Below, piece by piece: positions 1 through 34,611 of a stretch of 34,611 nt of DNA. The notes beneath the pieces were generated by a model. That model was given only the letters and a program-made list of their open reading frames with translations. It was not told the DNA's origin and ran no database searches. The translations under genes were made by a program, and so were the position numbers. The DNA lies in the IMG/VR virus record IMGVR_UViG_3300027736_000127, positions 1 through 34,611 of that record; one strand, written 5' to 3'. Within the stretch, counting starts at the first letter, position 1; each line of letters starts with the position of its first letter. The DNA comes from a virus.

Positions 1-198
1 CAAGTTCTTATTGTGCTTAATGTTTTTTGCCATTTGTTTTTTGCCCTCATTTAAGATATGTATTTTCAATGCGCGCGAAGCAAATTTAAATTGGGGAATG
101 TTTGTAAATACGCCGCGAGCATTTTGTCTACGGTTTTCATTTCTAGCCCATGCTTCATACACCCATTCTTGTAATTCAATCTTTAAGCGTTTTGCCAT
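1..198 (-). CDS. Hypothetical small protein, 3' truncated by window edge
   Basis: This is the first 66 codons of a gene whose complete copy lies at 33307-33567 (86 aa); only a few codons differ. I do not recognise the family. The protein is basic and rich in Lys, Asn and Ala, with an amphipathic N-terminus (MAKRLKIELQEWVYEAWA) and no visible catalytic motif or membrane segment. The ATG at 198-196 is supported by the conserved leader hairpin ending 18 bases upstream and by conservation between the two copies. If the genome is circular, this is the same locus as the copy at the right end. Confidence 0.7.
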   Translation of the reverse strand, partial: MAKRLKIELQEWVYEAWARNENRRQNARGVFTNIPQFKFASRALKIHILNEGKKQMAKNIKHNKNL

Positions 199-263
199 TT
201 CATCAATCCGTTTCTTCCGCGCGTGGCGGCTCTTGAGTTTAGTAACACTTGCAAAGGCGCAAG
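199..263 (-). promoter_or_regulatory. Type-2 structured leader
   Basis: Two hairpins precede the start codon at 198. The first is CTTGC-6-GCAAG at 248-263. The second is CCGC-5-GCGG at 217-229, ending 18 bases before the ATG. The second hairpin and its spacing recur before nine other genes. I see no clear -35/-10 pair here, unlike the type-1 leaders. Confidence 0.6.
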
Positions 264-298
264 GCGGCGCGCCGTCCAGTACGGACGGCGCGCGCGCC
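264..298 (-). terminator. Terminator-like GC hairpin
   Basis: An 11-bp stem (GCGCGCCGTCC, 267-277, with 283-293) and a 5-base loop follow the stop codon of the 307-588 gene. The U-tract after the stem is poor, so termination efficiency is uncertain. The same hairpin follows other cassette genes at 1779-1805 and 33636-33662. Confidence 0.55.
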
Positions 299-306
299 TA
301 GTTACT

Positions 307-588
307 TCACGCGCCGATTTTGGTTGCTTGGTAAGGCGCGCCAATATGAGCGGTAGCAATTTCTAGTTGCTTGATTGCAAACCGAATTGCGCCCGCGCGC
401 GTTCTAAATGCCCATTGAAATTTGATAACCCGATCTTCTTGGCAACAATGCAAGGTAGCCAACTCGCGGCGCATTGCACCGCCGAAAAAGAACCCGCTAT
501 TTTCGCCTACAACCGCGGCGTAAATTTGCTTTTCTGTTTTTACCGTTACGATTGCGTTTTCAATTCCGTAAGTGTTTGCGGTTTTCAT
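307..588 (-). CDS. Hypothetical small protein (93 aa)
   Basis: This is an allele or paralogue of the 93-aa protein at 33676-33957. They share identical length and about 80% of residues, with the differences concentrated at both ends. It looks like a small mixed alpha/beta domain with the central motif GFFFGGAMRREL, a CC pair and a C-terminal helix. The family is unknown to me. An upstream in-frame start at 612 is rejected because it would lie inside the conserved leader hairpin. The ATG at 588 starts MKTAN, a string shared with the unrelated gene at 6232, as if the cassette leader extends into the first codons. Confidence 0.7.
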   Translation of the reverse strand: MKTANTYGIENAIVTVKTEKQIYAAVVGENSGFFFGGAMRRELATLHCCQEDRVIKFQWAFRTRAGAIRFAIKQLEIATAHIGAPYQATKIGA

Positions 589-694
589 TTTCTCAATCCG
601 TTTCTTCCGCACTTGGCGGCTCTAAGTTTTGTCGGGTTGAATCTTTTGATTCATGCCCGCGTAAATATCTTACATCGAATCTATACCTTTGCAA
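589..694 (-). promoter_or_regulatory. Promoter and type-1 two-hairpin leader (copy A)
   Basis: The promoter has -35 TTGCAA (694-689), a 16-base spacer and -10 TAAGAT (672-667). The transcript would then carry hairpin 1 (CGGG..GAATC-AAAA-GATTC..CCCG, 633-659) and hairpin 2 (CCGC-5-GCGG, 607-619). Hairpin 2 ends 18 bases before the ATG at 588. The arrangement is shared with 2194-2298, 6233-6335, 32115-32219 and 33958-34062. Confidence 0.7.
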
Positions 695-771
695 GTAGAC
701 TTATTGATATTTTCTAATATTTCGCAAATTTATTTTCGTACTGGCGCTTTTTTAGAATCGCCCTTTTTAGC

Positions 772-799
772 AAAAGGCGGGCGGTTTTCACCGCCCGCC
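772..799 (-). terminator. Intrinsic terminator after DUF932-like gene
   Basis: A 10-bp stem GGCGGGCGGT/ACCGCCCGCC (776-785 with 790-799) has a 4-base loop. On the minus strand it is followed by TTTTG (775-771) and preceded by an A-tract. A CCGCC just upstream could pair instead with the left arm of the stem, giving an alternative hairpin. Confidence 0.7.
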
Positions 800-816
800 C
801 GTACTGGCGGTTTTTT

Positions 817-1710
817 TTAGACTTCAACCGCGTCCGCGTCCACATAATCCGCCGCGCCGTGCAAGCCTACCAACCCATCCATCATGCCCGTAAGCCGTGA
901 ATTACGCGCGGGGCTCGCGGTTAGGCTTGGGGATTGCTTCTCGATTTCCGTAAAGCAATTGAATAACTTCCAAGCCGTAGGGCGCGTATAGGCATCATCG
1001 CCAAATTCCGCGGCGCGTTCCGCAAATCCGCCGCTACCGTCCGCGCGCGTCCATTCATGGAGTACGCGCGGTAGTTGCGTAGTATTGATTGCGCGGCGCT
1101 GGATGGCGCGTACCATGAAATCATGCGCCACATAATCACCTTGCCGCCCTTCGGGCAAGGCGTACGCCTTGTAGGCTTCCATGCGTTCCGTTTCGGTAGC
1201 CATTGCTTGCGCCATGCAACCAAACGCTTTAGATACCAAGCCCGCCCAATCACGCGAAATAAAGCGCGTATGCTTGCGCGCAAAATGGAACACACTTGAG
1301 CCGCGCCCGCTAAAGTTTAAATTATCGCATATCCCTAAGTTTACGCCGAGCATTCCTTCCGCAGTAAAACTTTTATCATGGGCATTGCGTAAACCTATGA
1401 CCCAATCAAAGGCGCTTTCGCCATTCATCAAGCCGTACGCCTTGCCAATATCGCCGCCATTGCGCGCCAACTTGAGAAGCCCAAAGTAGCGCGCGCCGTC
1501 CACTCCAGCGAGGGCGTGAACTTGTTCGGATACTGACCAACCCAAATCGCCTAGCGTTTCAATTACGCTATCAATTACGGTTTCATGCGCAACGGGATAA
1601 TGCGTTTCCGTAGGCGCGGGCGTAGCCGTCCCGCGTACATCGTCCATTGAAACCGCGTTTCCGCCACACATAAGCATTAAAGTAGACCCGCCTAGTTTTA
1701 CATTTGCCAT
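817..1710 (-). CDS. DUF932-like phage/plasmid protein
   Basis: This 297-aa protein has features I associate with the DUF932 (phage/plasmid-like, TIGR03299-type) family. These are a central GLRNAHDKSF segment at about residue 106, then NLGICDNLNFSGRG at about 124, then ARKHT at about 144, followed by a helical C-terminal half. The family occurs on phages and plasmids near replication and recombination genes, but its biochemical role is not established. The ATG at 1710 is preceded by the conserved leader hairpin at the standard 18-base distance. A second copy of its C-terminal half is at 34166-34611. The gene ends directly at a terminator module. Confidence 0.7.
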   Translation of the reverse strand: MANVKLGGSTLMLMCGGNAVSMDDVRGTATPAPTETHYPVAHETVIDSVIETLGDLGWSVSEQVHALAGVDGARYFGLLKLARNGGDIGKAYGLMNGESAFDWVIGLRNAHDKSFTAEGMLGVNLGICDNLNFSGRGSSVFHFARKHTRFISRDWAGLVSKAFGCMAQAMATETERMEAYKAYALPEGRQGDYVAHDFMVRAIQRRAINTTQLPRVLHEWTRADGSGGFAERAAEFGDDAYTRPTAWKLFNCFTEIEKQSPSLTASPARNSRLTGMMDGLVGLHGAADYVDADAVEV

Positions 1711-1775
1711 TGCTTCAATCCATTTCTACCGCACTTGGCGGCATAAAAGTTTAGTAATCCTTGCGAAGTTGCAAG
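1711..1775 (-). promoter_or_regulatory. Type-2 structured leader
   Basis: Hairpins CTTGC-6-GCAAG (1760-1775) and CCGC-5-GCGG (1729-1741) precede the ATG at 1710, with 18 bases between the second hairpin and the ATG. No convincing promoter is visible. Confidence 0.6.
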
Positions 1776-1810
1776 GCGGCGCGCCGTCCAGTTCGGACGG
1801 CGCGCGCGCC
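1776..1810 (-). terminator. Terminator-like GC hairpin
   Basis: An 11-bp stem (1779-1789 with 1795-1805) and 5-base loop lie directly after the stop of the 1819-2193 gene. The sequence is nearly identical to 267-293. The U-tract is weak. Confidence 0.55.
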
Positions 1811-1818
1811 TAGTTACT

Positions 1819-2193
1819 TCAATCGCCAATGATTGTTCCCTTTAATACATATTGGGCAACTACGCCCAAAGTGAATTTGCCAATAGTCATGCCGTCCGCA
1901 AGTTTCTTAGCGGCTACATAAGTTGATTTTGTAGCCATGCATTGCACTTGTCCATCATGGCGCAATTCCGCGAATGGGCTTACAACTGAAAATACTACTT
2001 TTAAATCTTCAATTTTAGTTTGCGGAAATTGCGGGTTCATTTGGTTAAAGAAAACCAATGAATTAAGTAGGGCGGATTCCGCGGCGCTATCAATCGCGCC
2101 TTGCGCTTTTGCTTTTGCTTCCGCATTTACGCGGGCGCGCGCAATGTAATTTGCAATTGTATTATTTGGGTCATGCTTAATTTGATTACTCAT
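1819..2193 (-). CDS. Hypothetical protein (124 aa)
   Basis: I do not recognise this protein. It has a helical N-terminal half rich in Ala and Lys (residues about 10-45) and a beta-looking second half containing VVFSVVSPFAEL and LADGMTIGKFTLG. There are no membrane segments or metal motifs. The frame is open to 2298, but the first 35 codons would lie over the promoter and both leader hairpins. The ATG at 2193, 18 bases after hairpin 2, is therefore the likely start. It is a single-gene cassette with its own promoter and terminator, which suggests an accessory or early takeover protein. Confidence 0.65.
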   Translation of the reverse strand: MSNQIKHDPNNTIANYIARARVNAEAKAKAQGAIDSAAESALLNSLVFFNQMNPQFPQTKIEDLKVVFSVVSPFAELRHDGQVQCMATKSTYVAAKKLADGMTIGKFTLGVVAQYVLKGTIIGD

Positions 2194-2298
2194 TTTCTCA
2201 ACTCGTTTCTTCCGCACTTGGCGGCTCTTAGTTAGTCGGGTTGATTCACTTGAATCATGCCCGCATGGATACTTTACATCAAATCTATACCTATGCAA
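2194..2298 (-). promoter_or_regulatory. Promoter and type-1 two-hairpin leader (copy B)
   Basis: The promoter has -35 TTGCAT (2298-2293), a 16-base spacer and -10 TAAAGT (2276-2271). Hairpin 1 (2237-2263) has inner stem GATTC/GAATC, a swapped version of copy A. Hairpin 2 lies at 2212-2224, 18 bases before the ATG at 2193. Confidence 0.7.
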
Positions 2299-2378
2299 GT
2301 AGACTTTACGATATTTCGCAATATTTCGTAGATTTATTTTGTACTGGCGCTTTTTTTAAAGTGCCCTTTTTAGCGAAT

Positions 2379-2402
2379 GGCGGGCGGTTTTGACCGCCCG
2401 CC
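2379..2402 (-). terminator. Terminator-type hairpin after ParB-like gene
   Basis: A 10-bp stem GGCGGGCGGT/ACCGCCCGCC (2379-2388 with 2393-2402) sits between two copies of the CTGGC/T-tract motif (2342-2357 and 2405-2422). It lacks an immediate U-tract, so it may need a factor or act as a processing stem. Confidence 0.5.
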
Positions 2403-2426
2403 CGTACTGGCGGTTTTTTTTTGGCT

Positions 2427-3266
2427 TCAACCGCGTACATCATGCGGTAATAAATCCCATTGCCGCCTAGATACCCAACCTAGATTGCGGCAAGTTGCGC
2501 ACCCGTTCCCCTCACATAGCGGGCACACTTTATACGGGCGCGCTTGTTCAACGGCGCTACGGGCGTTTGCGTAGTCACTCGCGGCGCTTTGGCGATTAAC
2601 AAAAGTTCCATGCTCACTTTTGCATAGTGCCGCTAGGCGCGTTTCGTTCTCATCATGCATTCGCAAGAAATGTAAAATCGCCGCATCGCTGGATTCCATT
2701 TTAACTTCGACCGCGCCAACCGTAGAAACATCGCCTTCGTATTCATCAATCACTTTTTGGGCTTGGGTTTCTATTTCAGTAGCCGCCGCACCAGCGGCTA
2801 GGTAGTTAGAAATTGTTTGTTCCGAAACGCCGCAATGCTCGGCTAAAACTTTGTTGGTGGAATCGGGTTTTGCTTTAAGCGCCAACATGACCGCGCGCGC
2901 TTTGTCCGCATTGGTTCGGCGTTGACCATGCGCGCGGTTCGCCGCGGCGGCGTTCCATATAGCATCGTTCAAAGTGCCCGCGGTTACATTTGCATCTATC
3001 GTCCCGTCCGCGTCAATCAATCGCGCGGCTAGCACCCTATGCCATCCATCGCAAACCCAAGCCGTCCCGCCCTCAAGAATAATTTCAACGGGCGGGAAAA
3101 TATTTCCTTCGCGCATTGCTTCGGCGTATTCCTCAACTAGACCAACCTTTAATTCCGTACGGCTTTGCGTTTCCGCGGCAAGCAAAAGCACTTTCAATAG
3201 AATCTTTTGATTCGTTCCAGCGTTCAATTCTGTATACCGATTTTCTTTTTTTGTTTTCTTAGCCAT
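2427..3266 (-). CDS. ParB/Srx-fold DNA-binding protein with HTH and zinc-binding tail
   Basis: In this 279-aa protein residues 42-85 form a ParB/Srx-like domain, with PPVEII at about 58 and the signature VCDGWHRVLAA at 71-81. A helix-turn-helix follows at about 138-157 (KVLAEHCGVSEQTISNYL). The C-terminus carries two CxxC pairs (C248/C251 and C256/C259), likely a zinc knuckle. In phages such proteins can be regulators, partition-like factors or nuclease-like proteins; the target site is unknown. It lies between a structured noncoding region upstream and a terminator module downstream. The ATG at 3266 is the first in frame and the N-terminus is lysine-rich. Confidence 0.75.
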   Translation of the reverse strand: MAKKTKKENRYTELNAGTNQKILLKVLLLAAETQSRTELKVGLVEEYAEAMREGNIFPPVEIILEGGTAWVCDGWHRVLAARLIDADGTIDANVTAGTLNDAIWNAAAANRAHGQRRTNADKARAVMLALKAKPDSTNKVLAEHCGVSEQTISNYLAAGAAATEIETQAQKVIDEYEGDVSTVGAVEVKMESSDAAILHFLRMHDENETRLAALCKSEHGTFVNRQSAASDYANARSAVEQARPYKVCPLCEGNGCATCRNLGWVSRRQWDLLPHDVRG

Positions 3267-3672
3267 TTGTTTTACTTTCTAAATTTGATTTTTTAGCGTT
3301 AGTGAAGTGAGGGCAACCTACGAAATTTTATTTTTGTAGGCGCGCTAGCGTATAGCGTTTTGGTCGGGTTGCTTGTTTCACCATTTCGCTTCTAGGTTAA
3401 GAAGCCGCTATCCAAGCAATGAAGCGCCCGCGCAACAAGCACGGGAAGCGTAGTAGGTTGCTCATCTACGCCATGACGCGCCCAATGGTTACCCATTGAA
3501 CCCGTAACCTATTGCCCTATCGACGCGCGGGCATGGCGCGAATGGTTGCCCCGCGGGGCTTTGGCGTTCACCATTTAACGAATCTAGTTTTTTTTCCGCC
3601 CGTTGACATATCCCGCCAAGTAAATCAGTAGCGCCACTTCAAACAAAATAATGGCTTGCAAGTATTGAATCA
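3267..3672 (-). other. Long noncoding, strongly structured region
   Basis: About 400 bases separate the ERF and ParB-like genes. The only small open frame of note is 34 codons (3392-3496), with no support. Inverted repeats abound. GCAACCTAC near 3462 pairs with GTAGGTTGC near 3320. GCTTGTT near 3440 pairs with AACAAGC near 3374. There is a perfect GCTTCT/AGAAGC hairpin at about 3388-3405, a GGTTAC/GTAACC hairpin at about 3487-3509, and a 12-base palindrome centred near 3555. It could be a structured RNA, a replication origin or an operator region for the ParB-like protein. Confidence 0.5.
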
Positions 3673-4416
3673 TCATTCCATAAACTTATTTGTGGACGGG
3701 TCAAGCCCCGCAACTTCTTCCGCGGTTTCAATATCCGCCGCCGATGGTTGTACGGGACTGGCGGTTTTTTTTTCTATCCATGCGTTGACGCGCGGCATCC
3801 AAGTAGGCAACCATTGCGCCAAATCTTCGGGCGGCTCTAATCCAGCGCCGCGCATTGCCGCCGCAAGTTCATCTAGTGATTTATTAGCCGCCTTCAATTT
3901 CTTTTTGATTGATACCGCACCGCTTAGACCTACTACCGCTTGCGGAATGTGGCGCGTATCATCGCGTTTATCAACTTGGTTTTCATCTTGCTTCGGTATC
4001 AATAGCAAATCGCGAAGGTAATACGCTAGCGAAGTTGTGAGCGCGCCCGCTAGCGCCTTGTCCAGCGGTCTACCTTTATCTTCGATAATGGGAAACGCGT
4101 TAGTTGAATTGCCTAAATCAATCGGCATTGGCGAACCCTCAAAAACCAGTTGAAAATGTGAATGTAGCCATATGCCCATTTCATTCGATTCAATACGCCA
4201 CGAACGCACTAGCGCCAAGCCCGCGCCATTCAGCGCCACGCGCGCCGCGGTTATTACATCTTCCGCGCTTGCGTATTGGTAGCGGTGGAAAGCATTGGTT
4301 GAATCTTTAGTCACGGGCTTCATTTGCTTTTGCGCGGATACCAGCGCCGCGCACCAACCCGCGCGTTCTCGCGCGCTATTCATTTCATCAATTGCAAATT
4401 CTTTTATTTTTGTCAT
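3673..4416 (-). CDS. erf: ERF-family single-strand annealing protein
   Basis: This 247-aa protein matches the ERF superfamily of phage annealases. It has SAQKQMKPVTKDS at 27-39, the YQYASAEDVITAA segment at 46-58, GAGLALV at 64-70, and the diagnostic KALAGALTTSLAYYLRDLLLIP at 120-141, followed by an acidic DEN turn. It would coat and anneal single strands made by the exonuclease encoded just upstream, whose stop codon overlaps this start by four bases (ATGA, 4413-4416). The C-terminal tail after about 185 is low-complexity, and the KKTAS stretch at about 216-220 is created by a copy of the scattered A-tract/CGCCAGT motif. Confidence 0.85.
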   Translation of the reverse strand: MTKIKEFAIDEMNSARERAGWCAALVSAQKQMKPVTKDSTNAFHRYQYASAEDVITAARVALNGAGLALVRSWRIESNEMGIWLHSHFQLVFEGSPMPIDLGNSTNAFPIIEDKGRPLDKALAGALTTSLAYYLRDLLLIPKQDENQVDKRDDTRHIPQAVVGLSGAVSIKKKLKAANKSLDELAAAMRGAGLEPPEDLAQWLPTWMPRVNAWIEKKTASPVQPSAADIETAEEVAGLDPSTNKFME

Positions 4417-5321
4417 TGGTTAGATTCCTTTTTTTTCCGTACATCAATACGGTTATAAACGGACGGCACTACAAATATTTTTTCAAGTTCAGCGTGTTCC
4501 GCGGCAAACGCCTTTCTATCGAACCGTTCGGTTTGCACTTCGGTTACGGTCACCGAATGCGCGCCGCATTCGCCGCGCTTGTTTGTCCCTAGCGCGGTTA
4601 CCAATTCCGATTGCGCGCTAGCGTGTTCGGCTTCGGCAATTTTCAGTTTTGCTTTGGCTTCGGCTTCGGCTTCAAATAAATTTTGCGGCAATTGCGCCAC
4701 GGTATCAGTTCGCCGTATTTGCTTCAATAGGTCTATATTTGCGCGCCCAACTGGCGGGATTTTTTTTACAATGTGTAATTCCCACCATTTCGCGCATTCA
4801 CTCATTACATATTCTGAAAATTCCGCATCAAAAGGTAGGCGGTAAATCTTAAACGCTAGACCATGCGAGCCGCTTAAACACGCCACATATGCAAGCGCGG
4901 AACTACTACACGCCATTTGAAAAGATACTTGTACTTTGACGGCTTCGGGTATTTCATCGGTCATTTCAGCGCCCCAACCTTCGGTGATGCCCGTGGTTTT
5001 TACTTCAACTAAATCAGCGCCCCGCCGCGCTTCCCCAATCATCCCATCTATATTGGCGCGGAAGATTGGCAAGTGACCTATGTATGAACTGGACGGGCGC
5101 ACCACGCGCAAGCCCAAGCGTTCGCCCGCAAGAGCAAGTAGCGGCGCTTCAAGAACCGTACCTAGGCGCATGGCGTTATTTTCTTCAGTCGGCGGTACTT
5201 GCCCCGTTTTTTGTAGCCACAAATCGTAACTACTACGCCAACGGTCTACGCCCAAAATCGCGGGCGCGTCACTTGAGCCGATGGATTTCATGCGAATAAT
5301 TTTTTGCTTTTCTGTAATCAC
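4413..5321 (-). CDS. YqaJ-type phage recombination exonuclease
   Basis: This 302-aa protein has the YqaJ/lambda-exonuclease PD-(D/E)XK core. It starts with IGSSDAPAILG (14-24) and LGTVLEAPL (53-61, conserved Glu58). The catalytic Asp92 lies in NIDGMIGE, and Glu106-Val-Lys108 in LVEVKTT. QVSFQMACS at about 130 fits the QxQ-type motif. C-terminal residues 215-250 look coiled-coil. It would resect linear DNA for the ERF protein. It overlaps the HTH gene upstream by four bases and erf downstream by four, so the three genes form a tight recombination operon. Confidence 0.88.
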   Translation of the reverse strand: MITEKQKIIRMKSIGSSDAPAILGVDRWRSSYDLWLQKTGQVPPTEENNAMRLGTVLEAPLLALAGERLGLRVVRPSSSYIGHLPIFRANIDGMIGEARRGADLVEVKTTGITEGWGAEMTDEIPEAVKVQVSFQMACSSSALAYVACLSGSHGLAFKIYRLPFDAEFSEYVMSECAKWWELHIVKKIPPVGRANIDLLKQIRRTDTVAQLPQNLFEAEAEAKAKLKIAEAEHASAQSELVTALGTNKRGECGAHSVTVTEVQTERFDRKAFAAEHAELEKIFVVPSVYNRIDVRKKKESNQ

Positions 5322-5521
5322 TTCTTCCCTTTCGTACGCGGTCTACCGTTTGCAAGCGGTTTTAATTTCCGAACTTGGGCGCTAGTCCAAACATTGATAC
5401 CGCCGAAAACTTGCGGCGTAACGCCGCGAGCCGCGGCTAATTGATTTATGCGGCAAATGGATATCCCGTAGACCGCCGCCGCGCCTTTGGTATCGAATAG
5501 TTTTGTTTGTGCTTGCGCCAT
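5318..5521 (-). CDS. Small MerR/excisionase-like HTH protein
   Basis: This 67-aa basic protein consists almost entirely of a winged-helix DNA-binding domain of the MerR/excisionase type. The recognition region is GAAAVYGISICRINQLAAARGV (about 13-34, with one residue omitted from neither end), followed by VFGGINVWTSAQV, which resembles the wing and the following helix. A basic tail GRPRTKGKK ends it. It is the first gene of the recombination operon, its stop overlapping the exonuclease start by four bases, so it may regulate that operon. No integrase is present, which argues against a classical excisionase role. Confidence 0.6.
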   Translation of the reverse strand: MAQAQTKLFDTKGAAAVYGISICRINQLAAARGVTPQVFGGINVWTSAQVRKLKPLANGRPRTKGKK

Positions 5522-5588
5522 GATGGTAACTCTAGCGGGTCACTAACCCGAATGCTTGGTTTGTTAAAGAACTATATTTTTTTGCGCC

Positions 5589-5633
5589 AGCGCCCGCCAT
5601 TTCCCAACTTTTGGGTTGAGCATGGCGGGCGCT
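5589..5633 (-). terminator. Large perfect hairpin downstream of 5647-5868
   Basis: A 12-bp perfect stem (AGCGCCCGCCAT, 5589-5600, with 5622-5633) encloses a second 5-bp stem CCCAA/TTGGG with a 3-base loop. On the minus strand it is followed by CTGGCGCAAAAAAA (one of the scattered motifs), so there is an A-run rather than a U-run. A factor-dependent terminator or an RNA-stability stem is likelier than a simple intrinsic terminator. Confidence 0.5.
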
Positions 5634-5646
5634 AAGTTGCTATAGG

Positions 5647-5868
5647 CTACCAAACCCGTACGCGCGCGCCGCTACTTGTTACGGCATACAGTAAATAAAT
5701 GTAACCTTGCCACCCGTAGGTTTTATTTGACCAATTCAAATAATTTATGGCTACGCGCTTTTTGTTGCGCGCAAAATTCAAAACTACATCGCCGCTACTT
5801 ACGCCCTCATTGGCGCATCTAACTATTTCAAACCGTACCGCGTTAATTCTTTTATTTGAACTCGGCAT
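5647..5868 (-). CDS. Hypothetical small protein (73 aa)
   Basis: I do not recognise this small protein. It is basic and aromatic-rich, containing INAVRFEIVRCANEG, FARNKKRVAINYLN and KTYGWQGYIYLLYAV, with a predicted beta-rich fold and no Cys pair or membrane helix. The frame is open to 5907, but the ATG at 5868 lies one base after the upstream stop (5870-5872), whereas the longer form would overlap the upstream gene by 38 bases. The shorter start fits the close-coupled style of this genome. Confidence 0.55.
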   Translation of the reverse strand: MPSSNKRINAVRFEIVRCANEGVSSGDVVLNFARNKKRVAINYLNWSNKTYGWQGYIYLLYAVTSSGARVRVW

Positions 5869-5869
5869 T

Positions 5870-6232
5870 TTAGTTACCGCCTTTCGCCGCGCCCGTATCC
5901 GCCACAATGCCTAGACCATTTGGCAAATCTTGAATGCAAACCAATTCATACCCAAACCGATCATGGAAGCGGTTACGCAGTTCAATAATTTCCGCGAGTG
6001 CTTCAAACGGCGCAATCTTAGTTGCATACTTGCAAATCGCAATAGCGTTTATTTGATTAACGATTTCTAATTTTAGTTTCGCCGCGGCGTTTGCTTGGTT
6101 AAAGTTTACGCGCGCTACTTCATATGTGGCAATATGCATAAACAAATTATGCTTTTCTTGAAGCGCGCTTTCTTGTTCTACATAGGCGGCGTATTGTTTT
6201 CGCGTCATGAATTTTGCGTTTGCAGTTTTCAT
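5870..6232 (-). CDS. Hypothetical helical protein (120 aa)
   Basis: The family is unknown. The protein is mostly alpha-helical (YAAYVEQESALQEKHNLF, then ARVNFNQANAAAKLKLEIV), with a FEALAEIIELRNRFHDRFGYEL segment near residue 80-100, and no membrane segment. The ATG at 6232 is chosen because it follows the conserved leader hairpin by 17 bases; the longer frame to 6358 would cover the leader. Its first codons (MKTAN) match those of the unrelated gene at 588. Confidence 0.6.
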   Translation of the reverse strand: MKTANAKFMTRKQYAAYVEQESALQEKHNLFMHIATYEVARVNFNQANAAAKLKLEIVNQINAIAICKYATKIAPFEALAEIIELRNRFHDRFGYELVCIQDLPNGLGIVADTGAAKGGN

Positions 6233-6335
6233 TTTTGTAATCCATTCCGCCGCGCTAGGCGGCTTTAGTTCGTCGGGTCGGTTCGCTTGAACCATGCCCG
6301 CATATATAAGGTACATCAAATCTATACCTTTGCAA
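6233..6335 (-). promoter_or_regulatory. Degenerate promoter and type-1 leader (copy C)
   Basis: The -35 TTGCAA (6335-6330) is intact, but the -10 position after 16 bases reads TACCTT, so the promoter looks weakened. Hairpin 1 (6274-6300) has inner stem GGTTC/GAACC, changed on both sides relative to the other copies, so pairing is kept. Hairpin 2 lies at 6250-6262, 17 bases before the ATG at 6232. Confidence 0.6.
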
Positions 6336-6397
6336 GTAGACTTTGCAATATTTTGCAAAATAAATTGCGTACTGGCGCTTTTTTAGAAGTGCCCTTT

Positions 6398-6973
6398 TTA
6401 GACCGTGGCGGGGGGTTTTGTATCCGCGGGCGTACTGGCGGTTTTTTTTTCCGTTTCCCAAGCCGCATTGAATGCCGCATCGGACGCGCGGCGGCTAGCG
6501 ACATACTCGCGGATTGATTCGGGGCTATCGGTACTCAATACCGATTTCAACAAATCTACTTCTTGTATTTTTTTCTTGGACGGCAAGTAGCCGAACAAAA
6601 CTTTGAGCGCGCTACCTAGCCCCGTACTAAATAGCAAGTAGCACACTACTAACCCACCCAAAACAAGTAGACCAAGTTGAAGCGTTGCCAACCAAGCGGG
6701 CACAATATCTTTTATTTTAGGAATGCTATTTTGAATATCCGTACATTCATTTTGAATTTTGGCGGCGGCTTCCATAATCTTAGGCGCGTGTTTTGTTTCG
6801 CCTTCGGATTCCAGCGCGGCGGCTTCTTCGCGGATTGTTTGCGCGTGGCGATAGACTGAATTTGTGCTAGTCGCTATTTCTTGAGCCGCGGAACATCCAA
6901 CCGCAAAAAATAAAACGCATTGCGGCAACGCGCGCCATAGCCGCAACGCGGGCGCGTACGGGTAGGGGTTCAC
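6398..6973 (-). CDS. Lipoprotein with internal TM, spanin-like
   Basis: This 191-aa protein, if begun at the GTG at 6973, overlaps the upstream small membrane gene by four bases (GTGA). The N-terminal hydrophobic stretch ends in a lipobox-like FAVGC (Cys27). Residues 30-90 are a helical, probably periplasmic linker, followed by one strong transmembrane segment at about 93-116 and a 75-residue charged tail. Lipid anchor plus a later TM resembles a one-protein (u-) spanin joining outer and inner membranes for lysis, except for the long cytoplasmic tail. Its last codons (KKTASTPADTK..) are a decayed copy of the terminator/motif module, read as coding sequence. Confidence 0.55.
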   Translation of the reverse strand: MNPYPYAPALRLWRALPQCVLFFAVGCSAAQEIATSTNSVYRHAQTIREEAAALESEGETKHAPKIMEAAAKIQNECTDIQNSIPKIKDIVPAWLATLQLGLLVLGGLVVCYLLFSTGLGSALKVLFGYLPSKKKIQEVDLLKSVLSTDSPESIREYVASRRASDAAFNAAWETEKKTASTPADTKPPATV

Positions 6974-7101
6974 TTGCGGGCGAACCAACTAGCCACGCGG
7001 TGAACGGGAATAACATGGGCAATAAGATAGCCAACAAAAAAACAAGCAAGCGCCGCCCATACCGAACCAAGTAGACTTTCAATAGTTGCTAATTGCATCA
7101 T
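6970..7101 (-). CDS. Small single-TM protein, holin candidate (43 aa)
   Basis: This short open frame starts at ATG 7101 (a second ATG follows directly) after a good Shine-Dalgarno (TAAGGAAA). It encodes one hydrophobic segment at about residues 12-31 (SVWAALACFFVGYLIAHVIP) and a short basic tail ending SWFARK. It sits between two other membrane genes and overlaps the lipoprotein gene by four bases. Size, single TM and context suggest a holin or holin partner; sequence alone cannot prove this. A 71-aa frame over the same bases (6867-7082) is a shadow. Confidence 0.6.
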   Translation of the reverse strand: MMQLATIESLLGSVWAALACFFVGYLIAHVIPVHRVASWFARK

Positions 7102-7112
7102 TTGTAATTTCC

Positions 7113-7370
7113 TTATTTGAGTAGGTTCATGCGCCGTTCCAGTTCCGTAATCCGTTGCGTAGTCAATTGAAAATTGCCCGCGCTAGTAAGTTGCGCGCGC
7201 ACCAAATCGGACGCTACGCTTTTCAGTTCCGTAATTTGTTGGTCATGGTTTTCTAGTAATTGATCGCGCCTACCTACCGCCATAATGACCGCGCCGATAC
7301 CAATAAGAAGGGCGGCAACTTGTAGCCATGCGGCTACGGTACGGGACATGGTTAAACTAGATTCACTCAT
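7113..7370 (-). CDS. TM plus coiled-coil protein of lysis cluster
   Basis: This 85-aa protein has an N-terminal transmembrane helix (about 12-32, VAAWLQVAALLIGIGAVIMAV) followed by a heptad-patterned helix from about 36 to the end (LLENHDQQITELKSVASDLV .. ITELERRMNLL). The layout fits inner-membrane lysis proteins (an i-spanin or a lysis regulator). The next genes encode a small membrane protein and the spanin-like lipoprotein. The start could also be Met8. I see no specific family signature. Confidence 0.6.
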   Translation of the reverse strand: MSESSLTMSRTVAAWLQVAALLIGIGAVIMAVGRRDQLLENHDQQITELKSVASDLVRAQLTSAGNFQLTTQRITELERRMNLLK

Positions 7371-7424
7371 TAAAAGATGATATTAAAAAAAATAGCCAGC
7401 GCCAAGCGCGGCGCGCAATTACAT

Positions 7425-7961
7425 TTAACTATCTTTTTTTATCACGCTTGCTATCGTATTTGCTACGCCTTTAACCGTATCGACCACGCTAGAAACGCTA
7501 CCCCCTACGCCTTCGGACGCGCCCCACCTAGGCACTTCTAGCGGGCAAGTTGCTTTTGAAAGTTTTACCTTCTCTACCAATTTTGCCCTATCGTTATTGC
7601 CACATCCGCAACGGGAACACCAACCAATTCCTTGTTCATCTTTTTTACCGTTGTATTCAACCGCCCTAAATTCACACCCGCTACATACTTTGAGCCGCTC
7701 GGCTTGCGTTTGTTCATCCGCCGCGCCGCCTACCGCGTTTGCAAATTCGGCGCGGGCATATTGCACCGCTTGCGCAAGTTTGGTTTTGTCTTGCGGGGGA
7801 TGAACTTTACCGCCGTTAGAAAATGAGGGCGGCGGTTGCATTCGCGCCCGCTCAACGGGCGGCAAATTGTAGCCCGTCAATAGGCTAAACCGTTCATGGT
7901 TTAAATCGTGAATCATGTTTTCAATTTGTTCAATACGCTTTTGCGTTTGTTCTTCATTCAT
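7425..7961 (-). CDS. Cys-rich zinc-ribbon-like phage protein
   Basis: This 178-aa protein has three parts. There is a helical N-terminus (about 1-25) and a Pro-rich linker. A central segment has cysteine pairs CSGC (about 93-96) and CSRCGC (about 114-119), then a lone CPLEVPRW (about 138-145), the pattern of a zinc-ribbon family common in phage genomes near tail-tip genes. Its role is not established. The C-terminus is Gly/Ser/Val-rich and helical. It follows the 656-aa cysteine-rich gene and precedes the membrane cluster. No lysozyme, amidase or peptidase motif is visible. Confidence 0.55.
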   Translation of the reverse strand: MNEEQTQKRIEQIENMIHDLNHERFSLLTGYNLPPVERARMQPPPSFSNGGKVHPPQDKTKLAQAVQYARAEFANAVGGAADEQTQAERLKVCSGCEFRAVEYNGKKDEQGIGWCSRCGCGNNDRAKLVEKVKLSKATCPLEVPRWGASEGVGGSVSSVVDTVKGVANTIASVIKKDS

Positions 7962-7989
7962 TTAAGCATTCTCTTGTACTGGCTATTTT

Positions 7990-9960
7990 TTAAATACAAA
8001 GATTATCCGCGCAAGTAAACCCCTTCAACCATTGCCAAGTTACATAATCACCATCGGGGTACGGCAAGTCTAGCAAAACATTAACCGCTTCGGCGCGGGC
8101 TTGGCATTGGGCTTGATCTTTACCGTCCGTACATTCATACAATGAACCATCGCTAAGAACTAAGCAACAAGCGCCCGTGTATTTTATGCATTCGGTTGCG
8201 CAATTAAGCGGCGTTTCCCATTTGATAGTTGCCGCGTCCCATTGATTTAATGCTTTTATTTGCGCATCGGCTATGGTTTGTTGAGCGCGGCATTCGCAAT
8301 AAGTTGCATTTGCGCAATAGTAATTTGTACCCGCTAAATCTTGAATACAACATTTTTTAACGGGCACTTGATTATTTGTATTTACGCAAGATGCACAATT
8401 ATCGGCTTGATTTCCAAAAGTTACTTCTGTAAATATGCATTGCGGGTTAATGTTTGCGGTAATAGCATTTTGCCGCAATAGTTCCGCCCAATATACATAC
8501 CGATCTTCAAACACTTCTACGGTAGTGGCTACGCTTGAGCATTCTAAAACATTACCCGCGGTATCTTTAATACACCACTTTTCCATTGTCACGGTATCGG
8601 GATCAAGCGGGCAATCGCCACAACTATTTTCGGGGGTAATTATGTATTGATAAACATCGGGGTCGGGGGGTTGTTGATCTACAATAGCCGATGCCGCCGC
8701 CCGTGTTATTGAAGCGTAACAAGTTTTAACTGGAGTATTTGGGGTTTGTGTTTTTCCAGTATAAACGCAAAGCCCTACATAAACACTTGTACAACCATCG
8801 CAAGTATAATCGCCGTAATCACCATTCCCTAGCGCCGTCCACCGCGTATATTCCCCATACCATCCGCGCCCCACATTGCAAGTATTGCGCCGCGTTATAC
8901 TGCAAGATTCGCCGCCACCTAATCCACTACTATAAACGCAACACCCCCACGGTTCAGTACACTTTACGCCGTATTCACCTAGCCCGAATCCACAATCACA
9001 ACAATCATTCCAACATTGCGAATATTTTGGTACTTGCGTATTTGGTTTTAAAGCATTGTCCGAACCAACTAAAACAATAGTTTCGCTGGCGGTTTTTTGT
9101 TGGTTTATAGTTTCATCATACGGCGGGGTAAACCCCCAATTTCCCGCGCAAACATTTACTTTCTTTTGGTGGTTTTTGTATTTATATGTATAGGGTTGAA
9201 CCGTTAAATTTCCGCAACTAGCGTTTGTTGATCCAGTACCAGCCACGGAATATTTCCTTGTATGTATATCAATTCTATATCCGTATTCGCCCGAACTTAT
9301 ACTATGTTCATTTGTTTCAACTTGGGAAGTAATATATGCTTGCGCCGCGCCTAGCGTCCATGCCGCGTATTGCGCGCCTACAAAATGGCTTGTACAACCT
9401 AAAAACGGTATATATGCAATTCCCGCATATGTTCCTAGTAAAGTGGCTTCATAGTTTGTTGTACTTTCGTAGTGATAGCAAGTAGGGCATGGATGCTCTA
9501 CGCTACCGCAAAAATAATGTGCAGTTCCGTAAACTATTCCATATATTCGTCCGTATTCTTTAATATTTTCCACTACATAAAAAGACGATTGATCAGTTTC
9601 GGATTTTTTCCATCTACTCTTTCTCCCCGATCCCCCATATGGGTTATATAAATCATGCAAACCACAACCCGCCGCCGACATTTCGGCAAATGATTTATCT
9701 TGACAATGTTTACAAAGCGGCGGCGAAGGTATCCACGGCGCGCTTAGTTCGCAACAAGGTAATTTTGTAGGATTAGCCGCGGTAAATGTAGCAAGTTGCG
9801 CGGGCGTAATATATTGCCCGCCCGTAGCGGTACACATTGCGGCGTTTGCTATCAAACCATAGTTAGTTGCATACGCCCTACCGCAACCGTAGCAACATTC
9901 GCCGCCGTCCGTAGGGGGTGGAGTTACACCGCAACAACATTTTCTATTATTCGGCGGCAT
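7990..9960 (-). CDS. Large cysteine-rich protein, putative tail adhesin
   Basis: This 656-aa protein contains about fifty cysteines, many as CC or CxxC, beginning almost at once (KCCCGVTPPP, ECCYGCGR). The C-terminal third contains related units of roughly 50-90 residues. Each starts with a C/CC + hydrophobic + D motif (KWCIKDTAG near 467, KCCIQDLAG near 552, GACCLVLSDG near 604) and ends with a cysteine after an aromatic-rich helix. No signal peptide is seen. Its place after the tape measure and two tail genes suggests an exposed tail-tip or receptor-binding protein held by disulfides. Function is inferred from position only. Confidence 0.55.
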   Translation of the reverse strand: MPPNNRKCCCGVTPPPTDGGECCYGCGRAYATNYGLIANAAMCTATGGQYITPAQLATFTAANPTKLPCCELSAPWIPSPPLCKHCQDKSFAEMSAAGCGLHDLYNPYGGSGRKSRWKKSETDQSSFYVVENIKEYGRIYGIVYGTAHYFCGSVEHPCPTCYHYESTTNYEATLLGTYAGIAYIPFLGCTSHFVGAQYAAWTLGAAQAYITSQVETNEHSISSGEYGYRIDIHTRKYSVAGTGSTNASCGNLTVQPYTYKYKNHQKKVNVCAGNWGFTPPYDETINQQKTASETIVLVGSDNALKPNTQVPKYSQCWNDCCDCGFGLGEYGVKCTEPWGCCVYSSGLGGGESCSITRRNTCNVGRGWYGEYTRWTALGNGDYGDYTCDGCTSVYVGLCVYTGKTQTPNTPVKTCYASITRAAASAIVDQQPPDPDVYQYIITPENSCGDCPLDPDTVTMEKWCIKDTAGNVLECSSVATTVEVFEDRYVYWAELLRQNAITANINPQCIFTEVTFGNQADNCASCVNTNNQVPVKKCCIQDLAGTNYYCANATYCECRAQQTIADAQIKALNQWDAATIKWETPLNCATECIKYTGACCLVLSDGSLYECTDGKDQAQCQARAEAVNVLLDLPYPDGDYVTWQWLKGFTCADNLCI

Positions 9961-9981
9961 TTTTTTTAGCCAGTCACTTTA

Positions 9982-10542
9982 TTATGCTTCGGGACATACT
10001 CCCACAACTGGATTTACACAACTAAATATATATTGCAAACGCCCGCCGTCCGCGCTTGTTCCCGTTGTTCGGATGGTTTGCATTAACACCGCTTGACCGT
10101 TTGCGATTGGCTTAACTTGAAACCCTACCGCATCTTTAATATCGTTTGTAGTTGTATTTATTTCATACCCGCATTGAAGCGCCGCGGTATTACCTAGTTC
10201 GTTTATATTGATTGCAAAGGTAACGGGTTCGCCCGCCGCGTTTGAACCGCCAAGCGCGCCAAAATTGCCCGCGCTTGTTGGGGCTACCGTGTTTGTAGCG
10301 CCAAGTTGCCGCCTAGCCCATCCATATTTGTAACGCGTAATGAATCCGCCGCTAGTTTGTAGCGCCGCCGATTCTGAAATTATTGCTATAAAAAAATTCG
10401 GTTCAATATCGCGATTAGTAACGCGCGCGTCATTGCTTGTATTTTTTCCTTGCGTAGTTTCTATATATTGAACCGCTTCAATAATGCGTTTCCATACGGC
10501 GGGGGTAAGAGCGCCAATTCCTTTTGAAATTACGGGGTTCAT
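9982..10542 (-). CDS. Putative tail protein (186 aa)
   Basis: I do not recognise the family with certainty. The protein starts with a helix (PAVWKRIIEAVQYIE). It then has a beta-rich region containing FFIAIISESAAL, ITRYKYGWARRQL and EPVTFAININELGN, the sort of pattern seen in uncharacterised tail-associated proteins of environmental phages. Two cysteines lie near the C-terminus (SCVNP, VCPEA). It starts two bases after the previous gene stops and ends 21 bases before the cysteine-rich gene, so it is part of the tail operon. A connector between tail tip and adhesin is one possibility. Confidence 0.5.
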   Translation of the reverse strand: MNPVISKGIGALTPAVWKRIIEAVQYIETTQGKNTSNDARVTNRDIEPNFFIAIISESAALQTSGGFITRYKYGWARRQLGATNTVAPTSAGNFGALGGSNAAGEPVTFAININELGNTAALQCGYEINTTTNDIKDAVGFQVKPIANGQAVLMQTIRTTGTSADGGRLQYIFSCVNPVVGVCPEA

Positions 10543-10544
10543 GG

Positions 10545-11300
10545 TTACGCTATTACGGAAGAAAATTGTACTTTGTTGGGAAACGGTTGAATATTTTTTA
10601 CTTCTTTAGCGGCGTTGTTTAATAACCAAATTCTTGAATCACCTTCTTCGCGCGTTGCTACTTGCCGCATATGAAAAAATCCGTCATATTCATATTTGTA
10701 TTGCACTTCATATAAACCAATTGAAACATATTGCACACTTATACCGCGCATCAAGAGAGAACCAATGCTTGCGCCATTATACGCGTCACTATTTCTTTTT
10801 CCAACCGATGACCATAACGAACTCCAAGGCGGTACGGTATATCTTCTTGTAGTAGAAAAAGTTCCTTGAATACATAATTTAGAAACTGGAACGCCCGCGG
10901 AATCTATTTTACTTCCGCCAATATCGTTTGCATCGGGATCACCCGTACCAAATGAATCTTGCGTTCGCCAACAATCTACATATGTTCCGCCAATTTCACT
11001 ACTGAAAGCGTTAAAATCTTCATCCAGTTCAACGCTTGTATAATTTACTACTACTTGGCAAGCCGTACCGCCCGCGCTTTCAATGCTTGAACTGGAAATA
11101 CTTGTACAAACCGCCGTTGCGCCTTGCGTAGATAATGTACTTGATCCCACGGTTTCACCGCCCGTAGTTAAACTATTGAACGGGCTTACACCGCCCGCGG
11201 CATCAAATACCAAATAGGTTCGTTGTACCGCTAGTTTTCTACTATCTACGCTTGATCCCGTTACCGTCCAAGTTTCCGCCGTTTTGGTTGCCGTAGGCAT
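10545..11300 (-). CDS. Putative tail protein (251 aa)
   Basis: This is an unknown protein directly after the tape measure, with start and stop codons overlapping (TAATG). It is Ser/Thr/Gly-rich and beta-rich with scattered cysteines (C65, C82, C109, C142), and contains VSIGLYEVQYKYEYDGFFHM and VATREEGDSRIWLLNN near the C-terminus. Its position is where distal tail or baseplate-hub genes usually lie. I see no clear Dit or Tal signature, so the role is inferred from order. Confidence 0.5.
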   Translation of the reverse strand: MPTATKTAETWTVTGSSVDSRKLAVQRTYLVFDAAGGVSPFNSLTTGGETVGSSTLSTQGATAVCTSISSSSIESAGGTACQVVVNYTSVELDEDFNAFSSEIGGTYVDCWRTQDSFGTGDPDANDIGGSKIDSAGVPVSKLCIQGTFSTTRRYTVPPWSSLWSSVGKRNSDAYNGASIGSLLMRGISVQYVSIGLYEVQYKYEYDGFFHMRQVATREEGDSRIWLLNNAAKEVKNIQPFPNKVQFSSVIA

Positions 11301-14122
11301 TACGCTAAGATTCCTTCCGTGTTGCTGGCTATTTTTTGCAACAATTTAATTTGCGTTTCCAGTTGTGGATCAAATTTATTTTCGCCGCCCTCATTCACCG
11401 CGGCGGCTTTCATTGCATCTAAACCCGTACCGCTATCACCGCCCGCGGTAGCGGGAACGGTAGCCGCCGCCATTGTTTCAAGCGCCCGCGTTTGGCGCTC
11501 ATTTTCCGCAAGAATTTTTTCATTCACGCCGCCCATAAATTTAAATTCACCAAACGCCGTACCAATTGAGTCTACTGAATCTACCGCTTGAGCCGTATCA
11601 GTTTTATCTTTTTCCGCCTTGGCGGTTTTTTCCTTTTCGGGGTTCAGCGCGTCAAGCGCCTTTTGTAGTCGGTCAAATTCTTCTAATTGCTTTGGGTCGG
11701 TAACGCCTTTGGCAAATTCCTTACGGGCAAATGCTTTATCACCTAGCGTTTTTTTCTCTAGTTCCGTAGTCATTGATTCAATGGTTTTAATAGAATCTTC
11801 TTGTTGCGCCTTTAGTTTATTTTGTGCGGCTATTGAATTTTCCATTTTTAAAGCATTGGCTACGGCGTTATCTAAATCCGTCCCAAGTTTACCCGCCGCC
11901 TTAGCCATAGCGCGTAATTGATCTTCACGGCTAGTAGTTGTTTTGGCTAGTTCTTCATTCAATCCAGCGGTAAAATCTGTCCAGTCACCTATACCTTTTG
12001 ATTCGGCGCTAATCTTTTCCATTTGTTTGGCGTTTTCTGTAAGTGTGGCTACCGCGCGTTCATCAAATCCAGCCGCTACCGCCATCGCCGTAGCGTATCC
12101 AACCGCGCCCAACTTCATCTTCTCCAGTTCGGCGCTTGATTCTTTTAGCGCCTTGTTTGAATCGGCTACCGCTTGCTTTTGTTCCATTTCGGTATTTATC
12201 TTTTTGATTTCGGCAATAGCGGCGGATACATCTACGCCCTTCGCTATTTTATTTATGCGGTTTATTTGTTGCTCAAATTCAGAAGCGCCAATGTTTGCTA
12301 ACTTCTCGCGCATATTCGCCATTTCTTTATCTACGCTTTCAAGTATTTTAGTTTTGCCCTTATCTACCTTTGGCGCGGGCGGCGTTGCAACCGCGGGCGG
12401 CGTTGTAGGTACTGGCGCTTTTTTTACTTTCTTTTCGGCATCTACTATGCCCGTGGCTACCACGGCTTCACCTACATCTTTTATAGCGCCCTTGGCTAGT
12501 TCAGCGGCTAGCGCGCGCGCGCTTTTGGTTGCATCATCTAGCCCCTTACTTAAATCACCGCCAAGCCCCGTTAGTTTATTAAATGCCCAAACCAACCAAT
12601 TAGCCGAATCCATCAAGTTAGCAAATCCAGTTACAAGCAATGCAAGCGCGCCGCCAACAATCGCTTGAAGCAAATTAAATACAACTTGAATAGCCCTACC
12701 AATTACATAGAATATTTCGGCTATTACTTTGCATACATCCGCAACGGCGGTTAAAGAACCTAGTAGTTCCGAATTGTCGGTAGTTGACATATCAAAAATG
12801 GCTTTTGAAACATCATCTATGAACGGCGCAAATTCGGCGGCGAAAATCATACCTAGATTTTCTACGCTTCGCATCATGGCATCAAATTTATCATTCGACG
12901 CGGCTAACTTTTGAACCATTCCTTCGGGTAATTCTAGTTTGGTTGCAAACCCGCTTGCTTCGGCTAGTGCTTCACTTGTTGCGTTTACCGCGGCAAGTAG
13001 ACTTCCGCCGCCCTTGCCAAAATTATCGCGTAGCGCGTCGATCTTTTCACTTTGCGTTCCTAGCCCGCGTATCTTTTCCAGCATCATATTAAACGCTTCA
13101 TTGGGCGGAACTTCCGCAAGCGCCGCCGCGCTCAATCCCAATTTATCAAAGTTCGCGGTATCGCCCGAATCAATAGCGTTTTGGATTGAAGAACCCATTT
13201 TTACCATTGCGCCTTCAGCGGCTTCAGCGTTCACGCCAAGTATGCCCATCAAATCTCTTTGGTGCTGGAGTGCCGTAGCACTCATTCCAAGCGCGCTTGC
13301 TTGATCGGCTAACGCGTCCGCGCTTCTCATCATGCCAATAGTTAAAGCCGTAGCGCCCGCCACGGCGGCAAGCGCCGCGCCCGCTATACCCATCATGCCG
13401 CCCGCGCTCAATACGCTCATCGGATTAAATTTTTCAAGCCCCTTTGTTGCATCGCCAATTTTGCCTTTAAGCGCCGCCACCGCATCGCTAGATTTTTTGG
13501 CGCTTGCATCAATTGGTGAAAGTTTAATAGCGCCGCCCTTGGTAAATGTAGCGCCGCGGTCGGCTAGCCCGCTTGCAAATCTTGGGGCGCTAGCCGCGCG
13601 CGCATCTTGCGCCGCTTGCATTTTGTTCTTGCTTGCTTCAAGCCCGCCTAATTTCTTTTGCGCGGATTCAATTGCTTTAGGGGATGATTTAAATCTTGTA
13701 TTTACATTTTCGCTTGCCATAGCCGCAACCTTGGCGCGCGCTACCGCCGCCTTTGCGCCAATTGCATCTATACCCTTTTGTGAATCCTTTAATGAATCTT
13801 GAAACTTATTAAATTTTTTGGAATCGGCTAGCAACGCCGCGGCGCTGGCGGCTTTTTTTCCTTCATCGGCTAACTTGCTTTCCATTTTGGCTATGCCATC
13901 TAGCGCCTTCTTCATACCCTCGGAATCACCGCCGATTTTTTTAAATAAAGAACCTATTGCCGTTAGCCCCGTAACCATGCCCGCGCCAAAAGTAGTTTTA
14001 CTTAGGCTTCCTTTAATTTCATTATTGAAATTGCCAACGCTTTTTTTGGCATCGGCTAAACCCTTTTGTAGTCCCGCCGTTGAAGCGCCAACATTTACAA
14101 AAAGATTACCGATAGTTGCCAT
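11300..14122 (-). CDS. Tail tape measure protein
   Basis: This 940-aa protein is the longest gene in the window and lies directly after the chaperone pair, as tape measure genes do. The N-terminus (NLFVNVGASTAGLQKGL) is typical of the family. Long Ala/Lys-rich helical stretches with heptads fill about 30-240 and 590-830. Hydrophobic segments occur at about 233-268 (Gly/Ala-rich) and 465-500 (FYVIGRAIQVVFNLLQAIVGG), the usual membrane-active centre. A Pro/Lys linker near 565-585 contains the scattered A-tract motif as KKAPVPTTPP. I see no lytic transglycosylase or peptidase motif. Its length should set the tail length. Confidence 0.92.
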   Translation of the reverse strand: MATIGNLFVNVGASTAGLQKGLADAKKSVGNFNNEIKGSLSKTTFGAGMVTGLTAIGSLFKKIGGDSEGMKKALDGIAKMESKLADEGKKAASAAALLADSKKFNKFQDSLKDSQKGIDAIGAKAAVARAKVAAMASENVNTRFKSSPKAIESAQKKLGGLEASKNKMQAAQDARAASAPRFASGLADRGATFTKGGAIKLSPIDASAKKSSDAVAALKGKIGDATKGLEKFNPMSVLSAGGMMGIAGAALAAVAGATALTIGMMRSADALADQASALGMSATALQHQRDLMGILGVNAEAAEGAMVKMGSSIQNAIDSGDTANFDKLGLSAAALAEVPPNEAFNMMLEKIRGLGTQSEKIDALRDNFGKGGGSLLAAVNATSEALAEASGFATKLELPEGMVQKLAASNDKFDAMMRSVENLGMIFAAEFAPFIDDVSKAIFDMSTTDNSELLGSLTAVADVCKVIAEIFYVIGRAIQVVFNLLQAIVGGALALLVTGFANLMDSANWLVWAFNKLTGLGGDLSKGLDDATKSARALAAELAKGAIKDVGEAVVATGIVDAEKKVKKAPVPTTPPAVATPPAPKVDKGKTKILESVDKEMANMREKLANIGASEFEQQINRINKIAKGVDVSAAIAEIKKINTEMEQKQAVADSNKALKESSAELEKMKLGAVGYATAMAVAAGFDERAVATLTENAKQMEKISAESKGIGDWTDFTAGLNEELAKTTTSREDQLRAMAKAAGKLGTDLDNAVANALKMENSIAAQNKLKAQQEDSIKTIESMTTELEKKTLGDKAFARKEFAKGVTDPKQLEEFDRLQKALDALNPEKEKTAKAEKDKTDTAQAVDSVDSIGTAFGEFKFMGGVNEKILAENERQTRALETMAAATVPATAGGDSGTGLDAMKAAAVNEGGENKFDPQLETQIKLLQKIASNTEGILA

Positions 14123-14125
14123 TTG

Positions 14126-14380
14126 TTATTTCTTTAAGTTAGCGTTGTAAGTTCTTGCCCATGCTTCAAATTCTTTTTGCAACCTTGCTTGCTTTTCATC
14201 TTCTGTTTCTTGCGGCATAAACGGCATAAAATCCAACGGCTCGTAGGCTTTCGCGCCTACCTTGCGATTCATGTTCGCGTGTAACGCGCATTGCATCGCC
14301 GCGTTGTAATCGTCACGCCTAGAACCTATCGGTTCGATTGCATCAAATGCTAGCCATTCCGAATACTCAACCGAATCCAT
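14126..14380 (-). CDS. Tail assembly chaperone, T part (downstream frame)
   Basis: This 84-aa frame has the hallmark of the second frame of the tail assembly chaperone. SVEYSEWLAFDAIEPIGSRR (3-22) is followed by an Asn-containing helix (CALHANMNRK) and DFMPF. Its frame is open well upstream of the ATG at 14380 and reads FRLAVALGKTVGELLDG there, a continuation that matches the family. It therefore probably begins in the G gene by a -1 frameshift or at a non-ATG start near 14430. The upstream frame overlaps the last ~38 codons of G. The tape measure starts four bases after its stop. Confidence 0.75.
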   Translation of the reverse strand: MDSVEYSEWLAFDAIEPIGSRRDDYNAAMQCALHANMNRKVGAKAYEPLDFMPFMPQETEDEKQARLQKEFEAWARTYNANLKK

Positions 14381-14457
14381 TCCATCCAGTAATTCACCAA
14401 CTGTTTTACCAAGGGCAACGGCAAGCCGAAAAACAAACCTTCTACCGTTGCCCGAAA

Positions 14458-14814
14458 TTAGGAATTTGCTAACTCGTCCATTTCTGTAGCGCCTAAACCG
14501 CTCAACTTTTGCGCAACTGTAAACAATGCATCTAGCGCGGACGCGGGCAATTCGCCAAGCGCGTCCGTTTCATCATCGGCAAATACGCGCGAAGCATCGG
14601 TAGCCCCGTTACAAATACTGCGTACCAAAAGTTTAGCGCGGATATTGTCCGTATTCATTTCGCGGTTCTTGCCCTTGCCGCTAAAACAAGAATTTTCAAA
14701 CGCGTCCCGTTCCCGCCCCGTAAGAGTACGGACAAAAACGGTTAAACCCTCAACCGTCACGGCTTCAATCTTCAAATTATTTTTTAGCGCCAGTAATTTA
14801 TCACGCGTAGACAT
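14458..14814 (-). CDS. Tail assembly chaperone, G part
   Basis: This 118-aa protein lies between the tail tube and tape measure genes. It starts after a strong Shine-Dalgarno (AAGGAAAT). Its sequence fits the G-type chaperones: a small beta N-terminus (EAVTVEGLTVFVRTLTGRERDAFE, split by one substitution from longer relatives), FADDETDALGELPASALDALF near 80-100, and a final AQKLSGLGATEMDEL. It would coat the tape measure protein during assembly, together with a G-T fusion made by frameshifting. I see no textbook slippery heptamer before the stop. Confidence 0.75.
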   Translation of the reverse strand: MSTRDKLLALKNNLKIEAVTVEGLTVFVRTLTGRERDAFENSCFSGKGKNREMNTDNIRAKLLVRSICNGATDASRVFADDETDALGELPASALDALFTVAQKLSGLGATEMDELANS

Positions 14815-14844
14815 TTTTTATTTCCTTACCGCGGGCGGGTTAGG

Positions 14845-15270
14845 TTAGACCGTAGCAATAGTGATTGCGCCCGTGATGCGTAGGGTATAAGTTGCGGTAA
14901 CTTGTTTGTCAACTTCCGCGCCAATAGATACCTTCACAATGTACGCGTTGAAAGTAAATTTTGGCGAACCCGTAACCGTGCCCATAGACAAAACAAAGGT
15001 AGTCGCGTTTGTGGTTGTTTGTCCACTCTTGGGCATTGCCATATATTCAGCGGTAATGGTTTGGGAAATTACATTTATCGCCAAGGTAACAGTACCCGAC
15101 TCACGCGTTCCCAAAACATAGTTCTTACTTGTATCACCTAGCCCCGTGGTATCGATGGTCGCGGCTTGTATCGAATCCATGCCCGCGCTAGTAATTACCC
15201 CGCGGATTGTATCGACATTGCCGCCCGAAGCGGTCAGAGTTGTACCAACTGGAGAAACTGGAGTAGGCAT
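14845..15270 (-). CDS. Tail tube-like protein, paralogue 2
   Basis: This 141-aa beta-rich protein is of the gpV/tail-tube type. GVITSAGMDSIQAATIDTTGLGDT (near 24-47) leads into NYVLGTRESGTVTLAINV, and the C-terminus DKQVTATYTLRITGAITIATV closes the barrel. It shares the same pattern and a near-identical C-terminal strand with the adjacent 137-aa protein (15289-15702), from which it presumably duplicated. One of the pair is likely the main tube and the other a minor tube or tail-tip adaptor. A good ribosome site (AAGGAAAT) precedes it. Confidence 0.75.
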   Translation of the reverse strand: MPTPVSPVGTTLTASGGNVDTIRGVITSAGMDSIQAATIDTTGLGDTSKNYVLGTRESGTVTLAINVISQTITAEYMAMPKSGQTTTNATTFVLSMGTVTGSPKFTFNAYIVKVSIGAEVDKQVTATYTLRITGAITIATV

Positions 15271-15288
15271 TTTTTATTTCCTTATGTG

Positions 15289-15702
15289 TTATGCGGTTGC
15301 CGCGGACGCAACCGTGATTGCGCCGCTAATTTGAATGGAATAGTTTACGGTAACTTGTTTATCAATTTCAGCGTTGACGGTTGTCTTAACTATGTACCCA
15401 CTAAAACCCCAAGTAGGAACGAAAATAGTTGCCGCGCCGCTACCAAATTGAACTACAAACGAAGTTGTAGTTGAATTGCCGCTAGTCGGTTGAACTACCG
15501 CGGTAGACAAATCGACATTGCAAGAAACATCTACCGTGCCCCCGTCGAAAGTGCCCGTTACAAATTGCTTTTCTGTATCACTCAATCCAGTTACATCTAT
15601 TTCGGCAACGGACGGGCTTATACCGATATTGGTTACCGTGCCCGCGATTGTGCCCGTAGTGAACCTTGATTTATAACTTGAAATACTTGTTCCAGCCGCC
15701 AT
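15289..15702 (-). CDS. Tail tube-like protein, paralogue 1
   Basis: This 137-aa protein is of the same fold as its neighbour. GTVTNIGISPSVAEIDVTGLSDT (near 21-43) is followed by KQFVTGTFDGGTVDVSCNVD and the C-terminal strand DKQVTVNYSIQISGAITVA. It comes first after the tail terminator gene, the standard position for the major tail tube protein. It is therefore my preferred candidate for the tube, with the protein at 14845-15270 as second. AGGATAAA precedes the ATG at 15702. A third related protein lies at 21161-21523. Confidence 0.8.
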   Translation of the reverse strand: MAAGTSISSYKSRFTTGTIAGTVTNIGISPSVAEIDVTGLSDTEKQFVTGTFDGGTVDVSCNVDLSTAVVQPTSGNSTTTSFVVQFGSGAATIFVPTWGFSGYIVKTTVNAEIDKQVTVNYSIQISGAITVASAATA

Positions 15703-15714
15703 TTTATCCTACTT

Positions 15715-16119
15715 TCAGTTTTGATACATTACGGAAAAGATCGCCGAATACAAGAACGCGCCCGTGGTTTCACCCGCCATTGGTACTTGATAGTTTGACA
15801 AACTTTTTTCATGTAGACAATGAAGAATAACAACGCCGCCAAAAGTTCCCGCTACGCCTTGTAGCGCCGTCCGCGCCACATCATGTACCGAACTAGCAAC
15901 CGCGGCGGTATCGCCTACACATAGAATTTCTATTTTGGCTTGGCGGAAAGCCGCGCCCGTCAACGCTTGGCTAGTTTCATCTTCATTTACCGCGTACACA
16001 ATGCAAGGAAGCGCGGCGCTTTGGGTTCGGGCTTCGGGCGTAATGCGCGTACCAACCAAAGCCGTAACGGTTTGCGCGCCGTTCAATACCGCAAAAATGG
16101 CTTTTGATATTTGGCTCAT
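15715..16119 (-). CDS. Tail terminator / completion protein (DUF3168-like)
   Basis: This 134-aa protein has the pattern of DUF3168-type tail terminators. An N-terminal helix leads into ALVGTRITPEARTQSAALPCIVYAV (near 20-44, shown less than whole elsewhere), then FRQAKIEILCVGDTAAVASSVHDVARTAL (near 58-86), and a C-terminal strand. It would cap the tail tube and join it to the head. It sits between the gp10-like gene, which its start overlaps by four bases (16116-16119), and the tube gene. Confidence 0.7.
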   Translation of the reverse strand: MSQISKAIFAVLNGAQTVTALVGTRITPEARTQSAALPCIVYAVNEDETSQALTGAAFRQAKIEILCVGDTAAVASSVHDVARTALQGVAGTFGGVVILHCLHEKSLSNYQVPMAGETTGAFLYSAIFSVMYQN

Positions 16120-16658
16120 CGGTTTCTATTCACTAGGTATTTGCTTTCGGCTTCGCAAGCGTCATAGACCGCGGATAGAAACATTTGTTCAGCGGCGGCT
16201 TGGTTCGCCTTGTAGGCGGGGCGCAAGAACGGGCGTGGTTCAATTGCGCGCGGTCTAATCGGCTTGCCAAAATAATACCGAAGCGTGTAGCCGTACTCAA
16301 TCAAATGCGCTAGTGACGCTAGTAGCCCCTTTGATAATAAACTTTGGCTAGCCCGTTCCTTGCCGCTCACGCCGTAAAAAACCGCCAGTCTACCGATAGT
16401 TTTGTACCGTGAACCCGATTTACCTTTAGTAATAATCTTGATATGGCTAGCAATGGCGGAACGGACGCGCCCCGTGGCGTTTAATACTGGAACGGCTAGC
16501 GCGTTATTCTTAGCATCCGATTGCATGGCAACTAGCGCGGGCTTGATAGCGCGCTTAAATATGGCTTCGCGTACGCGCGGTTCAATAGTTTCCATATGGG
16601 CTTGGAGTTCCCTAGTTCCGTAAACGCTAAAATTGATTGAACTTACCGTATTACTCAT
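16116..16658 (-). CDS. HK97 gp10-like neck protein
   Basis: This 180-aa protein resembles HK97 gp10-family proteins. It has an N-terminal strand SINFSVYGTRELQAHM, then the helix REAIFKRAIKPALVAMQSDAKNNA and a GRVRSAI segment. A HLIEYGYTLRY segment follows near 117, where the family typically has an EfGt-like turn, and then RPFLRPAYKANQAA. It belongs to the neck/tail-completion set. It overlaps the head-closure gene and the tail terminator gene by four bases each, so the neck genes are translationally coupled. Confidence 0.75.
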   Translation of the reverse strand: MSNTVSSINFSVYGTRELQAHMETIEPRVREAIFKRAIKPALVAMQSDAKNNALAVPVLNATGRVRSAIASHIKIITKGKSGSRYKTIGRLAVFYGVSGKERASQSLLSKGLLASLAHLIEYGYTLRYYFGKPIRPRAIEPRPFLRPAYKANQAAAEQMFLSAVYDACEAESKYLVNRNR

Positions 16659-16987
16659 ATCATTTTTTCTACGATAAATTCTAGCGTTTGGTTGAGCCCG
16701 TCAACATTTACCACGCTCAAAATATTGTAATTTGCAAAATTGTATGTAACGCGTGAACTTGTATTAAATACGGCAATTTCGGAACTGTAGCGCGCAACTA
16801 TTTGCAATTTTTTTAGCGCCCCCGTTCCTTCATCGTTTTGCTTCTCATCGGTTGCAATTTCAGTAACGCTACCCCAAACGGTAACTTGATCTTCTGTATT
16901 GAATGTTTCCGTTTGTTGCCCGAAATCGTCAACGGTTAAAATTTGCGCCGCAAAAATAAGGCGGTGGCGCAATTGTCCGCCCTTCAC
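16655..16987 (-). CDS. Head closure / head-tail adaptor protein
   Basis: This 110-aa protein starts at GTG 16987, which overlaps the connector stop as GTGA. A longer ATG form to 17038 would overlap 55 bases and add residues not typical of the family. The start GGQLRHRLIFAAQ, FGQQTETF and VWGSVTEI match SPP1 gp16/HK97 gp9-type adaptors. The pattern ends with RYSSEIAVFNTSSRVTYNF and an I.SV.NVDG strand. It would close the portal channel and receive the tail. Confidence 0.8.
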   Translation of the reverse strand: MKGGQLRHRLIFAAQILTVDDFGQQTETFNTEDQVTVWGSVTEIATDEKQNDEGTGALKKLQIVARYSSEIAVFNTSSRVTYNFANYNILSVVNVDGLNQTLEFIVEKMI

Positions 16988-17583
16988 AATGCTACATCCA
17001 TTATGCGGTATGAATCCATCAAAGAAGTAACCGTACAATCTACGGCGCGATTCGTTGAACCTACAACCACGCTTTCGCGATTTTCAAACCAATGCCCCAC
17101 CAGTAGCAAAATAGTTTGCTTGGCGGCGGTAGGCGCGGTTGCAAGCCCCGCGGTATATGAAATGCGTACCGCGTCATTTGCCGTATATGTTTCACTCCAA
17201 AGCGTTTTGCCTATTGGTAGCCGTAGGCGCGCGGGGATAATTTGGGAATCTAGGCGGTAATCGGTGGCGCTACTCATAAGCGTATTTGTTCCATCTTTAG
17301 CGTAGTAATAAACGGATTGAACCGATACCACGGGGGAACGGCGTAGCGTTACATCAAGCCCGCCATCGGGGAAGCGTTCCATTTGTTGCAAAAAAGTTCG
17401 TTGCGCAAGCGTACGCCCCGAAATATTTTCGCAGTATTGACGAGCCGCAACAATCAGCGCGGAAATTAAATTATTTTCATCGTTCGAATCAACGCGCAAA
17501 TGTAGTTTGGCTTCCGCCAAAAGCACACATTCGGTAGTCGGTTGCGCTAGTTCAACGCAATTTGTGGCGGGGTAACTAAGCAC
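16984..17583 (-). CDS. Head-tail connector (gp6-like)
   Basis: This 199-aa protein has the typical gp6-type N-terminal helices LLAEAKLHLRVDSNDENNL (21-39) and LISALIVAARQYCENISGRTL. It continues with a beta region (SPVVSVQSVYYYAKDG) and the final helical part TAAKQTILLLVGHWFENRESV. This is the phage gp6-like head-tail connector family that docks under the portal. It lies after two small genes behind the capsid, and its stop overlaps the head-closure start. Confidence 0.82.
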   Translation of the reverse strand: MLSYPATNCVELAQPTTECVLLAEAKLHLRVDSNDENNLISALIVAARQYCENISGRTLAQRTFLQQMERFPDGGLDVTLRRSPVVSVQSVYYYAKDGTNTLMSSATDYRLDSQIIPARLRLPIGKTLWSETYTANDAVRISYTAGLATAPTAAKQTILLLVGHWFENRESVVVGSTNRAVDCTVTSLMDSYRIMDVAL

Positions 17584-17585
17584 GG

Positions 17586-17807
17586 CTACGCCTTATCAAT
17601 GACTGGCGAAAAATTATTTTCCGTATCTTCTTGAACCGCGGGCGGGGTAATTAAATCAAAATATGCCTTCTCATCAATCGGTTCAGCGAATCCCGTTTTG
17701 ATCCATGTTACCGCTTGCTCATTATTGATTTCTAAAATATCGCCCTTAGTAATTTTCTCAACTTCGCCGCCGTAGACTTTGCCGCTTTTGATAATTTTAA
17801 TTTTCAT
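17586..17807 (-). CDS. Small head-region protein (73 aa)
   Basis: The start at ATG 17807 is preferred (AGGATATTC upstream); the frame is open to 17855. The N-terminal 45 residues (KIKIIKSGKVYGGEVEKIT, KGDILEI, AVTWIKTGFAEPI) form a small beta fold. This fold is common in short phage proteins between capsid and connector, with an acidic tail after it. The preceding 67-aa gene appears to encode a related domain. Function is unknown; a minor head protein is plausible. It overlaps the upstream gene by 11 bases. Confidence 0.6.
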   Translation of the reverse strand: MKIKIIKSGKVYGGEVEKITKGDILEINNEQAVTWIKTGFAEPIDEKAYFDLITPPAVQEDTENNFSPVIDKA

Positions 17808-18000
17808 TTCTGAATATCCTACTTTTGGTTTTGCTTGTAGTTTCACGCGCGCCAAGCGTAGCCGTTTCCCGTATCAATTGCGCCATGCCCGCTACGATCA
17901 ATGAATCACAAATTTCTTTTGATAGTTCAGCAAGTTCGCCAACGGCATAAACTTTATCCGTAGCGCCCAAGTATAGGGCAACTTGTATTTCAACTTTCAT
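17797..18000 (-). CDS. Small head-region protein (67 aa)
   Basis: This small protein has the pattern MKVEIQVALYLGATDKVYAVG, then ELAELSKEICDSLIVAGMAQLI. It is similar in layout to the next gene (strand, glycine turn, acidic helix, G.A at the end), so the two may be duplicated. The C-terminus is basic. It comes directly after the major capsid gene. The role is unknown. Confidence 0.6.
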   Translation of the reverse strand: MKVEIQVALYLGATDKVYAVGELAELSKEICDSLIVAGMAQLIRETATLGARETTSKTKSRIFRNEN

Positions 18001-18048
18001 AAAAGAGGGCGCAAGCGTTTCCGCCTACGCCCTCACGGGTCTTTTTTA

Positions 18049-19392
18049 TTACGCCTTGATTGCTAACGCATTGAACGCCGCAAGTTGAGAAACATCCGTA
18101 CCATGACGCGCAAACGCAAAGAATCCAGTTTGGTTATTCGCTAGGTATACTTCCTTGGCTACCTTCACGCTAACGCCTTCGCGTTCGCCCAAATGGAAGT
18201 AATCAAAGTTGCCAAACATAGCCATTACGCGCTTAGTGCCCGCCGCTGGATATGTTAAACCGTCATTTACACACACTACGGGGTAGCCTAAAAGGCGGTC
18301 GGGTTCGCCATCTTGTAGCCGTCCATCGCCAAGTGACCAAGCAAACGGCGCGTAGCCCGTTTGGGTTGAGATAACGCCCGAAAGTAATTGGCGAATTTTG
18401 TAGAACATGGAATCACCCATGATCCACTTAGCCCCATCGCGATATTGACGCGGCAACGCGGCAATGCAGTTTAGTAAATCGGCTTGCACAATTACATTTG
18501 AAGTTGCGGTGACTGTTTCCGTTCCAGTAGTTGCACCGCGTACAACGCCCACAAAATTATAAATACCCCACGGCATCGCCGTACCCGTTCCAGTACAAAA
18601 CTTTCGTTCCTCGGCTTCGCCCATTGAACGCCCAATTTGACTAGCAAGAACGCTTTCTACATTGAACGCCGCGCCGCGGCTTGGGGAATCGGCAAGAAGT
18701 TCGTTAGATACCTTTGTGAAATATCGAAGCGTGTACGGCTTTAATACAACTTGCGCAAATGCGGGCGTTACTTCAGTTGCCCCGCTTGCTTCCGCAATGT
18801 AGGAACTTGCGCCGATTGTATCCTCATAGATAACTTCGGTTTCAAAAGTTCCAAGCGGTACGGTATTCATAATTTGGCGCATTGCGTTAACTTGGAAACG
18901 CTTAGTAATCAGCGTGGATAGGAACTCGGTAGCGGGCAAATATCCGCCTTCGGCTTCCACTCCCTCATTCAAGCCCGCGCGTTCTTCACGGCTCATTTCA
19001 TGCGTACCCGTACGCAAATACTTACCCCAAGTAGAGCGGTACTCATCACCCGCGAAAAAATTAGCCAGTTGATCGCCGCGCCGTCCCGTTGTTTTGGTGG
19101 CGCTCATCGTTTCAATTTTCTTACCTACGGCGCGGGTGGCTTGCGCGGTTGCGTCCAATAGGCGGTAGTGTTGGTCGCGCATTGAAATAAGCGCGCTCAA
19201 TCGCTTGTTCATGCGGTCATATTTTTCTTCTGTAGCGCCGTCCATTGGTTCGCCCGCGGTTTGTGACGCGGCAACCATTGCTTTAAGAGTTTCGTAAATC
19301 TTGCCGATTTGCTCGGTGATTGTGCGAATATCTAAAGTTTCTTTTTGCTCGACTGGATCGGACGGGTTTTCTACATTTGTATCGTTAGCCAT
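18049..19392 (-). CDS. HK97-fold major capsid protein
   Basis: This 447-aa protein has two parts. Residues 1-100 are a charged helical delta/scaffold region (KETLDIRTITEQIGKIYETL..). From about 110 comes the HK97 fold: GVEAEGGYLPATEFLSTLI (144-162), an E-loop region with EASGATEVTPAFAQV, FTKVSNELLADSP, the axial helix region SMGEAEERKFCTGTG, LLGYPVVCVND, and the C-terminal YFHLGEREGVSVKV segment. The delta region would be removed by the protease encoded nearby. A strong Shine-Dalgarno (AAAGGAAAA) precedes the start. A second capsid-fold gene lies directly upstream. Confidence 0.92.
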   Translation of the reverse strand: MANDTNVENPSDPVEQKETLDIRTITEQIGKIYETLKAMVAASQTAGEPMDGATEEKYDRMNKRLSALISMRDQHYRLLDATAQATRAVGKKIETMSATKTTGRRGDQLANFFAGDEYRSTWGKYLRTGTHEMSREERAGLNEGVEAEGGYLPATEFLSTLITKRFQVNAMRQIMNTVPLGTFETEVIYEDTIGASSYIAEASGATEVTPAFAQVVLKPYTLRYFTKVSNELLADSPSRGAAFNVESVLASQIGRSMGEAEERKFCTGTGTAMPWGIYNFVGVVRGATTGTETVTATSNVIVQADLLNCIAALPRQYRDGAKWIMGDSMFYKIRQLLSGVISTQTGYAPFAWSLGDGRLQDGEPDRLLGYPVVCVNDGLTYPAAGTKRVMAMFGNFDYFHLGEREGVSVKVAKEVYLANNQTGFFAFARHGTDVSQLAAFNALAIKA

Positions 19393-19406
19393 TTTTTTCC
19401 TTTAAA

Positions 19407-20531
19407 TTAAACTGTTCCATGCCGCAAACCATAACCGCTATGAGCATCCATTAAATCGCCCGCGCAACGGTAACTACATTGAATCACGGTTCTATTATTC
19501 TCGGCTAGGCTTTCCGTGTCTAGTGTTACTTGCAACGGTTGAGAAAAATGTATATACGCGGATAAATCTACCAACATCATCCACATAGCGTTCGCCGTAG
19601 TCATAACGCCCATGCCCTCACTTGTATAAATGGGTTTGCCTAGCCAAGCGGTAGTAAGTTCGTACGGCGCATTTTCCACAATTTGTAGCGGGTTAGAATT
19701 GCGCGTTTCAAAACCTAGGTTAGCCATTAATTCTTCAATGCCGCCTTTGTTTCCACCGCCGCCACCGCCATAGCCGCCCTCGCCGCCGCCGCCGCCTAAT
19801 AAAAGTTCCGTTTGCGTATTTGTAACAATTGGGCTAGCCGTTCCACCCGTACTAACTATGCCGCCACCCATTGATTTACCCGCGCCATAGCCGCCGCCAT
19901 GCGCGCCACCCGATTGTGTAAACATTCCGCCCGAACCCATTTTGCGTTGAATAGGAAGCGTGACCAAACTAGCGCGCCCTTCCATATCCCCGAATGATTG
20001 ATAGCCAAGTTTTCCGAATACCCAAACGGCGCGGTCGCGAACTACATTTTGTAAATTAGCCAAACAAGTAAAACCGCTATGTATTGGCGTTCCCGCGTCC
20101 ATTGCGGCGGGATCACTAAAAGCATCCGCAAGCGTAAAGCGGCTAGATGAAACTAATTTTGTACGGATATCGGTGATAATTTTATCGCCAACTACTTCTA
20201 AAATTTGACCGCTCAACCTATCGGCAATTAATTTTAGAACGCTGGAATCATAAATCAATTCGTTACTAATCGTCACATTGGCGCGATATGTTTCAAGAGT
20301 TTTTTCTACCAATCCAATCACGGGTCGAAAAGTATCAATGCTTGCTTGCGCGGCATTTTCAGCGACTACCGCTACCGTGCCCGTGGTTTCCGCCGCAATG
20401 AACGGCATTTTAAAAGCGCGCGTACCCGTTGCATGACTAACCAAGTTCAACGGAAAAGAATCATATAAACGCACCGCCGCAAGTTCCGCAATTGTTTTTG
20501 CGCCTAGGGCGCTACTTACATTCAATGCCAT
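19407..20531 (-). CDS. Second HK97-fold capsid protein with Gly-rich insertion
   Basis: This 374-aa protein is of the HK97 capsid type but lacks a delta domain. KMPFIAAETTGTVAVVAENAA (41-61), VEKTLETYRANVTISNELIYDS (75-96) and a DKIITDIRTK segment match the capsid core. The C-terminus VDLSAYIHFSQPLQV, then NRTVIQCSYRCAGDLMD, matches the end of the fold. Residues about 199-264 are a very glycine-rich insertion (GGAHGGGYGAGKSMGGG, EGGYGGGGGG) in what would be a surface loop. It may be a minor capsomer (for instance pentamers), a decorated variant, or the true main capsid beside 18049-19392. It starts two bases after the protease gene stops. Confidence 0.8.
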   Translation of the reverse strand: MALNVSSALGAKTIAELAAVRLYDSFPLNLVSHATGTRAFKMPFIAAETTGTVAVVAENAAQASIDTFRPVIGLVEKTLETYRANVTISNELIYDSSVLKLIADRLSGQILEVVGDKIITDIRTKLVSSSRFTLADAFSDPAAMDAGTPIHSGFTCLANLQNVVRDRAVWVFGKLGYQSFGDMEGRASLVTLPIQRKMGSGGMFTQSGGAHGGGYGAGKSMGGGIVSTGGTASPIVTNTQTELLLGGGGGEGGYGGGGGGNKGGIEELMANLGFETRNSNPLQIVENAPYELTTAWLGKPIYTSEGMGVMTTANAMWMMLVDLSAYIHFSQPLQVTLDTESLAENNRTVIQCSYRCAGDLMDAHSGYGLRHGTV

Positions 20532-20532
20532 G

Positions 20533-21120
20533 TTATGCCTTTTTAATGTTAGCCAATGGATTTACCCAATTTGAAATGAACACTTTAGATTTTTTTTGCG
20601 CCAGTATCGAATCAATTTGGTTCTTGCATCGCATAGAAATAACCGCTTTACTATTCGCGGGAAACGCAACTATAGAAACTTCATGTAGAGAAATTTTATT
20701 TATATCGCGGAACAATTTACCGTTACGCATTTCAATAGTATCATCGTCAACGCAAAATCCAAAAGACATTGAAGTTACCGTTCCAGTTCGTACCAACTCA
20801 ATAGCGGTTCGACCGTCCGCCGTATCAATCGGGTAGATTTCGGTTTGTAATCCCTTTTCATCTACGGATAATTTTAGCGAACCCGTAAGAGTTCGCGCAA
20901 TGATTCGACCCGTATCGTGGTTTAAGAACGCGAATACATCGGGCGCGCCTTCTAGCGTTGAATTAAACGCGCCGCGTTTAATTGTTTCGGTCACGCCGTC
21001 AATTTCATACGGCTCATCAAAAGTTGAAGCGTAGCCCGTCAATACCGCGGCGGCATTCTCGCGGGTTTCCAAAAGCATTTGGCTAGAACTTCGATATTCA
21101 ATTTCACGCATTGCGGGCAT
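20533..21120 (-). CDS. Prohead (capsid maturation) protease
   Basis: This 195-aa protein is of the HK97 prohead protease (S78) type. LTGYASTFDEPYEIDG (27-42) leads to ETIKRGAFNSTL (45-56). The catalytic His68 is in FLNHDTGRIIART, and the catalytic Ser is in VTSMSFGF (115-122). LHEVSIVAFPAN then matches the conserved end. It would cleave capsid delta domains during maturation. A start at Met4 is also possible. It lies between a tail-tube-like gene and the first capsid gene. Confidence 0.9.
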   Translation of the reverse strand: MPAMREIEYRSSSQMLLETRENAAAVLTGYASTFDEPYEIDGVTETIKRGAFNSTLEGAPDVFAFLNHDTGRIIARTLTGSLKLSVDEKGLQTEIYPIDTADGRTAIELVRTGTVTSMSFGFCVDDDTIEMRNGKLFRDINKISLHEVSIVAFPANSKAVISMRCKNQIDSILAQKKSKVFISNWVNPLANIKKA

Positions 21121-21160
21121 GGTAGGTTTTTTCTTCTTGTTACGCTAGTGGTTTTGGCAA

Positions 21161-21523
21161 TTAAGTTATTGCGCCCGTTATTAAAATTTCAAGCGTTGCC
21201 GTAATCGGTTCATCTTTACCCGCGGTCACATTGCAAGAAGTTAAAAAACCGTTGAATGTAAAAGTAAACGCGCCCGCCCCGCTTCCAAATGTAAGAGTAA
21301 ACGCGGTTGAAGCAACGCCGCTAGCGGGTATTGTAGGTTTGGCTTCGCATAAAACTACCATGTTCACGCTTCCGCCCTCGCGCTTGCCAATTACATAGGT
21401 AGAAATCAAAGCGTTCATGGCGCTTATATCTATTGATTTACAAGCGCCGCTAGCAAAACTAATTGATTGCACCACGCCCGCTATGTTTGTCATGCCGCTA
21501 CCCGTGCTAAGAAGTACCGCCAT
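21161..21523 (-). CDS. Tail tube-fold protein inside the head cluster
   Basis: This 120-aa protein is clearly related in pattern to the two tail-tube-like proteins. ACKSIDISAMNALISTYVIGKREGGSVNMVVL (near 27-58, quoted in part) parallels their DVTGLSDT.KQFVTGTFDGGTV region, and the end EPITATLEILITGAIT matches their closing strand. Its location between portal and protease is odd for a tube protein. It may be a decoration or stabilising protein that uses the same fold, as some head decoration proteins do, or a displaced duplicate. Confidence 0.65.
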   Translation of the reverse strand: MAVLLSTGSGMTNIAGVVQSISFASGACKSIDISAMNALISTYVIGKREGGSVNMVVLCEAKPTIPASGVASTAFTLTFGSGAGAFTFTFNGFLTSCNVTAGKDEPITATLEILITGAIT

Positions 21524-21526
21524 TTT

Positions 21527-22813
21527 TTACGCCTTGCGTTTCTTGGATACTGGCGGTTTTTTTGCCCTTATTGGTTCATCGGGCATTGCATCGGGTTCAT
21601 CTACAACGGGCGGGCTTACATTTAAACCGCCTAGCGCGTTGCTAGTCGGGATCATGTTCACGGGTTGTAGGTAAACATCGCCTTGTTTGCCTATCCCGTT
21701 GCGCCCGATTTCGGCGCGGATTTCGTTCACGCTTAACCATCCGAATTGGCGGGCTACTGAAAAAGTTTGATAGCGTTCAATTTGGGAAGTTTTGAGCATG
21801 GGATCAAACGAAATTTCCGTACTAAATTCCGTTTCATCGCGGCGCAATAATTTGCGGGCGGCTTCCGATTCAAGCCGCGCCGCCCATGAAGATAGGCAAC
21901 CGCTTACAAATTGTTGGTTTGCTTGTTCGGCGCTGGAGTAGGATTGCTTTTGACCTATGCCAATCACGCTTGGCGGTACTGAAAAAATACTACAAATTTC
22001 TTCACGCTGGAACTCGCGGCTTTGTAACCATTGGGAATCTTCGGGGCTTAGACTTATTGCTTGCCATTTTAAACCGCCTTCAAATACGGCTACATTTCCC
22101 GCGCTACCTACGCCCTTCATTCTTCCTTCCCAACTTTCCCTAATCCGTTGCAATGCTTCGGGGCTAAGTTCTTTGTCTGTAGTCAACGCGCCGCTAGGTC
22201 GGGACGCGTTGCGGTAATACGCCGCGCCGAATGCTTCGCTAGCAAGGGCAAGCCCTACGGCTTGGCGCGCAAGTGAAATAGGCGAATAGCCAAGAATACC
22301 GTCACTACTCAAGCCCATCAAATGAAATACATCGTAGGAACTGTAAACCGTGCTTTGTCCCGTTGCGCCCGAATAGTTGTACGCAATTTCGCCACTTGGT
22401 AGCCGTTGAACTTGCATTAAATCGGGGCGCAAATAATGTAGCCCAACGGGTCTACCCGCTTCGCGCTGGATTAGTGAATAGCCGTTTCCAGTTAGCGCCG
22501 CGCTCATTAACATCAATTCGCGCCAAACCATCGCGGAACATTCGGGGTTTGGTTCGCGGCTCAATAGGAAATGCAACGGATGATCTTTAGCAATAACGCG
22601 CCCGCCCGCGGAATGTGACATTACAGACCAAGGTAATTTTGCAATGTTTGTAGCAATGGCTTGAACGCAAGAATGAACGGTAGTACAAGTAAGCGCCACT
22701 TGCGGCGTAATATTTTGCCCCGTATCGGAAAATGTGCCCGTAAATACTTGGACGCTACCTAGCGGCGCGCCCGCGTTTACGCTTGATTTAAATCTTTTGG
22801 TTAGCCAATTCAT
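21527..22813 (-). CDS. Portal protein
   Basis: This 428-aa HK97-type portal starts at ATG 22813, overlapping the terminase stop by four bases; an in-frame TTG lies two codons upstream. Landmarks are VHSCVQAIATNIAKLPWSV near 48-66 (quoted in part), DHPLHFLLSREPNPECSA, LTGNGYSLIQREAGRP and LHYLRPDLMQVQR. ILGYSPISLARQAVGLA, the helical stem and a SREFQREEICSIFSVPPSVIG segment follow. It forms the dodecameric DNA channel at the head vertex. The C-terminal tail is Pro/Lys-rich and contains the scattered A-tract motif (KKPPVSKK). Confidence 0.93.
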   Translation of the reverse strand: MNWLTKRFKSSVNAGAPLGSVQVFTGTFSDTGQNITPQVALTCTTVHSCVQAIATNIAKLPWSVMSHSAGGRVIAKDHPLHFLLSREPNPECSAMVWRELMLMSAALTGNGYSLIQREAGRPVGLHYLRPDLMQVQRLPSGEIAYNYSGATGQSTVYSSYDVFHLMGLSSDGILGYSPISLARQAVGLALASEAFGAAYYRNASRPSGALTTDKELSPEALQRIRESWEGRMKGVGSAGNVAVFEGGLKWQAISLSPEDSQWLQSREFQREEICSIFSVPPSVIGIGQKQSYSSAEQANQQFVSGCLSSWAARLESEAARKLLRRDETEFSTEISFDPMLKTSQIERYQTFSVARQFGWLSVNEIRAEIGRNGIGKQGDVYLQPVNMIPTSNALGGLNVSPPVVDEPDAMPDEPIRAKKPPVSKKRKA

Positions 22814-24507
22814 AGCCAAATCATGCCCCGCTTTTCGTAAACGCTGGCGGCTATTTTTTCGTCATGCAATGACGCGCCTAGCGCCACTACCGCCGCTACA
22901 ACGGGATCAATTTTTTCATGGCTACGGCGCTTGCTAGGTCGGGCGTTGCCCGCGTGATCTTGTTCAACAACGCAATTCGACATAGCCCACGCCATTACGG
23001 GCGAACCATCTTGTACCAATGTTTTACCCGTTACCGCGCGCTCAAACATTCGGGTCGGCGTAGATAGATTTAAAAAAGATTGCGGTACGCGCACTACTTT
23101 AACCCCCGCGGCTTCCAAATCATTACCAACATTTTGCGCATTGTATGGGTCATAGCCTACCATTTTAACCTTATTTTTTTGCGCCAGTAATTTTACTTGC
23201 GCGAGTATGTAATTGTAGTCGGTAGAATCACCTTCTGTAACGGTCAACCATTTACGCCGTTCCCATTCTAGGTAAGGTACGCCGTCACGCCTAGCGCGAA
23301 TTGCAACGCCCATTGCGGGCGCGTAGTTCCATGATTTTAAATACATCTTTTCGCCGTCCAACCATACCGCGGCAATACTGGACAAATCATTGGTTTGTCC
23401 TAAATCAATTCCAAGGTAGCACGGTAAATCTTTTAATGTGGCTTCATCAAATTCAGCGCGGCAAGCGTCCCAATCGGACATTTTCAACCAACGGCTAGAA
23501 GCGGTAATGTGTTGGCATAAATAATAGGTACGGAATGGCGTTTCAAAACTAGGTTGATCATCCGCGCGTTTGGCTTCTTCAGCGTACCAACTTAGGGGCA
23601 CTATTGAACCGATTGACGGGTTAGCAAGTTTCCAAGTAGAAGGTAGTTTCCAATCGGCTTCTTCGGGCGCGTAATGCAAGCACGGCAAGAAACTAGAATT
23701 TTCTATCACGCCTTCACAAATCTTTAGCCCGTACTGGAATAAATCAAATTCAAGTGAAGTTCGTAGCGTCCCGCTTGTAGTAATAGAAAGCATAAGCGGT
23801 TGAGTACGCGCGCCCATTGAAGTTAGTACCGCTTCCCACAATTCGCGCCGATCTTCCATAGCATGAATTTCATCGGCGATACAAGCCGAAACATTTAAAC
23901 CATGCGCCCCCATTGAATCATTTGAAAGGATTTTATACGAACCGAATACGGACGGGCTTGTTATGCGCGATTGATATATTTCTACAAGCGCCTTTAGTCG
24001 CGGCTCTTGTAGGCACATTGATTTAGCGCGGCTTAAACATAGGCGCGCTTGTTCACGGTCGCGGGCTATCCCAATCACTTCGGGCGTAGGTTCATCGTCC
24101 GCAATCAAATGGTAAAGAGAAATTGCCGCCGCCAATTCGGTTTTGCCCGCCTTGCGCGGAATTAAAACATGGGCTTGCCGATAGCGGCGCGTACCGTCCG
24201 CGCGTTTCCATCCGTATAAATTGGCTACTAAATAAAGTTGCCACGGCATAAGTATAAACGGCTTACCCGCATGAACGCCTTGCGTGTATTTACAAGTGGC
24301 TTCAATAAAATCTACCGCGTGTTTTGCCGCTACGCCGTTCCATATTGCGCCCTCGGCGGTTTTGATAGCGTCATATGCGGGCAAAAAATTAAATTGATCG
24401 GGCTTATCCCAATTTATTTTTTCGCCAGTACCCGCCGCGCGCTTGGGCTTACGCGTTTTCTTCGGCGGCGCGGCGGCTAAAGACTGTATCAATTTCTGTT
24501 TTTTCAT
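22810..24507 (-). CDS. terL: Terminase large subunit
   Basis: This 565-aa packaging motor is related to the Lambda_terminase/YmfN-type large subunits of HK97-like phages. The ATPase Walker A is PRKAGKT (117-123), the Walker B is ACIADE (208-213) and the coupling motif SITTSGT lies at 241-247. The nuclease half contains LGIDLGQTNDLS (365-376, catalytic Asp368), a further conserved region around VKMVGYDPYNAQN, and KIDPVVAAVVALG near the end. The ATG at 24507 lies inside the small-subunit gene, a 59-base overlap; no better start is visible. Confidence 0.95.
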   Translation of the reverse strand: MKKQKLIQSLAAAPPKKTRKPKRAAGTGEKINWDKPDQFNFLPAYDAIKTAEGAIWNGVAAKHAVDFIEATCKYTQGVHAGKPFILMPWQLYLVANLYGWKRADGTRRYRQAHVLIPRKAGKTELAAAISLYHLIADDEPTPEVIGIARDREQARLCLSRAKSMCLQEPRLKALVEIYQSRITSPSVFGSYKILSNDSMGAHGLNVSACIADEIHAMEDRRELWEAVLTSMGARTQPLMLSITTSGTLRTSLEFDLFQYGLKICEGVIENSSFLPCLHYAPEEADWKLPSTWKLANPSIGSIVPLSWYAEEAKRADDQPSFETPFRTYYLCQHITASSRWLKMSDWDACRAEFDEATLKDLPCYLGIDLGQTNDLSSIAAVWLDGEKMYLKSWNYAPAMGVAIRARRDGVPYLEWERRKWLTVTEGDSTDYNYILAQVKLLAQKNKVKMVGYDPYNAQNVGNDLEAAGVKVVRVPQSFLNLSTPTRMFERAVTGKTLVQDGSPVMAWAMSNCVVEQDHAGNARPSKRRSHEKIDPVVAAVVALGASLHDEKIAASVYEKRGMIWL

Positions 24508-24922
24508 CGTTCACTAACCGCGCGCGGGCGCTTGGGGTAAGCCCGAATTGAATCAATATCTTTTGAATGATCAAACCGTACTCCATGTGGATACTAACCA
24601 AAGGCGATCTTCTAAAGGTCACAACTTCACCGCTGGAATCTTTTACGGGTAGCACATAAGTATGCTTCAACTTTTCGCCTACATATTTCCAACGCGCAAT
24701 AGTATCCGCCAATTGGGCTAGCGCGATTTTGTCGGCTTCGGTCATTACCCGCATCCGCGCAAGCATGGGCGTAAGTTCGTCCCATTCCGCTTTGGCTTCG
24801 GCGCTCAACCAATCGGGCGCAACTGGAATTGCAAACGGCAATTCAATCGCATTCTTTTTTATTGCGCGGCGGTCACCCGCTAGGCGCGCCAATATCGCGG
24901 GCTTTGGAGTTCGTCCTCTCAT
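24449..24922 (-). CDS. terS: Terminase small subunit (P27 family)
   Basis: This 157-aa protein is of the P27 type. MRGRTPKP, then LAGDRRAIKKN, PVAPDWLSAEAKAEWDEL (32-49, quoted in part) and MTEADKIALAQLADTIARW (60-78) lead to a C-terminal helical region with LTPSARARL. It recognises the packaging site and recruits the large subunit. It lacks a clear Shine-Dalgarno; its start overlaps a doubtful upstream frame as ATGA. The repeat region just upstream is a candidate binding site. Confidence 0.9.
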   Translation of the reverse strand: MRGRTPKPAILARLAGDRRAIKKNAIELPFAIPVAPDWLSAEAKAEWDELTPMLARMRVMTEADKIALAQLADTIARWKYVGEKLKHTYVLPVKDSSGEVVTFRRSPLVSIHMEYGLIIQKILIQFGLTPSARARLVNDEKTEIDTVFSRRAAEENA

Positions 24923-25218
24923 TTTAAAAAAATCAAATTTGGATTTCGCAATAAACGCACTAGGAAACGCGTGGCGGCGTAACGGTTTTTTGTCGGCAAA
25001 CCATCGGGTAGCGCCGCTGGAACTTCTTGGCGGTCACTAGGCGGCGCTTTGTGGCAATTTAGCCCAATTATGCGCATAAGCGCGGAAGGGGTAACGAGCC
25101 GTTGACCAAGAGTACCTAAAAAACTTAGATAACCCCTACCCCCCTTTTTGATCGAATAACGCCACTTTTGACCATAAAAGCCTATTATTTCGCTAGAATC
25201 GCCGCTTTTTTGTTGCAT
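24919..25218 (-). CDS. Doubtful small open frame upstream of terS
   Basis: This 99-codon frame ends in a four-base overlap with terS, which itself lacks a ribosome site, so translational coupling is conceivable. The predicted protein (MQQKSGDSSEIIGFYGQ.., basic, no recognisable fold) reads through one unit of a 100-base direct repeat and through low-complexity G/C runs, which argues that the bases are mainly a DNA signal. I give it low confidence. Confidence 0.3.
   Translation of the reverse strand: MQQKSGDSSEIIGFYGQKWRYSIKKGGRGYLSFLGTLGQRLVTPSALMRIIGLNCHKAPPSDRQEVPAALPDGLPTKNRYAATRFLVRLLRNPNLIFLK
25146..25193. repeat. Direct repeat unit 1 (100-base period)
   Basis: TTTTGATCGAATAACGCCAC at the left and CCTATTATTTCGC at the right of the unit match the unit at 25246-25288 with a few changes. 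The offset of the left parts is exactly 100 bases. Confidence 0.6.
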
Positions 25219-25245
25219 ATTTTCAACGCCTTATATTATGCCCGA

Positions 25246-25288
25246 TTTTGACCAAATACCGCCACTTATATAGTACCCTATTATTCGC
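25246..25288. repeat. Direct repeat unit 2 (100-base period)
   Basis: TTTTGACCAAATACCGCCAC at the left and CCCTATTATTCGC at the right are the partner of 25146-25193. A third, shorter echo (TAATAACGGCAC) follows directly. Confidence 0.6.
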
Positions 25289-25300
25289 CTAATAACGGCA

Positions 25301-26533
25301 CTATGACGGCTTGCAGTCTATCACGCGTTCCAGCGTGGCGGTAGCGCCCGCTTCCAGTTCCCAACGGGCTAGAATGTGATCGCAGTATTGCGGGTCACAC
25401 TCAATCGCATAGCAAGTACGCGCCGTCCGTTCGCAAGCAATAATTGTAGTGCCCGAACCTACGAATGGATCAAGTACAACCGCGCCGCGTTCGCAGTAGT
25501 CCGCGAGTATGGCTACCCACAATGCAACGGGCTTTTGGGTAGGGTGAAACTTCCCGCGTTCATGCTTGCCGCCTAGAACGCTATGGTTGTGGCGAAACAT
25601 CATTTGTTTATGCTTGGTTTTACTCCATGCAATTTCGAAGCATGAACCAAACATTTTATCCATGCTTTCGGATTCGCGTTTGTCCCAACAAATCCAAGAG
25701 CCGCCCGCGGGCAATGCGCAAGCGTAATAGTTAGCGCCAAACCATATTTGTTCTTGGCATTGAATCCATGCCATAGCGCCAAAATCGAACGGGATTAAAT
25801 CGTTCTCTATTGGCTTATGTTCAAATACTTTTGTACTTCGGCTAACTGGATTTCTTTTACCGTCCGTAGTCAATGCTTTCTTGATACGCGTACCCATAGT
25901 AGTATTATTCGTATCTAAATTGATTCCATAGGGCGGGTCTGTTAGGCACAAATCAATCTTGGCGCTGGCGCAAAAAATATTGCACAACTGCGCGTTGTAT
26001 GAATCCCCACAATAAAGCCTATGGTTTCCAAGCGCCCACACTTCGCCCTTGGATACGCGCGCGGGTACGCGTTCGGGCACGGCTTCGATAGTTGAACCCG
26101 CGGCAACTTCGGCGGCTAAATCCATAAATGCGCCCCGCTCTTTTTCATCAAAACCTAGCGCGTCCAGTAGGTCGGGCGCGCCTTGTTCCAGTTCGGACAT
26201 GAAGGCGCTCAATTGCAAATCGTTCCATTGCGCGAGTTCCGCGGTTCGATTGTCGGCAATAGCAAACGCGCGCGCCGCCGCGCCCGTTAGTTCAGTTCGT
26301 ACCGCTTCAATGGTTTCCCACCCTAGCGCCCGCGCGGATTCAAGCCGCCCGTTTCCCGCAATGACCAAGCCCGCGCCATCTATCACAATCGGTAATTGTT
26401 GCCCAAATGTTTCTAGGCTTGTTTTGATTGCCGCCAAGTTGCGCGCGTCATGCTTACGAACATTGCGCGGGTCGGCTACCAAATCGGCAACGCGTACGGT
26501 TTCAATCTTGAGTACCAAGGGTTTTGTTTCCAT
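25301..26533 (-). CDS. ParB-methyltransferase fusion (DNA N6-adenine/N4-cytosine MTase)
   Basis: This 410-aa protein has an N-terminal ParB-like domain (about 8-100), with DPRNVRKHDARN at 21-32 and the signature VIAGNGRLESARALGW at 57-72. It is fused to a class-beta DNA methyltransferase. The catalytic DPPYG is at 199-203, HPTQKP at 330-335 and the SAM-binding VLDPFVGSGTT at 353-363. Such orphan methylases modify phage DNA, probably against host restriction. The start at METKP (26533) suits the family; an upstream ATG at 26557 adds eight residues. It overlaps the HNH gene by 32 bases. Confidence 0.9.
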   Translation of the reverse strand: METKPLVLKIETVRVADLVADPRNVRKHDARNLAAIKTSLETFGQQLPIVIDGAGLVIAGNGRLESARALGWETIEAVRTELTGAAARAFAIADNRTAELAQWNDLQLSAFMSELEQGAPDLLDALGFDEKERGAFMDLAAEVAAGSTIEAVPERVPARVSKGEVWALGNHRLYCGDSYNAQLCNIFCASAKIDLCLTDPPYGINLDTNNTTMGTRIKKALTTDGKRNPVSRSTKVFEHKPIENDLIPFDFGAMAWIQCQEQIWFGANYYACALPAGGSWICWDKRESESMDKMFGSCFEIAWSKTKHKQMMFRHNHSVLGGKHERGKFHPTQKPVALWVAILADYCERGAVVLDPFVGSGTTIIACERTARTCYAIECDPQYCDHILARWELEAGATATLERVIDCKPS

Positions 26534-27164
26534 GCCGCGAATCGTACTCGATTCCATACCGCGCCCGTAACCAATCCAGTTCTACCGCGCCTAGCGTTTT
26601 GCTTTCCGTAATGGGTTCGCCCGCGGGCGTAATCACGCTTGCGGTTTTAAATTCGCCAATGGCGCGGCGCGCAAGCGCGGAATCATCGCACACTAAAACC
26701 AAATCGCATGGCGGCAATTTGCCAAGAACGCGCGCGCGTAAAATCCCTTCAAGCATTGCTACGGTCACTTCATGCGCCATATCAAAACCGATTGAATCCG
26801 AAATTTTTTTCCGCCAGTCGCGCGCGTCTAATATTTTGGCGGTGGCTTTGCGGTCGGGTTCGTAGTTTGCGCCTAGCGGGCAAGCGTAAACTAATATGCG
26901 TGACCGTTCCGCGCGCATTCGTACGCGTAAATCATCGGGCGTTTTAATTCCATCATGGCATGATTTACATAGCGGCATTAAATTATCTTGTTCATGCGTA
27001 CCGCCATCGGCTAGCGGCAATTTATGATCTACCACGGTAGCGGGGGTAATTCGATTGCCCGCGCTACATAACATACATAGGGGAATAGCGCGCCTTGTTT
27101 GCTTCGATATTCGCGCCCAACGCTTATTATGCTTATCGCCAACGCTAGGGGGTTTCCACGGCAT
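26502..27164 (-). CDS. HNH endonuclease with C-terminal extension
   Basis: The N-terminal 75 residues of this 220-aa protein are an HNH nuclease. Zinc pairs are C30/C33 and C66/C69, the catalytic core is VVDHKLPLADGG (44-55), and N61 and H70 complete the motif in DNLMPLCKSCH. The remaining 145 residues form a separate domain (SRILVYACPLGANYEPD.., LPPCDLVLVCDDSALARRAI..). It is alpha/beta in character, P-loop-like in feel but without a Walker motif. HNH proteins often assist terminase in HK97-type phages; here it sits between RusA and the methylase instead. Good Shine-Dalgarno (TAGGAAAAAA). Confidence 0.8.
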   Translation of the reverse strand: MPWKPPSVGDKHNKRWARISKQTRRAIPLCMLCSAGNRITPATVVDHKLPLADGGTHEQDNLMPLCKSCHDGIKTPDDLRVRMRAERSRILVYACPLGANYEPDRKATAKILDARDWRKKISDSIGFDMAHEVTVAMLEGILRARVLGKLPPCDLVLVCDDSALARRAIGEFKTASVITPAGEPITESKTLGAVELDWLRARYGIEYDSRHGNKTLGTQD

Positions 27165-27600
27165 TACAATTTTTTCCTACTGAAAAACCTATTGGTTCAA
27201 TACGAATTTGCGCGTAGTTTGATACGCCAAACATTTTAGCACAATGCAATTCTACCACTTGCGCATCATCGCCCCACCCGTGCCCGCGTTCGCCCGCTTG
27301 CGTTATTCCATCCATGACCGCCTTAACCAAATTATCTAAATCGGGCTTTGAAATTCTGTATTGCGCAATTTGATTTTTCCGCGTTGCTTTAAATACAAAT
27401 AAGCAATCCAGTTTAACCGCGCCTTCAATCATGCCCGAAATATTCGCTATGGCTTTTTCAATGATTGCGGCTTTATATGAATGGACGGCATGGGCTTTGG
27501 GTATGTACATTCTTGGAAATGCGCCGTTGCGGCAAGATACGCGGTGGCGCGGTTGCGCAATTGGTAGCCCGTTCACAATAAAACTTACGGCTTGAATCAT
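27145..27600 (-). CDS. rusA: RusA-type Holliday junction resolvase
   Basis: This 151-aa protein, from ATG 27600, overlaps the upstream stop by four bases. The longer frame to 27621 is unlikely. Family marks are VNGLPIAQPRHRV (9-21), YRISKPDLDNLVKAVMDGIT (81-100, with Asp87 and Asp89) and WGDDAQVVEL (109-118) followed by a conserved Lys at about 122. It cuts four-way junctions made during recombination or replication, clearing DNA before packaging. It acts in line with the exonuclease/ERF pair at the other end of the early region. Confidence 0.93.
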   Translation of the reverse strand: MIQAVSFIVNGLPIAQPRHRVSCRNGAFPRMYIPKAHAVHSYKAAIIEKAIANISGMIEGAVKLDCLFVFKATRKNQIAQYRISKPDLDNLVKAVMDGITQAGERGHGWGDDAQVVELHCAKMFGVSNYAQIRIEPIGFSVGKNCNAVETP

Positions 27601-27806
27601 GGCATATTGTCCAACATCCATTTTAATTTTGCCCGCAATTCTTCCACATAAATTATTTTTTTATTTCGTTTACGCGCGCGGTCTAGTGTATTGATAGCAA
27701 AGCGTAAATGCTCATCCAAAAAACAAGCCGTAAGAATCCAACGCGCCGCGCGCGCTTCCGATTCTTTTCTTTTTGTTTCGCATTCGGCACATTCGGCTTC
27801 ATTCAC
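27597..27806 (-). CDS. Hypothetical small protein (69 aa)
   Basis: This small, charged, mostly helical protein contains an N-terminal CxxC (AECETKRK: C6, C9), a hydrophobic helix RWILTACFLDEHLRFAINTL and a basic segment RARKRNKK. No family is recognised. It sits between the primase-like gene and rusA, overlapping rusA by four bases. It could be a DNA-binding or regulatory accessory to replication. Confidence 0.6.
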   Translation of the reverse strand: MNEAECAECETKRKESEARAARWILTACFLDEHLRFAINTLDRARKRNKKIIYVEELRAKLKWMLDNMP

Positions 27807-27833
27807 GGTTTTATTCTATCGGCTCAATCGGCG

Positions 27834-28679
27834 TTAATAGCCCCGCATTGACCGTACCAACCAATCAAACGCCTTTTGAGTGCCGCCCTCGCGCGTCCAT
27901 TGCCGTAAATCTTTGCACGGCGGAAATATGACTATTGCGGATTTTGCTACGGGTAGAATGGCTAGCCGCAAATCGCGCGCGCCCGCCTTGCCCGCCGCGT
28001 CACGGTCGGCAACTATCAAAACATCCTTGCCCTTGGCTAACCGCGCAACATGACCGCGGCAACTAGAACATGACGGGCGCGCTACCGCGTTCATGCCCCA
28101 ACCCGCCGCCACCATACAATCGGATTCGCCTTCGGTAATGACTAGCGTTTTATCGCCACGGTTGAAGCGCCTAGACCATACAAGACCAAGGCGCGAGCCG
28201 CGTACGCAAATCTTTTTATTGTCGGCGCGTATGCGTAATTTGATACCGCAAATGTTCCCGCCTTCATCCCGCATTGCAAACGCCCAAGCGCCCGCCGTTG
28301 TACCTACTTCAAGCGCGTTAATGTAATCGCGGTCTATGCCTAGCGCCACGGCTAGCGCGTCCAAATCCGCGGGCGTGGTTTGGGCTAGCATTTCGCCCCA
28401 CTTCAATAACCAATCCAGTTCTTCAACTGGCGCTACCTTTACGCGCTCAAATGTAATTTGCCCCGCGGCGCTATCGCCCTTGCCATGCCAGTAACCCGCT
28501 TCCCCTATTTTCTTTTGGCTAGGCACTCGCGGGCATATACAAACGCCGCGCGCGCGGTCAACTAAGCACCATGACGGGTTTTTATGTTTGTCGGCGCATA
28601 TCCAACATGGATTGCTTCGGTTGGCTTCCGTACCTTCAAATGATATTTCGCCAGTCCGTTTGTCTTTTAAAATGAACAT
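27834..28679 (-). CDS. Toprim primase-like protein
   Basis: In this 281-aa protein an N-terminal cysteine cluster (C25, C28, C38, C47, C49) suggests a zinc-binding domain like those of DnaG or phage primases. A toprim domain follows with LVITEGESDCMVAAGWG (179-195, acidic Glu183) and VLIVADRDAAGKAG (220-233, DxD 225/227). No helicase motor is present in the same chain, so it would act as a primase working with the separate helicase. The start at MFILKD (28679) is preferred over 28739, which lies deep in the upstream gene. It overlaps that gene by 13 bases. Confidence 0.82.
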   Translation of the reverse strand: MFILKDKRTGEISFEGTEANRSNPCWICADKHKNPSWCLVDRARGVCICPRVPSQKKIGEAGYWHGKGDSAAGQITFERVKVAPVEELDWLLKWGEMLAQTTPADLDALAVALGIDRDYINALEVGTTAGAWAFAMRDEGGNICGIKLRIRADNKKICVRGSRLGLVWSRRFNRGDKTLVITEGESDCMVAAGWGMNAVARPSCSSCRGHVARLAKGKDVLIVADRDAAGKAGARDLRLAILPVAKSAIVIFPPCKDLRQWTREGGTQKAFDWLVRSMRGY

Positions 28680-29149
28680 GGGCGCGCCGTTTCTAAAAAT
28701 GTGTAAATGCTTCGCCACGCTTCGGCGGTTGGATACCAACTCGGCGGGTCATATTTTCGCCAATCGTCCCGCGCGCGAATTTCAGCGGGGTAAACCCACC
28801 CCAATATTTCAAACCGTAACGGTTCTTCAGCAAAATATTTTACGCCAATGACGGGCTTAGTATCTTTTTCCCGTATGCGCGGGACGGTTTCACTACTACG
28901 AATTTCACATTCTACGCCGTCCAAATCGGAAGCGTTAAATGTATCAATGCCGCCGCCATGATGAACATTTAAAAAGCGGGCTACGGCTATTTCGGAACAA
29001 GCCCCAATAATATGAGTAGCCCAACCTTGCCCCGCATATTTGAATGGATAACTACTTTTCCGTTTGGCTACTAAACTTCTATAGTGCCGTTCCGCGCCTA
29101 GTAAATACGCTACGCGCAAATCGTTATTTGTAATTGTTACCGTTTCCAA
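28667..29149 (-). CDS. Hypothetical phage protein, possible PD-(D/E)XK fold
   Basis: This 160-aa protein starts at TTG 29149, directly after the upstream stop (TAATTG), with AGGAACG as ribosome site. The segments HIIGACSEIAVARFLNV (46-62) and FNASDLDGVECEIRSSE (71-87), plus a final Trp/Tyr-rich strand (FEILGWVYPAEI), follow a pattern seen in many phage proteins thought to have a restriction-endonuclease-like fold (E..., D..., ExR/K). Catalysis is not proven. It overlaps the primase-like gene by 13 bases. Confidence 0.55.
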   Translation of the reverse strand: METVTITNNDLRVAYLLGAERHYRSLVAKRKSSYPFKYAGQGWATHIIGACSEIAVARFLNVHHGGGIDTFNASDLDGVECEIRSSETVPRIREKDTKPVIGVKYFAEEPLRFEILGWVYPAEIRARDDWRKYDPPSWYPTAEAWRSIYTFLETARPCSF

Positions 29150-29374
29150 TTATGCGTTCCTAACTATTTTTTTGGCTTCAGCAATGCTTACCAATGACCG
29201 CGCGCCAACAAATAGAACGCCGCCGTTTGGTACATCGTTACCGCGCGAATCAATCGGAACTACCGCCCATTCTCCCGCGCCTTTCATGCTCTCAATAGTT
29301 GAAGTGTTCCGCATGACGCGAGCGCGGACAAATACAAATTCATTGGTTGCGTATCCAGTTCCTAGCGTTTCCAT
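29150..29374 (-). CDS. Hypothetical small protein (74 aa)
   Basis: This is an unknown small beta-rich protein. It contains NEFVFVRARVMRNTSTIESM, a glycine-rich turn, and the final helix SLVSIAEAKKIVRNA. It overlaps the upstream gene by 13 bases and is followed at once by the TTG-started gene, so it is part of the replication operon. There is no visible motif for catalysis or metal binding. Confidence 0.6.
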   Translation of the reverse strand: METLGTGYATNEFVFVRARVMRNTSTIESMKGAGEWAVVPIDSRGNDVPNGGVLFVGARSLVSIAEAKKIVRNA

Positions 29375-29655
29375 TTTTTACCGCCCTTGGGTTTGGGGTT
29401 TGCAATTATTGTTATTGGCGCGCCAAATAAACCTATGGCTTCATTCTCTAAATTTCGCGGTTGAATAAGTTTTATTGTGTTTCCATCGGGCGCGGTAGTC
29501 ACAATACAATCTAGCCCTACAAAATTTATATGAGTAACTTCTACAATTTTGCCTTTTAGTTCAGAATCATTCACCCATTCTAAAGTAGGCATTTTTTTGT
29601 TTGGATATATGCGCAAAATATAATTTTCAAATCGCATTTCAAAATCGGGTTTCAT
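29362..29655 (-). CDS. Hypothetical protein (97 aa)
   Basis: This is an unknown protein. The N-terminal half reads FEMRFENYILRIYPNK; the middle (GKIVEVTHINFVGLDCIVTT) is beta-rich and the C-terminus is basic (KPKGGKKWKR). It overlaps the upstream gene by four bases (ATGA) and the next by 13. Base composition is more AT-rich than the helicase gene, as in its neighbour. Confidence 0.6.
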   Translation of the reverse strand: MKPDFEMRFENYILRIYPNKKMPTLEWVNDSELKGKIVEVTHINFVGLDCIVTTAPDGNTIKLIQPRNLENEAIGLFGAPITIIANPKPKGGKKWKR

Positions 29656-29918
29656 AGTTCAACTCGCATAGATTTACCTTCTAAAATTGTTCCAGTTAAT
29701 GTTTCAACGCGTAAAAAAATTCCTTCGGTTGGGTTTCCATTGTCAAAATATTCTACTTTTCGTATGGCAATTTTTGCACCCTTAAATTTATTGTCTATAT
29801 CTTGGAATTGAATATATGCTTCATGCGTATTTTCCCAAACTACTTCCCAAGCGCCATATCTACCTAGTTCAATTTCTTCCCCGTTGTTTCTAGTTATCCA
29901 AATTGATTTTTTGCTCAT
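29652..29918 (-). CDS. Hypothetical protein (88 aa)
   Basis: This is an unknown acidic beta-rich protein (IWITRNNGEEIELG, AWEVVWENTHEAYIQF, then AIRKVEYFDNGN). It begins directly after the helicase stop and overlaps the next gene by four bases. The pair 29652/29362 may encode partner proteins. There is no known domain. Confidence 0.6.
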   Translation of the reverse strand: MSKKSIWITRNNGEEIELGRYGAWEVVWENTHEAYIQFQDIDNKFKGAKIAIRKVEYFDNGNPTEGIFLRVETLTGTILEGKSMRVEL

Positions 29919-31559
29919 TTAGATTTTACTCTTGGGGTTGAGGATTTCATCAATAGCGGCGCTAGCCGTTTTACGCGTAAAGTTTTGCGGCTCTAATCCC
30001 GCGCGCAGTAATACCGCGGCTTGCTTTGGGGTCGGCGTATTGATTGCCGCATCAATAAGTAAACTGGCTTCGCGGCGCGTTACATATTCGGGCACTCCAA
30101 CCCGCAACCGCCCTAAAACTTCAATTTGTTTTGGGCTAGCGGGCGTTCCAGTATTAGCCGCGCGCGCTCGGTCGGGTGCAATATCTACCAAACTGAACGG
30201 GTTAATAGATTGCGTTGAATAACTGGCGCGAACTACTAGCCCTTGGCGCTTGCGGGCTTCAACTAATTTTGCTTCTTCCTTTTCCGCCCAAGTAAGCAAG
30301 CCCAAAACATCTAGTTCTTCATCGGCTAAATTTTCTTGGGCTAGCGCCACGCGGTCGGCTACTTCGGCGCTCATCTTGCCCGCTAGCGCGTCCGCGCAAT
30401 GGATCAATTTATGCCGCCCCGCGTTTCCGCAAAAGTCTAAAACCGTTACGGCTTGCTTGGCGCTAGATTCAATTGCGGCGCGGCGTTCATCCGCCGTACT
30501 CAACCCGTCCACCGTACGCGGTAGCGGGCGCGTCCCGCGCCCCACCATTTGACAATATAGGGCGCGCGATTTTGTGGCTTTCATCATGGCGATTACTTGT
30601 ACGCCCTTCAAATCAAGCGCGCTATCGTCCCACCCCTCGGTTGCTATGCCTACATTCACCAACCATTGATAGCGCCCTTCGCTAAATCCGCGGAAGTATT
30701 CACGGCGAACATCCGCGGGCGTTCCAGCGTGAACAAATACGGCGCTAGCGGGTTTGTGACGGTTAATAATTTCCGCAACGCGTTCGGCGTGGGCGCAAGA
30801 AACGGCGAATATGATGCCGCGTTTATCGCCCGCAATTTCCAAGGTAGGGTAAACCATGCCGTGTAGATTTTGTTCGTACTGAACTACCGCGTCCAAATCG
30901 CCCGCGTTTAAATCGCCCGCCGTTGTACGGCAAGTAGAAAAGTCTAACCCGTTTACTGAAATCAACTTTTGTTTTATTGGTACTAGCCATCCATCGGCTA
31001 CGCCTTCGCGTATCCCATATTCATACGCGGTAGATTCAAATATTTTACCTAACGCCACTTCGTCGGCGCGGTCGGGCGTAGCGGTCACGCCAAGTAGGCG
31101 GCAATTGCCACCGCTTGTATAGTGTTCAATCGTTTTTGTATACGCGTTCGCTACCGCATGATGGGCTTCATCAATCACAACTATCCCAAATTGGTTTGGG
31201 TCAAAACGCTTCATGCGCGTATTGCCGTTGCGCCCCGCCGTTTGGGTTTGAATACTGGATACGATAATTGGCGCGCGATAGAATCCAATTTCATGCGCGC
31301 GCAAATCGCCCATTTCTACTTGAACTTCACATTGGCATATTTGCTTTAAACTTTCGGCGGCTTGCCATATTAGTTCTTGTCTATGGGCTAGCACCAGCGC
31401 GCGCCGCCCCGTACCTTGCGCCATATAGCGACGGATGATTTCGCCGAATACAACGGTTTTACCCGTGCCCGTTGCCATGACCAAAAGAGTAGACCCGCCG
31501 CCGCGCAGTTTTTCTAGTACGGATTCAACCGCTAAGTTTTGGTAGTCGCGTAATTTCAT
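29919..31559 (-). CDS. DEAD/DEAH-box (SSL2-like) helicase
   Basis: This 546-aa superfamily-2 helicase has the Q-like start LRDYQNLAV (3-11), Walker A ATGTGKT (29-35), LVLAHRQELI (55-64) and DEAH at 130-133. LLGVTATPDR is motif III-like, and IIFAVSCAHAERVAEIINRH opens the second RecA domain. ATEGWDDSAL and QMVGRGTRPLP (motif VI) follow. It likely unwinds DNA for phage replication. The ATG at 31559 follows AGGAACAAA; the longer frame to 31616 covers a leader hairpin. A C-terminal region of about 120 residues contains a repeated ASPKQIEVLGRL / TPKQAAVLLRAG motif. Confidence 0.9.
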   Translation of the reverse strand: MKLRDYQNLAVESVLEKLRGGGSTLLVMATGTGKTVVFGEIIRRYMAQGTGRRALVLAHRQELIWQAAESLKQICQCEVQVEMGDLRAHEIGFYRAPIIVSSIQTQTAGRNGNTRMKRFDPNQFGIVVIDEAHHAVANAYTKTIEHYTSGGNCRLLGVTATPDRADEVALGKIFESTAYEYGIREGVADGWLVPIKQKLISVNGLDFSTCRTTAGDLNAGDLDAVVQYEQNLHGMVYPTLEIAGDKRGIIFAVSCAHAERVAEIINRHKPASAVFVHAGTPADVRREYFRGFSEGRYQWLVNVGIATEGWDDSALDLKGVQVIAMMKATKSRALYCQMVGRGTRPLPRTVDGLSTADERRAAIESSAKQAVTVLDFCGNAGRHKLIHCADALAGKMSAEVADRVALAQENLADEELDVLGLLTWAEKEEAKLVEARKRQGLVVRASYSTQSINPFSLVDIAPDRARAANTGTPASPKQIEVLGRLRVGVPEYVTRREASLLIDAAINTPTPKQAAVLLRAGLEPQNFTRKTASAAIDEILNPKSKI

Positions 31560-31584
31560 TTTGTTCCTATGCCGCGCTTGGCGG
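31560..31584 (-). promoter_or_regulatory. Leader hairpin before helicase
   Basis: CCGC-5-GCGG at 31572-31584 is the same hairpin found before the small cassette genes. It lies 12 bases from the ATG rather than 17-18, and a true Shine-Dalgarno (AGGA) lies between them. Confidence 0.5.
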
Positions 31585-31601
31585 CTTGCGTTCATGCTAG
31601 C

Positions 31602-31629
31602 GCGGACGCGCCCCAATTGGCGCGCCCGC
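31602..31629 (-). terminator. Terminator-like hairpin before helicase
   Basis: An 11-base inverted repeat with one mismatch (31602-31612 with 31619-31629) follows the 31647-32114 gene and a copy of the CTGGC/T-tract motif (31633-31648). There is no U-tract after the stem. Confidence 0.45.
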
Positions 31630-31646
31630 TTGTACTGGCTATTTTT

Positions 31647-32114
31647 TTATTTGAACCAATTATTCAAATTCCAAATTTGCGTATTCTTGATTGCTACCGT
31701 ATACGCCTTGGCGCGAATATGCGCGGCGTTACTTAAATTATGCGCCATGCTTTTAAACCCTAGGAAAAGCATATTAAAATTGCAGTTATCTTTTTTTGCT
31801 TCAAGCCGCAATTCTCGGCGCACCGCTTTAAAAGTTTTGGAAATTTCCCTAGTTTTGAAATCCGCTTTTTTTTCCAGTTCGGCTATTTCGGCGGCAAGTT
31901 CCGCAAATATGTTTTGAATATGCTTTTCAACTTCTACGCCCGCTTGGTCAATTAAAATTTGGGCTAGTGCTTGCGCGTTTACGGGTTCGCCGTTTGCTTG
32001 ATTGCCGTTATAATCAATTACAGAACCTAGCGTTCCAATTGCTAAAGTTTCTTCGCCAATCATGTTTGCGATTTCTTGTCTACGCTTGATTGCGCATTCG
32101 TTCATTGTTGCCAT
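31647..32114 (-). CDS. Hypothetical helical protein (155 aa)
   Basis: This mostly alpha-helical, Ala/Glu/Lys-rich protein has a likely coiled-coil at about 55-110 (VEKHIQNIFAELAAEIAEL, then KADFKTREISKTFKAV) and a polar C-terminus with several Asn. The family is unknown. It is preceded by a full promoter and two-hairpin leader (copy D) and is therefore expressed from its own promoter, followed by the helicase. Confidence 0.65.
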   Translation of the reverse strand: MATMNECAIKRRQEIANMIGEETLAIGTLGSVIDYNGNQANGEPVNAQALAQILIDQAGVEVEKHIQNIFAELAAEIAELEKKADFKTREISKTFKAVRRELRLEAKKDNCNFNMLFLGFKSMAHNLSNAAHIRAKAYTVAIKNTQIWNLNNWFK

Positions 32115-32219
32115 TTTCTCAACTCGTTTCTACCGCGCGTGGCGGCTCTTGTTTTGTCGGGTTGAATCTTTTGATTCATGCCCGCATGAATACTTTACAT
32201 CAATTCCCTACCTATGCAA
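32115..32219 (-). promoter_or_regulatory. Promoter and type-1 two-hairpin leader (copy D)
   Basis: The promoter has -35 TTGCAT (32219-32214), a 16-base spacer and -10 TAAAGT (32197-32192). Hairpin 1 is at 32158-32184. Hairpin 2 (32133-32145) lies 18 bases before the ATG at 32114. Upstream spacer bases differ from copies A and B but agree with copy E. Confidence 0.7.
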
Positions 32220-32280
32220 GTAGAGTTAGTCATATTTTTGAATATTTCGTAGATTTATTTTTGTGGCGGTTTTGCCCCAT

Positions 32281-32304
32281 GGCGGGCGGTTTTACCCGCC
32301 CGCC
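32281..32304 (-). terminator. Terminator-type hairpin after 32322-32588
   Basis: A 9-bp stem GGCGGGCGG/CCGCCCGCC (32281-32289 with 32296-32304) has a CCCGCC just upstream on the minus strand that could pair instead with the stem's left arm. There is no clear U-tract. Confidence 0.5.
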
Positions 32305-32321
32305 ATCCAGTACGGGCGGGG

Positions 32322-32588
32322 CTATGCCCTTGCATCTAGCCATTGCCCCGCCACAATCGCTAGCGGGGCGGTAGATACAAGCGGCGGTTGCCACCCTAGC
32401 GCCGTGGCTATTGTCACCGCGTCCGCGTTTGGGCTATCCAGCATGATCCGCATAAGTAATTGACATTCGTTATTTATTGCCAAACGCCGCGCCGCGTCCG
32501 CCGCATAAGCGGGCGAAGTCTTAGCGTCCCGCGCCGCCTTGGCGCGCAAGCAATGTAAAATATGTTCAATGTGATTTGTGCCCAACAT
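32322..32588 (-). CDS. Hypothetical small protein (88 aa)
   Basis: This Ala-rich helical protein (HIEHILHCLRAKAARDAKTS, AADAARRLAINNECQLLMRI) has a hydrophobic C-terminal stretch STAPLAIVAGQWL that is too short for a clear TM. The family is unknown. It starts one base after the sigma-like gene stops and ends before a terminator-type hairpin, so it is the last gene of a three-gene early unit. Confidence 0.6.
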   Translation of the reverse strand: MLGTNHIEHILHCLRAKAARDAKTSPAYAADAARRLAINNECQLLMRIMLDSPNADAVTIATALGWQPPLVSTAPLAIVAGQWLDARA

Positions 32589-32589
32589 T

Positions 32590-32841
32590 TTATCTATCCG
32601 TTCTTGTTTTGTACCCGCGCGCGGTCGGGGGGGTTGAATTGCTTGAAGTTAAAAGTTCCGCGGCTAATTCGCCGTCCATATTTTCCACTTGGAAAAGTTG
32701 CCGTAGAGAATTACGGATTTTCCCAAACGCGCGCCGCTCAATCATGCGTACCGTATTGCGGTCGATATTTAATATAGCCGCAACTTCGGATTGAGTACGC
32801 AAGCCCGCGTAACGCTCAACCAATGGATTTGGTTTTGTCAT
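32590..32841 (-). CDS. Sigma-region-4-like HTH protein
   Basis: Residues 14-43 of this 83-aa protein (LRTQSEVAAILNIDRNTVRM, then IERRAFGKIRNSL) match the pattern of sigma-70 region 4. This is the helix-turn-helix that contacts the -35 element and the RNA polymerase flap. There is no region 2, so it cannot be a full sigma factor. It could bind a promoter or compete with host sigma. The start at 32841 gives a four-base overlap with the upstream gene; the frame is open to 32862. A regulator of the repeated early promoters is an attractive but unproven idea. Confidence 0.65.
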   Translation of the reverse strand: MTKPNPLVERYAGLRTQSEVAAILNIDRNTVRMIERRAFGKIRNSLRQLFQVENMDGELAAELLTSSNSTPPTARGYKTRTDR

Positions 32842-33197
32842 TGGTCTACGCCCTTTCCACATAACGCTTCTAGCCGTTCAATGTATGCGCGCGTTTGCCC
32901 TTGCTTGTAACACGCTTGCATAAATCCATCCAGCGTTTTCCTTTCGTGATTAGAAATTCGCCCGCTTGTAAATGCAAAGTCTAAAGTGTAAGCCCGCGCC
33001 AATTCTTTAGTACATTCGGACGGGTTGCTTTTTAACGGGGTAAAGTTTACATATCCATCATTGTAAGCGCGCGAAAATATTTGCGTTAAAACATTTCGTT
33101 CATCTTTTGTAGCGCTAAAACTACAACCGCGAAACCAACTAGCCATATATTCATGCGCCATACCTTCGGCGGTATTCATGCTCTTACTTCTAGCCAT
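32838..33197 (-). CDS. Hypothetical protein (119 aa)
   Basis: The family is unknown. The protein is alpha-helical with an N-terminal basic segment, FRGCSFSATKDERNVLTQIF (quoted in part), AYTLDFAFTSGRISNHERKT and a final AYIERLEALCGKG. It has three cysteines with no metal pattern. The ATG at 33197 follows the leader hairpin by 18 bases. It overlaps the sigma-like gene by four bases, so the two are co-translated. Confidence 0.65.
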   Translation of the reverse strand: MARSKSMNTAEGMAHEYMASWFRGCSFSATKDERNVLTQIFSRAYNDGYVNFTPLKSNPSECTKELARAYTLDFAFTSGRISNHERKTLDGFMQACYKQGQTRAYIERLEALCGKGVDQ

Positions 33198-33261
33198 TGC
33201 TTCAATCCATTTCTACCGCGCTAGGCGGTTCTTGAGTAGGTGATTCTTGCGAAGTTGCAAG
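33198..33261 (-). promoter_or_regulatory. Type-2 structured leader
   Basis: Hairpins CTTGC-6-GCAAG (33246-33261) and CCGC-5-GCGG (33216-33228) precede the ATG at 33197, with 18 bases between the second hairpin and the ATG. There is no convincing promoter. Confidence 0.6.
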
Positions 33262-33303
33262 GAAGCGCGCCGTACTTTTTTTAGCCAGTACGGCGCGCGT
33301 TCC
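33261..33303 (-). terminator. Terminator-like hairpin with A-tract loop
   Basis: The stem GCGCGCCGTAC (33265-33275 with 33288-33298), extended by GGAA/TTCC, lies after the stop of the 33307-33567 gene. Its 12-base loop is itself a copy of the CTGGC/A-tract motif, unlike the 5-base loops of its relatives. Confidence 0.5.
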
Positions 33304-33306
33304 TAG

Positions 33307-33567
33307 TTACTTGGCGTTCTTGGGCATCGGTATAAGTTTCAATGTCATCATATCAATAGCCATTGGCGGCAAGTTCTTATTGTGCTTAATGTTTTTTGCC
33401 ATTTGTTTTTTGCCCTCATTTAAGATATGTATTTTCAATGCGCGCGAAGCAAATTTAAATTGGGGAATGTTTGTAAATACGCCGCTAGCATTTTGCCTAC
33501 GGTTTTCATTTCTAGCCCATGCTTCATATACCCATTCTTGTAATTCAATCTTTAAGCGTTTTGCCAT
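33307..33567 (-). CDS. Hypothetical small basic protein (86 aa)
   Basis: This is the complete copy of the gene truncated at the left window edge (1-198). It is lysine- and asparagine-rich: KRLKIELQEWVYEAWARNEN at the start, FASRALKIHILNEGKKQM in the middle and IDMMTLKLIPMPKNAK at the end. There is no recognised family. It is a single-gene cassette with leader hairpins upstream and a stem with an A-tract loop downstream. A small host-takeover or nucleic-acid-binding role is possible from its charge only. Confidence 0.7.
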   Translation of the reverse strand: MAKRLKIELQEWVYEAWARNENRRQNASGVFTNIPQFKFASRALKIHILNEGKKQMAKNIKHNKNLPPMAIDMMTLKLIPMPKNAK

Positions 33568-33632
33568 TTCATCAATCCGTTTCTTCCGCGCGTGGCGGCT
33601 CTTGAGTTTAGTAACACTTGCGAAGTTGCAAG
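33568..33632 (-). promoter_or_regulatory. Type-2 structured leader
   Basis: Right-end copy of 199-263. Hairpins lie at 33617-33632 and 33586-33598, the latter 18 bases before the ATG at 33567. The first hairpin loop differs from the left copy while the stem is kept. Confidence 0.6.
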
Positions 33633-33667
33633 GCGGCGCGCCGTCCAGTTCGGACGGCGCGCGCGCC
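33633..33667 (-). terminator. Terminator-like GC hairpin
   Basis: An 11-bp stem (33636-33646 with 33652-33662) lies after the stop of the 33676-33957 gene, the right-end copy of 267-293. The U-tract is weak. Confidence 0.55.
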
Positions 33668-33675
33668 TAGTTACT

Positions 33676-33957
33676 TCACGCGCCGCGCTTGCTTGCTTCC
33701 CATTGTTCGCCAATGTAGGCGGTGGCTTTTTCTAATTGCTTCAACGCAAACCGTTTTGCGCCCGCTTCAGTACGAAAAGCCCAACGGAATTTAATAACCC
33801 GATCTTCTTGGCAACAATGCAAAGTAGGCAACTCGCGGCGCATTGCGCCACCGAAAAAGAACCCGCCATTCTTGCCAACAACCGCGGCGTATATTTGTTT
33901 TTCTGTTTTTACTGTTTTGATTGCGTTGTCTATTCCGTAAGTGTTTGCGTAGTTCAT
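33676..33957 (-). CDS. Hypothetical small protein (93 aa), second allele
   Basis: Same length and frame as 307-588, with about 80% of residues shared. The conserved centre is GFFFGGAMRREL..LHCCQEDRVIKF (broken here for length); the ends differ (MNYANTYG here, MKTANTYG there). The family is unknown. The differences are mostly substitutions with no frameshift, so both copies look functional. It has its own promoter and leader (copy E) and a terminator-like stem. Confidence 0.7.
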   Translation of the reverse strand: MNYANTYGIDNAIKTVKTEKQIYAAVVGKNGGFFFGGAMRRELPTLHCCQEDRVIKFRWAFRTEAGAKRFALKQLEKATAYIGEQWEASKRGA

Positions 33958-34062
33958 TTTCTCAATCCATTTCTACCGCACTCGGCGGCTCTTGTTTTGT
34001 CGGGTTGAATCTTTTGATTCATGCCCGCATGGATACTCTACATCAATTCCCTATCTATGCAA
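33958..34062 (-). promoter_or_regulatory. Promoter and type-1 two-hairpin leader (copy E)
   Basis: The promoter has -35 TTGCAT (34062-34057), a 16-base spacer and -10 TAGAGT (34040-34035). Hairpin 1 is at 34001-34027. Hairpin 2 (33976-33988) lies 18 bases before the ATG at 33957. Confidence 0.7.
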
Positions 34063-34123
34063 GTAGACTTTGCCATATTTTTACAAATTTAGTAGATTTA
34101 TTTTTGTGGCGGTTTTACGCAAT

Positions 34124-34147
34124 GGCGGGCGGTTTTACCCGCCCGCC
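34124..34147 (-). terminator. Terminator-type hairpin after DUF932-like gene
   Basis: A 9-bp stem GGCGGGCGG/CCGCCCGCC (34124-34132 with 34139-34147) corresponds to 32281-32304. The left-end counterpart at 772-799 is a different version of the module with a U-tract. Confidence 0.5.
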
Positions 34148-34165
34148 GTCCAGTACGGGCGGGGC

Positions 34166-34611
34166 TTAGACTTCCACCGCTTCAGATTCAACATAATCCG
34201 CCGCGCCATGCAAGCCTACTAGCCCGTCCATCATGCCCGTTAGCCGTGAGTTGCGCGCGGGGCTAGCGGTTAGGCTTGGGGATTGCTTCTCGATTTCGGT
34301 AAAGCAATTAAATAATTTCCAAGCCGTAGGGCGCGTATAGGCATCATCGCCAAATTCCGCGGCGCGTTCCGCGAATCCGCCGCTTCCGTCCGCGCGCGTC
34401 CATTCATGGAGTACGCGCGGTAGTTGCGTAGTATTGATTGCGCGGCGTTGAATGGCGCGCACCATGAAATCATGCGCCACATAGTCACCTTGCCGCCCTT
34501 CGGGCAAGGCGTACGCCTTGTAGGCTTCCATGCGTTCCGTTTCGGTAGCCATTGCTTGCGCCATGCAACCAAACGCTTTAGATACCAAGCCCGCCCAATC
34601 ACGCGAAATAA
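34166..34611 (-). CDS. DUF932-like protein, C-terminal half (5' beyond window)
   Basis: The frame is open to the window edge and matches residues about 150-297 of the 817-1710 protein almost exactly; among the few differences are the last residues (YVESEAVEV here, YVDADAVEV there). The coding sequence continues past 34611, so its start is not seen. If the genome is circular, this and 817-1710 are the same gene from two strains. No independent start inside the window is needed. Confidence 0.75.
   Translation of the reverse strand, partial: ISRDWAGLVSKAFGCMAQAMATETERMEAYKAYALPEGRQGDYVAHDFMVRAIQRRAINTTQLPRVLHEWTRADGSGGFAERAAEFGDDAYTRPTAWKLFNCFTEIEKQSPSLTASPARNSRLTGMMDGLVGLHGAADYVESEAVEV

Follow-up and report, generated by a model that had tools for sequence, protein, structure and literature searches.

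Why would a siphophage carry two capsid genes beside a single prohead protease? The window analysed here, one virus record of 34,611 bases, contains tandem ORFs at 18049-19392 and 19407-20531 that a preliminary description had identified as HK97-fold capsid genes. Both ORFs occur at exactly these positions, with one correction to that account, which gave no strand: both lie on the minus strand. In transcriptional order, the module begins with the small and large terminase subunits, the portal, a small tail-tube-like gene, the prohead protease, the second capsid protein (P0002, here cap2) and the major capsid protein (MCP, P0001). These are followed by adaptor and head-closure genes, the tail terminator, two tail-tube genes, the tail chaperone and the tape measure, a gene order that is a siphophage-type structural module (Table 1). 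The protease had been described as the only one beside the capsid genes, and a single Peptidase_S78 match was indeed found, just upstream of them.

Table 1 Features of the head module and dispersed repeats in the window
Feature	Position	Strand	Basis
MCP (P0001), 447 aa, HK97 fold with N-terminal delta-like domain	18049..19392	-	Phage_capsid 3.3e-43; phrog_10 1.7e-51
HK97 core of MCP (residues about 149-447)	18052..18948	-	Pfam match 149-443
Delta/scaffold-like helical region of MCP (residues about 22-100)	19093..19329	-	Predicted helices 22-45 and 52-100; absent from cap2
cap2 (P0002), 374 aa, second HK97-fold capsid protein, no delta domain	19407..20531	-	Phage_capsid, HHalign, Foldseek, conserved pair
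Gly-rich A-domain insertion of cap2 (residues about 199-270; 30 Gly)	19722..19937	-	Shuffles; comparison with relatives and MCP
SNEL motif, conserved, cap2 residues 89-92, before the spine helix, common to MCPs	20256..20267	-	Alignments
Prohead protease, Peptidase_S78, single copy in window	20533..21120	-	Pfam 9.3e-39; phrog_80 3.4e-46
Portal protein	21527..22819	-	Phage_portal 1e-96
Terminase large subunit	22810..24507	-	phrog_9 6.8e-142
114 nt direct repeats	626-739, 2230-2343, 6267-6380, 32151-32264, 33994-34107

MCP and cap2 share the HK97 core but not the delta domain

MCP is a conventional major capsid protein of the HK97 type that carries a delta-like coiled coil at its N terminus. It matched the Pfam Phage_capsid and PHROG major head protein families, was related to the gene transfer agent (GTA) major capsid protein Rcc01687 (phmmer, 4e-22), and was as much as about 29% identical to many MCPs of sequenced phages. 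The two N-terminal helices were the only confident part of its structural model (pLDDT about 61-77), and together with the family match they bear out the earlier assignment of both a delta/scaffold domain and a capsid fold to this protein. A delta domain of the HK97 gp5 type is thus present in MCP and absent from cap2. In two related contigs (L038 and L041), MCP has about 50 extra N-terminal residues and lies alongside a protease ORF of about 590-610 codons.

The relationship of cap2 to this fold is more distant and was assessed in several ways. The protein itself scored 32.0 bits against Phage_capsid (PF05065; E 1.1e-7), above the curated cut-off of 24.2, and nine of ten diverse cap2 proteins matched the same family at E < 1e-3, six of them above the cut-off. 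A profile built from 28 cap2 sequences aligned by HHalign to the MCPs of the clade (98%, E 2.2e-13), covering the entire core, and equally to unrelated phage MCPs (98%, E 1e-13). The cap2-MCP alignments spanned 263-265 columns at about 13-16% profile identity and preserved the canonical order of E-loop, spine helix, A domain and P-domain strands. The aligned portion of MCP extended from about residue 150 to the end, and because the alignment starts only there, cap2 has no delta domain and hardly an N-arm. Accordingly, the E-region anchor is preceded by only 14-47 residues in every cap2 protein, compared with 130-187 before the core in MCPs. A PDB sequence search with cap2 returned only matches to Gly linkers and chance matches, and none were returned with the cap2 profile.

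The AlphaFold models of both proteins were of low confidence (mean pLDDT 41 for cap2 and 35 for MCP). Since MCP, an obvious HK97 protein, failed in the same way, the poor models reflect a shallow alignment, and low confidence for cap2 is no argument against the HK97 fold. The confident part of the otherwise poor cap2 model, comprising a spine helix at residues 96-128 and P-domain strands (pLDDT about 70-83), corresponds to the HK97 P domain. When this low-confidence model was searched with Foldseek, all 50 PDB matches listed were HK97-fold shells, the best among them at E 2.8e-3 (prob 0.99). The earlier description had allowed that structure prediction might place cap2 outside this fold; the family, profile and structural matches instead agree with its proposal of an HK97 core without a delta domain, and the N-arm is nearly absent as well. 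We regard it as near certain that cap2 is a structural capsid subunit, a diverged second HK97-fold protein.

The ribosome-binding site of MCP (AAAGGA) is better than that of cap2 (AAAAGG), which is weak evidence that more MCP may be made.

The capsid pair is conserved and co-inherited

A search for the pair in related contigs had been suggested, and it was fruitful. Contigs were collected from portal and terminase sequences first, and then with cap2 and MCP profiles. cap2 was found in 38 IMG/VR contigs, some of which are near-duplicates and one of which is a copy of the window genome, and 35 of them continue past cap2, every one with MCP as the next gene. The group's longer contigs measure about 34-40 kb. 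Wherever the contig reaches, the protease immediately precedes cap2, except in L047-L049, where it has been relocated behind the tail-tube genes (e.g., L047:12996-13988) and cap2 and MCP are still together.

Outside this group, relatives encode the protease directly before MCP and have one capsid gene only. Siphophages with a single MCP from the same family (Streptococcus, Gardnerella and Erysipelothrix phages and gut phages) share the order terminase-portal-protease-MCP with the window group, but MCP follows the protease with no cap2 between. Among 50,697 sequenced phages, tblastn with the window cap2 and three others as queries identified no cap2 homologues; this search covered homologues of cap2 rather than every possible capsid pair. 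Two scans of genome contigs revealed no prophage bearing the pair, only two ordinary single-MCP loci, and in a pattern scan with single proteins the only close relative was the genome copy mentioned above, with 100% identity across 15 kb. In the literature that was searched, largely open-access papers, we found no other two-MCP siphophages.

In 21 contigs, the trees of cap2 and MCP contained the same main groups, and their pairwise distances were correlated (Mantel r 0.72; 0 of 5000 permutations as high), with cap2 distances about three times longer than those of MCP. Both genes are under purifying selection: pairwise dN/dS lies between 0.13 and 0.44 in cap2 and does not reach 1 in MCP. Congruent trees and low dN/dS indicate that the pair is older than the diversification of the clade and has been inherited jointly as a functional unit.

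Large loop insertions occur only in cap2

The glycine-rich stretch of cap2 had been described as an insertion of about 65 residues, and the comparison with relatives agrees. The insertion is 60-70 residues long and lies in the A domain; the richest 66-residue window of cap2 contains 30 Gly, a count that none of 20,000 protein shuffles reached (maximum 22), which rules out chance low complexity. The interval from the conserved strand before the A-domain helix to the LGxP strand is 128 residues in the window cap2, compared with 95-117 in its subclade relatives, 34-45 in other cap2 proteins and 41-54 in MCPs. Because this interval is so much longer than in other cap2 proteins and MCPs, the stretch is a real A-domain insertion. 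Within the subclade, the inserts range from almost pure Gly (L031 and L032) to Pro/Gly/Glu-rich (L021 and L024), which suggests that selection may act for a flexible exposed linker and not for sequence.

Other lineages have inserts at a different site. The cap2 proteins of L038, L041, L043, L047, L049 and L050 contain E-loop inserts of about 80-100 residues, so that large insertions are found in the two outward loops of the HK97 fold and only in cap2. Complete MCPs have nearly constant loop lengths (80-82 residues for E, 87-93 for the spine and 41-54 for A), whereas those of cap2 are hypervariable. In L043 and L050, the E-loop insert matched tail-fibre and baseplate families (phrog_9370, 4e-8 to 5e-7, and phrog_967) and was 47% identical over 47 residues to a Leptospira phage tail fibre protein (E 3e-6). 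Surface display of these tail-fibre-type inserts is therefore likely, judging from their sequence relationships, and by analogy the Gly-rich loop of the window cap2 may be displayed as well. Adhesion by a displayed loop, as proposed previously, is plausible given the two outward insertion sites and the tail-fibre-type module of two relatives; for the Gly-rich loop itself it is possible.

Together, the conservation of the pair, its co-inheritance, purifying selection on both genes and the restriction of large insertions to cap2 strongly support the division of labour between two HK97-fold proteins that the preliminary description had put forward.

A proposed role for cap2 at the capsid vertices

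The best reading of this division, by analogy with known two-protein shells, is that cap2 probably forms the pentameric vertices and MCP the hexamers. MCP, as the sole carrier of a delta (scaffold) domain and a long N-arm, would nucleate and drive procapsid assembly and fill the hexamers, while cap2, consisting of the mature core only, would be co-assembled as pentamers at the 11 non-portal fivefold vertices. The protease would then remove the delta domain of MCP. If the shell is T=7, about 55 copies of cap2 would be present beside about 360 of MCP. With few positions to occupy and no hexamer lattice to satisfy, the A-domain loop and E-loop of cap2 would be free to accept insertions. The A-domain loop points towards the capsomer axis, and a flexible Gly-rich loop would cluster fivefold at each vertex. 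We infer the presence of cap2 in the virion, its vertex position, its surface display and these copy numbers.

An enlarged lattice, which had also been considered, is disfavoured and unlikely given that contigs of about 34-40 kb fall in the range of ordinary T=7 single-protein shells. HK97 and P22, with genomes of about 40 kb and T=7 shells, build both capsomers from one protein (PMC13185644), and thus a separate vertex protein is not needed at this genome size, a point against the vertex role proposed here.

Four other roles for cap2 were weighed. It is unlikely, though worth considering, that cap2 is a minor hexamer subunit, or occupies some quasi-equivalent positions, and serves mainly as a carrier of surface loops in the manner of the frameshifted T7 10B. 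Such a role would fit the insertions, which differ in kind, are found in cap2 alone at two outward loops and include a tail-fibre-type module, but the divergence of the two proteins makes interchange with MCP within one capsomer harder, and cap2 does not have the N-arm that links capsomers. Less probable again is a position outside the lattice, where cap2 would decorate or cement the shell, or would help assembly (by size determination or vertex nucleation) and be absent from the mature virion. Faster evolution, the missing N-terminal region and a gene adjoining the protease are all compatible with this, yet cap2 keeps a complete mature core (E-loop, spine and P domain) that a decoration protein does not need.

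Encapsulins likewise consist of an HK97 core that is poor in N-arm and without a delta domain, and cap2 might on that ground build its own shell, either a compartment resembling encapsulins or a small alternative head. This is very improbable, as cap2 matched Phage_capsid and no encapsulin family, is always tied to MCP in order and descent, and has no evident cargo-type partner gene. Finally, that cap2 is a former MCP decaying after capsid gene exchange, as a shorter and faster evolving gene in tandem might suggest, is scarcely credible and largely refuted by dN/dS well below 1 in every compared pair, open frames throughout, and retention in 38 of 38 contigs with a tree congruent with that of MCP.

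Comparison with known two-protein shells

The assignment of cap2 to vertices has its closest likeness in T4, where two genes of one phage encode HK97-fold proteins and the second has a much shorter N-terminal propeptide (PMC9958956, PMC3185693). The T4 pentamers consist of the vertex protein gp24, a probable duplication product with about 20% identity to gp23; it loses 10 N-terminal residues, compared with 65 in gp23 (PMC9958956). Like gp24, cap2 is the product of a separate gene, a diverged relative of MCP and of the HK97 fold. However, no T4 gp24 chains in the PDB were matched at E up to 10 with either P0002 or the cap2 alignment. In addition, gp24 has a propeptide whereas none is evident in cap2, and T4 is a large prolate myophage whereas the window genome has a length of 34.6 kb and a tail module of the siphophage type.

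The Ccm protein of SaPIbov5 is also an HK97-fold homologue of an MCP, being 24% identical to the phi12 capsid protein and found in pentamers only (PMC8569155). Its N-terminal delta domain of 87 residues is present and cleaved off (PMC8569155), in contrast to cap2, and a missing delta domain consequently does not by itself identify a vertex protein. The gene for Ccm belongs to a phage parasite, and the protein redirects head size, whereas in every contig cap2 is part of the head operon of the phage itself. Other minor capsid components carry displayed domains, including T7 10B, the T3 extended capsid protein and Peru-2 P2_50, the last at the eleven non-portal vertices (PMC13320782). In contrast to cap2, T7 10B arises from the MCP gene by frameshifting, and Peru-2 P2_50 has an Ig fold and decorates the shell rather than being an HK97-fold subunit of the lattice.

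Reviews describe small phages as using one protein for both capsomers and separate penton proteins as rare, with T4 as the model (PMC13185644, PMC3185693). Two-gene HK97 shells are thus already known, and the window group would be a new variant: a small siphophage lineage that encodes the pair in its own head operon, with a cap2 of no detectable similarity to gp24 in sequence and with large loop inserts in one subunit only. We tentatively propose that this widespread, uncultured lineage of about 35-40 kb may have split its HK97 shell into two genes, with the second subunit as a vertex display platform on which unrelated loop inserts (Gly-rich A-loops and tail-fibre-type E-loop domains) are swapped between lineages while the hexamer protein stays fixed. 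If true, this would be a second case within the head operon of a phage itself, in genomes roughly one quarter as large and with no sequence relation to gp24, and the group would test why a phage would split its shell. The contrast between fixed MCP loops and variable cap2 loops would allow a test of whether giving the vertices a subunit of their own releases surface loops for display, and the cap2 loops would mark natural insertion sites in the HK97 fold.

Other features of the window genome

The tail tube is likewise affected by duplication. Tandem tail-tube (TTP) paralogues at 15289-15702 and 14845-15270 are conserved in relatives, and a third TTP-like gene (21161-21523), found in the window genome only, lies in the head module between the portal and protease genes. 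Downstream of the tape measure gene, 7990-9960 encodes a 656-residue protein with 51 cysteines, for which a family search gave no match. The ends of the record are alike (1-1262 and 33370-34611; 88.7% over 1269 columns, gapped), and this imperfect redundancy is either a genuine duplication or the result of assembling circular-genome variants together. The 114 nt direct repeats are intergenic, and their five dispersed copies are 66-85% identical to the reference copy.
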